Assembly: GCA_963728475.1 (NCBI GenBank)
Contig: CAVSKL010000002.1
Location: 952,358 to 1,016,357 of the forward strand
From: CAVSKL01 sp963728475 [NCBI: Candidatus Eiseniibacteriota bacterium]
Lineage (GTDB): Bacteria > Eisenbacteria > RBG-16-71-46 > JABDJR01
Direction: 5' to 3'
Length of the DNA: 64,000 bases
The notes beneath the pieces were generated by a model that did no database searches, had not been told where the DNA came from, and saw nothing but the letters and a program-made list of their open reading frames with translations. Positions 1 to 64,000 of the stretch are shown here, piece by piece. Within the stretch, counting starts at the first letter, position 1. Each line of letters starts with the position of its first letter. A program made the position numbers and the translations under genes.

Positions 1-3000
1 CCCGGTCCAGGGTGTAGAGGATCCGCGTGGCCTCGGGTCCGGGCCGGAACGGGTTGGGGTAGGCGGCCACCGCCGAGATCCGGGTGTCCCCCGAGCGCGC
101 GCCGACCTGGACCCGTTCGGTGAGCTGGGTGCGGTTGTTCTGGTTGTCGGTGGCGATGAACACGAAGTCGTAAGCCCCCGGCTCCAGGCTCGGCACCGGG
201 AAGCTGAGCCCTCCCCGGGTGTGGCTCCCCGGCTCGTACTGGAACCGGTCGGTGAGGTCCAGGCGGACCTGCTCCAGCCCGTCCAGGTCGAAGATCTTGA
301 GCTGGATGGCCAGGAAGTCGAACACGCGGGTGAGGTTGATCCCCGAGGAATCGGCGATCCCGACCGCGAGATCGCTCCCGGGAACCAGCCCGCCGGAGGG
401 AATCTCGACGGTGATGTCGGGTCCCACGGTGTCCGGGGAGGCGCTCCCCTGGAGGACCACCGGCAGATCGTCCAGCACCCCGAACGCGTCCCAGTCGCTT
501 CCCGAGGCGTAGGCGCGGATGCTGCCGTCGGGTCCGCCGCGGAGCGACACCGGCACCGTGAATGCCGCGGTGGCGGAGTCCGCTTCCACCGGCGAGGTCC
601 CGCGGAACAGGAGCGCCCCGCTCAGGTAGTAGCCGGGCGGCCCGCCCAGGTTACGTATCGGGATGCCCTCGGCGTTCTTGTCCACGAACTCCCGCGCATC
701 GCGGGCGGTCACCTCCAGGGTCCCCGACCGCGAGCCCCCCCCCGCCACCCGGGCGGTGACGGAGACCGTGCTCCCCCGCTCCAGCCGCTCGGGGCCGTCG
801 ACGGACATCTGCCCGAAGGGGACGCTCAGCCGGCTGGCCGGATCTCCCAGGCACGCGTACTTGAGGGCCTTGGCGGTGGACCTCTCCAGCAGCCGCTTGG
901 TCTCCATGAACGCCACCCCGATCGAGACCGGGTCGGTCACCGGACGGTCGGCGGGGAAGAGCTTCTGCATGAATATCAGGTTGAAGCTGGAGTTGCTGCC
1001 GGAATCCGTGACGTGGGTGGCGGCGAGCGAGACGAGGGTGCCGGCGCGGGGGGCCATCGCCAGCCCCTCGCCGATCCCGGTCTGGTTCGGGTCCGAGAAC
1101 CGCCCCACGCTGCACGAGAACGCGCCCAGGATCGGCAGCCGGTCCTGGTTGGTGAGGAGCGGCACGTCGGCCACGTCGAACACGTGCTCGTCGGCCATGA
1201 CCACGTCCGCGCCGTGGCCGATGTAGTTCACCAGCCACGCTCCCGCGCTCCACGCGGCCAGAAGATCCTTCTTGGCCTGCGGCTTGGTGAGGATGCTGCA
1301 GTCCTCGCCGTACCGGTAAAGGTAGATCTTGTCGCGCTCGAAGTCGGAGGGGATGGCGGAGTCCACCTCCTCGGACTGCGACATGTGGCCGAAGCCGATG
1401 GGGTCGTATTTCCCGTCCTGGCAGACGTCGTCCGCCACCAGCACCGCCCGGGTCCGCCAGGATCCGTAGACCGGCTGGGCCTCGGCCCGGATCACCTTGT
1501 CCTCGATCACCGCGCGGGCCTCGGCCAGGGTGTGCGGCGTGAGCCGGCCCAGGTAGAGATCGGTGTAGCGATCGGCGAGCCCGTCGAAACGGGCCAGGGG
1601 ATCGTCGGTGGTGTAGTTCTGGGTGAACTGGGAGAAGCCGATCCCGTCCCGGTTGTCGTCCCAGGACGGCACCTGGTCCTTCTGGCCGGTGTGGTCGTAG
1701 TCGCGGAAATCGTAGGTGTGGTCCCCGAGGAAGAAGCAATACGAGAGCCGGTCGTCCACCGCGGGATCGCCGTAGTACCGGTAGGCGTACTCCAGGAAGT
1801 AGCGGACCGCGACCGGATCCCACATGCCCCAGGTGAACTCGTCCATGATGTCGCTGATCTTCACCACCCGCACCCGCGCCTCGCGGGCCGGGGTGATGGG
1901 GGGCAGATGCTGCCGGCGCCACCCCGCCAGCACCTCGGCCTCGCCGGCGAAGGCATCGTCGGTGACGATCACGTAGTCCACCGGGTTCCCGGTGTCGCGA
2001 AGCCACGCCGCGGGGCCGCTCCCGGGATGGAGCCGGGGCGGAGTGTCCGCGGTCACCTCCGCGGGGGCGGCGAGTTGCGCGCGCGAGGTCACGGCCAGGA
2101 TCCGCGCCGAGGCGCGGTCGAGCGCGAGCGACACGTTCCCCCCGGCCGCGCTCACCCCGGTGAGCCGCCGGGGATGGCGGAAATCGGTCACGTCGAAGGC
2201 GAGCAGGCTCCCGGAGGGGGCTCCCCCGATCCGGGCCACCCGCCCCGGGTCGCCGGCGTCCACCTCGACCTCGGCGGCGGCGCCGCCGACCTCGAGGCTC
2301 TTGCGGTAGGCCACGTCGATCCAGGTCAGGTAGACCAGGTCGTAGCGGTCGGGGTTGGAACCGACCTGCGGCAGCACGAACCGGAACACCGCCTGCGATC
2401 CGGTGGGTTGCTGGGGATCGACCGCGGGGACGCCGGTCACGATCACGTCCCTGGGCATGAACCCCGTGTCCCCCGGCCCCCCCCATACCTGGAGCGGCTG
2501 GTCGACCCCGTTCACGGTCACGTCGACGTGATGGAGCGCCTCGTCGCCGGCGGTGTAGCCGTTGGGGAGGTTCGCCCCCCAGAGACGGATGGTGGCGTCC
2601 AGGGTGGTCCCGGCCACCACCTGGGGAAGGTCCACCGGAAAGCGCTGCCCGGCTGCGTCCCGGGTGGAGAGATACTGCCAGAACCAGCCCTCCCATCGGT
2701 ACCCGGGCCAGTAGCGCGAGCCGTCGTAGAAGGTGTTCTGCTCCAGGTGAAGGCGGGCGCGGCCGTCGGTCACCACCGGAGCGCCGCTTCCGGGCGCGGC
2801 GTCGACCGCGTCCATCCGGTGCGGCGCGCCGGCGAAGTCCCCGCTCCAGGTCAGCCAGTAGACGGTGTGGCCGGTGTAGGGGTTGACCAGGTAGTCCTCG
2901 CGGCCGTCCCGGGGCTGGCCGAACCGGTCGCGGTAATTGTCGGGACCCAGCCCGTAGAAGACCACGTCGTCCCCGGCATCGAAGGTGCCGTCGTCCGCCC

Positions 3001-4063
3001 CCTCCACCCAGATGTCGTGTTCGCCCCAGGCGCCGGAGTCGAGCCCGTCGGAGAAACCCGGGCGTTCGGACACCGAGTCCCATTCGGCGTGGACGTTGGC
3101 CGCCGGGTAGAGGGCGCCCGGCACCCACCGGAGCCCGCCCCATGCCACCTCGGGGAGGAGCGGTCCCGAGAAGATCCGGAAGGTGCGCGGGTCCACCGTC
3201 GCCACCGGCACCCCCGCCGCCGCCAGCCGGGCCCGGTCGAGCACGAAGACCCCGTTGTGGTCGACGTCGATCTTCACCCAGCCGGGAGCGTCGTCGAACC
3301 AGTGGGCGGGAACTCCGTCGGGGCCCGGAGGCGCGGTCGCGGCCCGCGGCGATACCTGCCAGCGGGCGGCGTCGGCGGGATTGACCAGGGTCTCGTTCCA
3401 TTCCGAGCGGGCGGCGGCGTCGGCGATCGGGCGCGGGCGGGCGGCGAGCGCGGCGGTGCGGGGACCCGAGGCCACCGCCAGGGTCACGGTCACGCTCCGG
3501 TCCCACTCCGCCCGTCCGGTGGAGGGGGTCCAGCGCACCGGGCGCACGGCCACGTTGGCCACCCGGAGCCCGCGCTCCCACCCGATGGACACGATCTCCG
3601 CCTGGGCCTCGGGCCGGGTCGCCGCGTAGGCGGACCCTTCGCGGACGCGCGCCACCGGAACCGACTCCACCGACGGCGGACGGAGGCCGGAAGGCCCCGG
3701 CGCCCAGCCCGGCACCGGCGGGAAGCGCACGCCGTCGGCCTCGGCGCGAGACTCGGCGTCGACCTCGAGGCTCACCTCTCCGTCCGGCGGCAGGGCCACC
3801 CGCACCGTCCGCGCCGGAAGCGCGGGGGCGTCGGCGGTCCCGTCGATGCCGAGACCCTTCCAGGCCGGGTACCGGTAGGTGCGCTCTCCGGACTGGACGG
3901 TGGTCCACTCGGGGGCGTCGAAATCCACCCGGAAGCTCACGCCGCCGGCGCCGGATTGGACGAGGCTGGCGGGGGCGATCACCGGACGGGGCGCGGGGGT
4001 GCCGGCCGAGGTCCCGGCGGCGGCGAACAGGAGGACGGCGAGCAATGCGATGCGGCGTTTCAT
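1..4063 (-). CDS. Gingipain-family (C25) cysteine peptidase, secreted, 3' end cut by window
   Basis: Large secreted cysteine protease of clan CD, family C25, incomplete because the reading frame runs off the window start after about 1354 codons. The start MKRRIALLAVLLFAAAG gives a clean signal peptide, with GAGGAAG upstream. Residues about 25-200 look like the C25 propeptide. The catalytic pair is visible: His950 in YIGHGAD and Cys984 in FSCSVGRF, a 34-residue spacing like that of gingipain R. At the window edge the frame enters AAYPNPFRPG, the usual beginning of the C-terminal sorting/FlgD-like module seen on other exported proteins here. It stands alone, divergently placed from nothing obvious, downstream of accA on the same strand. 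The family degrades extracellular protein and is normally exported by type IX-like secretion; export route here is inferred. Secure as C25, substrate unknown. Confidence 0.9.
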   Translation of the reverse strand, partial: MKRRIALLAVLLFAAAGTSAGTPAPRPVIAPASLVQSGAGGVSFRVDFDAPEWTTVQSGERTYRYPAWKGLGIDGTADAPALPARTVRVALPPDGEVSLEVDAESRAEADGVRFPPVPGWAPGPSGLRPPSVESVPVARVREGSAYAATRPEAQAEIVSIGWERGLRVANVAVRPVRWTPSTGRAEWDRSVTVTLAVASGPRTAALAARPRPIADAAARSEWNETLVNPADAARWQVSPRAATAPPGPDGVPAHWFDDAPGWVKIDVDHNGVFVLDRARLAAAGVPVATVDPRTFRIFSGPLLPEVAWGGLRWVPGALYPAANVHAEWDSVSERPGFSDGLDSGAWGEHDIWVEGADDGTFDAGDDVVFYGLGPDNYRDRFGQPRDGREDYLVNPYTGHTVYWLTWSGDFAGAPHRMDAVDAAPGSGAPVVTDGRARLHLEQNTFYDGSRYWPGYRWEGWFWQYLSTRDAAGQRFPVDLPQVVAGTTLDATIRLWGANLPNGYTAGDEALHHVDVTVNGVDQPLQVWGGPGDTGFMPRDVIVTGVPAVDPQQPTGSQAVFRFVLPQVGSNPDRYDLVYLTWIDVAYRKSLEVGGAAAEVEVDAGDPGRVARIGGAPSGSLLAFDVTDFRHPRRLTGVSAAGGNVSLALDRASARILAVTSRAQLAAPAEVTADTPPRLHPGSGPAAWLRDTGNPVDYVIVTDDAFAGEAEVLAGWRRQHLPPITPAREARVRVVKISDIMDEFTWGMWDPVAVRYFLEYAYRYYGDPAVDDRLSYCFFLGDHTYDFRDYDHTGQKDQVPSWDDNRDGIGFSQFTQNYTTDDPLARFDGLADRYTDLYLGRLTPHTLAEARAVIEDKVIRAEAQPVYGSWRTRAVLVADDVCQDGKYDPIGFGHMSQSEEVDSAIPSDFERDKIYLYRYGEDCSILTKPQAKKDLLAAWSAGAWLVNYIGHGADVVMADEHVFDVADVPLLTNQDRLPILGAFSCSVGRFSDPNQTGIGEGLAMAPRAGTLVSLAATHVTDSGSNSSFNLIFMQKLFPADRPVTDPVSIGVAFMETKRLLERSTAKALKYACLGDPASRLSVPFGQMSVDGPERLERGSTVSVTARVAGGGSRSGTLEVTARDAREFVDKNAEGIPIRNLGGPPGYYLSGALLFRGTSPVEADSATAAFTVPVSLRGGPDGSIRAYASGSDWDAFGVLDDLPVVLQGSASPDTVGPDITVEIPSGGLVPGSDLAVGIADSSGINLTRVFDFLAIQLKIFDLDGLEQVRLDLTDRFQYEPGSHTRGGLSFPVPSLEPGAYDFVFIATDNQNNRTQLTERVQVGARSGDTRISAVAAYPNPFRPGPEATRILYTLDR

Positions 4064-4372
4064 GGGCGTGGGAACTTCCTCGAAACCGTGCCTGTGCTCA
4101 TGCCGAACCGAGACACGAAGGTTCGACACGGTCCCGCAGGGGGGACGGGACCCCGTGGGTCTGTCCTGGTCACGTAACCTGAGCTCGAGGAAGTCTCCTT
4201 TGGCAAGATTCGCGGGGAGGGCCGGGGACCGCCTGCATAACCCGCAGAACCCCAAAAGGCTAGCAGGAGAAAGACGCCGGGTCAACGCGATCCGGCCGGA
4301 GCCGCGCCCGGCCGCCGGCCGCCGGCGCGGCGGCGTTCCGGACCCGGCCGCTTCCGGTTTTCCGGCGGCCCG
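4064..4372. other. Intergenic region between accA and the C25 protease
   Basis: About 310 bases without a convincing gene. It must hold the end of the accA transcript and the promoter of the C25 protease, both on the minus strand. A GC-rich stretch of CCGGC/GCCGG palindromic motifs at 4300-4360 could fold strongly just after accA, but no T-run follows. The ribosome binding site of the protease (GAGGAAG, minus strand) is at about 4075-4081. No recognisable -35/-10 pair could be picked with confidence. Confidence 0.4.
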
Positions 4373-5332
4373 CTAGAGCCCCTCCACCTCCTCGTATACC
4401 CCCATGGCCAGGAATTTCTCCAGCCTGCGCTCCAAGAGCTCGTCGGGGGGAACCGGCGCCAGTTCGTCCAGCGCCGCCTCCACCGTGGCCCGGACCGCGG
4501 CCGCGGTGGCCTCGGGATCCCGGTGCGCCCCCCCCACCGGTTCGGCGATGAGACCGTCGATCACCCCCAGCTCGAGCACGTCGCGGGCGGTGAGCCGGAG
4601 CACCTCCGCCGCTTCCGGCGCCTTGGCCTTGTCCTTCCACAGGATCCCCGCGCACCCCTCGGGGGAGATCACCGAATAGATCGCGTTTTCCAGCATGTAA
4701 ACCCGGTCGGCCACCGCCAGGGCCAGGGCGCCGCCGCTCCCCCCCTCGCCGATCACCACGCACACCACCGGGACCCGGAGCCGGGCCATCTCGCGCAGGT
4801 TCCGGGCAATGGCCTCGGACTGGCCGCGCTCCTCGGCCCCGACCCCCGGGTAGGCGCCCGAGGTGTCGACGAAGGTGATCACCGGGAAGTGGAACCGGTC
4901 GGCCAGCTCGAACAGGCGGAGCGCCTTGCGGTAGCCCTCGGGGTGGGGCATGCCGAAGTTGCGAAGCAGGTTCTCCTTGGTATTCCGCCCCTTCTGATGG
5001 CCCACCACCAGCACCGGGCGTCCTCCCAACCGGGCCAGGCCCCCCACGATGGAGTGGTCGTCGGCGAAGCGGCGGTCGCCGTGAAGCTCCAGGAACGAGT
5101 CGCAGAGCATGTCCACGTAGTCGAGGGTGTACGGCCGCCGGGGATGGCGGGCGAGCTGCACCCGCTGCCAGCGGGAGAGGTTCGAATAGATCTCGCGCCG
5201 GAGCCGGTCGGCCTTCTTCTCCAGGCGGCCGAGCTCGTCGGCCACCTCCAGGTTCGAGGTCGCGGCGAACTCCCGGAGCTCCTTGATCTTGGTCTCCAGC
5301 TCCACCACCGGCTTTTCGAACTCGAGCCACAT
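4373..5332 (-). CDS. accA: Acetyl-CoA carboxylase carboxyltransferase subunit alpha
   Basis: Alpha subunit of the carboxyltransferase component of acetyl-CoA carboxylase, which with AccD moves carboxybiotin CO2 onto acetyl-CoA to give malonyl-CoA for fatty acid synthesis. The protein is 319 aa, the same length as typical AccA. It begins MWLEFEKPVVELETKI with the usual N-terminal helix and carries the crotonase-fold core motifs VDTSGAYPGVGAEERGQ and GEGGSGGALA. The open frame extends far upstream inside dnaE, so the start is set at ATG 5332, five bases after the dnaE stop codon. That spacing argues for co-transcription and translational coupling with dnaE. No accD lies in the window, as is common. 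Very secure. Confidence 0.97.
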   Translation of the reverse strand: MWLEFEKPVVELETKIKELREFAATSNLEVADELGRLEKKADRLRREIYSNLSRWQRVQLARHPRRPYTLDYVDMLCDSFLELHGDRRFADDHSIVGGLARLGGRPVLVVGHQKGRNTKENLLRNFGMPHPEGYRKALRLFELADRFHFPVITFVDTSGAYPGVGAEERGQSEAIARNLREMARLRVPVVCVVIGEGGSGGALALAVADRVYMLENAIYSVISPEGCAGILWKDKAKAPEAAEVLRLTARDVLELGVIDGLIAEPVGGAHRDPEATAAAVRATVEAALDELAPVPPDELLERRLEKFLAMGVYEEVEGL

Positions 5333-5337
5333 GCTGC

Positions 5338-8799
<3,462 letters not shown>

Positions 8800-8924
8800 G
8801 GGTTGGGTTCCGCCGGGTTGCCGCCTACCAGATCATGGACTTCGATGCCGGTGCGCTCCGTTATACCCCCCGCGCCGGGGCGGGAGCAAGCGCGCCGGAG
8901 GTGAATCCGCACATCGCACGGGGA

Positions 8925-10898
8925 TCAGGGCACGGTGAAAGCCTGCTCGCGCTCGGCGTGGTTTCCCGCCCGGTCGGCGGCGGTCACCCGCCATCGGTGC
9001 CCGCCCGGGGCCAGGGCGCTCCGGAGGTGGGCGGTGAAGCGGGCGGCCTCGGGGTCCCAGTCCGCGATCACCGGACGGCCGTCCAGGGTCATGGTGAGCG
9101 TCCGCCAGGTCACTCCGGCCCCCCCGTCGGCCACGTGGGCGGCCAGGGCCGGCCGCGCCCCCGCGCCGGGGGGGAGGAGGGTGATCCGGGGCGGGACCTC
9201 GTCGCGGAGGAGCGCCAGGGTCTCCAGGTTCCCGATCGAGCCCGCGATCCCGGTGGCGGTGGAGTCCGCCCCCACGAAACGCCAGCCGTCCTCCCATCGA
9301 TAGAGGGCCAGCCCCTTCCGGGACGTCCCCGGCGGCGGGGCCAGGCCCACCGAGGCCTCGTCGCGGAGCGCGGCCGCCCACGGGGTGAGCCGGACCTCGC
9401 CCCCCACCGGAACCAGATCCGGGGAACCCGCGTCGGCGCGGGCGGTTCCCTCCGGCTCCTCGATCCCCACCCACAGCGGCCGGTAGACCGCCCCCGGAGG
9501 GAAGTCGAGCGCGACCCTGCCGGCCTCGATCCGGACCGGGGCGGAGCCGCGGACCCGGACCGCGCGCGCGGCGAGCGCGGCCCCGCCCGGGAGCGCCGCG
9601 CCCAGGGTCCAGAGCCCGTCGCGGTCGGGTTCGGGGGCGCCCAGCTCCGCCACCAGCCCCCCGGGGGCCGGGCCCACCACCCAGGCGGCGTCCGCGGACG
9701 CCCCCTCGGGGCCGCGCGCCTCGAACCGGGCCGAATCCGCCGCCACCCGCCAGCGGAGGAAGGGGCCGGCGCTCGCCATCCCGGTCTCTCCCACCGGGGG
9801 GTCGTCCACCGGGGAGCCGGGCGCGGGCGGGTCTTCGAGAAGGATCTCCGCCACGCACGCGACCGCGTTACCGGCAAGGTCGCGGGCCTCCACGCTCAAC
9901 CGGTGGGGCCCCGCGGCCTTCACCGAGGCCAGGGGATCCCCCTCCCCCCGCCACGCCGCCACCGGCTGGCGGGCGCGCCCGGGCGGATCGAGAGAAATCC
10001 AGCGCTGGTTTCGGCTCCGGGCCAGGGCCTCGTCGAAGGTGCGCTCCACCTCCTGAGGCGCGTTCCAGTCGAACTCGCGGAACCGGATGCGGGCGCCGGG
10101 ACGCCCGTCCACCGACCAGGCGACCTCGTAGGGGGCGATCCGGTTCCCCTCGCCGTCGGTCCGGTCCACGCACTCCACCCACAGATCCACCGGCCCCGCG
10201 ATCCGGAGCCGCGGGCCGGCGCCGCCGGGGGTGAGGGGGATCTCCACCGGCTCCGTCCCCCCGTTCACCCGCGCTCCCGCCGCCGCCGGGGCCGCCCGGA
10301 GGCGGGTCAGCGACGGGGCCACGCTGTCGGGCGCCGACCAGCCCTGGGTGAGCGGGTTCACCGCGATCGAGGCCTCGGGGCCGGTCCGCAACTCGGCGTG
10401 GAGATGCGGCGGACCCGCGCCGGTCGAACCGGAATAGCCCAGCACCTCGCCGGCGCGGAAGCGGAGCGAGTCGCCGGGATCCGGCTCGAAGTCGACCTCG
10501 TAGCGCCCGGCCCGGTCCTGGGCCGCGTCCACCACCCGCGCGATCCGCGGGGCATAGGCGCTCAGGTGGCCGTAGAGGGAGGTGCGGCCGTCGTCGAAGC
10601 GGAAGTAGAGGGAGCGGCCGTAGCCCACTCCCGAGGCCCGGACCCGCCAAACCTCGCCGTCGGCGGGAGCGACCACCGCCAGCCCCTCGCGGCCGCCGGT
10701 GGAGTAGTCGAGGCCGCCGTGGTAGTGCCCGGGCCGGTACTCGCCGAACGACGAGGACAGGACGAGCGGCCGGGGCGGGTCCAGGAAGGGGCCGCGCAGG
10801 GGGGCCGCCGGGGGGTCCGCGGCCCGGGCCCCGGGGACCGGCCCCAGGGCCGCCGCCGCCGCCAACACCATGAAATATCGGAAGCTAGGAAATCGCAT
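8925..10898 (-). CDS. Secreted M23-family metallopeptidase (LytM-like)
   Basis: Exported zinc peptidase of the M23 (LytM/lysostaphin) family, likely cleaving or remodelling peptidoglycan cross-bridges in the envelope. Starting at ATG 10898 the protein is 657 aa and opens MRFPSFRYFMVLAAAAALG...ARAAD, a signal peptide; an upstream GTG at 10943 would put 15 unhelpful residues in front. The zinc-site signature is present: HYHGGLDYSTGG near residue 60 and PPHLHAEL near residue 160, with the typical APADGEVWRV strand between. The remaining about 450 residues are Ig-like beta-sandwich material (DLAGNAVA, LDGRPVIADWD repeats), not a recognised catalytic domain. The long C-terminal extension is unusual for LytM proteins and may anchor or target it. 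Confidence 0.88.
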   Translation of the reverse strand: MRFPSFRYFMVLAAAAALGPVPGARAADPPAAPLRGPFLDPPRPLVLSSSFGEYRPGHYHGGLDYSTGGREGLAVVAPADGEVWRVRASGVGYGRSLYFRFDDGRTSLYGHLSAYAPRIARVVDAAQDRAGRYEVDFEPDPGDSLRFRAGEVLGYSGSTGAGPPHLHAELRTGPEASIAVNPLTQGWSAPDSVAPSLTRLRAAPAAAGARVNGGTEPVEIPLTPGGAGPRLRIAGPVDLWVECVDRTDGEGNRIAPYEVAWSVDGRPGARIRFREFDWNAPQEVERTFDEALARSRNQRWISLDPPGRARQPVAAWRGEGDPLASVKAAGPHRLSVEARDLAGNAVACVAEILLEDPPAPGSPVDDPPVGETGMASAGPFLRWRVAADSARFEARGPEGASADAAWVVGPAPGGLVAELGAPEPDRDGLWTLGAALPGGAALAARAVRVRGSAPVRIEAGRVALDFPPGAVYRPLWVGIEEPEGTARADAGSPDLVPVGGEVRLTPWAAALRDEASVGLAPPPGTSRKGLALYRWEDGWRFVGADSTATGIAGSIGNLETLALLRDEVPPRITLLPPGAGARPALAAHVADGGAGVTWRTLTMTLDGRPVIADWDPEAARFTAHLRSALAPGGHRWRVTAADRAGNHAEREQAFTVP

Positions 10899-11252
10899 GG
10901 TGCAAAGGGAGCCCTCCAAAAAAGAAGACAAGGACGCTAGCACGGGCGCGAGGCCCGGTCAAACCGGCGGGGGCGTTGCAGCCTGCATGCTTCGGGGGTC
11001 GCGAACCGTGCGGGGCGCCGCCCGGTGCGCGGCTTTTTTCCCTCTCGAACCGGGAATCCCTCAAGTCCCCGGCGGCGGTTCCGATTGAACCCCTTGGAAG
11101 TTGGGAGAGTTTCCCCGGTCCCCGATGGGGACTGGTACGAGGGTTGCTTCTCGGGATCAGCGAGCGCGGGAGACCGCCCGCCCGATACACGAGAGCGCAC
11201 GACCCGGCGGAGGCCCGGGACGACGAGCGCCCTTCAAGGAGGAGTCCGGATC
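10899..11252. other. Divergent intergenic region with T-run
   Basis: About 350 bases between the start of the M23 peptidase (-) and the start of the small lipoprotein (+), so it should hold both promoters. A GC-rich segment followed by six T at 11034-11039 looks like a weak intrinsic terminator or attenuator reading rightward, ahead of the lipoprotein. The lipoprotein Shine-Dalgarno AAGGAGGAG is at 11236-11244. No small gene was found. Confidence 0.35.
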
Positions 11253-11681
11253 ATGAAGCTCAGCTTCGCGTCCCTGTTCGTCATGTTGCTGCTGGCCACG
11301 GTGATGGTGGTCGGCTGCAGCGACTCGGCCACGGTGTCCCAACCGGACACCACGCCTCCCCTCGCCCCCGTGGTGGTCGGCGCCAAGGGCACGGTGGACG
11401 TGGTCAGCGTCTGGTGGCAGCAGAACATCGAGCCCGATCTCGCCGGGTACAACGTGTACGTCGTCGAGAACGGTTCGACCGTTCGTCTCAACCGGTTGCC
11501 CATCACCGATCCCTACATGGTCATCCCCACCAACGGGGCGACCACCATGGGCGTCCGCGTGACCGCTCTCGACTGGAGCGGAAACGAGAGCAGCCCGTCG
11601 GCGCAGAAGACCGTGAACATCAGCTACGGCCAGACCGGCCGCGACGGGATCGACGGCCTGCAGAAGCAGGAGATGCGGTAG
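11253..11681 (+). CDS. Small lipoprotein with a fibronectin type III-like domain
   Basis: A 142-aa predicted lipoprotein. MKLSFASLFVMLLLATVMVVGC is a lipoprotein signal with lipobox VVGC. The mature part starts DSATVSQPDTTPPLAP and continues as one fibronectin type III-like fold (VSVWWQQNIEPDLAGYNVYVV and VRVTALDWSGNES). The ATG at 11253 is chosen because of the perfect AAGGAGGAG eight bases upstream; the longer open frame back to 11025 has neither a signal peptide nor a good ribosome site. It is monocistronic and followed by a strong intrinsic terminator. Function unknown; FN3 domains usually mediate surface adhesion or protein-protein contacts. Confidence 0.75.
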   Translation: MKLSFASLFVMLLLATVMVVGCSDSATVSQPDTTPPLAPVVVGAKGTVDVVSVWWQQNIEPDLAGYNVYVVENGSTVRLNRLPITDPYMVIPTNGATTMGVRVTALDWSGNESSPSAQKTVNISYGQTGRDGIDGLQKQEMR

Positions 11682-11720
11682 AAGGCGGCCCGGGACCCCA
11701 TCGGGGTTCCATCGCACGAA

Positions 11721-11760
11721 ACGGAGCGCGGCCCTCCCGGCCGGGCTCCGTTTTCGTTTT
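11721..11760 (+). terminator. Intrinsic terminator after the FN3 lipoprotein
   Basis: ACGGAGC (11721-11727) pairs with GCTCCGT (11745-11751), with an inner GGCC/GGCC pairing, followed by TTTTCGTTTT. It lies 40 bases after the lipoprotein stop codon. Confidence 0.8.
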
Positions 11761-11830
11761 CCCGCGAACGGGCCGGGCCCCCGCCCGGGGCTCCGCTTCC
11801 CGCCGAGGGCGCGGGCCCCGCGCCCGGGGA

Positions 11831-14800
11831 TCAGGGGAGCCGGATGAGCCGGCGCACCACCGCGCCCGTGCGGTCGGCGGCCCGCACGAAATAGACGCCG
11901 GCGGGGACGGGGCGCCCCGCTTCGTCCCCGCCGTCCCAGCGCCAGCTCCCCGAGGCCCCGGCGGGCTCCACCCGGCGGAGGAGCCGCCCCCGCACGTCGA
12001 AGACCTCCAGGCGAAGGCGTTCCCCCGCCCCGGTCCAGGCGAACACCGCGGCCCCGTGGACGGGGCCGGGGGGGGCGGAGAGGGAGAGCCGCCCCCCCAC
12101 CGGGAGCGGAGCCTCGGCGAGAACGCGCCAGCCGTTCGCGCGGCCCAGCCCTTCCAGCCGTACCGAGCGGTCGCCGGCCGCGGGCGGGGCCGCGTCCACG
12201 CAGGCGCGCTCCTGCACCGGACCCTCCCAGCGCGCGGTCCCCGAAGGGACCCCGGCCACCCGGAGCGCGATGAGATCCTCGAACCCGCTTCCCTCCCAGC
12301 AGGCGCGGGCGCCGTCGGCGCTGAACGCGCTCACCGCGGGTACCACCGGGGTGGCGCGGGTGAGGCTCAGGTACCCGGTGCGGCCGGCGTCCCCGCGCGC
12401 GGTCGGCCAGGGGGCGGGCCGCCCCGAGGGTCCGAAGGGGAGCGACCAGATCCGGCCGGTGGTGTCGGCGGCCACCAGGTAGCGCCGTCCTCCCGCGTCC
12501 ACTACCGAGGGGGTGCCCTTCATGCCCGCCGGAAACCGGCGGGGAAAGCCCGCGAGCGGGGTGAGGTCGCGGTGCCAGGCGAGGAGCGTCCCGTCGGCGC
12601 GAAGCGCGACCAGGTCCGACTCCCAGTCCCCGTCGAGGTCGGCGCACAGCACCTCCCCCGCCAGGGGGCCCCCGGCCTCCACCGTGCGCAGGGTGCCGTC
12701 CTCGGCCACCAGGTGGATGCCCCCGGCGGCGTCCGCGGCCACCACCTCGATCGCCCCGGTGCCGGCGAACCCGGCCAGGGACAGGTGGGTGATGGGGGGC
12801 GCGAGGATCGTCCGGGTGAGCACGGCGGCGCCGCTGTCCCCGACCAGGTTCAGGATCTGGGTGGTGGACGGGTCCCCCGCTTGCGAGGCGACCACCGCCA
12901 CCAGGTACTGCCCGAATCCGTGGAACGCGCCGATCACCGGGGGGGCGGTGGGCCGTCCGGCGTCGAAGGTCCAGACCGGTTCCGGCCGGCGGGGATCGTA
13001 GACGGCGAGCACGCCGGCGGTGTCCACCCCCGCCACCACCGCGCCGGGGGTCACCGGAAGCGAGGCGATCGGCGCCACCGCCACCGTGGTCCCGGGGACG
13101 GGAATCCGGGTGGTGGGGAAGCCGGCGCCGGTCTCCACGGTGACCGTGCGCACCGAGTCGCCGTCGGGGATCCACAGCCGCGAATCGTTGCCCACGGTGG
13201 CCGCCACCGGCTGCCCGGCGCCGGGGGGAAGCGCGAGCGGGGCCGGCCAGAGCGCCCCCGCCCCTCCCGCCCGGAAGGCGCGGAGCGCGTCACCGTCCCG
13301 CCAGAACACCAGGGAAGCGCCGCCGTCGTGGACGAGGACGGAGGCGGGAAGGGTGTTCAGGGCGGCGCCGGCCGAGTCCGGATCGCCGGCTTCCCAGCCC
13401 GAGGCCACGGCGCCGGTCCCGGCGTCGAGCGCGGCCAGTCCGGCGGCGCCGGTGAAGACCACCAAGCCGTCGCCGTAGGGCGTGAGCCCGGCGGCGCCGG
13501 CGCGGACCCGGTCCCAGCCGCCCCCGGCGGCCTGGATCGCGGCGGCGTAGTCGGCCAGCCCTGAACCCAATACCGGAGCATGAAGGGGATCGTAGGGGAC
13601 CAGGCTCTGCGCGGTGCCGGTGATCCAGTCCCGGACCTGGGCGGCATCGGCGCCGGGCGCCACCGCGCGCAGGAGCGCCGCCTCGGCCGAGACCTGGGGC
13701 GCGCAGAACGAGGTTCCCGAGGGCTGCGCGTAGCCGGCGCTTCCGGTGAATCCGCTGTAGCTGGTGGTGGCCGCGCCCAGATAGAAGCCGGCGAGATCGA
13801 CCCAGGATCCGGAGTTGCTCCCGCCCGCCTTCTGCCCGAACTCGGTGACCCCGGCCACCCCCAGGCAGTCGACGCGCGAGGCCAGGTACTCGGCGGCGGT
13901 GGAGGAGGTGTTCTGGTTTCCGGCCGAACCCACCACCACCAGGTCGTGCCGGTCGATCGCGAAGTCCAGCGCCGCCCCCAGCCCGCCGAAGTCGATGCTG
14001 TCCCAGGAGCAGTTGGCCACCTGGGCGCCGTGGAGGGCGGCGAACTCCAGGGCCTGGGCGCAGAAGGTGAGATACACCACCGGCCCCGCCGAGGTGCTCT
14101 GCCAGCCGGCCCGGAGCGCCATGATCCGCGCCGGTGGCGCCGCCCCCGCGATCCCCTGGGCGTTGTCGGTGAGGGCGTTCACGAAGCCGGCGACCTCGGT
14201 GCCGTGGCCCGCGTAATCGGACGGGTCGGCGTCGGGGACGTGCGCGTCCTCCCCTGCCACCGGGGCGGCGGCCCCCAGGTCCGGGCCCACCGAGTCCACC
14301 TCCACGAAATCCCAGCCCAGGGTGTCGTCCACGTAGCCGTCGCCGTCGTCGTCCACTCCGGGGAGGCCGTGGATCTCGGCCTCGTTCCGCCAGAACACTC
14401 CGCTCCCCAGCGGGTTGTTTCCCCCCAGATCGGGATGATGAAGGTCGATCCCGCTGTCGATGATGGCCACGGTGACGGCGCGCCCCGCGGGGACGAACGG
14501 CCAGGCCCGGGTCGCCTGGAGCGAGAGCCCGCCGGGGTTGTAGAGCGGGAACTGGCGGAGGCCCGAGCCGGCGGTGAGATAGGGGTCGTCGGGAAGGGCG
14601 GCCGCCGGCATCACGCGGTCGGCTTCGGCGTTCACCACCGCGCCGGAGGCCGCCAGCGCGCGGATCCACGTGCCGTCGGCGGCGCCCGGGTCGGCGGCGC
14701 GTTCGGCGTGGAAGGTGAGGAGCGCGTAGCGGGCGAGCGGCCCGGTGCGGCTCTTGAAGAGGGAAGTGAGACGGGGGCCGAGCGCCTCCCCCCGGGGGGC

Positions 14801-14994
14801 ACCGGCACCTTCAGCGTCCCTGCGCGCAGCGCCCTGGCGCCGGCCTCGGTGAGCTGGAGCACGATCCGCCCGGGAACCTCGGACTGGGCGCGCGCGCCCG
14901 GGGGTAGGAGCAAGAGGAGGACGGAGGCCAGAAAGACCGCGACGGCGCGGGCGGGGGCTTTTTTGCGCCCCCGGGGCGGGACGTGCTTCGGCAT
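11831..14994 (-). CDS. Secreted S8 subtilisin-like protease, reading frame broken by a one-base shift
   Basis: Exported serine protease of family S8. The catalytic triad is intact: Asp in VAIIDSGIDLHHPDL, His in DYAGHGTEVAGF, Ser in PSGTSFCAPQVSAEAA. After the protease domain come beta-propeller/VCBS-like repeats, then a C-terminal sorting tail (LEVFDVRGRLLRRVE, SWRWDGGDEAGR, AGVYFVRAADRTG). The uninterrupted frame only reaches back to a GTG at 14638 and has no signal peptide. The missing N-terminus is in the next frame from ATG 14994: MPKHVPPRGRKK, a hydrophobic stretch, ARAQSEVPGRIVLQLTEAG. The frames join at a C6G6 run near 14788-14799; one extra G there would make a single protein of about 1054 aa. 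Either a sequencing indel or an inactivating or slippage site. Function secure, frame status uncertain. Confidence 0.8.
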
Positions 14995-15073
14995 GAGCCG
15001 GAGTCTAGCACGCCTCTTGACGCCGCTTCGGCCCCGCCGTACGGTCGCGGGGCCCCGAACACGGAGGTACCCC

Positions 15074-15622
15074 ATGATCGCCACGTCGCGAGAACGCCTC
15101 AAGGAAATCCTGATCCACGAGAGCCTCCTCCGGGGCGAGTTCGTCCTCGCCTCCGGCCAGAAGAGCTCCTTCTACCTGGACGTTCGCCGCACCAGCATGC
15201 ACCCCGAGGGAGCCGCCCTCTGCGCGGAACTCATCCTGGACGAGATCGCCGACCTGGACGTGGCCGCGATCGGCGGCCCGGTGCTGGGGGCGGCGCCCCT
15301 GGTCGGCGCGCTGGCCGCGATGAGCCACGCCCGAGGCCGGCCGCTCCCCGCGTTCCTGGTCCGCAAGGAAGCCAAGGGCCACGGCACCGCCAAGCTCATC
15401 GAGGGGAACTTCCCGGTGGGACGCCCGGTGGCGCTGGTGGAGGACGTGGTCACCACCGGGGGCTCGGTGCTCCGCGCGGTGGCGGTGGCCCGCGGCGAGG
15501 GCGCGCAGGTGAGCCGGGTGGTATGCGTGGTGGACCGCGAGCAGGGCGGGGCCGAGGCCTTCGCCGAGCAGGGGGTGGATTTCCGGGCCCTCTTCCGCGT
15601 GTCCGAGCTCCTGGAGGGCTGA
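15074..15622 (+). CDS. pyrE: Orotate phosphoribosyltransferase
   Basis: Pyrimidine biosynthesis enzyme that transfers ribose-5-phosphate from PRPP to orotate to make OMP. The 182-aa protein starts MIATSRERLKEILIHESLL at ATG 15074, with GGAGG about seven bases upstream. The PRPP-binding loop VALVEDVVTTGGSV is complete, and the orotate-site features ASGQKSSFYLDVR and RKEAKGHG are present. Length fits the short PyrE class. It is followed after seven bases by a Nudix hydrolase gene in the same direction, then tatA, so the three may share a transcript. Secure. Confidence 0.96.
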   Translation: MIATSRERLKEILIHESLLRGEFVLASGQKSSFYLDVRRTSMHPEGAALCAELILDEIADLDVAAIGGPVLGAAPLVGALAAMSHARGRPLPAFLVRKEAKGHGTAKLIEGNFPVGRPVALVEDVVTTGGSVLRAVAVARGEGAQVSRVVCVVDREQGGAEAFAEQGVDFRALFRVSELLEG

Positions 15623-15629
15623 GCCCGGC

Positions 15630-16115
15630 GTGGGCGAGCGGCTGCGCTGTCCCCATTGCGGGCGGCTCCTGGATCGCTGGGACCAGCCGCGGGTCACCGT
15701 GGACGCGGTGGTGCTCAACGGCCGGGGGGAGGTGCTCCTGATCGAGCGGCGGAACGATCCGCCGGGGTGGGCGCTTCCCGGCGGGTTCGTGGACGCGGGC
15801 GAGACCCTGGAGCGGGCGGCGGCCCGGGAGCTGGAAGAGGAGACCGGACTCCGGGCGGAATCGCTCACCCAGTTCCACACCTATTCCGACCCCCACCGCG
15901 ACCCCCGGCACCCCACCGTCTCCACCATCTTCCTGGTCCGGGCGGCGGGACGGCCGGTCGCCGGCGACGACGCGGGCCGGGCGGAGTTCTTCCCCCTCGA
16001 CGGCCTCCCCGAACCCCTGGCCTTCGACCACGGGAGAATCCTCACCGACGTGGTGCGGTTCCGGGCGACCGGGCGCCGGCCGGGGGAAGCGGGGGCGGCC
16101 GGCGGAGGTAGTTGA
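15630..16115 (+). CDS. Nudix hydrolase (ADP-ribose pyrophosphatase-like)
   Basis: A 161-aa Nudix pyrophosphohydrolase. The Nudix box is complete (GGFVDAGETLERAAARELEE, then ETGL) and follows the substrate strand IERRNDPPGWALPGG. The N-terminus MGERLRCPHCGRLLD carries one CxxC pair, half of the zinc ribbon seen in NudC-type or ADP-ribose Nudix enzymes. The start is GTG 15630, seven bases after pyrE, with GGAGGGCTGAG at the pyrE end as ribosome site. The family hydrolyses nucleoside diphosphates linked to another moiety; the exact substrate cannot be read from the sequence. Confidence 0.9.
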   Translation: MGERLRCPHCGRLLDRWDQPRVTVDAVVLNGRGEVLLIERRNDPPGWALPGGFVDAGETLERAAARELEEETGLRAESLTQFHTYSDPHRDPRHPTVSTIFLVRAAGRPVAGDDAGRAEFFPLDGLPEPLAFDHGRILTDVVRFRATGRRPGEAGAAGGGS

Positions 16116-16150
16116 TAGGTCGGGGCCGGGCCCCGTCCGGGGCCCTGTGC

Positions 16151-16156
16151 TAGACT
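16151..16156 (+). promoter_or_regulatory. Candidate -10 element for tatA
   Basis: TAGACT at 16151-16156 in a GC-rich context, 67 bases upstream of the tatA ATG. No matching -35 at the standard spacing, so this is tentative. Confidence 0.3.
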
Positions 16157-16222
16157 CGGGGGTTGAGACCTTGCGGCCGGGTGTTCGGCCGCGGTCCGGG
16201 CGTAAACGTCCAGGGAGCAAGC

Positions 16223-16504
16223 ATGTTCGGAATCGGCGGGCAGGAACTGCTCATCATCTTCCTCATCGTCCTTCTGTTGTTCGGGGCCAACCGGATCCCG
16301 GAGATCGCGCGGGGTCTGGGGCGGGGCATCCGCGACTTCAAGCGGGCCACCCGGGACATCGAGGACGACCTCGATCTGCGCGACGACGAGGCGGAGCGGA
16401 AGCGGATCGCACGCCGCAACGCCGCCCGGGTCGGCGAGACCCACTCCGAGGCCCCCGCCGAGCCCCACCCGGAGCGCCCCGCCTCCAAGGAGACCGCCAA
16501 CTAG
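16223..16504 (+). CDS. tatA: Twin-arginine translocase subunit TatA/TatE
   Basis: Small membrane protein that forms the translocation pore of the Tat system, which exports folded proteins. From ATG 16223 it is 93 aa: [21 protein letters not shown] is the single N-terminal membrane helix, followed by the hinge [21 protein letters not shown], the amphipathic helix, and a charged tail rich in Glu, Asp and Arg. The longer open frame from 16163 adds 20 residues unlike TatA, and AGGGAGC sits ahead of 16223, so the short start is taken. No tatC lies in the window. An intrinsic terminator follows directly. Confidence 0.93.
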
Positions 16505-16529
16505 GGGCGGCCCCGGACTCCGGAACGCG

Positions 16530-16563
16530 AACGCCGGTCCCCTTCCCGGGAACCGGCGTTTTC
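16530..16563 (+). terminator. Intrinsic terminator after tatA
   Basis: AACGCCGGT pairs with ACCGGCGTT across a 13-base loop (16530-16560), followed by a short T-run. It separates tatA from the convergent HerA-like gene and may work in both directions. Confidence 0.7.
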
Positions 16564-16608
16564 TCATGCCCGGGCGCGGCGGGGGCCGCGCCGCGCGGGC
16601 CCCGGCGG

Positions 16609-19035
16609 TCACTCCGCGTCGGGAACCCAGAGGAGAGCCACCTCCTCCACCTGGACGTCGTCGCGCTCCAAGGTCACCGGGAAGGTCTCGATCCGGGCCG
16701 CCTGGGCCTGGCGGCCGGCACGGATCCGCTCGGACTCGCGGGCCAGCTGAGCCTCCAGCGCGTCGAGCTCGGCCTGTGCGCTCCGGAGCTCGGACTCCTC
16801 GCGCGCCACCCGCGCCCGCGCGTCCCCGGCCATCCGCCTCCCACGGGCCGCCCGGGTCAATCCGCTCGTGGAGCGGCGCCCGCCCAGGAACATGCCGAGC
16901 AGCGTCACCCCCACGTCCAGCGCCACCTCGCCGGTGCGGGCGCCGGCCTGGGAGTGCGCGCGGTCCACGTCCAGCCCTTCCTTCTCCAGCTTGTCGCGGG
17001 CCCGCCGCTCCTTGGTCGCGTAGCTCTCGCGGAGCGCGGCCAGGTCGCGGTCGGCGGTGTCCTCGGCCAGGCGCCGCACCCGCGTCTCGAAGCCGTCGCG
17101 CGCCTCCCCCACCCGCGAGTACTCCTTGAACTCCGGCGCGTAGTAGAGCTCCATCCGCTCCGCCTGATAGAGCGCGTCCTTCAGGCTCCGCTCCAGCTCG
17201 TCGTAGGTCCTGCGCTCCTGGAGCGCGGGGGGAAGGGGCTCGAAGCCCACCCCGGTCACGCCCTCCGGGCTCAGTTCCCCGGTGAGATCGGGGGCGTCGG
17301 GAGCGGGCCATCTCCAGCCCGAGCTTCCGGTGAGGGGGAAGATGAGCCGCCATTCGGACTGGGTGTGTTCGAGGCCGGCCTTGCGTTCGTCGAACCGCAC
17401 CCGGGCCCGGCCCAGGATGCCGGCGCGATAACGCTTGGGCGGCCCGGGGTGGGACCCCGCCACCGCTCCCCCCGGGCGGTCGGGAGCCAGGGCCCGTGGC
17501 TCCAGGAAGTACACCGGCACCCCGTCCGGGACCGCCTGCGCCGCCCCCGGAACGGAACCCCCGGCGGGCGCCGAGTCCGCGGGCGTAGCGGGGGCCGCGG
17601 CGGGCGCGTTGGCCGGGGCGGCCGCGCCAGCGGACGGGGCCTCGGAGAAGGCCGCGCGCATCTCCGGGGAAACCAGTCCCCGCAACTCCTCCCGCGTGAG
17701 CGGCCCCCGGAGATACGAGAGCGCCCACCGGGTAGAGAAAATCCGCGCCCCCCCCTTCTCGTGAACGTTGCGGAACAGAAACTGGCGCGGCTTGAGCGAG
17801 GCGATGGCGGCGTCATTGTCGGAGCGGGTCTCGCCGCCGGCCACCACGTCCAGCCCGTCCAGGAGCCGGTCCTTGTCGCGCTCGGTGGAGAGCCGGCCCA
17901 CCGCCCAGATTCCCGCGTTGGTGAGCGCCTTGTAGTCCAGGTCCACCGGGTTCTGGGTCGCCACCACCAGGCCCACCCCGAACGCCCGCGCCTGCTTGAG
18001 CACGGTCAACATCGGGGCCTTGGTGGGCGGGTTGGCGGGATGCGGAGGCAGGAGCCCCCACACCTCGTCCATCACCACCAGGAGCCGCAGCGACCCCGTC
18101 CCGCTTTGCCGGCGCATCCACCCCACCACCTCGCCCAGGAGGAGCGAGGCGAACATCATCCGGTCCTCCTCCCCCAGGTGCGCGGTGTAGAAGTGGACGA
18201 GCGGGGTCTTTCCCGCCGGCGCGGCCAGGAGCCGGTCGAGTTCCAGCGGCACCCCTTGCTGCCAGGCCGCGAAGGCGGGGCTGGCCAGGAGCGCGTTCAG
18301 CTTCTGCATGGTGCGCGAGCGGTCGGCGGGGGGATAAAACGTGTCCACGTGCAGCACGCCCAGCTTGGCGAAGGGCGGGTGAAGGAGGTAGCCGAGGATC
18401 GCCTCCAGCCCCGGCCGCTCCCCCGCCCGCCAACGGTCCTCCAGAAGGTTGGCCAGGAAGATGTGGGGCGGGCTCTGGAGCGGGTCCGCGTCCTCCCCCG
18501 CCCGGGTGAGGAGCGCGGAGACCGCGGCCGAGATCCGCTCGCGGATCACCTCCGCGTCGCGGTCCCAGTCCAGGTCCCCGGGGTCGAACCCCGAGAGCAC
18601 GTTCACCGGAAGGCCGGCATCGCTCCCCGGGGTGAAGAGCCGCCGCTCGCAGCTCCCGGCGAGCCGGCGCAGCCGGTCGAGGCCGCCGTCGGCCGCGATC
18701 CCCGCCTTCCAGCGCCCGGCGGTCTCGGCGGCCAGCGCCTGGGGGGTGATCCCCCTCCGGCGCGCCTCCTCCGCGTCCACCCAGGGAAGGAACGACTCGG
18801 GCGCGAGGTCGGGGAAGGTGAGGAACAGGTCGGCGAGGTCTCCCTTGGGATCCACCACCACCACCGGAATCCCGGCCAGGAGCGCCTCCTCGGCCAGCGA
18901 CACCAGGAGGCCCGTCTTGCCGCTCCCGGTCATTCCCACCACCGCGCCGTGGGTGGTGAAGTCGGCGGGATCGACCCGAAGCGGGGTCGGGGGTTCGGCG
19001 CGCACGCTCCCCAGCAGGAATCCGGATTCGTTCAT
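16609..19035 (-). CDS. HerA-like ATPase (DUF87/helicase HerA domain) with C-terminal coiled coil
   Basis: An 808-aa P-loop ATPase of the HerA/FtsK-like superfamily. Walker A VVGMTGSGKTG is at residues 32-42 and Walker B LLVVMDEVWG is near residue 321; the HerA-type motif VATQNPVDLDYKAL follows. After an Ala/Pro-rich linker (about residues 460-500) comes a long charged coiled coil (RDLAALRESYATKERRARDK). Between the coils a small hydrophobic, glycine-rich segment (GVTLLGMFLGG) could touch a membrane. Relatives act as hexameric DNA translocases, classically with the nuclease NurA; no nurA is next to it. The gene is followed by nothing in the same direction and lies eight bases downstream of a membrane protein gene, suggesting one operon. 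DNA-related role is inferred. Confidence 0.85.
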   Translation of the reverse strand: MNESGFLLGSVRAEPPTPLRVDPADFTTHGAVVGMTGSGKTGLLVSLAEEALLAGIPVVVVDPKGDLADLFLTFPDLAPESFLPWVDAEEARRRGITPQALAAETAGRWKAGIAADGGLDRLRRLAGSCERRLFTPGSDAGLPVNVLSGFDPGDLDWDRDAEVIRERISAAVSALLTRAGEDADPLQSPPHIFLANLLEDRWRAGERPGLEAILGYLLHPPFAKLGVLHVDTFYPPADRSRTMQKLNALLASPAFAAWQQGVPLELDRLLAAPAGKTPLVHFYTAHLGEEDRMMFASLLLGEVVGWMRRQSGTGSLRLLVVMDEVWGLLPPHPANPPTKAPMLTVLKQARAFGVGLVVATQNPVDLDYKALTNAGIWAVGRLSTERDKDRLLDGLDVVAGGETRSDNDAAIASLKPRQFLFRNVHEKGGARIFSTRWALSYLRGPLTREELRGLVSPEMRAAFSEAPSAGAAAPANAPAAAPATPADSAPAGGSVPGAAQAVPDGVPVYFLEPRALAPDRPGGAVAGSHPGPPKRYRAGILGRARVRFDERKAGLEHTQSEWRLIFPLTGSSGWRWPAPDAPDLTGELSPEGVTGVGFEPLPPALQERRTYDELERSLKDALYQAERMELYYAPEFKEYSRVGEARDGFETRVRRLAEDTADRDLAALRESYATKERRARDKLEKEGLDVDRAHSQAGARTGEVALDVGVTLLGMFLGGRRSTSGLTRAARGRRMAGDARARVAREESELRSAQAELDALEAQLARESERIRAGRQAQAARIETFPVTLERDDVQVEEVALLWVPDAE

Positions 19036-19042
19036 GTCCCGA

Positions 19043-20164
19043 TCACCCCCGGGCCGCGCTCCGGGCGTCGGCCAGCTCGTGCTCGGCGCGGAGTTCGCGC
19101 ACCCGCCGCTGCTCCGAACCGCTCAGGAAGTAGATGGCGATGAAGATGAGCGCCAGCGAGACCCACTCCGCCCCGGAGGGGTACTTCTCGCTCCAGAACA
19201 GGCCGAACAGAAGAGTGGCCACGGTGCCCGCGATGAGCGAGGTGAGGCGGTTCACCAGTCCGGCGAAGGTGGCGGTGCGTCCCTTGAACATGAACAGGAA
19301 CACCGAGAAGAACGCCACCGCCCCGAACGCCATCCCGGCCAGGATCGCTCCCGGCCACTGGGGAAGGGGATGGGCGAACGCGCCCCGGTACTGGTCGATC
19401 ACCGCTCCGCCCCATCCGAACAGGGTCGGCGACCGGTAGATCAGGAACCCGACCAGGATGAGGACCAGGGTGGAGGAGATCTGCTCCACCGCGAAGAAGC
19501 CCTTGTTGTCGAGCGGCTTCCCCTTGCCCCGGGTGTTCTTGTAGTAGTTCATGATGTAGATGCGGATCGAGTAGGCGCCGATGTAGCTGAAGAAGATGAT
19601 CACCGCCGCCCGGTTGTGGATGAACGCGAAGCCGTTCCGGGTGTGGGCGAACACCGTGTCCATGGCCACCGCGGCGATGGCGAAGAGCACCGCCACGTTT
19701 TCCTGCCAGTACACCTTCTTGTCCAGGAGCCCCTGCCGGGACTGGATCGCGTCCACCACCCGGCCGATCAGGATCACGCTTCCCCGCATGATCACCATCG
19801 CCACCATCACCGAGATGGGGAGGGTGTACATGAGGGTGGTGGTGGGAATGACCACCGCGGTCATGACGCCGGAGGGAACGATGTAGAAAAGCTCGCTCGG
19901 GATCTCGAGGCCGCCCACCTTCACCAGCCGGATCGAGCGGATGCGGTACCAGCGCCAGACCAGGACCACCCCGGTGGCGATGAAGGTTCCCCCGATGGTG
20001 CTGTAGACCAGGAACTGGGTTCCGGTCATGCCGGGGAGCCCGAGCGCGGGGCTTCCCAGGAAGTACTTCACCGTGACTCCGGTGATCACGTAGAAGAAGA
20101 AGTAGCCGATACAGAGTTGAATCAGGCGGCCGGTGCTGCCCTCGCTTGTCTTCCACATCGTCAC
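19043..20164 (-). CDS. Polytopic membrane protein, EamA/DMT-like, function unknown
   Basis: A 373-aa integral membrane protein with about ten hydrophobic segments, for example LIQLCIGYFFFYVITGVTV near the N-terminus and GAEWVSLALIFIAIYFLSG near the C-terminus. The ten-helix layout and length resemble drug/metabolite transporter (EamA) proteins, but no diagnostic motif was seen, so the assignment stays loose. The start is GTG 20164, seven bases after an AAGGAAGG ribosome site; ATG 20158 is an alternative. Eight bases separate its stop from the HerA-like gene, so the two are probably co-transcribed. It ends in a charged Arg/Glu-rich cytoplasmic tail. Confidence 0.7.
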   Translation of the reverse strand: MTMWKTSEGSTGRLIQLCIGYFFFYVITGVTVKYFLGSPALGLPGMTGTQFLVYSTIGGTFIATGVVLVWRWYRIRSIRLVKVGGLEIPSELFYIVPSGVMTAVVIPTTTLMYTLPISVMVAMVIMRGSVILIGRVVDAIQSRQGLLDKKVYWQENVAVLFAIAAVAMDTVFAHTRNGFAFIHNRAAVIIFFSYIGAYSIRIYIMNYYKNTRGKGKPLDNKGFFAVEQISSTLVLILVGFLIYRSPTLFGWGGAVIDQYRGAFAHPLPQWPGAILAGMAFGAVAFFSVFLFMFKGRTATFAGLVNRLTSLIAGTVATLLFGLFWSEKYPSGAEWVSLALIFIAIYFLSGSEQRRVRELRAEHELADARSAARG

Positions 20165-20238
20165 GTACCCGCCTTCCTTTCCCCGTGAGGGTCGTCCCCT
20201 CCGGTTCCCGGCGCCGCGCGTTCCCGTCCCGGTTCAAG

Positions 20239-20273
20239 ACGAGGACCCGGGCCGCCGGGCCCCGGGTCCTCGT
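20239..20273. terminator. Long inverted repeat, probable terminator of the LysR gene
   Basis: ACGAGGACCCGGG (20239-20251) pairs perfectly with CCCGGGTCCTCGT (20261-20273), a 13-bp stem with a 9-base loop. It lies between the LysR gene and the downstream membrane-protein gene, both on the minus strand. There is no T-run, so termination is inferred from the stem alone. Confidence 0.5.
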
Positions 20274-20335
20274 GCCGAATCATACGCCCCTGGTCGCGGG
20301 TTTCCGCGCGGCTTCCGCCGCCCCGGCGCGATCCC

Positions 20336-21268
20336 TCAGGCGCCCTTCTTGACCAGGGCCGCCTCGGGGACGTGCTCCAGGGTCCACGCCTTCAGGTGCT
20401 CGATGAACTCCTGGGCCGGCCGGCTCAGCACCCGCCGCTCCTTCCAGTAGACGGTGATCGGACGCTCCATCTTGGTCTCGGGAATGTCGAGCATCTTGAG
20501 CGTCTTGTCCTTGATCTCGTGCTCCACCGCGATCACCGGCAGGAAGGCCAGCCCCATGCCCGTCACCGCCAGATGTTTGATGGTGGCGATGTTGGTGAGC
20601 TCGAGCACGTAGTCCAGGTTCAGCCCGAGGCTCTTGAAATGGGTGTCGATCATGATCCGGGTGGGAGTGCCCGGCTCGTAGCCGATGAACTTCTGGTCGG
20701 CCAGGTCCTTGAGCGTGAGCTTCCGCTTCTTGGCCAGCGGATGGGATCCGGGGGCGACCAGGATCATGCTGTTCTGCATGATCACCGACGACTCGAGCTG
20801 CGGGTACTGCCGGTTCCAGGCGATGAGCGCCACGTCCACCTGGTTCTCCTGGAGCATCTCCAGCACCAGGTTCGAGCTGTGCATCTCCAGGTTGATCTGA
20901 ACGTCGGGGAACCGGTGGTGGTACTCGGTGAGGATCTCCGGGAGCAGGTAGATCCCGATGGAGTTGACCACGCCCACGTTCAGGGGGCCGCGGACCTCCT
21001 TTTCGGCGAGGATCATGGCCCGCTTCATCTCCTCGTACGTCTCGTACATGCGTGAGGCGTACCGGAAGACGAGCTCACCGGTGTCGGTGAGAGCCATGCC
21101 CCCCTTGGTTCGGTTGAAGAGCGTGGTATCCAGGGATTCCTCCAGCTGCTTGAGCTGGGTGCTGAGGGCCGACTGGGCGATCAGCAGCTCCTTGGACGCC
21201 TTGCTCACGCTCTTGTGCACCGCCACCCGGTAGAAGTAATAGAGGTGATTGAAGTTGCATGGGAGCAT
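20336..21268 (-). CDS. LysR-family transcriptional regulator
   Basis: A 310-aa LysR-type regulator. The N-terminal winged helix-turn-helix is clear (NHLYYFYRVAVHKSVSKASK, then AQSALSTQLKQLEESLDTTLF), followed by the linker helix and a type 2 periplasmic-binding-protein effector domain (GPLNVGVVNSIGIYLLPEIL, VALIAWNRQYPQ). It begins MLPCNFNHLYYFY. Codon use is noticeably less GC-rich than its neighbours (Lys and Ile residues are frequent). Nearest genes are glpD, transcribed the same way from upstream, and the membrane protein downstream. LysR proteins often control adjacent genes, but no target can be named from the sequence. Confidence 0.92.
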   Translation of the reverse strand: MLPCNFNHLYYFYRVAVHKSVSKASKELLIAQSALSTQLKQLEESLDTTLFNRTKGGMALTDTGELVFRYASRMYETYEEMKRAMILAEKEVRGPLNVGVVNSIGIYLLPEILTEYHHRFPDVQINLEMHSSNLVLEMLQENQVDVALIAWNRQYPQLESSVIMQNSMILVAPGSHPLAKKRKLTLKDLADQKFIGYEPGTPTRIMIDTHFKSLGLNLDYVLELTNIATIKHLAVTGMGLAFLPVIAVEHEIKDKTLKMLDIPETKMERPITVYWKERRVLSRPAQEFIEHLKAWTLEHVPEAALVKKGA

Positions 21269-21353
21269 GGGAAGGGTTGGTCCTCGCTTCTATGGACGAT
21301 TCCCCGGCGATTCGGGAGATCTCGATGAGTTGTACTAGCTCTACGCATAGGGG

Positions 21354-22772
21354 TCAAGGTTTCCAGAAGGCCAGGGGGGCCAACCGGCGGCTCTGCAGCT
21401 CCCGGAACGCCTCCACCTCCGCCTCGGAATCCGCCTCACCCAACCCCCATCGCATGCGCCAGAGCTTGGCTCCCAGCCGCAACAACCCCTCGTCCACCCT
21501 CCCCTCGTGTCCCAGGCGCGAGCGGCGGAGGAACACGTCCTCCAACCGCACCGCGTCCTCCTCGGTAAAGGCCCGCCGGACCAGGGCTGGATCATCCCCC
21601 ACCGGCGCCGCCGCGGGAAGGGGGGCGGTCCGGGTGGGATGCTCGACCGGCTTGCGCCCCAGCGCCCGCTCCACCCGGTCCGCGGCCTCCTCCGCTACCG
21701 CGCGGTAGGCCGTGTACTTCCCCCCGAAGATCGAGATCACCCGCCCCCCCGGATCGTTCACGATCCGCTCCTCCCGGGGAAGGGACGAGGGAGGCCCCTC
21801 CCCGTCGAGGAGCGGCCGCAGCCCGCAGATGAGGCCGACCGCGCGCCAGCCGCGCCACTCCGGGAACTGGGCGCCGAACGCCGAGGCCAGGTAGCGGATC
21901 TCCTCCTCCCGGGGGACCGGCTCCCGGGTGGGGGTGTCCTCGTCGAGGTCGGTGGTGCCGAGAAGGCTCATGCCGGCGCCGAAGGGCAGGAGAAAGAGCG
22001 CCCGTCCGTCGGCGCGGGCGAAGAAGAGCCGGGCGTCGCCGTCGGCGCGCCGGTCGAGCACCACGTGGGTGCCGCGGGTGAGGCGGAGCCTGGGGGCGCC
22101 GGCGCCCGCCACCAACGAAGCCCAGGGACCGGCGGCGTTGACGAAGACGTCGGCGCGCGCGATCCCCTCCCGCCCGCTCAGCCGGTCCCGCACCCGGGCT
22201 CCCACGATCCGGTCGCGCTCGCGCGCCCACTCCAGCCACTCCACGTAGGAAAGCGCCAGCGCCCCGTGGCGGCGGGCATCGAGCATCACCTCCAGGGCGA
22301 AGCGGGCGTCGTCCACGGTCGCGTCCAGGTAGACCGGCTCCGATTCCCAGAACCGCGCCCGGGAGAAGTCGCCGGAAAGGGCGCCATAGAGCGCGATCCC
22401 CGCCCGCACCATCCATCGCGGGGTGGCCCCGGGGGGGGGCGGCGGCACCCGGAAGCGGAGCGGACGCACCAGGTCCGGCGCGAGCCTGAGGTGCAGGTCG
22501 CGCTCGCGCAGCCCCTCGCGCACCAGGCCCAGGCGGCCGGACCTCAGGTAGCGGAGCCCGCCGTGCAGGAGCTTGGACGACCGGCTGCTGGTCCCCGAGG
22601 CCCAGTCGTCCCGCTCGATCATCGCGGTGCGGATCCCGCGGAGGGCGGCGTCGCGGGCGGTCCCCGCGCCGTGGATGCCGCCCCCCACCACCAGCACCTC
22701 GTGGTGTTCCCCCACCAGGCGTTCCCAGTCCGGGCGCACCGGGAGCGCCGTTCCCAGGGCGAGCCGGCTCAC
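21354..22772 (-). CDS. glpD: Glycerol-3-phosphate dehydrogenase (FAD-dependent)
   Basis: Membrane-associated flavoenzyme that oxidises glycerol-3-phosphate to dihydroxyacetone phosphate and feeds electrons to quinone. The 472-aa protein has the FAD-binding Rossmann motif VLVVGGGIHGAGTARDAALR near residue 27. It also has the GlpD signature SSRSSKLLHGGLRYLRSG and the C-terminal FAD-contact motif ISIFGGKYTAYRAVAEEAA. The C-terminal GlpD helical domain (VRRAFTEEDAVRLEDVFLRR) is also present. The start is GTG 22772, only 26 bases from the divergent hydrolase gene. No glpK or glpF nearby. Secure as GlpD/GlpA family. Confidence 0.93.
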   Translation of the reverse strand: MSRLALGTALPVRPDWERLVGEHHEVLVVGGGIHGAGTARDAALRGIRTAMIERDDWASGTSSRSSKLLHGGLRYLRSGRLGLVREGLRERDLHLRLAPDLVRPLRFRVPPPPPGATPRWMVRAGIALYGALSGDFSRARFWESEPVYLDATVDDARFALEVMLDARRHGALALSYVEWLEWARERDRIVGARVRDRLSGREGIARADVFVNAAGPWASLVAGAGAPRLRLTRGTHVVLDRRADGDARLFFARADGRALFLLPFGAGMSLLGTTDLDEDTPTREPVPREEEIRYLASAFGAQFPEWRGWRAVGLICGLRPLLDGEGPPSSLPREERIVNDPGGRVISIFGGKYTAYRAVAEEAADRVERALGRKPVEHPTRTAPLPAAAPVGDDPALVRRAFTEEDAVRLEDVFLRRSRLGHEGRVDEGLLRLGAKLWRMRWGLGEADSEAEVEAFRELQSRRLAPLAFWKP

Positions 22773-22786
22773 CGGCGGCCTCCGGG

Positions 22787-22792
22787 TATACT
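22787..22792 (+). promoter_or_regulatory. TATACT -10 element seven bases before an ATG (leaderless transcript?)
   Basis: TATACT at 22787-22792 ends six bases before the hydrolase ATG at 22799, placing the expected transcription start at or next to the A of ATG. No ribosome binding site precedes the ATG. This fits a leaderless mRNA; no -35 match is seen. Confidence 0.45.
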
Positions 22793-22798
22793 GGCGCC

Positions 22799-23854
22799 AT
22801 GACCGGCCCCGAACCCGCGCTTCCCGGCGGGGATGCGTTCACCACCCTCGCCCTTCCGTTCACGAGCGAGGTCCCGTGCCGGGTCCGCCCCGGCCCCCGG
22901 CCCGACTCCCCGCTGGTGGTGCTCTGCCACGGGATGGGCGAGGACCCCGCCCGCGCTTCCGCCGGCTGGCCCGAGGTCGCCGCCCTCCCCGCGCATCTGG
23001 TGGTCCCCTCCGGACCCTATCCCTTCGAGATCCGGAGCGGCGCCGGGATCCGGATCGGGCATGCCTGGTACCTGTACGACGGGGGGCCCGGCCGCTTCCG
23101 GGAGACGGTGGACCGGAGCGCGGCTTGGCTGGCCGCCGCGCTGGAGGGAATCGAGCGCGACCGGGAGTGGGCCCCGTCCGGACGGGCCCTGGTCGGGCAC
23201 TCGCAGGGGGCCTATTTCGGCTACCTGCTGGCGCTCCGGCGCCAGGATCTCTTCGACCGGCTGGTGGCGGTGGCGGGCCGGCTCAAGGAGGAGTTCGCGG
23301 CGGAACCCCTGGCCGGGCCGGGGCGGTTGCGGACCCTGATCGTCCACGGCGAGGCGGACCGGGCGGTCCCTCCCGACGCCGCGCGCCGTTCCGAGGCCGC
23401 GCTCCGGCGGGCCGGCTACGCGGTGGAACTCCGGCTCCTTCCCGGCGGCCACCGCCTCTCCCCGGACCGCGACGCCGCCGCCGCCCGGTGGCTGGCCGCG
23501 GCCTGGAATCTTCCCTCGTCCCCGGCCCTGCATCCCCCTGCCTCCCCGCGCCGCTCCGTGGTATTCTCGGCCGCCACGGAGGACAAACCGGCCATGATCG
23601 ACTACATCAACACCGATCCGCTCAAGGTGGGCATGCGGGTCAAGGTCCAGCACAAGTTCTCGCGCGACCTCGACCCCTCCCGTCCCGGCGGCCCCATCGA
23701 GTCCCAATACCTCTACCTCCCCGGCACCGTCATCGAGAGCCGCAAGATCCACGGCCGCCAGGAGTTCAAGGTAAAGCTGGAACAGCCCCACCCCGCGGGC
23801 CAGGAGTGGTTCTGGCTAGGGGTGGTCTTTCCGGAGGGGAAGGAGCCCCGGTAA
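22799..23854 (+). CDS. Alpha/beta hydrolase (phospholipase/carboxylesterase type) with 86-aa C-terminal extension
   Basis: A 351-aa frame whose first about 240 residues are a serine hydrolase of the phospholipase/carboxylesterase (Abhydrolase_2) type. The nucleophile is in GHSQGAYFG, the acid in IVHGEADRAVPP and the His in LLPGGHRLSP, with LVVLCHGMGEDP as the oxyanion strand. After a Pro/Ser-rich stretch the same frame continues into MIDYINTDPLKVGMRVKVQ..., an 86-residue unit I do not recognise. Directly ahead of that Met (ATG 23594) are a TATTCT box at 23562 and GGAGG at 23578, so the last part may be an independent gene whose upstream neighbour lost its stop codon. The hydrolase role is secure; the fusion is doubtful. 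Confidence 0.75.
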   Translation: MTGPEPALPGGDAFTTLALPFTSEVPCRVRPGPRPDSPLVVLCHGMGEDPARASAGWPEVAALPAHLVVPSGPYPFEIRSGAGIRIGHAWYLYDGGPGRFRETVDRSAAWLAAALEGIERDREWAPSGRALVGHSQGAYFGYLLALRRQDLFDRLVAVAGRLKEEFAAEPLAGPGRLRTLIVHGEADRAVPPDAARRSEAALRRAGYAVELRLLPGGHRLSPDRDAAAARWLAAAWNLPSSPALHPPASPRRSVVFSAATEDKPAMIDYINTDPLKVGMRVKVQHKFSRDLDPSRPGGPIESQYLYLPGTVIESRKIHGRQEFKVKLEQPHPAGQEWFWLGVVFPEGKEPR

Positions 23855-23879
23855 GCGACGGTTCCGATCCCCGGTCGCC

Positions 23880-24782
23880 TCACCCCTCCGCCTCCTCGCC
23901 GGAGCCCGTCGCGGCCAGGGCGGGCAGCCGCGCCGCCCCCTTCCACACCCGGTCCTCCACCGTATCCAGGAAGAGTTGCAGGTGCGGGAAGGGGATCTCG
24001 ATCCCGGCCCCGTCCAGGGCCAGCTTGCACGCCTCCATCACCCGGAAGTGCACCGGCCGTTCCTGGGAGGGGTCGTCGATCCAGACCCGCACCCTGAGGT
24101 TCACGCTGGAGTCGCCCAGGTCCTCCAGCACCACGTCGGGTTCCGGCGACTCCATGATCCCCTTCTGCCCCCGCACCGCCTCCAGCAACACTTTCCGCGC
24201 CTCCGGAATCGATTCCTTGTAGGCGATCCCGATCGGGATCTCGAGCCGGGTCTCGCCGTGCTTGGAGTGGTTGACCAATACCTCGTCGATGATCTTCTTG
24301 TTGGGAATGACCACGTAGGTATTGTTGTTGGTGCGGATGCGGGTGGTGCGCATGGTGATGAGGCTCACCTGCCCGTACTGCTCGGACACGCTGACCCAGT
24401 CTCCCACCGTGAACGGCTTGTCCCAGAAGATGAGAAAACCCGCGATCATGTTGGCGAGGGAATCCTGGGCGGCGAACCCCACCGCGATGCCGGCCACCCC
24501 GAGACCGGCCAGGGCCGCCCCCACGTCGATCCCGATCTGGTCGGCGGCCATGATGAGTCCGAACACCACGAGGACAAAACGATAGATGTTGTCCACCAGC
24601 ATGTGGATGAGAGTCTCGTGGAAGCCGGTGCGGCGGAGCACCAGCCGGAGCGATCCCCGGGTGAGGCGGAAGAGCACCCAGAACGCGATCAGGATCGCCA
24701 CCGCGGCAACCAGGTTGGGCAGGAAGCGCACGACCGCATCCAGAAGCCTGTGCAGATCCTTGGAGCTGAAGAACGAGGGCAT
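23880..24782 (-). CDS. mscS: MscS-family mechanosensitive ion channel
   Basis: Small-conductance mechanosensitive channel that opens under membrane tension to release solutes during hypo-osmotic shock. The 300-aa protein has three membrane helices (LPNLVAAVAILIAFWVLF, MLVDNIYRFVLVVFGLIM and the pore helix). The pore helix has the expected Gly/Ala pattern GAALAGLGVAGIAVGFAAQ. It is followed by the MscS beta domain (GDWVSVSEQYGQVSLITMRT, VVIPNKKIIDEVLVNHS) and the alpha/beta C-terminal cage. Length matches canonical MscS (286 aa in E. coli). Convergent with the hydrolase gene and divergent from sfsA. Confidence 0.94.
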   Translation of the reverse strand: MPSFFSSKDLHRLLDAVVRFLPNLVAAVAILIAFWVLFRLTRGSLRLVLRRTGFHETLIHMLVDNIYRFVLVVFGLIMAADQIGIDVGAALAGLGVAGIAVGFAAQDSLANMIAGFLIFWDKPFTVGDWVSVSEQYGQVSLITMRTTRIRTNNNTYVVIPNKKIIDEVLVNHSKHGETRLEIPIGIAYKESIPEARKVLLEAVRGQKGIMESPEPDVVLEDLGDSSVNLRVRVWIDDPSQERPVHFRVMEACKLALDGAGIEIPFPHLQLFLDTVEDRVWKGAARLPALAATGSGEEAEG

Positions 24783-24914
24783 GGACGACCTCCTCTGGCG
24801 CGGGAGCGAACCGGCGCGCGACGCGGGGCCGGCGGCGTGGGCACCCGTCGGGGGCTAGCGTAGCAGGCGCCCCCCCGCCCGGCCATCGCGCCCCGCGTGT
24901 TACCCTCCCCGGCC

Positions 24915-25646
24915 ATGCGGTATCCCGGCCCCCTGATGGACGCGGTCCTTCTCGCCCGCTACAAGCGTTTCCTCGCCGACCTCCGGCTCGCCGACGGGCG
25001 CACGGTGACCGCCCACCTCGCCAACCCCGGCTCGATGCTCGGCCTGGCCCGCCCCGGGACCCCGGCGCGGGCGCTCTTCACCGGCGACCCCGCCCGCAAG
25101 CTCCCCTGGTCGCTGGAAGCGGTGCGCGCCGGACGGACCTGGGTGGGAGTGAACACCCTGCGGGCCAACCGCGTGGTGGAGGAGGCGCTCCTCGCCGGCC
25201 GGGTGGCGCCGCTCGCCCCCTACCCGAGGCTCCGCCGGGAGGTCGGCTGGCCGGGGGGCCGCGCCGACTTCCGGCTCGAGGACGCGGACGGGCGCCGCTG
25301 CTGGGTCGAGGTCAAGAACGTGACCCTGGCCCGGCGCGGCCACGGCTACTTTCCCGACTCGGTCACCGAGCGGGGGCAGCGCCATCTCCTGGCCCTGGCC
25401 GGCTGCGCCGCCCGGGGCGACCGGGCGGTGCTGCTGTTCGCGGTGACCCGGGGGGACGTGCGCCGGGTCGGTCCCGCCGACGGGATCGATCCCCGCTACG
25501 GGGAGCTTCTCCGCAAGGTGCTCGACGCGGGGGTGGAGGCCCTCGCCTACCGGGTGCGGGTGCTGCGCGACCGGCTCGTCCTCGGCGAACGGCTCGCGGT
25601 GGATCCGGGGCCGCACCCGGTCGGCCGGCGCGACTTTCCGCCGTGA
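24915..25646 (+). CDS. sfsA: SfsA family DNA/RNA nuclease-like protein
   Basis: SfsA ('sugar fermentation stimulation') homologue, 243 aa from ATG 24915. The family has an N-terminal OB-fold and a PD-(D/E)XK-like nuclease core. Here the family motifs VTAHLANPGSMLGL, VGVNTLRANRVVEEAL, ADFRLEDADGRRCWVEVKNV and FPDSVTERGQRHLLAL are all visible, the last three carrying the putative active-site Asp, Glu and Lys. The frame opens six codons earlier at GTG 24897, but the ATG directly preceding RYPGPLMDAVLLARYKRF matches the family start. Physiological role unsettled in the literature. Secure family call. Confidence 0.93.
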   Translation: MRYPGPLMDAVLLARYKRFLADLRLADGRTVTAHLANPGSMLGLARPGTPARALFTGDPARKLPWSLEAVRAGRTWVGVNTLRANRVVEEALLAGRVAPLAPYPRLRREVGWPGGRADFRLEDADGRRCWVEVKNVTLARRGHGYFPDSVTERGQRHLLALAGCAARGDRAVLLFAVTRGDVRRVGPADGIDPRYGELLRKVLDAGVEALAYRVRVLRDRLVLGERLAVDPGPHPVGRRDFPP

Positions 25647-25850
25647 CCGGGGCCGGAAACGCTCCCGGCGCCCCTCCCCGGTTGCCAACGCCCTTCACCC
25701 CCCTTTACCATGAATCGGTTCGGCGTTGCCGTCCGCGTGCGGCCGGGGCCCGGGGTCCGGCCGCCCCCACCGACGGGCGAAGACGGGTGCGCTCCGCCCC
25801 GCGGAGCGGTGATCGGGTCGGACGACCCGGATGACGACGAGAGGAACGCA

Positions 25851-26126
25851 ATGACCTACATCATCGGTGAACCCTGCATCGGTACCAAGGACACCTCCTG
25901 TGTCGATGTCTGCCCGGTGGACTGCATCCACCCGCGCAAGGACGAAGAGGGCTTCGAAGCGGACAAGATGCTCTACATCGACCCGGAGGAGTGCATCGAT
26001 TGCGGGGCCTGCGAGCCCGCCTGCCCGGTGGCCGCCATCGGTCCCGAGGACGCGCCCATCGAGGGGGTGAGCGAGGAAGACTGGGCCAAATGGGGGAAGA
26101 TCAACGCCGACTACTACAAGAAATAG
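25851..26126 (+). CDS. fdxA: 7Fe ferredoxin ([3Fe-4S][4Fe-4S])
   Basis: A 91-aa electron carrier. The first cluster motif [17 protein letters not shown] has the wider C-x7-C-x3-C spacing typical of a 3Fe-4S/4Fe-4S ferredoxin, and the second [16 protein letters not shown] is a normal 4Fe-4S motif. The C-terminal region [17 protein letters not shown] is typical of the FdxA family. ATG 25851 is used with GAGAGGAACGCA upstream; the longer open frame from 25710 adds an unrelated Pro/Arg-rich stretch. It precedes transketolase by about 80 bases. The gene symbol is by family resemblance. Confidence 0.92.
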
Positions 26127-26206
26127 CCGAGGCCCGAACCGGCCGGACCGTCCCCGGGCATCCCGCGCGGACCGGTCCGGGCGCCCGGGCCGGGGAGAAT
26201 GTGATC

Positions 26207-28240
26207 GTGAGCACCTTGAAGACCGAGTTGCAGGAATCGCTGGCGGATCAGAGCCTGGAGCAGCGCGCGGTCAACACCATCCGCTGCCTGGCCATGGACG
26301 CGGTGCAGAAGGCGGACAGCGGCCACCCCGGAGCCCCCATGGGCATGGCCGACATGGCCTACGTGCTGTGGACGCGCTTTTTGCGTTTCGATCCGGAGCA
26401 CCCGCAGTGGCCGGACCGGGACCGGTTCGTGCTGAGCGCGGGGCACGCCTGCATGCTGCAGTACGCGCTCCTCTACCTCACCGGATTCGACCTGGGGCTC
26501 GACGACATCAAGCAGTTCCGCCAGTGGGGCAGCCGCACTCCGGGACATCCCGAGTACGGGCTCACCCCCGGGATCGAGGTCACCACCGGGCCCCTGGGCC
26601 AGGGGATCTCGAACGCGGTGGGGATGGCGGCGGCCGAGGCCCATCTCGCCGCGCGGCTCAACACCCCGGAATTTTCCCCCGTCGACCACCGCACCTACGT
26701 CTTCGCCTCGGACGGGGATCTCATGGAGGGGGTGCAGTCGGAAGCGGCCTCCCTGGCCGGCCAGATGAAGCTCGGGAAGCTCATCGTCTGCTACGACGAC
26801 AACCACATCACCATCGACGGGGATACCGCCCTCGCCTTCGACGGCGAGGACAAGGGGAAGCGGTACGAAGCCTACGGCTGGCACGTCCAGCGGATCGACG
26901 GCCACGACCGCGAGGCGGTCGCCGCCGCCCTGGAGGCGGCCCGGGCCGAGACCGGCCGGCCGTCGTTGATCGTGGCCCGCACCCACATCGCGTTGGGCGC
27001 GCCCAACAAGCAAGACACCTCCGAAGCCCACGGCTCGCCCCTGGGCGAAGAGGAGATCCGCGGGGCCAAGCGGGCCTACGGGTTCGATCCCGACGTGAAA
27101 TTCCCGGTGGCCGCGGACGTGCTCGAGCACTATCGCGCCGCCGGGCGCCGGAACGCGCCCGCCCGTGAACAATGGGAGCGGGATTTCGCCGCCTGGAAGC
27201 AGAAGAATCCGGAGAAGGGAGGGCTCTGGGATGCGCTCCACGACCCCCGGATCCCCGGGGACGCGGCCGGCCGCCCCACCTTCGAGACCGGCAAGATGAT
27301 CGCCACCCGCTCCGCCTCGGGGAAGGCGCTGGGATGGATCAAGCAGCACGTCCCCGGGCTGGTAGGCGGAAGCGCGGACCTGGAGCCCTCCAACAAGACG
27401 TTCAACGAGGGGGACGTCGCCTTCTCCGCCGCCCGCCGCGACGGCCGGTACTTCCACTTCGGGGTGCGCGAGCACGCCATGGCCGCGATCATGAACGGCA
27501 TGGCGGTCCACGGGGGGCTCCTCCCCTACGGCGGCACCTTCCTCATCTTCAGCGACTACCTGCGGCCGTCCCTGCGCCTGGCCGCGTTCATGAAGGCCCA
27601 CGTGGTCTACGTGTTCACCCATGACTCCATCTTCCTGGGCGAGGACGGGCCCACCCACCAGCCGGTGGCCCAGCTCGCCGCCCTCCGCGCCATACCCCAC
27701 ATGACGGTGATCCGGCCCGCCGACGCCCGGGAGACGGTGGCGGCGTGGGAGACGGCGGTCTCGCGGAAGGGGCCGGTCGCGCTCAGCCTCACCCGGCAGG
27801 ACATCCCGGTACTGGACTACGACGGCCTGGGGTCCCGGCCCGAGGTCGCCCGCGGCGCCTACGTGCTCCTCGACTGCGAGGGGACGCCGGAGCTGATCGC
27901 GTTCGCCACCGGATCCGAGGTCTACGTCACCCTCCAGGCCGCGCAGTCGCTGGCTTCCGAGGGGGCGAAGGTCCGGGTGGTGTCGGTCCCCTCCTGGGAG
28001 ATCTTCTTCGAGCAGGACGAGGAGTATCGCCGCCGGATCCTGGCCCCGGAGGCGACGAACCGCATGGCGGTGGAGGCGGCCTCGCCGTTCGGGTGGGAGC
28101 GCTTCGTGGGAATGGACGGCGAGATCGTGGGGGTGGACCGGTTCGGGGAATCCGCCCCCTGGGAGGTGATCCAGGAGAAGTTCGGGTTCACCGCGAAGGC
28201 GATCGAGAAGGTCATGCGCCGGCGGCTGGACCGCGCCTGA
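26207..28240 (+). CDS. tkt: Transketolase
   Basis: Thiamine-diphosphate enzyme of the non-oxidative pentose phosphate pathway that moves two-carbon ketol units between sugar phosphates. About 677 aa, the normal length. Visible marks: [20 protein letters not shown] at the N-terminus, the ThDP/metal motif [20 protein letters not shown] with DDNHITIDG, and the pyrimidine-domain motif [22 protein letters not shown] 26207 is chosen, about ten bases after GGGGAG; GTG 26201 is possible. The stop codon overlaps the thyA start by one base (TGATG), showing translational coupling in a tkt-thyA-folA unit. Confidence 0.96.
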
Positions 28241-29034
28241 TGAAAGCCTATCTGGACCTCCTCCGGCGCATCCTCGACGAGGGGGCGCCCAAGGAGGACC
28301 GGACCGGGACCGGCACCCTGAGCGTGTTCGGCCACCAGATGCGGCTCGACCTCAGCCGGGGCTTCCCCCTCCTCACCACCAAGCGGCTCCACCTGCGCTC
28401 CATCGTGGTGGAACTCCTGTGGTTCCTGCGGGGGGAAACCAACCTCCGGTATCTGCACGAGAACGGCGTGAAGATCTGGGACGAGTGGGCGGACGAGCGC
28501 GGGGAGCTGGGGCCGGTCTACGGCTTCCAGTGGCGCCACTGGCGGGGGCGGGACGGACGTTCGGTGGACCAGATCGCCGAGGCGGTGCGCCTCCTACGCG
28601 AGAACCCCTCCTCGCGCCGGATCCTGGTGAGCGCCTGGAACCCGGCCGAGCTGGACGAGATGGCGCTCCCCCCCTGCCACGCCCTGTTCCAGTTCTACGT
28701 GGTGCAGGGACGGCTCTCCTGCCAGCTCTACCAGCGGAGCGCCGACGTCTTCCTGGGGGTGCCGTTCAACATCGCCTCCTACGCGCTTCTCACCCACATG
28801 ATGGCCCAGGTGGCCGGGCTCCTCCCCGGCGAATTCATCCACACCTTCGGCGACGCCCACCTCTACCGGAACCACCTGGAGCAGGCCCGCCTCCAGCTCG
28901 AGCGCGAGCCGCGCCCGCTCCCGGTGCTGGAGCTGAACCCCGAGATCCGCGACATCTTCGCCTTCCGCTACGAGGACGTCGCGATCCGGGACTACCATCC
29001 CCACCCCCACATCAAGGCTCCGATCTCGGTATGA
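28240..29034 (+). CDS. thyA: Thymidylate synthase
   Basis: Makes dTMP from dUMP with methylene-tetrahydrofolate, producing dihydrofolate. The 264-aa protein has exactly the length of E. coli ThyA. It carries the catalytic Cys in [13 protein letters not shown], the dUMP-binding [20 protein letters not shown], and the folate-site [14 protein letters not shown]. The C-terminus HIKAPISV is the conserved closing segment. The start ATG overlaps the tkt stop by one base, and its stop overlaps the folA start (ATGA). That makes biochemical sense, since DHFR regenerates the folate consumed here. Very secure. Confidence 0.98.
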
Positions 29035-29516
29035 TCCTGTCGCTCATCGTGGCCATGGGCGAGAACCGGGCGATCGGCCGGGGGGGCGGCCTCCCCTGGC
29101 GGCTTCCCGCCGACCTTTCCCGGTTCAAAGCGCTGACCATGGGGCACGTGCTGGTGGTGGGGCGTAAGACCTGGGACTCCATCGGCCGCCCGCTTCCCGG
29201 CCGGCGGATGGTGGTGCTCACCCACGACCCGTCCTTCTCCGCGGCCGGGGTGGAGAGCGCGCGGTCCCTGGACGAGGCGCTCGCCGCGCATGCCGCCGAG
29301 ACCGAGGTGTTCGTGGGCGGGGGGGCCTCGGTCTATCGCGAGGCGCTTCCGCGGGCAGGGCGGATCTATCTCACCCTGGTCCATGCCGCTCCCGAGGGGG
29401 ACGTGTTCTTCCCCGACCTCGACCCGGCCGAATGGATCCTGGAGTCGGGCGAGACGCATGGCGGCGACGACCGCCACGCCTTCCCGTACGAATTCCGGGT
29501 TTATGTCCGCCGCTGA
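29031..29516 (+). CDS. folA: Dihydrofolate reductase
   Basis: Reduces dihydrofolate to tetrahydrofolate with NADPH, closing the thymidylate cycle with ThyA. The 161-aa protein has [39 protein letters not shown] with the catalytic acid, the NADPH motif [17 protein letters not shown], and [14 protein letters not shown]. The start ATG overlaps the thyA stop by four bases (ATGA). Last gene of the tkt-thyA-folA run; about 145 non-coding bases follow before the next gene. Confidence 0.97.
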
Positions 29517-29597
29517 AGTGACGGCGTAGCCGGCTCGACGGTTACGCGATCGCGGGCCCGGCGCGCTTTTCGGTACCTCCTGGCGTGACTCCGCGGG

Positions 29598-29603
29598 TAG
29601 ACT
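29598..29603 (+). promoter_or_regulatory. Candidate -10 element for the sulfatase-fold gene
   Basis: TAGACT at 29598-29603, 58 bases before ATG 29662, in the spacer after folA. No clear -35. Confidence 0.3.
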
Positions 29604-29661
29604 GTTGGCACCCCTCCCCTCAGTCCCTTGGAGGGGCTTTTCCAAAGCCGTCGCTATCCCG

Positions 29662-31638
29662 ATGAAATCACGTCCTCCGAACTCCCCGGCCGGGCGGAGC
29701 CGCGGCCGGCTTGCGCGGTCCGGGCCGCGCATGCTCATCGCGGCGCTATTGGCCCCGCTTTTGGCCGGCGCCCTTCTCTCCTGCCGACCCCCCGACGAAC
29801 ACGAGCCGGGGGCGCTGGTGCTGATCGTGATCGACACCCTGCGCGGGGACCGTATCGGGGCGGCCGGCTACCCGAGCGCCTCGACCCCCACTCTCGACTC
29901 CCTGGCCGCCGCCGGCGTCCGGTTCGAGGACGTCACCACCGCCGCTCCGGTCACCCTCCCCTCGGTGAGCACCATTCTCACCGGCCGGTGGCCCTTTCAC
30001 CACGGGGTGCGCGACAACGACGGGTTCGTCCTGGCCGGAGACCAGACCACCCTGGCCCGCCGGTTCCAGGAGAAGGGGTGGCGGACCGCCGCGGTGGTGG
30101 CCTCGGGGGTCCTGTCCGCGGACCGGGGCCTGGCCGGGGGGTTCGATTCCTACGACGACCGGTTCGGGGGAAGCTACCCGGTCTACACTCCGGCCCTGGA
30201 GCCCCTGGCCGGGAAGCTGGCCCGGGACCGCCGGCGGGCGGATACCGTGACCGACCTCGCCGGGAAGGCGCTCGACGGCTTCGGCGGTGATCATTTTCTC
30301 CTGTTCGTCCACTATTTCGACGTCCATATGTATTACGATCCCCCCCCGCGCTACGCCGCCCTCCACCCGGGTTCGCCCTACGACGGCGAGGTCTCGTTCG
30401 TGGACGCCGAGGTCGGGCGGCTGCTGGCCGAGGTCCGCGCGCGGCGGCCCGACGCTCTGGTGATGGTCACCGCCGACCACGGCGAGTCGCAGAACGAGCA
30501 CGGGGAGCCGCAGCACGGGTTTCTCCTCTACCAGTCCACCCTCCACGTGCCCTGGATCGCGGCGGGGCCGGGCGTGCCGGCGGGGGCGGTGCGCCGCGAC
30601 CCGGTGAGCCTGGCCGACCTGGAGCCGACCATGGAGCGGGTGTTCTCGCTTCCCGGCGGCGGGGCCCCCCGCGACGGGCGCGCCCTGGTGTGGGACCGGC
30701 CGCGAACCGAGGAACGCCCCCTCTACTCGGAGACCTTCCGCACCCTGGTCTCCTACGGATGGCACGAGCTGCGGTCGGTGCGGGAGGGCAGATGGAAGCT
30801 CATCGTGGGGGTGAAGCCCGAACTCTACGACCTCCAGGCCGACCCTCACGAACTCCATCCCGTGGACGACCCCGCGGTGGAGGCCCGTCTCGCCCCGTAC
30901 CTCGAAGTGGTGGAGGCCTCCGACGACCCCGCCGCGGTGCTCGCCGGCGCCGCCCACGACGCCGATCCGTCGCGGAGGGAGATGCTGGAGAGTTTGGGTT
31001 ACCTGAACGGATCCGGGGCGGCTCCGGTGCTGCGCGTTGACCGTCCCGACCCCGCGACGGAACTTCCCCGGTGGGAGAAGGTGCAGTGGTCGCGGGAGGC
31101 GTTCCGCCAGGTGGGGGCGTTGCTCCGGGCGGGCCGCCAGAGGCCGGCGGCGGCGCTCCTCGACAGCGTGCTCGCGGTGAACCCGGAGCTGGCCGACGCA
31201 TGGTTCGTCCGCGGCACCATGAAGGAAAAGGCGGACGACCCGGCCGGAGCCCGCCGGGACTACCGGACCGCGGTCGAGCGCGACTCCACCGACGTTCGCG
31301 CTCTCGCCGCCCTGGCCCGGATGGCGGAGGCCGCCCGCCGGAACCGGGAGGCGTTCACGCTGTGGACGCGGGTCTTCCGGGCCGACCCTACCGACCCGGA
31401 CGCCCTCGGCTACCTGGTCGACTGGCATCTGGGGCGGAACGAGCTGCGCGAGGCCATGCCCTTCCTCCGCCGGCTGGCCTCGGTCCGGCCCGACGACCCC
31501 GCGGTGGTGTACAACCTGGCGCTGGCCGCGCGACGGCTAGGACGCGAGGATGAGGCGCGCCGGAACTTCCGGGAGTACCTGAAGCTCGACCCCGAGGGCC
31601 GCGACGCCGACGCCGTCCGCAAGTACCTGGAGGACTGA
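29662..31638 (+). CDS. Sulfatase-fold (alkaline phosphatase superfamily) lipoprotein with TPR repeats
   Basis: A 658-aa exported protein with two parts. Residues about 45-450 are a sulfatase-superfamily hydrolase: metal ligands in IVIDTLRGDR and VMVTADHGESQNEHGEPQHG, and the nucleophile loop APVTLPSVSTILTGRWP. That loop has Thr where true sulfatases have the formylglycine Cys/Ser of C/S-x-P-x-R, so sulfatase activity is doubtful and a phosphoester or phosphotransfer role is as likely. Residues about 480-658 are tetratricopeptide repeats (ARRNFREYLKLDPEGRDADA). A lipoprotein signal LIAALLAPLLAGALLSC is preceded by an Arg-rich 23-residue leader; ATG 29731 would start directly at it. Outer or periplasmic location inferred from the lipobox. 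Confidence 0.82.
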   Translation: MKSRPPNSPAGRSRGRLARSGPRMLIAALLAPLLAGALLSCRPPDEHEPGALVLIVIDTLRGDRIGAAGYPSASTPTLDSLAAAGVRFEDVTTAAPVTLPSVSTILTGRWPFHHGVRDNDGFVLAGDQTTLARRFQEKGWRTAAVVASGVLSADRGLAGGFDSYDDRFGGSYPVYTPALEPLAGKLARDRRRADTVTDLAGKALDGFGGDHFLLFVHYFDVHMYYDPPPRYAALHPGSPYDGEVSFVDAEVGRLLAEVRARRPDALVMVTADHGESQNEHGEPQHGFLLYQSTLHVPWIAAGPGVPAGAVRRDPVSLADLEPTMERVFSLPGGGAPRDGRALVWDRPRTEERPLYSETFRTLVSYGWHELRSVREGRWKLIVGVKPELYDLQADPHELHPVDDPAVEARLAPYLEVVEASDDPAAVLAGAAHDADPSRREMLESLGYLNGSGAAPVLRVDRPDPATELPRWEKVQWSREAFRQVGALLRAGRQRPAAALLDSVLAVNPELADAWFVRGTMKEKADDPAGARRDYRTAVERDSTDVRALAALARMAEAARRNREAFTLWTRVFRADPTDPDALGYLVDWHLGRNELREAMPFLRRLASVRPDDPAVVYNLALAARRLGREDEARRNFREYLKLDPEGRDADAVRKYLED

Positions 31639-31653
31639 CCCTCCCCGCCGGGG

Positions 31654-33138
31654 TCAGGCTCCGGGCGCCTCCCAGGGAAGCGTTCCCGTTTCGCGGGTGC
31701 GGGCGCCGGTCCGCACCTCGACCAGGTCGCCGCCGTCTCGGCGGAAGGCCAGCCACACCAGTCCCGCGGGCCGGGGGCCGTTCCCCGGGGGCGGCGCCTG
31801 GAGGAAGCGCGAGAACTCCGCCAGGTTCGCCCGGGCCAGGGCTCCCTCCACCGCCCACCGCCATCCCGCCGCCTCCTCGCTCCCCAGCGACGCGCCGGTG
31901 GGAGGCGTTTCCAGCTCGTCCACCCACCCCCCCGCCGGAGGATCGCGGGTGAGGCGCGCGGCGAGGTGCAGCTGGGCCTCGGGGTGGCGGGCGTCGTACG
32001 CGGGGACGAAGACCGCGCGCGCGGCGACCCCACCACCGGCGTCGGCGGCGACGGCGTCCCCGTCCGAGGCCTCGTCCGGGGAAGACCCCTCATCGGTGCC
32101 GGGCAGCGTCCCGAACACCCAGAAGGGAAGAAACCTCCCCCCGGGACCCGGTTCCTCGTCGGCGAAACGCTGGCGGACGCGGCGCCGCTCCCGCCCCGCC
32201 ATCTCCCACGCCGCCCCGCAGTTCGGGCACGGCACCAGCCGATCGCGCTCGCGAAGCGGCAGCTCCCACCCGCAGCTCTCGCACTCCAGGGGAAGCAGGA
32301 GCGGGGAGGCGTAGGACGAGGCGGGCGGGGACCCGGCATCCTCGTCCCCGGCGGGAAGCGCGTCGCCGGAAACCTCGCCCAGCGCCCGCCCGGTGATCGC
32401 GTCCACCACCACGTAGCCGGACTCGACGTCGCGGAAGGCGAACGGCACCGCCAGGAGCGGCAGCGCTACCACGTTCATGCGCCGTTCCAGGGTCCGGGCC
32501 GCGGCCCGGTCGCCGGCCGGCGAGGCGGGCCGGTGATCCAGGCCCTTCATCACCGCGGCCTCCGCGGCCTCGGGTGAGGAGGCCGGCGTGAGGAGGGTGT
32601 AGCCGGAAGGAAGGCGGTCGGGATCCAGAAGGCTGAGAGGAAGGCTCTGGAGCCGGACCACGCTCGCCCTCCCCGCCCACGCCAGCGGATGGGCGGGCAG
32701 AAGGCGCTCGTAGGCGCGGACCGAGGAGCGCGCCTCCCACATCTCGCCGTCGTAGCCTCCGGGGGCGGGAGAAGAGCCGCCGGCCGCCCGGGCGACCGCG
32801 TCCCCGCCCACCGCGCCGGCCTCCCGGGCGGGCCGGGTGAGCTCCCACACCACCCGGCGGCCCCGGGCCCAGTAGGCCGGGGCCAGCACCCCGCGGGCGG
32901 GGCCGATCCGGGTCACCCGGCGGCCGTTTTCACGGAGCCAGCGCCGGGCCGCGTCCCGCGCCTCCCCGGGATCGGTCCGAGGCTCCACCCACCAGCCCGC
33001 GGAGCCGTCCTCGCCCAGGAAGTAGCGCTCGGCGCAGCTCGGGCACGCCACCGCGGCCGCGCCGTCGAGCACGGTGAGGGCGCCGCCGCAACGCGGGCAT
33101 TCGATCCGGAAGACGATGGGCGGGGCGCCGGAACTCAT
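31654..33138 (-). CDS. Double zinc-ribbon protein, function unknown
   Basis: A 494-aa soluble protein with two zinc ribbons: CPRCGG...CPSC near residues 14-35 and CESCG...CPNCG around residues 282-305. The parts between them are not recognised. The closest parallel I know is the zinc-ribbon YdjG-type partner of SPFH proteins in Bacillus, because the gene lies directly downstream of an SPFH/zinc-ribbon gene (36 bases) on the same strand. The C-terminal half contains repeated charged and Gly/Ala-rich segments. No signal peptide or membrane helix is seen. Role in envelope stress or SPFH complex assembly is inference from context only. Confidence 0.65.
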   Translation of the reverse strand: MSSGAPPIVFRIECPRCGGALTVLDGAAAVACPSCAERYFLGEDGSAGWWVEPRTDPGEARDAARRWLRENGRRVTRIGPARGVLAPAYWARGRRVVWELTRPAREAGAVGGDAVARAAGGSSPAPGGYDGEMWEARSSVRAYERLLPAHPLAWAGRASVVRLQSLPLSLLDPDRLPSGYTLLTPASSPEAAEAAVMKGLDHRPASPAGDRAAARTLERRMNVVALPLLAVPFAFRDVESGYVVVDAITGRALGEVSGDALPAGDEDAGSPPASSYASPLLLPLECESCGWELPLRERDRLVPCPNCGAAWEMAGRERRRVRQRFADEEPGPGGRFLPFWVFGTLPGTDEGSSPDEASDGDAVAADAGGGVAARAVFVPAYDARHPEAQLHLAARLTRDPPAGGWVDELETPPTGASLGSEEAAGWRWAVEGALARANLAEFSRFLQAPPPGNGPRPAGLVWLAFRRDGGDLVEVRTGARTRETGTLPWEAPGA

Positions 33139-33174
33139 CGGCCGGCGCGGCCGGGGCCGGTTCTCAAGGGACGG

Positions 33175-34188
33175 CTAACCGTTCTGGGCCGCCTTCTGCT
33201 CCGCTCCGCAGGCGGGGCAAAAGCGCGCGCCGGGCGGAAGCTCGGCCGAGCAGGAGCCGCAGTGGGCCTTGGCCGCGCCCACCGGGGTCCCGCACTGCGG
33301 ACAGAACCCACCCACGCGCCCCTGCGCGCCCACGCCCAGGAAGGCCTGCGGGAGGAGGAGGCCCATGCCCGCGCCCACGCCCAGGCCCAGGCCCTGGGCG
33401 GCGGCGCCGTTTCCGCCGGTCCCGGTCCCGTTCCCGGTCTCGCCCCGTCCCAGCGCCTTTCCCGCCTGGTACTGGAGGTACGCGCCGAGCGGGCCCACCG
33501 CGTTCAGGCCGGCGCGCTCGTCCAGCGCCTTCTGGACCTCCTCGGTGGGGGTCACCGAGGTGATGAAGAAATCGATGAGGTCGATCCCGAACCGGCCGAA
33601 GTCGTGCTTGAGCTCGAGCCGCGCCTCGGTGGCAAGTTCGTTGTAGAGGGCGGGAAGGTCCAGGAGGCTGGTGAGCTTCTCGCCCAGGAGGTCGTTCAGC
33701 CGCGCCACCACCACGTCGCGCAGGTAGCTCTCCACCCCCTCGGTGGTGTAGGTCCCCTGAGTGCCGGAGACGGTGTTGATGAAGAGCGTCGGGTCCGACA
33801 CCCGCATGGCGTAGACGCCGTGGGCGCGGAGCCGGACCACCCCCAGCTCGCGGTCGCGGAAAGCGACCGGCTGGCGGGTTCCCCACTTCATGTTGGTGAA
33901 CACCTTCTGGTTCACGAAGTAGACCGCGGCCTGGAAGGGGCTGGCGCCTCCGTAGGCCAGGTTCACCAGCTTGCCCAACAGCGGAAGGTTCAGGGTCGAG
34001 AGCACGTGGCGGCCGGGACCGAACACGTCCAGGACCTTGCCGTCCCGGAAGAAGACCGCCACCTGGCTCTCCTGGACCACGCACACCGCCCCCATCTTGA
34101 TGTCGGCGGTCCCTTCCTCGGGGACCCGGTGGATCATCTCGATCCCCGAGGGATCGTGGGCCTCGATCACTTCGAGCAGGATGGACAT
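33175..34188 (-). CDS. SPFH domain / zinc-ribbon protein (YdjI-like)
   Basis: A 337-aa protein with an N-terminal SPFH (band 7, stomatin/flotillin-like) domain, about residues 25-220 (VCVVQESQVAVFFRDGKVLD, LRAHGVYAMRVSDPTLFINT). A Gly-rich low-complexity hinge follows (GLGLGVGAGMGLLLPQAFLG), then a C-terminal double zinc ribbon (CPQCG...CGSC, CPACG). This is the layout of Bacillus YdjI-type 'virion core/SPFH' proteins. Such proteins oligomerise at membranes. It sits two bases downstream of a small coiled-coil gene and 36 bases upstream of another zinc-ribbon gene, a three-gene operon on the minus strand. Domain call secure, role unknown. Confidence 0.85.
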   Translation of the reverse strand: MSILLEVIEAHDPSGIEMIHRVPEEGTADIKMGAVCVVQESQVAVFFRDGKVLDVFGPGRHVLSTLNLPLLGKLVNLAYGGASPFQAAVYFVNQKVFTNMKWGTRQPVAFRDRELGVVRLRAHGVYAMRVSDPTLFINTVSGTQGTYTTEGVESYLRDVVVARLNDLLGEKLTSLLDLPALYNELATEARLELKHDFGRFGIDLIDFFITSVTPTEEVQKALDERAGLNAVGPLGAYLQYQAGKALGRGETGNGTGTGGNGAAAQGLGLGVGAGMGLLLPQAFLGVGAQGRVGGFCPQCGTPVGAAKAHCGSCSAELPPGARFCPACGAEQKAAQNG

Positions 34189-34189
34189 G

Positions 34190-34705
34190 TCAGCTCCTCA
34201 GGAAGGATTCGCGCTCGTCGAGCACGTCCTCGAGTTCGGTGAGTGCGTCGGTGATCTTCTGCGCGGGCCAGGTGGTGAGGTCGGACTTGACCTCGTGGTC
34301 CCAATCCGTCGCCGCCCGGTCCAGCTCCTCCAGCGCCGCCCACAGGCCGGCGTCCAGGGACAGGAGCCCTTCGAGCTGCTGGGACTGGATCTTCTTCCGG
34401 GCGAAGAGCGAGGTGTAGCCGGCGGGGGCGAACCGGACCCGGTCCCGCTCCCGGGAGAGGGCGCGAAGCGCCTGGTCGGCGGCCTCGACCTCGGACGGGG
34501 GCAGGGCGCGAATGCACACGCTGAGCGCCCGCTCCATCCGGCCCAGGGTGAGCCCGAGCTGGCGGACCACCGCGTCGCGGAGCGCGCGGTCCTCCTCGCG
34601 AAGCTTCTCGCGGTCCCGGTAGCCGCTGTAGCCGGGAATGATCGTGCCCAGGCGCTGGGCGGCGCGGGCGAGACCGGACGGATCGAGGACGGGCTCGTGG
34701 GCCAT
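34190..34705 (-). CDS. Small coiled-coil protein of the SPFH operon
   Basis: A 171-aa predicted helical protein with heptad-like patterns (REKLREEDRALRDAVVRQ, TDALTELEDVLDERESFL). ATG 34705 is chosen because GAGGGAGGAG precedes it; the open frame extends another 32 residues upstream without a ribosome site. Its stop lies two bases from the SPFH gene start, so it is the first gene of that operon. In Bacillus the comparable position holds the PspA-like YdjF, but this protein is too short and too different to be called PspA. Function unknown. Confidence 0.7.
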   Translation of the reverse strand: MAHEPVLDPSGLARAAQRLGTIIPGYSGYRDREKLREEDRALRDAVVRQLGLTLGRMERALSVCIRALPPSEVEAADQALRALSRERDRVRFAPAGYTSLFARKKIQSQQLEGLLSLDAGLWAALEELDRAATDWDHEVKSDLTTWPAQKITDALTELEDVLDERESFLRS

Positions 34706-34856
34706 GGACGGTTCTCCTCCCTCTCGGGAAAAATCCTGACCCTGATATCGGCGGGGCGGGGGGCGGGCTTGAGGGAAGGAGGGGGCCGTGGCGATTCTCA
34801 AATCACTTCATGCACGGCTCTCAACCCATTGAAGGCAGGCAACTAAAGCCGACAGA

Positions 34857-37800
34857 TCACCGGAGCCGGACCACCCGGGCTACCGCGGCGCCGGCCGACG
34901 TCCCGGCCCGGACCAGGTAGAGGCCGGCGGCGACCCCGCGCTCTCCCCCGTCCCTGCCGTCCCAGCTCAGGACGAGTTCCCCCGCCGGGGCGGGCCCGTC
35001 GAAAAGCCGCCGCACCAGGCGCCCGGCCACGTCGAACACCTCCACCCGGACCGGCGCTCCCGGCGCCGCGCGCACCGCCAGGGGGAGGGCTCCCCGGAAG
35101 GGGTTGGCCAGGGCGCGAAGCGCGGGCAGCGTGCCGGCGGGGCCGGCCTCGGAGAGTCCGGTCGCCGAGGTGCAGGCGGGGTCGCTCAGCACCACGTCGT
35201 CCAGGTACCAGCCGTCCGCGGTGACGTAGGCGTCGCTCGCCAGGCGAAAGCGCACCCGCACCGTCTTCCCCACGTAGGGGTTCAGGTCGAGGTGCTCGTG
35301 CTTCCAGTCGCCGGGGTCGGCGGCACCGTCGCTCCACTCCGGGTAGCTCGACATGTCGTAGCGGGCGAGGTTGGTCCATTGGTTGCCGTAGTCGGTGGAC
35401 ACGTCCACGTAACCGAAGTCGTAGCCGGCCTCGGTGACGCAGATGTGGTCGAAGTCCAGATAGGGATAGGCGGTGAGCACCACCGGCGCCACCACTTCGG
35501 CCGAGACGTCGGCGTTGTTGGCGTAGCTCCCGGAGGGGCTGTCGGTGAGCGACCACGAGCCGGCGGCGGCGCGGGCGCCGGTGCGGCCCCACGGCGCGTC
35601 CAGCCGAAACCCCGAGGCCCCGCTCTCCAGCCCGTCCTCGGCGTGGCAACCCACCGTTCCCGCGTAGGTCCGGGTGCTCGAGGGCGGAGACGGCGCCCCC
35701 CCGATCACCCCCCACACCGCGTAGGTGTGAAGCCCGGCGGGGGCGGCGTCCACGTAGCTCACCGCGTTCCCCGCCAGCGTCACCGGCGAACCGCCGTCAC
35801 GCTGGACCTTCACCTGGTCGTAAGCGCCGCCGTTGAACCAGGAAACGGTGACCGGATCGGCGGTGTCGCTCTCCCCCGCCGGCGCCGCGCTCACCCCCGC
35901 CGGCGGGCTCAGGACCGCGGCCACCGGCCGAAGGTAGACCGAGACCGAGACCGGCGCGTAGTCGGTGTAGGGGCCGGTGTGGGTGATGCGGACGGTGAAC
36001 GCGGTGTCGCTCTGGACGTAGGTCTGGAGCTCGGCCAGGCCGTCCAGACCCCAGCTCCTGTCCACCGCTCCCACCACCTCCCCGGCGCCGTCCAGGATCT
36101 CGATCCGCGGCTCGCCCGCCGAGTGGGGCGACTCCGCCCGCACCACCGCGAGCGCGCCGGCGGAAAGGGTGAGCCGGAGGTGGTCCCGGTCGCCGCCGGG
36201 AAAGATGGTGTGGAAGGCGGTGCCGGGAAGGTCGGGCGCGCCCAGCGACCGCGCCACCGCGCCGAAGTCCGAGGCGAGGCCGGCGTCGTCCCCGTCGCCG
36301 TCCCGGCCCAGGTCCATGCCCTCGGGAGGCGAGGCCACCGTCCCCGACCACGCCGTCCCCGGCGGGACCGGAGCCAGGCTGGGGTCGGTGCCGTTCACGT
36401 TGTCCCACCGGACGAAATCCACCGCGGCGCCGGTCCCGTCGAGGAGGCTGCAGGCGCCGTCGTCGGTGTTGAACCAGGGGATGGAGAATCCTCCTCCGTA
36501 GAGATGCACCGGCCCGTTGTCGGCGGGGCTCCCTCCCTCGTGGACCACCACGAACGCCCCCGGATACAGGGTGAAGGCGGCGAAGGTGTAGATCCGGGTG
36601 CCGTCATCGGCGTAGCCGTTCCGGTAGGCGTGGATCTTCCAGCCGGCGAGGTTCACCGGCGCGGTTCCGGTGTTGGCGAGTTCCACCGCGTCCGACGCCC
36701 CCAGGTCGCACTCGTTCACCACCACCCCGCCGCCGGAACGGACGGCGTAGGACTCGGGAACCGCGGCGGGCGCGGAGGAGGCGGCGTCGTCGGGCTCGTG
36801 GCCGTCGGCCCGGAACGGCATGTGTTGCAGCCCCGCGAAGACGGAGTCGATCCCCGCCTCCCCGAACCAGGCGCCGTGGACCGCGAACCAACCGCGGTAG
36901 AAGTCCTCCACCGTGATCCAGTGCTCGGGAGGGGAAAGCGTCCGCACGTACTGCGAGAAGACCGCCCAGGTGTCGCCCCCGGTCCCGTCGGCGGGGTCGT
37001 CATCGGACCCCGGCGACTCGTCGGGGGTGCCGGGGCCGTCGACCAGGTCCCAGAGCGCGGAGGTGACGCTGGTCTCGCAGGCGCTCCCGATCTGCCCGAT
37101 GGGGGTGCCGTCGTCGTAGAGCCCGGTCTCGTAGTCGTAGGCGAAGCCCAGTCCCCCCGCGGTCCCCACCGGCGGCGGAAAGCTCAGATCGGCGTAGATC
37201 GAAACGTGGTCGTCCACCGGACCGCCACCGCCGTTCAGCCGCGCCGCGCGGAACTCCCGCACCTCCCCGGCGAAGAAGGTGGGATACCCCTCGCCGTAGG
37301 AGAGCCGCGGGTCCTGGGCGATGTCGCCGATATAGTGCGCCCCGCCCGGATTGGTGTCCCCGCCGAACATGTCCGAGACCCAGTGGCCGGTCTCGTGGAG
37401 GATCACCGCGTCCGCCCACCCGTCGGTGTCGCTCCCGTCGGAGGTGATCTCGATCCCGTGCCAGAGGTAGTCGCTCCCGGCCGGGCCCTGGGTCCCGTTC
37501 CAGGCGTAGACCACGAACTCCGACGCCCACGGGTAGCGGCCGAGGGCAAACGGTTGGGCCAGGTAGTCGCAGGCGTCCACCGCGCAGTCGAGAATGTTGA
37601 AGGCCTGGGCCGTCCCGGTTCCGGTCGCGTCCCGGATCACGTAATCGCCCAGATGCAGGATCTGGTCGGCGGCGTTATGGCTCACGGTGTCGGTGACCAC
37701 CGCATGGTAGGCGGACCCGGTGAGGTCCACCGTCCCCCCCGCCCGCTGGAAGGCGTCCACCACCCTGATGGGGTAGTCGGGGTCGTTGTCGGTGCTGCTC

Positions 37801-38135
37801 AGGCAGCGAACGTAGAGGTCCAGGGTTCCGGCCACCCCGGTCACGATCACCGCGTAGCGACCGTCGGCGTCGGTGGAGCCGCTGGCGAACACGCTTCCAT
37901 CGGCGGCGTTCACCACCTCCACGTCGGCGTGCCGGATGGGAAGCTCCTGGACCGCGCCGGTGTAGCCGCCCAGGTCCCACTCCCGGTCCTCGTAAAGGAA
38001 CCGTCCGTCCGCCTGGAAGCTGAGCGCGAACGCGGGGACGACGCACGCCATCAGGAGCCCGGCCACGCCCAGCGCCGCGGTCCGAGGCCTCGGGCGGATG
38101 CGGCGGAGGACGGAGGCGGCGAGAGCGTGCGTCAT
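34857..38135 (-). CDS. Secreted multidomain metallopeptidase with lamin-tail domain and C-terminal sorting tail
   Basis: A 1092-aa exported protein. After a signal peptide (AALGVAGLLMACVVPAFALS) comes a CarboxypepD-like regulatory fold (HADVEVVNAADGSVFASGST). A peptidase-like region follows with the zinc motif ILHETGHWVSDMFGGD near residue 248; a downstream Glu or His ligand could not be fixed. Residues about 475-600 are a lamin-tail domain (VNECDLGASDAVELANTGTA). Later come an FN3 fold and a MAM/immune-inhibitor-A-like sandwich (TADGWYLDDVVLSD). The last about 80 residues are the shared sorting cassette (VRVEVFDVAGRLVRRLFDG, SWDGRDGGERGVAAGLYLVR). Its ATG overlaps the stop of the small secreted protein upstream (ATGA), so the two are translated together. 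Confidence 0.82.
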   Translation of the reverse strand: MTHALAASVLRRIRPRPRTAALGVAGLLMACVVPAFALSFQADGRFLYEDREWDLGGYTGAVQELPIRHADVEVVNAADGSVFASGSTDADGRYAVIVTGVAGTLDLYVRCLSSTDNDPDYPIRVVDAFQRAGGTVDLTGSAYHAVVTDTVSHNAADQILHLGDYVIRDATGTGTAQAFNILDCAVDACDYLAQPFALGRYPWASEFVVYAWNGTQGPAGSDYLWHGIEITSDGSDTDGWADAVILHETGHWVSDMFGGDTNPGGAHYIGDIAQDPRLSYGEGYPTFFAGEVREFRAARLNGGGGPVDDHVSIYADLSFPPPVGTAGGLGFAYDYETGLYDDGTPIGQIGSACETSVTSALWDLVDGPGTPDESPGSDDDPADGTGGDTWAVFSQYVRTLSPPEHWITVEDFYRGWFAVHGAWFGEAGIDSVFAGLQHMPFRADGHEPDDAASSAPAAVPESYAVRSGGGVVVNECDLGASDAVELANTGTAPVNLAGWKIHAYRNGYADDGTRIYTFAAFTLYPGAFVVVHEGGSPADNGPVHLYGGGFSIPWFNTDDGACSLLDGTGAAVDFVRWDNVNGTDPSLAPVPPGTAWSGTVASPPEGMDLGRDGDGDDAGLASDFGAVARSLGAPDLPGTAFHTIFPGGDRDHLRLTLSAGALAVVRAESPHSAGEPRIEILDGAGEVVGAVDRSWGLDGLAELQTYVQSDTAFTVRITHTGPYTDYAPVSVSVYLRPVAAVLSPPAGVSAAPAGESDTADPVTVSWFNGGAYDQVKVQRDGGSPVTLAGNAVSYVDAAPAGLHTYAVWGVIGGAPSPPSSTRTYAGTVGCHAEDGLESGASGFRLDAPWGRTGARAAAGSWSLTDSPSGSYANNADVSAEVVAPVVLTAYPYLDFDHICVTEAGYDFGYVDVSTDYGNQWTNLARYDMSSYPEWSDGAADPGDWKHEHLDLNPYVGKTVRVRFRLASDAYVTADGWYLDDVVLSDPACTSATGLSEAGPAGTLPALRALANPFRGALPLAVRAAPGAPVRVEVFDVAGRLVRRLFDGPAPAGELVLSWDGRDGGERGVAAGLYLVRAGTSAGAAVARVVRLR

Positions 38136-38683
38136 TCAATCCTCGTCGCGGGGACTTCGCGGATGCGCCGGCCGTCGGGAGCGGTCACGAGCCGCGAAGG
38201 CTCGGGGTCGAAGTCGAGGTTCACGGTGGCGCCCCGGGTGACGGGAAGGCCGTCCACGTCGCCCGACACCCGAAGGTCCACGGTGCGGCGGAGGCGGTCG
38301 TGGGGAAGGATCAGGATCAGGATCTGCGAGCGGGTCTCTCCCCGGCGGAGAAGACCGAGGGCGGGCTCGGGAACCCGAGCGCGAACGGCGCCGCCGGGGA
38401 CTTCGATCCGCACCCCGTCGATCAGCCGGTGGGCGGTGACCTCCAGGCGGACGCGGACCCGGGCACCGGGGGCGAGGGGATCCAGGACCACCGCCCGCGC
38501 CTCCAGGGGGGGGCTCACGTCCTCGCGGCAGGCGGGGACGGGAGCGGGGACCGTGGTCCCGGCCCAAGCGGCCGGCCGGGGCGGAGCCGCGGTCCGGGGT
38601 AGCGGGGCCGGAGCCAGGATGAGGACCAAGAGGAGCGCCGGCGCCGGCCCCGCGCGGACGAGACTTCGGGTCCAGGAGGACAT
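38132..38683 (-). CDS. Small secreted protein coupled to the metallopeptidase
   Basis: A 183-aa protein from ATG 38683, with AAGGAGCCC just upstream; the open frame reaches 38998 but without signal peptide or ribosome site. The N-terminus MSSWTRSLVRAGPAPALLLV is a signal peptide. The mature part is a beta-rich domain resembling an uncharacterised surface beta-sandwich (VRVRLEVTAHRLIDGVRIEV, LDFDPEPSRLVTAPDGRR). No catalytic motif. It overlaps the metallopeptidase by four bases, suggesting a partner, chaperone or inhibitor role, which is inference only. Confidence 0.65.
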   Translation of the reverse strand: MSSWTRSLVRAGPAPALLLVLILAPAPLPRTAAPPRPAAWAGTTVPAPVPACREDVSPPLEARAVVLDPLAPGARVRVRLEVTAHRLIDGVRIEVPGGAVRARVPEPALGLLRRGETRSQILILILPHDRLRRTVDLRVSGDVDGLPVTRGATVNLDFDPEPSRLVTAPDGRRIREVPATRIE

Positions 38684-38879
38684 GTGGGCTCCTTGAGGAA
38701 GACCTGGCGACCAGCCCGGCGTCTTGGGGTTCGCGGCGGCCGCCGTCGGCAAGGCGGCGGCCCCGGCAGTATACCAAGGGCCGCCCGAACGCGGCGCTCC
38801 CACCGATCCCACCGGGACGCTGGCCAGCCCGAGGTCGCTGCGGTACCCTCCTTCCTCTGGTTTTCGAGAGGAGATTCGG

Positions 38880-39872
38880 ATGGAAGCCGGCCGGGTGAGC
38901 GCGTTTCGCTTCGAAAGCAGGGTCCTGGCCGGGAATCCCCTCGGGGACCCGACCGGCCGCGAGGTGTGGACCTGGGAACCGCCGGCCTCGGCGGGCACAG
39001 GACCGTGGCCGGTGCTCTATGGGCTCACCGGCTACACCGGAAACGGGGCGGCGGCGTTCCAGGGGCTCCCCTGGAACCCGGGCCTCGGCCCGAGACTCGA
39101 CCACATGCTGGCCGAGGGCCGGATCCGCCCCATGCTGGTCGCCTTCCCGGACTGCTTCACCCGCCTCGGCGGGTCGCAATACGTGAACTCGACCGCCACC
39201 GGCCGCTACCGCGACTACGTGACCGACGAGGTGATCCCCGAGGTCGAGCGCCGGTTCCCGGTGCTCGCCGGCCGCGAGCACCGGTCCGTGTTCGGGAAGT
39301 CGAGCGGCGGGTTCGGGGCGATCTCGCTCGGCATGGACCGGCCGGACCTTTTCGGGGGCGTGGCCTGCCACAGCGGTGACATGGCCTTCGAGTACAGCTA
39401 CTTCGCCCACTTCTCCGCCACCGTGGGCATGCTGGTCCGCCACGGGGGGATCGAGGGGCTCCTCCGCGCGTTCGATTCCGCCCCCCGGAAGACCACCGAG
39501 CTGATCGAGGCGGTCGAGACCCTGGCCATGGCCGCCTGCTACTCCCCCGACCGCGGCCGGCCGGGCGCCTACGAGCTTCCCTTCGAGGTCCCCACCGGCC
39601 GGGTGCGCCCCGAGGTCTGGGAGCGCTGGCTGGCCCTGGATCCCGCGCGCCGGGCGGCGGGGAAGATCGCGGAGCTGAAGTCGCTCCGGGCGCTCTTCAT
39701 CGATTGCGGCTCCCGGGACGAATTCCAGCTGCACCTGGGCGCGCGGATGCTCCATGAAACCCTCGAACAGCACGCGGTACCTCACGTCTACGAGGAGTTC
39801 GACGACGGCCACATGTCGATCGCCTATCGCTACGAACGCTCCATCCCGTTCCTCTCCCAAGCCTTCGCATGA
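38880..39872 (+). CDS. Esterase of the EstD/FrmB (tributyrin esterase-like) family
   Basis: A 330-aa alpha/beta hydrolase. The start ATG 38880 has GAGAGGAG directly upstream. The nucleophile Ser is in SVFGKSSGGFGAISLG; the acid is likely in LFIDCGSRDEFQLHLGA and the His in EEFDDGHMSIAYR. The opening YGLTGYTGNGAAAFQG matches the oxyanion strand of the esterase D/S-formylglutathione hydrolase-type fold, but the substrate is not evident. Its stop overlaps the RapA-like gene start by four bases (ATGA), so the two genes form one translationally coupled unit, an unusual pairing. Confidence 0.85.
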   Translation: MEAGRVSAFRFESRVLAGNPLGDPTGREVWTWEPPASAGTGPWPVLYGLTGYTGNGAAAFQGLPWNPGLGPRLDHMLAEGRIRPMLVAFPDCFTRLGGSQYVNSTATGRYRDYVTDEVIPEVERRFPVLAGREHRSVFGKSSGGFGAISLGMDRPDLFGGVACHSGDMAFEYSYFAHFSATVGMLVRHGGIEGLLRAFDSAPRKTTELIEAVETLAMAACYSPDRGRPGAYELPFEVPTGRVRPEVWERWLALDPARRAAGKIAELKSLRALFIDCGSRDEFQLHLGARMLHETLEQHAVPHVYEEFDDGHMSIAYRYERSIPFLSQAFA

Positions 39873-42256
39873 AGAACGACTTCGTCCCCCGGCCCGGAGA
39901 CAAGGTGATCCACCGGTTCAACCGCGAGCTGGGCCCGGGCGAGGTCCTGGCGCTGGCCGGGGGCCGGATGAGCATCCGCTTCCCGAGGAGCGAGGCCATC
40001 CTGGAGTTCGCGGTCCGCGACCACGCCTTCACCCCGCTGGTCCTCCCCGAGGGCGCCGACCCCGAGCGCTGGTACGAGGTCCTCCAGGAGGACATGGTGG
40101 AGCGGCTGGCCCGGCTGGAGGCCGACACCCTGGAGGCGTGGGAGAACCGCATGGACAGCCTCCGCCTCTCGCGCCTCCGCGAGGCGGACGGACTGGGGTC
40201 GTTCCTGGGCGGGCGGATCGAGATCTTCCCCCATCAGCTCCACGTGGCCGAGCAGGCGGTCCGCACCGATCCGGTGCGGTGGCTGCTGGCCGACGAGGTG
40301 GGCCTGGGAAAGACGGTGGAAGCGTGCCTGATCATGAACCGGCTCATGCGCGCCGGCCGCGCCGACCGGGTCCTGGTGGTGGCGCCGGCGTCGCTGACCG
40401 TGCAATGGCTGGGTGAACTGTACCGGAAGTTCCACCAGATCTTCGTTCTCCTCGACGCCGACCGCCGGAAGGACGTGGCCAAGGACTTCGGCCCGGACTG
40501 GAACCCGTTCGAGCTGCATCCGCGTTCGGTGATCGCGCTCGAGGACCTGGTGGAGGAACCGGAGCTGGTCCGCCGGGCGCAGGCGGCGGGACTGGATCTT
40601 CTGGTGGTGGACGAGGCGCACCGCCTGGAGCGCCGCCCCGGCCATCCCGGAAGCCCCAGCTATCGCGCGGTGGCCCCGCTCTGCCCGGCCGCGCAACACG
40701 CCCTCCTCCTTTCCGCCACCCCGCTCGAGGCCGACACCCACGGCTTCTTCCGGTTGCTGCAACTCCTCCGTCCCGGCGAGTACCCATCCTGGGAGGCGTT
40801 CCAGGAAAGCCTGGACCGCGGGGACCCGCTCTACCCCTGCACCAGCGCCACCCGCCGCGCGGACATCGGGGGGTTGCCGCCGCGGGTGCCGCGCCCGGCA
40901 GCGCTCGACCCGTGGGCCGGCCTGGAATCCGCCGAGGCCTCGGCGCTGGGTCTCCCGGCGTCCAACAAACTGGAGGCGGTGCGCCGGGCCGACGCGGTGG
41001 AGCAGGCGCTGGCCGCCCCCACCGGCGGGGACGACCCGCGGCTGCGGTGGATCCTGGAACGGGAACCGGGATGGCGGCGGCGCGGCGACAAGATCCTGGT
41101 GTTCACGGCGCGCAAGGACTCACTGGATCTGCTCAAGCGCGAAATCGAGCGGGCGACGCTGCAACGGGTGGGGGTCTTCCACGAGGAACTCACCCCCGCC
41201 GCCCGCGACCTGGAGGTGGCGCAGTTCTCCCAGGCGGATGGGCCCACCATCCTGGTCTCCACCGAGGCCGGAGGCGAGGGGCGGAACTTCACCTTCTGCA
41301 AGGGACTGGTGCTCTTCGATCTCCCCTGGGACCCGGTGCTGGTGGAGCAGCGGATCGGGCGGCTCGACCGTATCAACCGGAAGCGCCCGGTGGAGATCCA
41401 CTACTTCGTCCCCGCGTCGGGGCTGGGGCGCCAGGTGGCGCGGCTCTACGAGGAGCTGGGCGTCTTCCGGGAGCCCCTGGGCGGACTCGACCGGTCGCTC
41501 CACCACGTGGAGGAGGCGATCCGCGCCGCCACCGGGGCGGCGCCGCCGGAGTTCGACATCGACTCGGTGGTGGCCGAGACCCACGAGATGCGGGCGCGCA
41601 TGAACCGCGCGCTCTATCACGACCTGCACCGGAACCGCTATCGCCCGGAGCTGGCCGGGGCGATCCTCGCTCGCATCCCCCGGGACCTGGAGGACCGGAC
41701 CGCCGAGGTGGTCCTGGAAGCCTCGCGCCAGTTCGGATTCGAGACCGTGGTCAAGCAGGGGGCCGACACCTGGTACATCGAGTTCGGGCCGGAGGCGGTG
41801 GTGGAGAGCCTTCCCGGGGTGGCCGAGGGGACGCGGTGGCTCGGCACCTTCAACCGTGAGGAGGCGGTGGCGCGGGAAACCCTGGACTTCTTCGCCAGCG
41901 GCCATCCCCTGGTGGAGGGGGTGCTCCTGGAACTCGAGGACGGGCACCGGGGGCAGGTGGCGCTCCTGGAGCTGGAGGGGACCGGGGAGTCCTCGGGGGG
42001 GCTGGTGGCGATCGTGAAACGCGGCGCCGACTTCGAGGCGCGGACCATCGACCTCTCCGGCCGGCTCCACCCCGAGTGGGCCCACTGGTTCACCGGCGAG
42101 CGCGGCACGCGCCGGGCGGGCGACCCGGTGCGCTGGGGTCTTCCCACCGACGCCCGGTCGCTGGAGGCGTGGGCGACGCGCGTGCGCGAGCTCATGCCCA
42201 GGCTGCACAAGAAGGGGAAGCTGGTGGCGGTGGCGGCGTTCCGGCTCCTGCCCTAA
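39869..42256 (+). CDS. rapA: RapA/SNF2-type ATP-dependent helicase
   Basis: A 795-aa SNF2-family ATPase resembling RapA, which recycles RNA polymerase. Motif I is LLADEVGLGKTVEA (near residue 140), motif II VVDEAHRLERRP, motif III LLLSATPLEADTHGF, motif V STEAGGEGRNFTF, and motif VI VEQRIGRLDRINRKRP. The N-terminal region (RPGDKVIHRFNRELGPGEVL) resembles the small beta-barrel of RapA, and the C-terminal 230 residues resemble the RapA C-terminal region. It is shorter than E. coli RapA (968 aa). The start overlaps the esterase stop (ATGA); its 3' end overlaps the convergent TauE-type gene by four bases. RapA as a functional name is by domain order, not tested. Confidence 0.85.
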   Translation: MKNDFVPRPGDKVIHRFNRELGPGEVLALAGGRMSIRFPRSEAILEFAVRDHAFTPLVLPEGADPERWYEVLQEDMVERLARLEADTLEAWENRMDSLRLSRLREADGLGSFLGGRIEIFPHQLHVAEQAVRTDPVRWLLADEVGLGKTVEACLIMNRLMRAGRADRVLVVAPASLTVQWLGELYRKFHQIFVLLDADRRKDVAKDFGPDWNPFELHPRSVIALEDLVEEPELVRRAQAAGLDLLVVDEAHRLERRPGHPGSPSYRAVAPLCPAAQHALLLSATPLEADTHGFFRLLQLLRPGEYPSWEAFQESLDRGDPLYPCTSATRRADIGGLPPRVPRPAALDPWAGLESAEASALGLPASNKLEAVRRADAVEQALAAPTGGDDPRLRWILEREPGWRRRGDKILVFTARKDSLDLLKREIERATLQRVGVFHEELTPAARDLEVAQFSQADGPTILVSTEAGGEGRNFTFCKGLVLFDLPWDPVLVEQRIGRLDRINRKRPVEIHYFVPASGLGRQVARLYEELGVFREPLGGLDRSLHHVEEAIRAATGAAPPEFDIDSVVAETHEMRARMNRALYHDLHRNRYRPELAGAILARIPRDLEDRTAEVVLEASRQFGFETVVKQGADTWYIEFGPEAVVESLPGVAEGTRWLGTFNREEAVARETLDFFASGHPLVEGVLLELEDGHRGQVALLELEGTGESSGGLVAIVKRGADFEARTIDLSGRLHPEWAHWFTGERGTRRAGDPVRWGLPTDARSLEAWATRVRELMPRLHKKGKLVAVAAFRLLP

Positions 42257-43062
42257 CCCCGACCCTTCAGCCCCTGCTGCAGAAGCATCGCCACCCCCAT
42301 GAGCAGGATGAACACGGCGAACCCCTTCCGGAGCCGCTCCGGCCGGGAGCGCGAGGCGAGATGCGCGCCGACCACGCTCCCGGCGATGCTGGCCGCCCCG
42401 AACACCAGGGCCAGGCTCCAGTGGATCTCGACCTTCCCCAGGAAGCCGAAAAGTCCGGCCGCGCAATTGAGCGCGATTACCAGGAGCGAGGTTCCGATGG
42501 CGGCGTGGATGGGGAGACCGGCCACCAGAAGCAGGATCGGCACGATCACGAAGCCGCCTCCCACTCCCAGGAGCCCGGTCAGGAGCCCGGTCAACAGGCC
42601 GTAGCCCCCGACCGCGCCGGGAGAGGCGCGGTGGGGGCGCGCGGGGCCGCCGGCGGCGCGGCGGGGGCCGCGCAGCATCAGCACCGAAACCGTCACCATG
42701 AGCGCCGCGAACGCGGCCAGGAGCACCGCGCCGGGGACGGCGTCCAGGGCCGCCACCCGGCTCCCCGCAGAAGCGCCGAGGATCCCGGCCGCCCCGAAGC
42801 TCAGTCCGAGCCGGGCGTTCAGGTTCCCATGCGCTCCGTGGCGAAGCGCTCCGGCCAGGCTGGTGAGCCCCACCACCACCAGCGAGGTGGCGATGGCGGG
42901 CTTGGGTCCCAGGTGGAGGACGTAGACCAGGATAGGAACGGTGAGGATGGAGCCGCCGCCCCCCAAAAGACCCAGCGAAACCCCCACCAGGAAGGCCAGG
43001 GGCGTGGCCACGATGAATTGAAGCACGGCCGCCTTTCGGTGAAGCGCGCGACCGGGTAGCAT
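42253..43062 (-). CDS. TauE/SafE-family membrane permease
   Basis: A 269-aa sulfite exporter TauE/SafE family (DUF81) protein with about eight membrane helices. The internal repeat is seen as FLVGVSLGLLGGGGSILTVP in the first half and GLLTGLLGVGGGFVIVPILL in the second, both the family's hallmark Gly-rich loop. Family members export or import small sulfur or organic anions; the substrate here is unknown. It overlaps the end of the RapA-like gene by four bases on the opposite strand. Starts MLPGRALHRKAAVLQFIVAT; a later start at an internal codon cannot be excluded. Confidence 0.9.
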   Translation of the reverse strand: MLPGRALHRKAAVLQFIVATPLAFLVGVSLGLLGGGGSILTVPILVYVLHLGPKPAIATSLVVVGLTSLAGALRHGAHGNLNARLGLSFGAAGILGASAGSRVAALDAVPGAVLLAAFAALMVTVSVLMLRGPRRAAGGPARPHRASPGAVGGYGLLTGLLTGLLGVGGGFVIVPILLLVAGLPIHAAIGTSLLVIALNCAAGLFGFLGKVEIHWSLALVFGAASIAGSVVGAHLASRSRPERLRKGFAVFILLMGVAMLLQQGLKGRG

Positions 43063-43219
43063 GCCGGGGACGGGGCCGGGGCGTCAACCGCGGCGCGCGC
43101 CCGGCTCCGGGCACAACCGCCCGCGCGGCAAGGGACTTGCGGGGGGTCCGGCCCGCGGGGGCGGACGCCCGGCCGGGGCGCGGCCGCCGCTCCAAAGGTC
43201 CGTCCACTAAGGAGGCGCG

Positions 43220-43831
43220 ATGTACCTGCCGAAACCAGTGCTCAGCGGCCCGACACGGCTTCGCGTGTTCCTCGTCCTGGCGGTGATGGGGGCGTCGGGC
43301 TGCCGATCCGGAGGAGACCTCACCGCCATGATGGACGAGGCATCGCGGGATCGCGTGAACGCGGCCCCCGGGGACGGAACCCTGCTGGTCTCGGTCCGCG
43401 CCGACAGCCTGCCCGATCCGTTGCCGGGTTTCGGCGACGACGCGCGGGCGCTGGCGCGAACCGGCCACGCCGTGCTGCTGGAGGTCCGCGTCGGAAAGCT
43501 CGATTCCCTCTCCGCCCTGCCCAACGCGACCAAGGCGGCGGTGTGGGGGCCGGGCGAGGCGTTCTCGAAGCTTGATCCGTGGTTCAGGCCCAGGCTCCTG
43601 GAAGCGTGGTCCGAGGCCCCGGAGGAGACCCTCACCGTGATCGCCCGGTTCACCGGGTCCGGCGAGGATCTCCGCGAACGGCTCCGGGACGCCGGCGCGG
43701 AACCGCGCACGATCGCGGGCGGGGTGGCGACCCTGGCCGCGACGCCCGGCGCCCTCTTCCGGATCCTGAACATGAAGGATCTGGCCGGTCTTCGGGGGCC
43801 GCAAAAGTTCCGACCTCTGGACGACCGGTAG
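43220..43831 (+). CDS. Predicted lipoprotein, function unknown
   Basis: A 203-aa protein with a lipoprotein signal: MYLPKPVLSGPTRLRVFLVL... ending in the lipobox MGASGC. The ATG 43220 follows AAGGAGG. The mature sequence is hydrophilic and has no recognised domain; ETLTVIARFTGSGEDLRERL and RTIAGGVATLAATPGALFRI suggest a small alpha/beta fold similar to protease-associated inhibitor propeptides, a weak impression only. It lies 51 bases before the cohesin-domain gene on the same strand, so the two may form an operon. Confidence 0.6.
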   Translation: MYLPKPVLSGPTRLRVFLVLAVMGASGCRSGGDLTAMMDEASRDRVNAAPGDGTLLVSVRADSLPDPLPGFGDDARALARTGHAVLLEVRVGKLDSLSALPNATKAAVWGPGEAFSKLDPWFRPRLLEAWSEAPEETLTVIARFTGSGEDLRERLRDAGAEPRTIAGGVATLAATPGALFRILNMKDLAGLRGPQKFRPLDDR

Positions 43832-43882
43832 CGAGGCCTCGGCGCGGCGCCGCCCGGGGCCGGGAGGAGCGTCGCCGCGCGC

Positions 43883-45964
43883 ATGCACAAGCCCGTCCCC
43901 GTCCCCGTCGCACTCTCCCTGTTGGCCCTGCTCTGGGCTCCCGCCGCGATCGCGCGGGCGGACAGCCTGGAGCCCAACGACTCTCCCGCCCAGGCCTCGG
44001 GACCGCTCCTGCCCGCCGTCCCCGTGCAATCCTGGATCGGCTACGAGGACGACCTCGACTGGTACGCGGTGGACGCCGACACCGGCGCGCTTGCCGTGAA
44101 CCTGACCGGCATCCCCGCCGGCACCGACTACGACCTCTACCTCACCGACGGCAACCAGAACATCCTCGCCTACTCGGACTCCCTGGGGACCGTGGACGAA
44201 GGGCTCACCCTGGCCGTGCCGCGCGGACGCTACTACGTGGAGGTGCGCTCCTCGGCGGGATCGTCGGACGTGGATCCCTATACCCTGACCGCGGTCTTCA
44301 CCCCCATCGTGAACGCCCCGCCGATGGTGGCGATCCTGGCCCCCGCCGGGGGCGACACCTTGGTCGCGGGGGCGGTGGATTCCGTCCGGTGGACCGCGGC
44401 CGATCCCGAGGACGGCGACGCGGTGACGGTCGATCTGGCCTGGTCGGCCGGCGACGGAGCGAGCTGGGACCGGATCGCCGGGGGGTTGCCGGGCTCCGGG
44501 AGCTACGGCTGGACGGTGCCCGCGGCCGCGGTGGGCGGAGCCCGCATCCGGGTGACCGCGACCGACTCGGCCGACTCGAGCGCGTCGGCGAGCTGCGGCG
44601 CGCTCATGGTGCTTCCGGCCACGGGGACGCTGGCGTTCTCGCTCTCCGGGCCGGGCGCGGTCACCGGCGGGGATACGCTGGCGGTGGCGGTGGGGATGGA
44701 CAATTCGCTGGCCACCGGGGCGGTCTCCTTCGACGTCTCCTACGACGCCACCCGTCTGATCATGCTGGGCTCGGATCTCTCCGGGCGGGGGGGGCCGGCC
44801 GGCCTGGACACGATCTCGACCCCCGGCCGGCTGGGCGCGTCCGTGCACTGGGACGGCCCCCTCGCCGCGGGAAGCGGCGACCTGATGGTGCTGCGCTTCC
44901 GCGCACGGTACCTGGCCTCGGGCCCCGACACGCTCCGGATCTCCGGTTCCGCCCGGGACGTCTACGGGCGGGACCTGGCTCCTGCCGGCGGCGCGCTCGC
45001 GGTGGCGCTCTCCCCGCTTCAGCCCTCGCTCACCCTCTCCGTCACCGGATCGTTCACCGTGGCCGCGGGCGGGACGCTCACCGTGCCGGTGAACTTCGCG
45101 TCGGACGTGGAGGTGGGGGCGCTCGACTTCGTGCTCCAGTACGACCCGTCACAGCTGGTCCGGCTGGGGGTAATGCCGGGGAACCGCGCCCCCGGGGTGG
45201 GGATGCAGGCCGACCTGACCGTGCCGGGGCGGATCGGGCTCGAGTTCGACGGGGCCGATCTGGCCTCCATCCCTCCCGGGTCCGGGCTGCTCACCCGCGT
45301 GGACTTCCTGGTCCTGGCCGCGGCCGCGCATGGATCGCTCACTCTGAGCGAGGCCCGGGCGCTGGCCGACGACGGCACCGAATTCCCGGTCACCGTGGCC
45401 GGCAGCACGTTCACGCCGGTCGAGGACGCCGGGCTCACCGCGGCCGACGCCGCCGACGGTGTGCGCCTGACCTGGCGCGACGCGTCCGATCTGGACGTGC
45501 TGGGCTACCGGGTGCTCCGGGACGACGATTCCGGGCCGCGCCCCTTGACCCTGGCCACGCTCGACCCGGGTGCGACGCAGTACACGGACGGGACCGCGGT
45601 GCCGGGCGTGCCCTATAGCTACTGGCTGGAGCGTTTGACCCGGGACGGGGAGGCCGACCGGTTTGGGCCGGTTGCGATCACGGTGGCGGCCAGACCCTTG
45701 AGCGCCGGCCTCCCCTACCCCAACCCGACCCAGGGCGCCGTGCGTCTGGACGTGCGTCCCTCCGGCCCCGGAGACATCGCGGCCACGGTGATCGACCTGA
45801 ACGGCCGGGTGGTTCGCTCGGGGTCGCTCCCGGCGGGCGCGGGCGCCTTCCAATGGGACGGCCGCACCGCGTCCGGCGCCGAGGCCCCGGCCGGGATCTA
45901 CTTCGTCCACCTCCGCCAGGGGCAGAACTCGGTGGTGCGGCGGGTGGTGCGGCTGGGGCGGTAG
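43883..45964 (+). CDS. Secreted protein with PPC domain, two cohesin-type domains and C-terminal sorting tail
   Basis: A 693-aa exported protein. After the signal peptide (ALSLLALLWAPAAIARAD) comes a bacterial pre-peptidase C-terminal (PPC) domain, residues about 27-135 (LEPNDSPAQASG, YEDDLDWYAVDADTG). An Ig-like segment follows, then two cohesin-type beta-sandwiches, residues about 249-375 (TLAVAVGMDNSLATGAVSFD) and 380-505 (TLTVPVNFASDVEVGALDFV). A fibronectin type III domain (residues about 512-605) precedes the last about 85 residues, the shared sorting cassette (IAATVIDLNGRVVRSGS, FQWDGRTASGAEAPAGIYFV). Cohesins bind dockerin domains in cellulosome-like assemblies; no dockerin was recognised in the window. 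The cohesin call is by pattern and moderately sure. Confidence 0.75.
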   Translation: MHKPVPVPVALSLLALLWAPAAIARADSLEPNDSPAQASGPLLPAVPVQSWIGYEDDLDWYAVDADTGALAVNLTGIPAGTDYDLYLTDGNQNILAYSDSLGTVDEGLTLAVPRGRYYVEVRSSAGSSDVDPYTLTAVFTPIVNAPPMVAILAPAGGDTLVAGAVDSVRWTAADPEDGDAVTVDLAWSAGDGASWDRIAGGLPGSGSYGWTVPAAAVGGARIRVTATDSADSSASASCGALMVLPATGTLAFSLSGPGAVTGGDTLAVAVGMDNSLATGAVSFDVSYDATRLIMLGSDLSGRGGPAGLDTISTPGRLGASVHWDGPLAAGSGDLMVLRFRARYLASGPDTLRISGSARDVYGRDLAPAGGALAVALSPLQPSLTLSVTGSFTVAAGGTLTVPVNFASDVEVGALDFVLQYDPSQLVRLGVMPGNRAPGVGMQADLTVPGRIGLEFDGADLASIPPGSGLLTRVDFLVLAAAAHGSLTLSEARALADDGTEFPVTVAGSTFTPVEDAGLTAADAADGVRLTWRDASDLDVLGYRVLRDDDSGPRPLTLATLDPGATQYTDGTAVPGVPYSYWLERLTRDGEADRFGPVAITVAARPLSAGLPYPNPTQGAVRLDVRPSGPGDIAATVIDLNGRVVRSGSLPAGAGAFQWDGRTASGAEAPAGIYFVHLRQGQNSVVRRVVRLGR

Positions 45965-45988
45965 CGCCCGGGAAGCCGGCGATCGGGA

Positions 45989-45994
45989 TACAAT
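45989..45994 (+). promoter_or_regulatory. Candidate -10 element for the ABC transporter operon
   Basis: TACAAT at 45989-45994, 64 bases before the first ATG of the permease gene, in the spacer after the cohesin-domain gene. No matching -35. Confidence 0.3.
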
Positions 45995-46058
45995 CCGTGC
46001 GCCTGGATGTCCCGCCCTTATCCGGATCATCGGCACCGGCCGGCGGGATGACCGGCCG

Positions 46059-47372
46059 ATGGAGCGTATGTCCCCAAGCCATCCGAAAGCCAAATCCAAT
46101 TCGAACGGGTCGATCCCCCATCCCCGGAAGAGCTCGGCGCTCCTAGCCGCGTTCCAGTTCCACGTGAGCTCCGGGATCCGGGTCGCGCTCGGCCTGGGGT
46201 CCCTGGGCATTGTCGCCTTCTTCGCGCTCGTGGCTCTCCAGCCCTACGCCCGCGTGTTTCTGCGCGACGCGGCGCTGGGCGTGCTTGCCGGCGGCGGAGC
46301 CTCCTCCGCGCCCTACGAGCTGGCCCTGGCCGCGGTGGTCTCGGCCCTGGCCGCGGGGCGCCGGGCGGTGCTGGGGACCCGCGGCTGGGAGAGCAGTCTG
46401 CCGATCGGGGCGCGGAGCGGACGACGGGCGTTTGTGGCCGCGCTCGTCGTATCCCAGATTCTGGTCATCGTGCTCTGGGTACTCTTCTGGACCGGCGGCG
46501 TAGCGCTGGGCGGCACCCCCCGGCCGGCGTCCCTGGTGGCGGTGCTGTGGGTGGCGGCGGCGGCGGCCACCGCCGCCACTCCGTTCGCCCGGTGGTGGCC
46601 CCGGGTCCTGGGCTGGGGTGCGCTGGTTTCGGCCGCCCACGGAGGATGGGCGGGAATGGCGGGCGCCACCGTCCTGCTGGGGGCAACCGATCGCTGGGGG
46701 GGCGGCCTCGCAGGCCGGCGGTCTCGCCGCCGGCGACCGCACCCCGCGCGACTCTCCCGCCTTGCGCTGTCCCTCCTTGCGTGGCGCTCCCTGGGCTGGC
46801 GGGTCCCGGCACTGGTCGCAGGTTCGCTCCTTCCGGTGGCGGCCGCATGGCTCACCCTCCGGAACAACGCGGTGCTGAGCCCCGGTGAAGCCTCGGTGAT
46901 CGTACGCGGGGGCGCCGCAGTCGCCACGGCGTGGGTGATCGGCGGCCTGGCCGCGAACCTGACCCTTCGCCGGCCGCCGTGGGGCTGGAGCCGGTCTCTT
47001 CCCTGGTCGGCCCGCGCGCGGGTGCTTTCCGACGCGGGGTTCCTCTTCGTGCTCGCGGTCCCCGCGCTGACGGCCGGGCTGGTGTTGGACGCCGGAGCGG
47101 CGTGGCCAACCCTGGGATTCGGGCTCTACCTTGCCGCCCGCGGGGCGGGAGCCGTCCGCCGCAACGCCGAAAGCGCAAGCGGCCTGGGCTGGCGGTTCAC
47201 GAGCGAGATATGGCTCTTGACGCTGATGGTGGCCGCGCTGGCGCCGCTCGGAGCCGGCCTGGCCGTGCTGGTGCCGGCGGCGGCCTGGCTGGCCGAGCGG
47301 AACGAGAAGACCCAGAAACCCAGCCGCCACCGGGAGCGACAGTACTTCGCGGTGGGAGACCCGACGTCTTGA
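46059..47372 (+). CDS. Multi-pass membrane protein, likely ABC transporter permease
   Basis: A 437-aa protein with about ten hydrophobic segments (RVALGLGSLGIVAFFALVAL, FVAALVVSQILVIVLWVLFW, LIVA-rich stretches to the C-terminus) and a 25-residue polar N-terminus. No catalytic motif. It is the partner of the ABC ATPase that begins at TTG 47369, overlapping this gene's stop codon (TTGA), which strongly suggests the two form one transporter. ATG 46068 is an alternative start. Substrate unknown. Confidence 0.7.
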   Translation: MERMSPSHPKAKSNSNGSIPHPRKSSALLAAFQFHVSSGIRVALGLGSLGIVAFFALVALQPYARVFLRDAALGVLAGGGASSAPYELALAAVVSALAAGRRAVLGTRGWESSLPIGARSGRRAFVAALVVSQILVIVLWVLFWTGGVALGGTPRPASLVAVLWVAAAAATAATPFARWWPRVLGWGALVSAAHGGWAGMAGATVLLGATDRWGGGLAGRRSRRRRPHPARLSRLALSLLAWRSLGWRVPALVAGSLLPVAAAWLTLRNNAVLSPGEASVIVRGGAAVATAWVIGGLAANLTLRRPPWGWSRSLPWSARARVLSDAGFLFVLAVPALTAGLVLDAGAAWPTLGFGLYLAARGAGAVRRNAESASGLGWRFTSEIWLLTLMVAALAPLGAGLAVLVPAAAWLAERNEKTQKPSRHRERQYFAVGDPTS

Positions 47373-48079
47373 GCGGGCGCGCGATCCGGTTTCAGGGCGT
47401 CCGCTACGGGTACTTCCGCGGGCTTCCGGTGTTCGAGGGTTTGGACCTCGAGATCGGCCCCGGCCTGACCCTGGTGCTGGGCCCCAACGGAAACGGCAAG
47501 AGCACGCTCCTGAAGCTCGCCGCCGGGGTCGAGAAGCCGGACGCGGGCGCGGTCCTGGTGAACGGTTTCGATCTCTGGTCGCACGAGGTGGAAGCACGGC
47601 GGGATCTGGCCTACGTCCCGGAGCAACCGAACATCACGCCGTTCGCCTCGGTCCGGGCGGTCCTGGGGCCGGTTTGCCGGCTGCGCGGCGAGCCGCCGAG
47701 CGCCGTCACCGGCGCCCTCAGCGAGGTCGGCGAGCCCGCCCTGGGAAGCCGGTCCATCCGGGAACTCTCCAACGGGCAAAGGCGCCGAGTGCTCCTGGCG
47801 GCGGCGCGGATCGGGTCGCCCCGGACCCTGCTGCTGGACGAACCGCTGGCGGCGCTGGACCGCGACTCCCGGGCACGCATCTGCGACTGGATCGGGGCGG
47901 TGTGCCGCGGCGGCGGCCTGGCACTCTTGGTTACTCACGAAATCGAGCCTTTCGTCGATCTGGCCACCGCAGCCCTCCGCGTGGGCCGGGCGGGCGGTCG
48001 CTTGCATGCCCCCTTACCCACCGCCCCCAAAGCTCGCCGGAGCGTGCTCGAGACGCTGGCCCACGGAGCCATGGACTGA
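47369..48079 (+). CDS. ABC transporter ATP-binding protein
   Basis: A 236-aa ABC ATPase. Walker A is LVLGPNGNGKSTLLKL, the signature IRELSNGQRRRVLLAAA (a divergent LSNGQ instead of LSGGQ), Walker B TLLLDEPLAALDRDS, and the H-loop LLVTHEIEPF. The open frame runs back to 46931 inside the permease gene; the start is placed at TTG 47369, which shares bases with the permease stop, since the first strand of the domain (IRFQGVRYGYFRGLPVFEG) begins right after. Drives the adjacent permease. Last ordinary gene before the accessory region. Confidence 0.88.
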   Translation: MSGRAIRFQGVRYGYFRGLPVFEGLDLEIGPGLTLVLGPNGNGKSTLLKLAAGVEKPDAGAVLVNGFDLWSHEVEARRDLAYVPEQPNITPFASVRAVLGPVCRLRGEPPSAVTGALSEVGEPALGSRSIRELSNGQRRRVLLAAARIGSPRTLLLDEPLAALDRDSRARICDWIGAVCRGGGLALLVTHEIEPFVDLATAALRVGRAGGRLHAPLPTAPKARRSVLETLAHGAMD

Positions 48080-48410
48080 CGGCGACGTTTCCCGGCATCG
48101 CGCCGGCGCGGGCTCTTCCGAGTGGGCACAAACGTCACCCGTGGTATCACTCAGGCTGCACCCGACTCCGGGCGGGTCTAGAAGCCTTTGAAATCAATAG
48201 GTTTGGCGGGGCGCAATTTCGTGGTATTGGTCGGGTGGTTGCCGAAGTGCTCACTCCCGGGGGTCATTTTCGAGTGGGCGTTAGTTGCTCGCATCCCCCC
48301 CTGGATCTGGCGATCCGTGGGGTTCACTGCACCCGCAGAATGCGTCCTGCCAGTTCGGCCGAGGGGCGCGCCAAGGTCCGCTTCGACGGGCGGAAGAAGA
48401 TCGAGTCCAG

Positions 48411-48507
48411 GAGCTTCTCGATGCGCTGGGGATCGTGGCGCTCTCTCATACCACCAGCATGAGACCCCCGAGGGGGCTACGGAAGAGTGGGGTTCACAGA
48501 ACGCTTA
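48411..48507. repeat. 97-bp direct repeat, copy 1 (IS66-like end or recombinase attachment site)
   Basis: Matches 54930-55026 in the same orientation with 9 differences in 97 ungapped positions. It contains a near-palindrome TCTCATACCACCAGCATGAGA and ends GAAGAGTGGGGTTCACAGAACGCTTAC; read on the minus strand it starts GTAAGCG, as IS66-family terminal repeats do. Confidence 0.75.
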
Positions 48508-48518
48508 CACGTTTTCCA

Positions 48519-48547
48519 TTGACTCCGCCCGTCCCGAGGCGTAGACA
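48519..48547 (+). promoter_or_regulatory. Sigma-70-like promoter pointing into the beta-helix gene
   Basis: TTGACT (48519-48524), 17 bases, TAGACA (48542-48547). It starts just outside the end of repeat copy 1 and reads toward the beta-helix lipoprotein gene at 48885. Confidence 0.45.
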
Positions 48548-48884
48548 ATCACCTTCGTCGGGAGGCGGGGACGCACACCCCTTGACGCCGCATCCTCCGG
48601 CGATCCGCCCCCGGCGCACGCGCCACGCGAGAAGCTGAAAGCAGGTCAGGTCGCATGCACGCACGAAATGGCATGCGACGGTGCGTACGGGCAGGCGTAT
48701 CCCGGCACCTGGCTCACCGCGGCCGCCGCGTCATACCTTTCCTACAAGAGCTTTGTGGCCGAGCCGGCCACGGGCCCCCGCTCCAGGGGTGGTGTGCTCC
48801 GGCTGGAGCTATCCACGCCAAGAGAAGTTCGGAGTGCCGCCTGGGGTCGCCCCGTTCAGGCCGTCGAGATAGGGGGAGGTGTTG

Positions 48885-50531
48885 GTGAAACGCACCAGGC
48901 CCACAGCCATTCCTCTCTGGAGGGGGGTCATCGGCGCCGTTCTGGTGGGTGGAGCCGCGTTCGGGGGAGCCTCTTGCGGCCGCCAGGCCACCAAGCCGGG
49001 CAAGCCTCTCTGCCTGGTCGAGCCCGATACCCTGGACTTCGGCCGGGTGGAGATCGACAGCATGAAGATCCGGACGTTTGTCGTGCGGAACGCGGGAAGC
49101 GCCGGGGAGCCGGTCTCGGTTTCGCTGGGCTGCCCGCCTTTCGAGCTCCTGGAGGGAGGGGGGGACACCACCCTCGCCCCCGGTGAGTCCTTGGCGGTTC
49201 GGGTGGAGTTTGCACCCAGGGAGCGGGACTCGGTGCGGTGCGTGGTGGACCTGGGGAGCATCTCCTGTGGCGGGGTGGCGCTCATCGCCAATGCCTCCCG
49301 CACCTGGCGCATCCGACCGGACGGGACCGGGGATGCGCCGACGGTGCAGGCGGGGATCGACAGTTCGGAGGACGGCGACGTGGTGCTGGTGGGTCCGGGG
49401 ACCTACTACGAGAACATCAACCTGGAAGGGAAGGCGATTCACCTGCTGAGCAAATCTGGCCCGGTCGTGACGGTGCTGGATGGCAGCCGGGAGGACTCGA
49501 CCGTTGTCAACTGCGAGTCGGGGGAAACCAATGACACCATCATTGAGGGGTTTACGATCACGGGAGGGAGGGGGTGGACGCCTCTAGGGGACACCACCAC
49601 CAAAGCTGGTGGCGGCATTAGTTGCTACCACTCGACTCCCATAATACGAAACAACGTAATTCGCGACAATCAGGCTCTAAATGGTCCCAGAGGAGGGAAC
49701 TCACGAGGAGGGGCTATCAACATCGGATCACGTGGGGCATCCCAACCCATGATCGTGGAGGGGAACATCATCGAAGGCAACTACTGTTCACGGAATTCCG
49801 GAGGAATCAACATTGCAGGTCCCTGCATCATCCAGGACAACGTGATCCGGGGGAACTCGACGGGGACTGGGGACGGCGGTGGTCTCTACCTGCTCGGCAC
49901 GGTGGGGCACGTCGTGATCCGGAGAAATCTAATCGTGGAGAACCACGCCGCGGATCATGGGGGGGGGCTGTACCTGGGCAACGTATTCGGAGGCGACCCC
50001 AACCTTATCGAAGTGAGCGGGAACATAATCGTCGCAAATGCGGCGCTCGGTTCCGACGGGCCCGACTATTGCAGCGGCGCCGGCATTTGGGTCTTCGGGG
50101 GTGCCTACATCCATCACAACACTCTCGCCCTGAATGTTGCGGAGACCGAGGGTAGCGGTCTGACGGGAGGTGGACTCTGCCTCCGGCGCGCAGTACGGGG
50201 GACCCGGGTGGAATACAACTTGTTCTACAGGAACGACGAGGGGGGGCTCGTCACCGACGACCGCACGACGGCTGAACTCCTCCGAAACCTCTTTTACGGA
50301 GACACCAGGGCCGACATTGAGTCTCTTGATGGCGCCGAAATCTCTGAGAACGGAGACCTCTTCATGGATCCCCTCTTCTGCGACACGACCGCAACAAGCC
50401 AGGGAGGGCTGGCAGCTGGCTCTCCCGCTCTGATCCAGCCCTACGGGGTGATCGGAGCAGTTTCCGAACCGGGGTGCTCGCTACCCGAGGCGAAACCTTC
50501 CGTGTGGGCGCAGGGCTTACCGCGCGAGTAA
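48885..50531 (+). CDS. Right-handed beta-helix lipoprotein with N-terminal HYDIN/ASH-like domain
   Basis: A 548-aa exported protein from GTG 48885, five bases after GGGGGAGG. A lipoprotein-like signal ends GGAAFGGASC. Residues about 40-130 form an ASH/HYDIN-type Ig fold (LDFGRVEIDSMKIRTFVVRN, LAPGESLAVRVEFAPRERD). Then TWRIRPDGTGDAPTVQAGID opens a right-handed parallel beta-helix with many N-x-I/V turns (IIRNNVIRDN, MIVEGNIIEGN, VVIRRNLIVEN). The end DPLFCDTTATSQGGLAAGSP is the typical closing piece of such proteins. Codon use is less GC-biased than in the core genes, a sign of recent acquisition. Pectin-lyase-like fold; no catalytic residues assigned, so surface or adhesive role is as likely as an enzyme. 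Confidence 0.8.
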   Translation: MKRTRPTAIPLWRGVIGAVLVGGAAFGGASCGRQATKPGKPLCLVEPDTLDFGRVEIDSMKIRTFVVRNAGSAGEPVSVSLGCPPFELLEGGGDTTLAPGESLAVRVEFAPRERDSVRCVVDLGSISCGGVALIANASRTWRIRPDGTGDAPTVQAGIDSSEDGDVVLVGPGTYYENINLEGKAIHLLSKSGPVVTVLDGSREDSTVVNCESGETNDTIIEGFTITGGRGWTPLGDTTTKAGGGISCYHSTPIIRNNVIRDNQALNGPRGGNSRGGAINIGSRGASQPMIVEGNIIEGNYCSRNSGGINIAGPCIIQDNVIRGNSTGTGDGGGLYLLGTVGHVVIRRNLIVENHAADHGGGLYLGNVFGGDPNLIEVSGNIIVANAALGSDGPDYCSGAGIWVFGGAYIHHNTLALNVAETEGSGLTGGGLCLRRAVRGTRVEYNLFYRNDEGGLVTDDRTTAELLRNLFYGDTRADIESLDGAEISENGDLFMDPLFCDTTATSQGGLAAGSPALIQPYGVIGAVSEPGCSLPEAKPSVWAQGLPRE

Positions 50532-50671
50532 GACTTCCCCTTCTCCAAAGCGGCCCAGGGGAAGGGTAGGCAAAAGCAGGGCCGCGGAAACAAGCAGGGA
50601 CGGGGCGGTGGCCCAAGCCGGCAAGCACAGGTCCACCGCTCCCGCCCCCCGAACCGGAAAGGAGGATGGCT

Positions 50672-53455
50672 ATGAAAGCCATCTTAGTCCTCGTCCTGGT
50701 TCTGGCCGCCCTTGGTGGGGTGACCGCAACCAGGGTACAGGCGCAGACCCCGGATACGCTACTGGTTCCTTCGCATATCGGGACCATTGCGGTTGCCATG
50801 GACTCTGCGTCCGCCGGCGACCTGATCCTCGTGTCGTACGCGGATCTGAACGACCACAACGTCGCGTACTCGGACGTCTTCACCATCAAGTCTGGCGTGA
50901 AGGTCGTCGCGGCCAGCGGCCAGACCCCGATCATCGACGGGGGCAGCCTCCGTGCCACGGCGGTGGCCTTCGCGCCCGGCGCCTCGTCGAGCACGATCCT
51001 CCAGGGGTTCACGATCCGCGGAGGCACGGACACCGTGGTGGTGGTGAGGGGAAGCGGGACCATTCGGGACTGCACCATCGGCGACATTTCGAGCACCATC
51101 CCGCCCTACGGCAGCGCGGGGATCCACATCGAGGGGGACGGCAGCGTCAAGCACTGCACGATCTCGATGACGAAGCACGTTAACGCCGGGATCAGAGCGC
51201 TGGGACCGATCCTGGTCGATAGCTGCACGGTCGAGACGAACAGCGTCAATGGCCCCTCCGACGGATTCTTCCTCCAGGAATCCGGCGGTACGCCGGACCT
51301 CCAGCACAGCTCGGTCACCGGGGCCGGGGCCGGGCTCAACAACGGGGTGCTCGCGGAAGGGACGGTGACCGTTGAGAACTGCGACGTGGGCCCGACGAAC
51401 CCCAGCTCGTCGTGCAACGGCTTCGCGTTCGACGACGGGAGCCCGACGATGAGCGACTGCTCTATCACTCTTCCCGATGGCATCGGGGTCGAGAGCGGAT
51501 GGCAAGGTAACGCTACCACCCTGACGATGGTCGATTGCACCATCGATGTGGACTATGGTACCGGGATTGATTGTGAGGCAGGGTCGGTAGCTGGATTCAA
51601 TACCGTCGTCACCATTCACGAAGCAGACACGTACAACACCGGCATCCAGGTTGCAACGTCGAGTGGGCCGAACGTGTCGACGGTGAAGGGTGTCTTGGTC
51701 CGTGGACTGACGCACTACGGCGCCGGGGTTGACGTCTTCGACGACGGCGCGGTGATCGAGAACGTGACCGTGGATGGATTCGAGCTGGGCTTCTACGACA
51801 GCAACCATGGCTCGGTCAAGAACACGGTTCAGAATTGCATCGCCAGCAACTACGGCAACGTGGGGTTCGACTACGTGACGGCGGCCTACTGCATCGCCGA
51901 TGGCAGCGGGTCGACCGCATACGGTGACTGCGTGACGGACGCCACGGACAAGACCGAGGACCCGCTCTACTGCGACGCCTCGGGGGGCGCGTTCACCCTG
52001 CGGGTCGACTCCTACGGGAACCCGCACAACAACGGCAGCGGCGAGGAGATCGGCGCCTACCCGGTGGCCTGCATGTACGGGACGCTGGTCCGGGACGCGG
52101 ACTACGAGGAGGGCGGCACGCTGGACTTCCCCGGCGATCTCACGGTGCCCTCCGGGAAGACCCTCACCCTGGGGGCGGCGACCACGGTGAAGGCGGGGCC
52201 GGGGGATAGCCAGGACGGCGGGGCGGATACCACCCTGACCGAACTCGTCGTGGACGGGACCCTGGACGTGACGGGGACCTCCGCAGACGGTGTCACCTTC
52301 GACTCGGGGGCGTCGCCCAGAGGCGAAGGGGACTGGTACGGCCTCTACGCCGGGGACGGGTCCACCATGAACCTGGCCTACGCGACGGTGAAGTACGCGG
52401 AGACGGGGGCAGCTTACGACGACGCGGACGGAGGGATCGTGCGCCACTGCACGTTCTCCAACAACGAGGACCTGGACCTCGTGGTCGGCGTCTACTCCAG
52501 CTCGTCGGTCGAGGTCGACACCTGCACGGTGGACGTGGGAGGCGGGAGCGGCATCCAGCTCACCAACGACGGGAGCGGAGTAAACCTCATCGGGAACTCC
52601 GTTTACGGAGGTTTCTCCAGCGTCCGGGGGATCTACGGCCTCCTGGACTCGGGGACCGGCACCGCAAGCGGTAACTCGGTGAGCGGCTTCGTGTTCGGCT
52701 CCGCCATCGGGATCCACTCGGGCGGGATGACGTTCGTCAAGAACAACGTCTCCGGGTCCAAGTACGGGTTCGAGGTGACCGGGGGGACGGCGGTCCTGGG
52801 CGACACCACCGACTCGGGGAGCGACAACCTGGCCCACGGGAACACCGACGGCCTGTACTGCACCGGGGCCGGGGCGGCGCCCACGGTGCGGGAGTCCCAG
52901 TTCTACTCGAACAGCGTGGGGGTGCTGGCCCGGAGCAGCGCCTCGCCGGACCTGGGGAACAGCGCGCACCACGGCTACAACTCGTTCTACAGCAACACGA
53001 GCTACTGCGTGCGAAACACCACGTCGGGAACGGCGGTGGACGCGCTCGGGGACTGGTGGGGGAGCTGCAGCGCGCCGACCTGCACGAGCGGGCCGGTGCT
53101 GACGTTGCTGTGGCTCTGCAGCCAGCCCGCGAGCGTGGAGGAGCCGATCGCCCAGGTGGGCGACGGCCGGCCCGGGTTCCGGGTGATGGGCGCGGCCCCC
53201 AATCCCACGGCGGGAGCGGGACGGATCCTCTTCCACCTGGACGGCGCCCCGTCGCGGGTGGAGGCCCAGGTGTTCGACGTGGCCGGGCGGCTGGTGCGGT
53301 CGCTGGGCCCCGAGGAGTTCCCGGCCGGGGATCAGGCCCTGACCTGGGACGGCCGGGACCGCTCCGGCCGGCCGGTGGGCGAAGGCCTCTACTTCGTCCG
53401 GGTCCAGGCGGGGTCGGAGCCCGCCGCCACCACCAAGATCCTGGTCGTCCGGTAG
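50672..53455 (+). CDS. Secreted right-handed beta-helix protein with C-terminal sorting tail
   Basis: A 927-aa exported protein. ATG 50672 lies six bases after AAAGGAGG; the ATG at 50666 touches that site. The signal peptide is MKAILVLVLVLAALGGVTAT. Residues about 35-830 are right-handed beta-helix coils (ILQGFTIRGGTDTVVVVRGS, IVRHCTFSNNEDLDLVVGVY, ASGNSVSGFVFGSAIGIHSG). The last about 90 residues are the shared sorting cassette (RVEAQVFDVAGRLVRSLGPE, LTWDGRDRSGRPVGEGLYFV). It stands 17 bases before a small DNRLRE-like gene, evidently one operon. Likely cell-surface or secreted; ligand unknown. Confidence 0.82.
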   Translation: MKAILVLVLVLAALGGVTATRVQAQTPDTLLVPSHIGTIAVAMDSASAGDLILVSYADLNDHNVAYSDVFTIKSGVKVVAASGQTPIIDGGSLRATAVAFAPGASSSTILQGFTIRGGTDTVVVVRGSGTIRDCTIGDISSTIPPYGSAGIHIEGDGSVKHCTISMTKHVNAGIRALGPILVDSCTVETNSVNGPSDGFFLQESGGTPDLQHSSVTGAGAGLNNGVLAEGTVTVENCDVGPTNPSSSCNGFAFDDGSPTMSDCSITLPDGIGVESGWQGNATTLTMVDCTIDVDYGTGIDCEAGSVAGFNTVVTIHEADTYNTGIQVATSSGPNVSTVKGVLVRGLTHYGAGVDVFDDGAVIENVTVDGFELGFYDSNHGSVKNTVQNCIASNYGNVGFDYVTAAYCIADGSGSTAYGDCVTDATDKTEDPLYCDASGGAFTLRVDSYGNPHNNGSGEEIGAYPVACMYGTLVRDADYEEGGTLDFPGDLTVPSGKTLTLGAATTVKAGPGDSQDGGADTTLTELVVDGTLDVTGTSADGVTFDSGASPRGEGDWYGLYAGDGSTMNLAYATVKYAETGAAYDDADGGIVRHCTFSNNEDLDLVVGVYSSSSVEVDTCTVDVGGGSGIQLTNDGSGVNLIGNSVYGGFSSVRGIYGLLDSGTGTASGNSVSGFVFGSAIGIHSGGMTFVKNNVSGSKYGFEVTGGTAVLGDTTDSGSDNLAHGNTDGLYCTGAGAAPTVRESQFYSNSVGVLARSSASPDLGNSAHHGYNSFYSNTSYCVRNTTSGTAVDALGDWWGSCSAPTCTSGPVLTLLWLCSQPASVEEPIAQVGDGRPGFRVMGAAPNPTAGAGRILFHLDGAPSRVEAQVFDVAGRLVRSLGPEEFPAGDQALTWDGRDRSGRPVGEGLYFVRVQAGSEPAATTKILVVR

Positions 53456-53472
53456 GAAAGGAGTTGGGTGTC

Positions 53473-54015
53473 ATGAAGTCGCGCAAGATGAGCTTGCTGT
53501 TGGTGATGGCGGCGGCGGCGCTCTGCCTCCCCCGCCTTGGTGAGGCCAAGGTGCTGACCCTGAGCCCGGCCCAGGTGGCCGCGCTCCCGGCCGACTCGCT
53601 CCGGCAGGCGCGGGCGGCGGTCCAGTTCGACGTCTCCGCGCTTCCGGATGCGGCGAAGATCCGGATCGACTCGGCGGTCTTCCAGTGCCCGGTGCCCGAG
53701 GCGTCCTCGCGCGAGGAGACCGAGTTTCAGGTGTTCCCGCTCGAGAACGCGTGGTCGGTGAACGCGGTGGGCGCGGGGAGCTATCCCCAGGCGTCCGCCA
53801 CCGAGGCCACGGCGTGGGCGATCACGCCGCTGGACTACGAGCGGGAGGGAGGGGGGTTCCTTCGCCTCTTCCTCGATGACTTGGTCCGGGGGTGGGTGAA
53901 AGGGACGACCGCCAACCACGGCTTCGTCATCGTCACGGACCTGTCGTCCACCGGGCTGGTCAACACGCTCAGCGCCGGCACGCTCACGATTCGCTGGGCC
54001 TACAAGGAACGGTAG
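53473..54015 (+). CDS. Small secreted DNRLRE-like protein
   Basis: A 180-aa exported protein with signal peptide MKSRKMSLLLVMAAAALCLP and a single beta-sandwich like DNRLRE / disaggregatase-type domains (AAVQFDVSALPDAAKIRIDS, LRLFLDDLVRGWVKGTTANH, GFVIVTD, TLTIRWAYKER). ATG 53473 is eight bases after AAAGGAG, 17 bases downstream of the beta-helix gene. A fragment of a related gene lies at 62545-62761, again next to a beta-helix gene, so the two families seem to travel together. Role unknown. Confidence 0.7.
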   Translation: MKSRKMSLLLVMAAAALCLPRLGEAKVLTLSPAQVAALPADSLRQARAAVQFDVSALPDAAKIRIDSAVFQCPVPEASSREETEFQVFPLENAWSVNAVGAGSYPQASATEATAWAITPLDYEREGGGFLRLFLDDLVRGWVKGTTANHGFVIVTDLSSTGLVNTLSAGTLTIRWAYKER

Positions 54016-54027
54016 GAAAATAAACAG

Positions 54028-54055
54028 GGCCGGGGCCCGAACCCGGGCTCCGGCC
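54028..54055 (+). terminator. Hairpin terminator after the beta-helix/DNRLRE operon
   Basis: GGCCGGGGCCCG and CGGGCTCCGGCC form a 12-bp stem (one G-T pair) with a four-base loop, 13 bases after the stop codon. No T-run follows. Confidence 0.5.
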
Positions 54056-54232
54056 GCTGCGTCCCCTACCGGCGCACCGCGGGGGTGAGATCTGGCTGGA
54101 GTAAGCGGGCAGATACCAGGAGCGTGACCCACGCGGACTACCATCGGAGGCTATGGGGATCGCGGCCTGAGGGCAAGCACTCCCTGCCCCGGCCCCGGGG
54201 GGGCTCGGCGTTCTTTCCCTTGATCTTCCCTC

Positions 54233-54257
54233 CCTGGCAACGCCTCATGTTGCCAGG
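54233..54257 (+). promoter_or_regulatory. Perfect hairpin covering part of the recombinase Shine-Dalgarno
   Basis: CCTGGCAAC (54233-54241) pairs with GTTGCCAGG (54249-54257) around a seven-base loop. The last three bases of the right arm are the first bases of the AGGAGG ribosome site (54255-54260) of the recombinase, so folding should hinder its translation. Confidence 0.55.
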
Positions 54258-54267
54258 AGGATAACCG

Positions 54268-54852
54268 ATGCCCTATCTCAGCCCACCTACCTTGACCCGC
54301 GTCGAACAGGAGGCGCTCCTGGTAGCAAGCTCCGCCCACCCCCGCGACCACCTCATCTTCTCCCTGGCTCTCGGAACCGGACTACGGCTGTCGGAGATCG
54401 TGGGGCTGAACGTGGGGGATCTGTACTTCCCGGATGGGAGGCCGCGGGGACGCGATCCGACTGCGCGGGAGATCGCCAAGGGAGGCCGCGTCGGCGACGT
54501 GTTCCTGCCGGATGCGCTGGCACCCAAGCTCGTGACGTTCTGGGCGTACAAGCTGCGGGCCGGGGAATCCATCACGCATGACGCCCCGCTCCTCTGCAGC
54601 CAGACCGGCACCCGTATCTCCAAGCGCCGCGTCCAGGTCGCGTTCAAGCAGTGGCAGGCGGTTGCTTGCTTCGATCGGCCTTATCCTCTCCATGCCCTCC
54701 GCCACACCGCCGTGACCAACGTCTACCGGGCGTCCAGGGACCTGTTCCTGGCCCAGAGGTTCGCGAGGCACGCGTCGCCGCTCACGACCACGATCTACAT
54801 GCATGCCTCGGACGAGGAGCTCGCCGAGGGGGTCAGGGGAATTCGGTGCTGA
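54268..54852 (+). CDS. Tyrosine recombinase/integrase (catalytic domain)
   Basis: A 194-aa site-specific recombinase of the phage integrase/XerD type. It carries the catalytic residues Arg in GTGLRLSEIVGLNV, His-x-x-Arg in LHALRHTAVTN, His/Arg in FARHASPLTT, and the nucleophile Tyr in TTIYMHASDEEL; the beta-hairpin Lys is likely in EIAKGGRVGDV. The usual N-terminal SAM-like arm domain is almost absent, so the protein is a nearly bare catalytic domain. ATG 54268 follows AGGAGGATAACCG, but a perfect hairpin overlaps that site. The 3' end runs into a 97-bp repeat (54930) whose other copy lies 6.5 kb upstream, the expected layout of an integrase near its attachment site. Active or not is unknown. 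Confidence 0.88.
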   Translation: MPYLSPPTLTRVEQEALLVASSAHPRDHLIFSLALGTGLRLSEIVGLNVGDLYFPDGRPRGRDPTAREIAKGGRVGDVFLPDALAPKLVTFWAYKLRAGESITHDAPLLCSQTGTRISKRRVQVAFKQWQAVACFDRPYPLHALRHTAVTNVYRASRDLFLAQRFARHASPLTTTIYMHASDEELAEGVRGIRC

Positions 54853-54929
54853 ACGCTACCTGTACCTCGCCCCCCGGATTCGGCGGCCAGATCGAACCGG
54901 GTCAAGCCCCCCCGCTCGCGCCGGGCCAA

Positions 54930-55054
54930 GAGCTTCTCGATGTGCTTGGGATCGTGCCGCTGTCTCATGCCACCAGCATGAGACCCCGGGGCGGGCTACG
55001 GAAGAGTGGGGTTCACAGAACGCTTGCGAAGAGTGGGGTTCACAGAACGCTTAC
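54930..55054. repeat. 97-bp direct repeat, copy 2, with a tandem end duplication
   Basis: 54930-55026 matches copy 1; here the palindrome is perfect (TCTCATGCCACCAGCATGAGA). The last 25 bases, GAAGAGTGGGGTTCACAGAA plus CGCTT, are repeated once more at 55028-55052. On the minus strand the frame MRQRHDPKHIEKLLARRERG, GLTRFDLAAESG reads like the N-terminus of an IS66-type TnpA that has lost its remainder. Confidence 0.75.
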
Positions 55055-55061
55055 CACTCAT

Positions 55062-55742
55062 CTACTTGTAGAGCGCCTTCAACCGTCCCCAGGTCGTCCG
55101 CTCCACCGGCGTGCCCTTGCAGCCGATCTCCGGAACAGCTCCGATCGGCCCATTCGGAGCGTTGTACGCCGGGGAGTCATCCCTCAGGGAGAAGTCCCCG
55201 TTTTCCCGGTCACAGAAGAACGGATCGGCGACGATGTTCCCGTTGCGGTCCCACCACGCCGGGCACTCCCCGACCCCGTCTCCCCCAGAGTTCTGCCACG
55301 CGAGGTTGTCTTGCAGGAGCGGTGTAGCGCCCGTTCCACACTGGATTCCGCCACCAACGCAGTAAGCCAGGATGTTCCGCGCAATTAGAGGCGTTCCAGA
55401 GTACCCGCCAAAGTCACAAGAGATGGCGCCTCCATAGCTCGCATCAGTCCTGCACCCAACTACGGTATTCTCGACCAATTCGTAATTCACTCCAAATACA
55501 TCTATGACCCCTCCTCCAAATTCTGCGTTATCTCGTTTCCGGGCCCAGCACTCCCACACGATGTTTCTGCGAACGGTGACGAATATCCCCCCCAGTCCGG
55601 GAGCGGTCATCAAAACCATGCCCCCCCCTTTTGTCAAACGCCACGTTCCCAACAAATACGGCGGCGTCCGGATAGTTGTGGAAAAAGGTTCAGGCGGACC
55701 CTCCGAGCCTCCGGAACCTGTCAACGAGAATGAGACACTCAT
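55062..55742 (-). pseudogene. Beta-helix protein, C-terminal half (gene split by insertion sequences)
   Basis: A 226-codon frame encoding the end of a right-handed beta-helix protein (YELVENTVVGCRTDASYGGA, TPLIARNILAYCVGGGIQCG, GNIVADPFFCDRENGDFSLR). It has no signal peptide or credible start. Its missing first half is at 61667-62548 on the same strand, about 5.9 kb upstream in gene order. The region also has a likely one-base shift at the C8 run 55621-55628: upstream of it the neighbouring frame reads FHNYPDAAVFVGNVAFDKRG, which fits a beta-helix coil, while the annotated frame does not. So the gene is both interrupted and frame-damaged. Confidence 0.75.
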
Positions 55743-55751
55743 CGCGTGAAT

Positions 55752-56870
55752 TTACTGTACGGCCTTGATGAGACCCGACCCCTTGAGAGGGGGGGTACTC
55801 CGGTGACTCCCCAGGTCGAGATCGTTGATCCTGGGACTTCCCTGTGCGTCGATCTCGCGTCGCGATCCGACGATTCCCTCAGTGGAGCGTTCGACCTCGA
55901 TCTTCGGCTTGTTGATCCAAACCTCCCGGGGAAGCGCCGGCGGCTGAGGATTGCCGTTCGTGAACCGTTCCGGATGGGCGGCGTGCGCCTGCGCCAGCAC
56001 GGCGGCGCGCCGGGCGAGCTTCTCCTGCGCGAGTCCGTAGTGCACGTCGTGCGGCGTCAGCAGCCCAAGTCCGCTGTGGCGGTGCTCGGTGTTGTACCAC
56101 GGGAAGAAGTCACCGCCGTGAGCTCGGGCGTCTTGGATCGAGCCGAAGCGTTCCGGAAAGTCCGGCCGGTACTTGAGCGTCTTGAACTGGCTCTCGGAGT
56201 ACGGGTTGTCGTTCGAGACATGCGGTCGGGAGTGCGTTTTTGTGACTCCTAGGTCGGCCAACAGGAACGCCACGGGTTTGGACTTCATCGACGAACCTCG
56301 GTCGGCGTGGATCGTGAGCTGGCCCGGCACGATCCCCTGCCTCGCGCACGACTCCTCGATGAGCCGCCGGGCCAGCACCGCCGACTCCCGGTACGCTACC
56401 ATCCAGCCGACGACGTAGCGGCTGAAGACGTCGAGGATCACGTAGAGGTAGTAGTACGTCCACTTGGCCGGCCCCAGGAGCTTGGTGATGTCCCAACTCC
56501 AAAGCTCACGCGGGCGCGTGGCCAGAAGCTCGGGAGCCGCGTAGGACGGGTGCCTCAGCTGGTCTCGCCGCTCCCGCACTTCGCGATTCGCGGCCAGGAT
56601 GCGATACATGGTCCGCTCCGAGCACAGGTAGTTTTCCTCGTCGAGGAGCGTCGCATAGACTTCGGCCGGGGCAAGGTCCGCGAATCGAGGCTCGTGAAGG
56701 ACCTCAAGCACCGCATCCCGCTCCTCGGGAGTCAATGCCCGGGGGATCGTGCGAGGCTGGGGATCCGGCCTGGGACTGAGGCTGCGGTAGTACGTCGCCC
56801 GGGAGAGCGCCAGAGCGGCGCAGGTGGGAGCAACGCCCAGCCCGGGACCGACGGCCTGTACCGTCTGCAT
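55752..56870 (-). CDS. IS3-family transposase OrfB (DDE integrase core)
   Basis: A 372-aa transposase with an rve-type integrase core: Asp in LWSWDITKLLGPAKWTYYYL, Asp in LTIHADRGSSMKSKPVAFLL, and Glu in NDNPYSESQFKTLKYRPDFP. The N-terminal helix-turn-helix region is CAALALSRATYYRSL. ATG 56870 shares one base with the orfA stop (TGATG). In orfA an A8 run (minus strand, 56928-56921) is positioned for a -1 frameshift; the orfB frame is open from there, so an OrfAB fusion is expected. The C-terminus runs slightly past the inferred left inverted repeat, ending GSGLIKAVQ. Confidence 0.9.
   Translation of the reverse strand: MQTVQAVGPGLGVAPTCAALALSRATYYRSLSPRPDPQPRTIPRALTPEERDAVLEVLHEPRFADLAPAEVYATLLDEENYLCSERTMYRILAANREVRERRDQLRHPSYAAPELLATRPRELWSWDITKLLGPAKWTYYYLYVILDVFSRYVVGWMVAYRESAVLARRLIEESCARQGIVPGQLTIHADRGSSMKSKPVAFLLADLGVTKTHSRPHVSNDNPYSESQFKTLKYRPDFPERFGSIQDARAHGGDFFPWYNTEHRHSGLGLLTPHDVHYGLAQEKLARRAAVLAQAHAAHPERFTNGNPQPPALPREVWINKPKIEVERSTEGIVGSRREIDAQGSPRINDLDLGSHRSTPPLKGSGLIKAVQ
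55787..55835 (+). repeat. Dispersed ~50-bp repeat, copy 1
   Basis: Contains GGGGGGTACTCCGG and TCGAGATCGTTGATCCTGGG. The same block occurs inverted at about 57481-57530 and direct at about 60494-60549, each near the 3' end of a transposase gene. CCCAGG and CCTGGG within it can pair into a hairpin. Confidence 0.6.
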
Positions 56871-57280
56871 CAGCGCCTCCCGTTGCTCTCGGAGAGCTCG
56901 ATCCCCAAAAGCTGCGAGAGTTTTTTTTGGACCTCGACCAGGCCTTCCGCACGCTCGGCACGCGCCCGGGACCGCCTGAGCTCGCGCTCCAGTTCTGAGA
57001 TCCGCTTGTCCCGCGGATCGGGTGGCTGCACCTTGGGGCCGCGCTTCCTGGGCCGGAGCCCGGCCAGCTCACCCCGGGAACGGGCAGCTCGCCAAGCGGA
57101 CAGATGCGAGGAGTACAACCCCTCGCGTCGGAGCAGCGCTCCCATCTCCCCGGGCTTGCTGCAAGCTTCGGCCTCCTGCAAGACCCGCCGCTTGTACTCC
57201 GCCGTGAACCGCCGCCGCTGTGCCTTGGCCAAAACCTCAACCTCTCGATCGTTCGTCCTGACTTCCGTCTCGCTCCCCAT
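56870..57280 (-). CDS. IS3-family transposase OrfA (helix-turn-helix)
   Basis: A 136-aa DNA-binding protein of the IS3 OrfA type: RRRFTAEYKRRVLQEAEACS and GALLRREGLYSSHLSAWRAA give the helix-turn-helix, followed by a leucine-zipper-like coil (ISELERELRRSRARAERAEG). The A8 slip site lies in the codons for EVQKKLSQLL near its C-terminus. Stop overlaps the orfB start by one base. Confidence 0.88.
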   Translation of the reverse strand: MGSETEVRTNDREVEVLAKAQRRRFTAEYKRRVLQEAEACSKPGEMGALLRREGLYSSHLSAWRAARSRGELAGLRPRKRGPKVQPPDPRDKRISELERELRRSRARAERAEGLVEVQKKLSQLLGIELSESNGRR

Positions 57281-57480
57281 CGGAGACCCCTTACTCGCCC
57301 TCTACACTAAACTCCCGGGGGGTCCGTGTCTCATCCATATTGGCAGAGAGGGCTCTCGCATCCTAGCTTCTTGGTCCTCTCGGTTCCATCCTCAAAGTGA
57401 GGCCCTGGCTGCTGTCTCCTTTCTGCCCGTGAGGGCAGTTCGCACCGGCGAGCGGGTTCGGCCGAGATTCGGCTTCACCA

Positions 57481-57530
57481 GAAGCCCCAGGATCGACGAT
57501 CTCGAGGCCGGCTTGACCCGTAGTACCCCC
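57481..57530 (-). repeat. Dispersed ~50-bp repeat, copy 2 (inverted)
   Basis: On the minus strand it reads GGGGGGTACTACGGGTC and CTCGAGATCGTCGATCCTGG. It lies just downstream of the IS256-type transposase stop codon. Confidence 0.6.
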
Positions 57531-57550
57531 CACCTCCACAGTGCCGGCCC

Positions 57551-57913
57551 TCACGCGCTCTTCCTTTCCTCGGTTGTCAACCACTCAGCGAGCTTCTGAT
57601 ACCCGTCGACCTTTCGCAGCCGGATCGCTCCCGAGGCGATCAGGCCGAACAAGAGCACCAACGCCGCGGCCTCCGTGGGAAACGAGCCCTGGGTCTTGAC
57701 CCGGCGCCGGAACTCCCCATTGATCCGCTCGATCAGGTTGGTCGTCCGCAAGCTCTTCCACATCTCCGGCGGAAACCCATAGAACGTCAGCAGATCCGTC
57801 CCCGCCTCCTTCAGGCTGGTCACCACCTCCGGCACCAACTTCTGCCACTTCTGGCAGAACGCCGCGTAGGCCTTCTCCGCCTCCTCGCGATCCCCGGCAT
57901 GGGTGATGCCTGC
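57551..57913 (-). pseudogene. IS256 (Mutator)-type transposase, C-terminal part
   Basis: Codes for the last 120 residues of an IS256-family transposase: THAGDREEAEKAYAAFCQKW, LRTTNLIERINGEFRRRVKT with the catalytic Glu, and LVLLFGLIASGAIRLRK. The frame runs into the left end of the IS21-type element; residues before YAGITHAG in the open frame are translated IS21 terminal repeats. Joining 57913 to the N-terminal part at 60777 through the duplicated ATAGT restores an uninterrupted 402-aa protein (KRDYAGITHAGDREE). Confidence 0.88.
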
Positions 57914-57918
57914 ATAGT
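57914..57918. repeat. 5-bp target-site duplication, left copy
   Basis: ATAGT directly before the TG end of the IS21-type element; the second copy is at 60777-60781. Confidence 0.85.
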
Positions 57919-57924
57919 TGACTA

Positions 57925-58081
57925 TTCCGAGCGATTCCGCCCCCCGATTCCGAGCGAAGACGCCCACCCTTCCGACTGATCGCGCCCGCTGATTCCGAGC
58001 GAAGCCGGCCACCGTTCCGAGGGAAGGCGCCCACCGTTCCGAGGGAAGGCGCCCACCGTTCCGAACGAAGCCGCCCACCCC
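57925..58081 (+). repeat. Multiple terminal repeats of the IS21-type element, left end
   Basis: Seven tandem units of 22-23 bases, each beginning TTCCGA, for example TTCCGAGGGAAGGCGCCCAC; two adjacent units are identical. These are transposase (IstA) binding sites in known IS21 elements. Confidence 0.8.
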
Positions 58082-58152
58082 GGTTCGGGGGTGGCGGCGC
58101 GGGGTAACCGGGCTACGCTGAGCCTTTCTCTCATCCCAGAGGAGGACCCCGC

Positions 58153-59714
58153 GTGCCAGCTAAGAGGTTACCCATGCGCAAGATCCAAGATGTGCTGCGG
58201 CTTCGCGCCGCCGGACTCAGCCACCGCCAGATCGCCCGCAGCCTGGGGCTGGGGCGGACCACGGTCCGAGAGTACCTGGCCCGGGCCCAGCGGGCCGGGC
58301 TGGCCTGGCCGGTGGCCGAGGACCGGAGCGAGACGGACCTGGAGCAGCTCCTGTTCCCCGCCGCCCACCCCTTCCCGGAGCGAGGGCGGCCCCGGCCCGA
58401 CTGGGCGTGGGTCCACCAGGAGCTGCGCCGTCCCGGGGTCACGCTCTCGTTGCTGTGGCAGGAGTACCGGGCCGGTCATCCGCGGGACGGGTACCAGTAC
58501 AGCCGCTTCTGTGACCTCTACCACCGCTTCGCCGGGAAGCTCTCCCCCTCGATGCGCCAGGTCCATGTGGCCGGCGAGAAGACCTTCGTGGACTTCTCGG
58601 GCAATAGGCCCGCCATCGTGGATCCGAAGACGGGGGAGGTGACCGAGGTCGAGCTGTTCGTGGCCGCCCTGGGGGCCAGCGGCTACGTCTACGCCGAGGC
58701 CACCCCCAGCCAGGATCTGGACTCCTGGATCACCGCCCACCAGAACATGGCGGCCTACCTCGGCGGTTCCACGGCGATCTGGGTCCCGGACAATCTGAAG
58801 AGCGGGATCACCACCCCCTGTCGCTACGAGCCGGGGGTGAACCGGACCTACGAGGAACTCGCCGCCCACTACGGCGCGGTGGTCATCCCCGCCCGGGTCC
58901 GGCGCCCCAAGGATAAGGCGAAGGTCGAGTTGTCCGTGCTGCTCGCCCAGCGCTGGATCCTCGCCGTGCTCCGCAACCGCACCTTCTTCTCGCTCGAGGA
59001 GCTCAACGCCGCCATCCGCGACGAGCTCGACCGCCTCAACGACCGTCCTATGCAGAAGCTCAAGGTGAGCCGCCGCCAGCTCTTCGAAGCACTCGATCGC
59101 CCCGCCCTGCGGCCCCTCCCCCTCGGCCGCTACGAGAAGGGCATCTGGAGCTACCCCCGAGTCAACATCGACTACCACGTCGAGGTCGAGAACAACTACT
59201 ACAGCGTCCCCTACCAGCTCCTGAAGGAAGTGGTGGAGGCACGGACCACCGCCACCACCGTCGAGATCATCTTCCACTCCAAGCGCGTCGCCTCCCATCG
59301 GCGGCTACGCGGCCGGGGACGCCACTCCACTCACCGCGACCACATGCCCGCCTCCCACCGGGCCCACCTCAGTGGACCCCCTCCCGGCTCGTTCGCTGGG
59401 CCGAGAAGACCGGCCCCCACGCCGCCGAACTTGTGACCCACATCCTCGACACCCGGCCCCACCCCGAGCAGGGCTACCGCTCCTGTCTCGGCCTCATGCG
59501 CCTGGGCAAGAAGTACGGTGAGGCGCGTCTCGAAGCCGCCTCCCGGCGGGCGCTCCACCTGCGTTCCTACAGCTACCGCACCGTCAAGAACATCCTCTCC
59601 GCCGGAACCGACCGGCTCCCGCTGGAGACCGAGTCGCCCGCCCCGGCCGCACCCTCCCACGAGAACATCCGCGGCGCCGCCTACTACGCCGCCCCAAAGG
59701 AGATCCCATGCTGA
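58153..59714 (+). pseudogene. istA: IS21-family transposase IstA, one-base frameshift
   Basis: IS21 transposase: helix-turn-helix LRAAGLSHRQIARSLGLGRT, DDE core (KTFVDFSGNRPAIVDPKTGE; AIWVPDNLKSGI; ARVRRPKDKAKVELSVLLAQ). The first frame runs from GTG 58153 to 59436. Near 59371 the coding moves to the next frame: HMPASHRAHL should continue WTPSRLVRWAEKTGPHAAEL and MTHILDTRPHPEQGYRSCLG to 59714. One missing base at that point explains it. Ribosome site AGAGGAGG precedes the GTG by seven bases. The 3' end overlaps istB by seven bases, as usual in this family. Confidence 0.88.
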
Positions 59715-60618
59715 ACCAAGCCACCCTGGACAAGATGCAGGCCATGAAGCTCTCGGCCATGATCGAGGCCTTCGAGCAGCAGACCGCCTCCCGCCAGGCC
59801 GCCGGCCTGAGCTTCGACGAGCGCCTCGGCCTCCTGGTCGACGCCGAGTGGACCCACCGCGAACAGCGCAAGCTCGCCCGCCGGCTCAAGGGAGCCAAGC
59901 TCCGCTACCCGGCCTGTTCGAGGACGTCGACTTCCGCGCCTCCCGGGGGCTCGACCGCCAGGTCGTCCTCTCCCTCGGCACCTGCGGCTGGATCCAGGAG
60001 CACCAGAACCTCGTGCTGACCGGACCCACCGGCACCGGCAAGAGCTTCCTCGCCTGCGCGTTCGCGGAGCGGGCTTGCCGGCGCGGGTTCACCGCCACCT
60101 ATGTCCGGACTCCCCGGATCCTTCACGAACTCGCCGTCGCCCGCGGCGATGGCTCCTACGAACGGCTCCTGGCCCGGCTCCTCAAGGTGGAGCTGCTGGC
60201 CATCGACGACTGGCTCGTGGCTCCGCTGCGCGACGCCGAGCGGCGCGACCTGCTCGAGGTCCTGGAGGATCGCCACGAGCGGGCCTCCACCCTCATCGCC
60301 TCCCAGCTGCCCATCACCGCCTGGCACGAGGCGATCGGGGAACCCACCCTGGCCGACGGGATCGTGGACCGGCTCCTGCACCGCTCGCACCGCATCCCGC
60401 TCAAAGGAGCCTCGATGCGCCAGACCGAACCCCTGACCCCGGCCACGGAGAAGAGAGAAGAAGAAGAAGCCCCAATCCAGAACCCCGTGATCCGGGGGGG
60501 GTACCCCAGGTCCCGGCCGGGCCGAGATCGTCGCTCCTGGAGCTTCTCTCAGGTCGGATCCCGGTGCCTGGACCCGAGACCGGAAAATCAGGCTACCAAC
60601 CCGGGACCGACCCGGTAA
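59708..60618 (+). pseudogene. istB: IS21-family helper ATPase IstB, one-base frameshift
   Basis: AAA+ helper of IS21 transposition. MLNQATLDKMQAMKLSAMIE to KGAKLRYPAC is in the first frame; near 59920 it shifts, and FEDVDFRASRGLDRQVV, Walker A LTGPTGTGKSFLACAFA, Walker B VELLAIDDWLVAP and TLIASQLPITAWHEAIG follow in the next frame. The normal end would be near 60460; the frame instead runs on to 60618 through a dispersed repeat, giving an unusual 50-residue tail. Probably inactive unless the shift is a sequencing error. Confidence 0.85.
60494..60549 (+). repeat. Dispersed ~50-bp repeat, copy 3
   Basis: Reads GGGGGGGGTACCCCAGG and CCGAGATCGTCGCTCCTGG, similar to 55787-55835 and the inverse of 57481-57530. 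Located at the 3' end of istB. Confidence 0.55.
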
Positions 60619-60682
60619 GATGCGACCCACGACCCTGACGAGGAACCCAACGACACAATCCCCGCGTCGCTACGCTCCGACG

Positions 60683-60776
60683 GTGGCCGGAATCCTTCGG
60701 AACCGGCGGGCGTCTTCGCTCGGAACGGGTGGGCGCCTTCCTTCGGACCAGGTGGGCGCCTTCGTCGGAATAGCCA
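60683..60776 (-). repeat. Multiple terminal repeats of the IS21-type element, right end
   Basis: About four inverted copies of the left-end unit (for example TCGGAACGGGTGGGCGCCTT), ending TCGGAATAGCCA at the element border. Confidence 0.75.
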
Positions 60777-60781
60777 ATAGT
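60777..60781. repeat. 5-bp target-site duplication, right copy
   Basis: ATAGT directly after the right end of the IS21-type element; matches 57914-57918. Confidence 0.85.
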
Positions 60782-61622
60782 CCCGCTTCAGCTCCTCGTG
60801 GCAGTGCTTCGGCGCCTTCGCCTTCAGGTTCTCCCACTTGTGGTTCGTGCACCGCTGCAGCTCCGCCTGCGGCCAGACCGCCTGCACCGCGCCGATCAGC
60901 CCCGCGTTCCCGTCCACCAGAACCAGGCGCGGGGAGGCCATCCCCCGACTCGCCAGCCCCTCGACCACCCCGTCCCACGCCTTGCGGCTCTCGCTCGGCG
61001 CCACCCGCAGCTCCAACAGCTCCTTCTCCCCAGTCACCCGAACCCCAATCACCACCTGCACCGGCACCTTCACCACCCGACGCGCCATCCGGATCGGCAG
61101 CCGGATCCCATCCAGAACCAGGATCGGGTAGCTTTCCGCGCTCAGATCCCGACTCCGCCACCCCTGGAACACCCCCTGCAGCCGCTTCGTCAACCGCGAC
61201 ACCGCGCTCCGCGACAGCCCCGTCCCCTCCACCAACGGCTTCAGGGCCAGCTTCACCTTCCGCGTGTTCGCCCCCGTCAGATAACTGCTCAGGACCGCCG
61301 CATCCAGCCGGCGCGTCCGCCGCTGGTAGCGCCGGACCAGCTGGCTCTCGAACTCCTGCGTCCCCGCCTCGTTCTTCAGCCGGCCTCGTGGCACCGCGAT
61401 CTCCACCGGACCAAACGAGGTCAACAGCTTGCGCGGCTCCCGGGTGCCGTGGCGGTAGCCCGCCCGGCCAGGGGTCCTCTCATGGCTGGCCGCCCCCAGA
61501 GCCGACTCGAGCTCCTCATCCAACACCGCGGCAATGACTTCCCGAATCCGACCCCGGATCAACGTCTCCAGGTCGTGAAAATCACTTCTCGGCGCGAGCA
61601 CCTGTGCGGTACGATCATCCAT
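60777..61622 (-). pseudogene. IS256 (Mutator)-type transposase, N-terminal part
   Basis: First 282 residues of an IS256-family transposase, from ATG 61622 (MDDRTAQVLAPRSDFHDLET). Family marks: REVIAAVLDEELESALGA, RAGYRHGTREPRKLLTSFGP, catalytic Asp in PILVLDGIRLPIRMARRVVK, second Asp in RLVLVDGNAGLIGAVQAVWP, and ELQRCTNHKWENLKAKAP. After KRDY the frame enters IS21 sequence. The rest of the protein is at 57551-57913. Inactive because of the insertion. Confidence 0.9.
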
Positions 61623-61666
61623 GGCGTGTTCCTCCGGTTCAAGTCCACCGCGGACTTGGGTTTAGG

Positions 61667-62548
61667 TCATCCGGAGAATACGCCTTTTCCCTTTTTCAAC
61701 AACTCCCGAGACGGGACCACAAATACATTACCCTCAATGATACTGCCCTCATGTGGGTAGATTATCGCAACCCCGCCACCATCTGCGTATTTGGTTTCAT
61801 TATTCGCGATGTAGTTATCGACCAATTCAAAACCGGCGTCTCCGAAATACACCCCTGCCCCAAGAGCAAAAGTCGTTGAATTGAACTGAATTGTATTTCC
61901 CTCCACCTGGCACTTTGCAGTCCCGATACAAGTCACCCCGCCTCCATTCGGCCCAGCATTATGCACGATTCGATTCTTGACTATGCGTGGGCTCGCGTAC
62001 CACACCGCGACACCAAGCCCTCCGCCCTGAATGGTAAATCCCTCGACAAGAGTTCTCTGGCTCTGTCCTCCCTCTATGGACACAACGGTACCCGTCGGAT
62101 GTGTTAGGGCAACGTTCGAGGTCCCGGGCGAGAAGGCGCTTGCCGTCAGATTGCCGCGGAAGTTGGAGGCGCGGGGATCCCCGTTGATCACCGTCGCGTC
62201 CGGTCCGCTGGTCGACTTGATGACCAGTTCCTTCGTAAGAAGGTTGATGTTCTCATTGTAAATACCCGGGCCGACGAGCAACGTGTCTCCGCTCGCAGCG
62301 CTGTCGATACCAGCCTGGATGGTCGGAGCGTCGCCGGTGCCATCAAACAGGATCGACCAAGTAGCCCCGGAACACACCTGCGGCAGCGCCGCGAGGGCAC
62401 AGACCAGAACTCCAACCCCGGTGGATACTCGAATCCTGACCTCTCTACGTTCGCTCTTCCAGGCGCCGGCGCACTCCCTCACTGAGATGTTGGGCGGGAA
62501 CAAGGGGTCGGCAAGGACCCCGGCGCCCGCCAGCCCTCGCCGCCTCAC
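61667..62548 (-). pseudogene. Beta-helix protein, N-terminal half (gene split by insertion sequences)
   Basis: Encodes a signal-like hydrophobic segment (STGVGVLVCALAALPQVCSG), then TWSILFDGTGDAPTIQAGID and beta-helix coils (TLVEGFTIQGGGLGVAVWYA, RIVKNRIVHNAGPNGGGVTC, CQVEGNTIQFNSTT). It closely resembles the start of the beta-helix part of the gene at 48885. It stops after GSIIEGNVFV in sequence belonging to the inserted elements (exact border near 61670-61700). The open frame begins at GTG 62548, which overlaps the stop of the upstream DNRLRE-like fragment (GTGA); this places 40 odd residues before the signal segment. An ATT sits where a start codon would suit better. The second half is at 55062-55742. 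Confidence 0.75.
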
Positions 62549-62761
62549 CTGAATACCACGCGGAGCACAGGGGCTGGATATGCGATCGATCGGCTTGGTG
62601 CCAGCAAGTCGTTCTCCTTCCCTTTCGGTAGAATGACAAAGCCGAAATTTGGCTCTGCTTGCCTAACCCATGCTCGCACCCACGGTGTGACGTCGAGCAG
62701 AAGAACATCGCGGCTCTTGCCAGCTAAGGCGAGGCACCGGCCGCTCTGCATGTTGGGCCTC
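62545..62761 (-). pseudogene. DNRLRE-like secreted protein, C-terminal fragment
   Basis: The last about 70 codons of a gene related to the one at 53473: LLLDVTPWVRAWVRQAEPNF, GFVILPKGKEND, PAPVLRVVFR align with LRLFLDDLVRGWVKG, NHGFVIVTD and TLTIRWAYKER. Upstream coding is cut off by the IS3-family element at 62762; the 5' part presumably lies beyond the window. Its stop overlaps the start of the beta-helix frame by four bases. Confidence 0.6.
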
Positions 62762-62817
62762 CCCCGATTTGATGGACACCTTGAAAAGGTGGGATGATCC
62801 CACCGAGGAGGGAGTCC

Positions 62818-63126
62818 ATGAAGAAGGCTCGGCGGTCGTACACCCGGGAATTCAAGATCGAAGCGGTTCGCCAGGTCGTGGAGCAGAACCGGACGGTGGC
62901 GGAGGTAGCCCGAGAGCTGGGGATCGGTGCTGGTCTGCTCGGCCTGTGGAAGCAGCAGGTTCTGGCCGATCCGGTGGAGCCGTTTCCAGGAAAGGGTCGG
63001 GTCAAGGTGGCGGAGGAGGAACTTCGGCGATTGGAGCGCGAGAATCGGCAACTCCGCCAGGAGCTTGAATTTGTAAAAAAAACGGCGGCGTACTTCGCGA
63101 AGGAACGCTCGCGAGGTTCCGTGTGA
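62818..63126 (+). CDS. IS3-family transposase OrfA
   Basis: A 102-aa helix-turn-helix protein (MKKARRSYTREFKIEAVRQV, VAEVARELGIGAGLLGLWKQ) with a C-terminal leucine zipper (RRLERENRQLRQELEFVKK). GAGGAGGG precedes the ATG. An A8 run at 63075-63082 in the codons for VKKTA allows a -1 frameshift directly into the orfB frame, which is open from there, so an OrfAB fusion transposase is expected. Stop overlaps the orfB start (GTGA). Confidence 0.93.
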   Translation: MKKARRSYTREFKIEAVRQVVEQNRTVAEVARELGIGAGLLGLWKQQVLADPVEPFPGKGRVKVAEEELRRLERENRQLRQELEFVKKTAAYFAKERSRGSV

Positions 63127-63971
63127 TCGAGATGAACGAAACCAGCTACGCCATCGTCATGATGTGCAGGGTTCTGGAGGTATCCCGGGCTGGATACTAC
63201 GCGTATCGGAGGCGGCCGCCCAGTCGGCGGGAGCTGGAGGACCGTGATTTGGTCCAGCAGATCCGTGCGGCGCAGAGAGCGAAGCGGCAGTGCTACGGCA
63301 GTCCGCGCATGACGAAGAGCCTGCGGGCTCTGGGCCATCGGTGCGGACGTCACCGCGTGGCACGTCTGATGCGGGAGAACGACTTGGGGGCGCGCCGCAG
63401 AAAGCGGTTCCGCAGGACGACGGACTCGAACCACTCCCTTCCCTGCGCCGCCAACCTGCTTGACCGGCAATTCAGGGTCTCGAAACCGAACGCCGTGTGG
63501 GCCGGCGACGTGACCTACATCCGGACCCGGGAGCGCTGGCTCTACCTGGCGATCATGTTGGACCTCTACTCCCGCAAGGTCGTCGGCTGGGCCATGGGCA
63601 CGGACAACGACACCAAACTGGTCTTGCGGGCCCTGGCCATGGCCGTGGCCACCCGGAAGCCCGCGCCCGGCCTGATCTTTCATTCGGATCGAGGCAGTAC
63701 CTACGCGGCGAAGGCCTTCACTAAAGAGCTCAAGCGTCTGGGCATCCGGCCAAGCATGAGCCGGAAGGCAAACTGCTGGGACAACGCCGTCTCCGAGAGC
63801 TTCTTCGCCTTGTACAAGACGGAGTGGATGCCGGAAGAAGGCTACGATACGATCACCGAGGGCCTGGGGGACACGTTCCGCTACATCGAGGCCTTCTACA
63901 ATCGGGAGCGCCTTCACTCGTACCTCGGGTACGTCAGCCCGGCTGCCTTCGAGGCCGCTCACATTGCGTAA
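63123..63971 (+). CDS. IS3-family transposase OrfB (DDE integrase core)
   Basis: A 282-aa transposase, intact and of normal length. HTH_21 region QCYGSPRMTKSLRALGHRCG, then the rve core with Asp in NAVWAGDVTYIRTRERWLYL, Asp in GLIFHSDRGSTYAAKAFTKE, and Glu in NCWDNAVSESFFALYKTEWM; YNRERLHSYLGYVSPAAFEA closes it. Unlike the IS21 and IS256 elements to its left, both frames are undamaged, so this copy may be functional. Confidence 0.95.
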   Translation: MIEMNETSYAIVMMCRVLEVSRAGYYAYRRRPPSRRELEDRDLVQQIRAAQRAKRQCYGSPRMTKSLRALGHRCGRHRVARLMRENDLGARRRKRFRRTTDSNHSLPCAANLLDRQFRVSKPNAVWAGDVTYIRTRERWLYLAIMLDLYSRKVVGWAMGTDNDTKLVLRALAMAVATRKPAPGLIFHSDRGSTYAAKAFTKELKRLGIRPSMSRKANCWDNAVSESFFALYKTEWMPEEGYDTITEGLGDTFRYIEAFYNRERLHSYLGYVSPAAFEAAHIA

Positions 63972-64000
63972 ACCGAGTGTCCATTATTTCGGGGCAAGTC

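What the first reader, a model, noticed from the sequence alone, without database searches (positions are those of the whole stretch)
48411..55054. Surface-protein segment bracketed by a 97-bp direct repeat with a tyrosine recombinase at one end
Seen: two ungapped 97-bp copies (about 91% identical) in the same orientation, each with the palindrome TCTCATgCCACCAGCATGAGA and the end GAAGAGTGGGGTTCACAGAA, enclose two beta-helix proteins, a DNRLRE-like protein and a short recombinase whose 3' end points at copy 2. Two readings compete: attachment sites of an integrative or phase-variable cassette, or two remnants of IS66-type left ends (they start GTAAGCG and a TnpA-like MR-x-RHDP-xx-IEKLL frame). 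The tandem end duplication at copy 2 is also unusual. If the first reading holds, this could be an undescribed system for moving surface beta-helix genes.
Basis: partly seen in the sequence, partly recalled or inferred. Interest (0 to 1): 0.62.

Follow-up and report, generated by a model that had tools for sequence, protein, structure and literature searches.

The report
Two leftover IS66 transposon ends
The repeated bases on either side of some beta-helix surface-protein genes are most likely leftover ends of two copies of a common kind of jumping gene (IS66 family), so the recombinase gene beside them probably has nothing to do with them and the finding is ordinary.

Summary
In detail: two direct copies (48407-48506 and 54926-55025, 91 of 100 identical) share a 27-bp end that is tandemly duplicated at copy 2. 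The copies start at GTAAGCG and their outer flanks are unrelated. The first 24 bases match an annotated ISPpu13-family end (8/8 target duplication) at 19 positions, and nothing else in the window matches as well. A genome-collection scan with a 20-mer of this end gave one stretch. Its genome holds 29 such sites with up to one mismatch, and 9 of the 20 loci fetched show 109-137-bp inverted-repeat units with 8-bp duplications. No right end, shared 8-bp flank or TnpB/TnpC remnant was found here. The copies lie in a lower-GC, IS-rich zone that runs on past copy 2. The 194-aa recombinase is an Xer-like catalytic domain with nothing linking it to the repeats. An att-site cassette is not supported, but the window's genome was not held, so empty sites could not be sought.

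The parts
48407..48508 (-). Copy 1: orphan IS66-type left end. Terminal repeat 48508-48482, palindrome about 48444-48464, first frame MRERHDPQRIEKLL from ATG 48449; similarity to copy 2 stops at 48407.
54926..55054 (-). Copy 2: orphan IS66-type left end with a tandem second terminal-repeat unit (55054-55028 and 55027-55001); first frame MRQRHDPKHIEKLL from ATG 54968 stays open for 57 codons, its last part antisense to the recombinase 3' end.
54268..54852 (+). 194-aa tyrosine recombinase, catalytic domain only, Xer-like; neighbour, no link to the repeats shown
   Evidence: Phage_integrase 4e-19; aligned to residues 135-308 of XerA 5hxy
54229..54260 (+). Stable hairpin that pairs the AGGAGG before the recombinase start (9-bp perfect arms 54233-54241 / 54249-54257)
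   Evidence: z -5.16
48879..50531 (+). Beta-helix-type protein between the copies
50666..53455 (+). Beta-helix protein with FlgD-like C-terminal domain between the copies
53473..54015 (+). 180-aa protein with no Pfam match

Best explanation
The two repeats are solo left ends of two related, not identical, IS66-family insertion sequences. Each was inserted with its left end at the higher coordinate and its body running to lower coordinates, and each later lost the rest of the element. They are direct repeats because both had the same orientation. Similarity stops at GTAAGCG because that is the tip of the transposon. The palindrome lies over the start of the first IS frame, where it might limit translation. 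The tandem 27-bp unit is a local duplication of the terminal repeat. The surface-protein genes and the recombinase simply lie between two transposon scars in an IS-rich zone. Shown: the end sequence, its likeness to IS66 ends, and the failure to find right ends, shared flanks or TnpB/TnpC. Inferred: loss by deletion, the TnpA nature of the short frame, a role of the palindrome, the origin of the tandem unit, and the absence of a role for the recombinase.
For: GTAAGCG terminus and unrelated outer flanks ACGTTTTC / CACTCATC. IS66 described with 20-30-bp repeats starting GTAAGCG and 8-bp direct repeats (PMC11946415, passage). End of the ISPpu13-family element in L036 (22/24 between its own ends, 8/8 duplication) matches at 19 of 24, reached in the window only at 48508 and 55054. 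Same kind of end in genome G001: 29 sites with up to 1 mismatch, none in the other 43 genomes of its phylum that were searched; 9 of 12 inverted pairs found have 8-bp flanks differing at 0-2 positions. Lower-GC, IS-rich setting.
Against: No right end within 6 mismatches over 20 bases on the + strand and no matching 8-bp flank in the window, so the IS66 duplication cannot be shown at either copy. The TnpA-like frame has no profile match and only a chance-like tblastn match. tblastn with 5 TnpC, 4 TnpB and 2 TnpA proteins gave nothing below E 0.011; one chance-level TnpC piece (E 0.84) falls at 48195-48380 on the minus strand, where copy 1's body would lie. The published ISPsko1 end matches at 17 of 24, but one unrelated place in the window also reaches 17. 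Folded whole, the two repeats are no more stable than shuffles (z -0.20 and -0.63), so the palindrome is weak evidence for translational control. The tandem unit is not explained.
Confidence: 0.92

Rival explanations
1. The repeats are attL and attR (or recombination sites) of a 6.5-kb integrative or phase-variable cassette of surface-protein genes moved by the adjacent tyrosine recombinase.
For: Direct orientation, recombinase inside and next to one copy; its catalytic residues look intact in the alignment with XerA (my reading of it).
Against: The repeat is an IS66-type end; similarity covers 100 bp at 91% rather than an identical short core; the lower-GC zone goes on past copy 2; the recombinase is only 31-36% identical to the 20 plasmid relatives listed of 357; no relative in viral contigs.
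Confidence: 0.03
2. 54101-55054 is a 954-bp unit with IS66-type ends that carries the recombinase as a passenger gene.
For: GTAAGCG on the + strand at 54101 faces the end at 55054 and encloses just the recombinase. Genes carried in IS66-family elements are reported (fosZ with ISPa75, PMC12888890, passages).
Against: Only the 7-mer matches: 54101 is not among matches with up to 7 mismatches over 20 bases, and the 8-bp flanks TGGCTGGA / CACTCATC share no base. GTAAGCG occurs 5 times in the window with 2.83 expected.
Confidence: 0.04

Closest known systems
IS66-family insertion sequences with GTAAGCG ends (ISPpu13-family element in L036; ISPsko1 in PMC12888890)
   Same: GTAAGCG terminus; 19 of 24 (ISPpu13 family) and 17 of 24 (ISPsko1) bases of the end; first frame begins soon after the end (nt 60 in copy 1, nt 87 in copy 2; TnpB at nt 86 in L036)
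   Different: No right end, no 8-bp duplication, no TnpB or TnpC found; tandem duplicated end; in L036 the first annotated gene is TnpB, not a TnpA
IS66-type MITEs of genome G001
   Same: GTAAGC end, 19 of 24 bases
   Different: Those are short units with both ends and 8-bp duplications; the window has single ends followed by a coding-like frame
XerA/XerC/XerD-type tyrosine recombinases
   Same: Catalytic domain aligned over nearly its full length; NCBIfam XerA/XerC models at 4.5e-21 / 6.6e-20, far below their cut-offs
   Different: 194 aa, no N-terminal core-binding domain; 31-36% identity to listed plasmid relatives

Membership tests
IS66 family | Terminal repeat of 20-30 bp starting GTAAGCG | tested here: met
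   Both copies; 19 of 24 with an ISPpu13-family end; definition from PMC11946415 passage
IS66 family | Inverted partner end | tested here: not met
   None within 6 mismatches over 20 bases on the + strand: these are solo ends, not an element
IS66 family | 8-bp target duplication | tested here: inconclusive
   No right end, hence nothing to compare; no flank-matching site found
IS66 family | TnpA/TnpB/TnpC genes | tested here: not met
   tblastn of 11 IS66 proteins, best E 0.011 at an unrelated place; short TnpA-like frame unconfirmed
Integrative or phase-variable cassette with att sites | Recombinase with a complete catalytic domain | tested here: met
Integrative or phase-variable cassette with att sites | Repeats delimit the segment of different composition | tested here: not met
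   GC 0.722 before 48079, 0.663 between the copies, 0.650 after 55054
Integrative or phase-variable cassette with att sites | Empty site or circular form | not testable with these tools
   No genome or reads held for the window

The most novel reading that the evidence does not exclude
A 954-bp mobile cassette (54101-55054) with IS66-type ends that carries a stand-alone tyrosine recombinase, its ribosome-binding site closed in a hairpin, as passenger, so that an IS66 transposase would spread a site-specific recombinase.
Probability: 0.04. Interest if true: 0.5.

Novelty: new member of a known kind. Interest (0 to 1): 0.1.

Why it matters
It replaces a tempting reading (a recombinase-driven cassette of surface genes) with an ordinary one: two transposon scars of the same family in the same orientation. 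It also records an IS66-type end in a high-GC, probably uncultured lineage. If the passenger reading held, it would join DDE transposition to a tyrosine recombinase.

Tried and rejected
att-site cassette: no positive evidence, see rivals. Integron attC site: considered from memory only and dropped; no call tested it. Right end at 54101: tested, not supported. TnpA nature of the first frame: no profile match; tblastn of a 32-aa peptide in plasmids gave 13 records at E 3-7, of which I opened one, a Tn3 transposase. DNA searches: 195 bp of copy 2 in plasmids, 5 records, at most 27% covered; 221 bp of copy 1 in phages, 162 records, none covering 80%. Viral contigs: repeat end 0, recombinase 0, recombinase hairpin 0. 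IS66 controls: 5 of 8 loci resolved with 8/8 duplications (L026, L029, L002 did not; these 5 have GTAA ends that are not GTAAGCG, with 7-12 of 24 identity to the window's left end), and 1 of 6 (L033 and L034 gave no candidate; L035, L037, L038 did not resolve). One genome neighbourhood of a recombinase relative was looked at (L024): its protein is longer and the place showed nothing in common.

Full report
Observation. The window holds two ungapped direct copies, 48407-48506 and 54926-55025, identical at 91 of 100 positions. The end GAAGAGTGGGGTTCACAGAACGCTT occurs exactly three times (48482, 55001, 55028) and never in 100 shuffles. Between the copies lie two beta-helix-type proteins, a 180-aa protein without Pfam match and a 194-aa Phage_integrase-family protein. 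The description is correct.

What the repeat is. On the minus strand copy 1, and the outer unit of copy 2, begin GTAAGCGTTCTGTGAACCCCACTCTTC. A palindrome follows over an ATG that opens the frame MR[EQ]RHDP[QK][RH]IEKLL. The next bases outward are unrelated, ACGTTTTC and CACTCATC. A paper states that IS66 has 20-30-bp terminal repeats starting GTAAGCG and finds 8-bp direct repeats (PMC11946415, passages seen); another prints an IS66-family end starting GTAAGCG (PMC12888890, passages seen).

Controls. I fetched annotated IS66 loci from plasmid records and looked for inverted ends with an 8-bp duplication. In one search, 5 of 8 loci resolved with 8/8 duplications; their ends start GTAA but not GTAAGCG. 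In one search, 1 of 6 resolved: the ISPpu13-family element of L036 (2022-4062), ends 22 of 24 alike, duplication 8/8. Its left end matches the window end at 19 of 24 positions, and only 48508 and 55054 in the whole window reach that. The printed ISPsko1 end matches at 17 of 24, a level that one unrelated place also reaches.

Independent occurrence. A scan of the genome collection with GTAAGCGTTCNGTGAACCCC gave one stretch. Its genome G001 holds 29 matches with up to one mismatch; the other 43 genomes searched in its phylum hold none. Twenty of the 29 places were fetched (L004-L023). In them 12 inverted pairs were found, and 9, in 9 different loci, are 109-137 bp long with 8-bp flanks differing at 0 to 2 positions; the other 3 pairs have unlike flanks (L001 was left out as it is the contig of L004). 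So this kind of terminal sequence belongs to elements that make 8-bp duplications.

Why relics. On the + strand no partner end within 6 mismatches over 20 bases exists, and no 8-bp flank match next to an end. tblastn with 5 TnpC, 4 TnpB and 2 TnpA proteins gave a best E of 0.011 at 6948-7058, then 0.044 at 62809-62949, which is the OrfA of an IS3 element. A chance-level TnpC piece (E 0.84) lies at 48195-48380 on the minus strand, where copy 1's body would be; I do not rely on it. The copies stay alike for 14 codons of the first frame. In copy 2 that frame stays open for 57 codons, its last part antisense to the recombinase; where IS sequence ends there is not known. That the frame is TnpA fits its position but has no profile support.

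Setting. GC is 0.722 up to 48079, 0.663 between the copies and 0.650 after 55054. To the right lie an IS3 (55752-57280), an IS256 transposase in two pieces around an IS21 (57551-61622), and a second IS3 (62794-63971). Two more transposon scars are no surprise there.

The recombinase. Its 194 aa cover only the catalytic domain (residues 5-187 against 135-308 of XerA 5hxy), and the 20 plasmid relatives listed of 357 are about 31-36% identical. A hairpin closes its ribosome-binding site (z -5.16), as if its translation were kept low; this is unexplained. Nothing links it to the repeats. The repeats themselves, folded whole, are no more stable than shuffles (z -0.20, -0.63).

Rivals and limits. 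The cassette reading cannot be formally excluded, since no genome or reads of the source were held. A 954-bp IS66-ended unit with the recombinase as passenger rests on a 7-base match only. I put the IS66-end reading at 0.92.

Noticed in passing
54229-54260: Hairpin with 9-bp perfect arms and 7-base spacer closes the ribosome-binding site of the recombinase (z -5.16). It could be translational control, an operator or a recombination core site; no other copy in the window or exact match in viral contigs.
   Followed up: partly
57551-61622: An IS256 transposase on the minus strand is in two pieces (profile positions 20-274 and 280-370) with an IS21 (IstA/IstB) between them, i.e. nested insertions. 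Tandem 22-45-bp repeats at 57925-58079 may be the IS21 end repeats (recalled).
   Followed up: partly
55062-55742 and 61667-62548: Two minus-strand beta-helix-like pieces on either side of the IS cluster look like halves of one interrupted gene; the second half's match is weak (Beta_helix 0.012 for 55062-55742, 2.1e-7 for 61667-62548).
   Followed up: partly
62794-63971: Second IS3-family element, OrfA 9.5e-16 and OrfB 9.3e-104.
   Followed up: yes
L036:2022-2058: The left end of the ISPpu13-family element is followed at once by an inverted GCGCTTAC, a second end-like motif that may parallel the tandem end at copy 2.
   Followed up: no
   Followed up: partly
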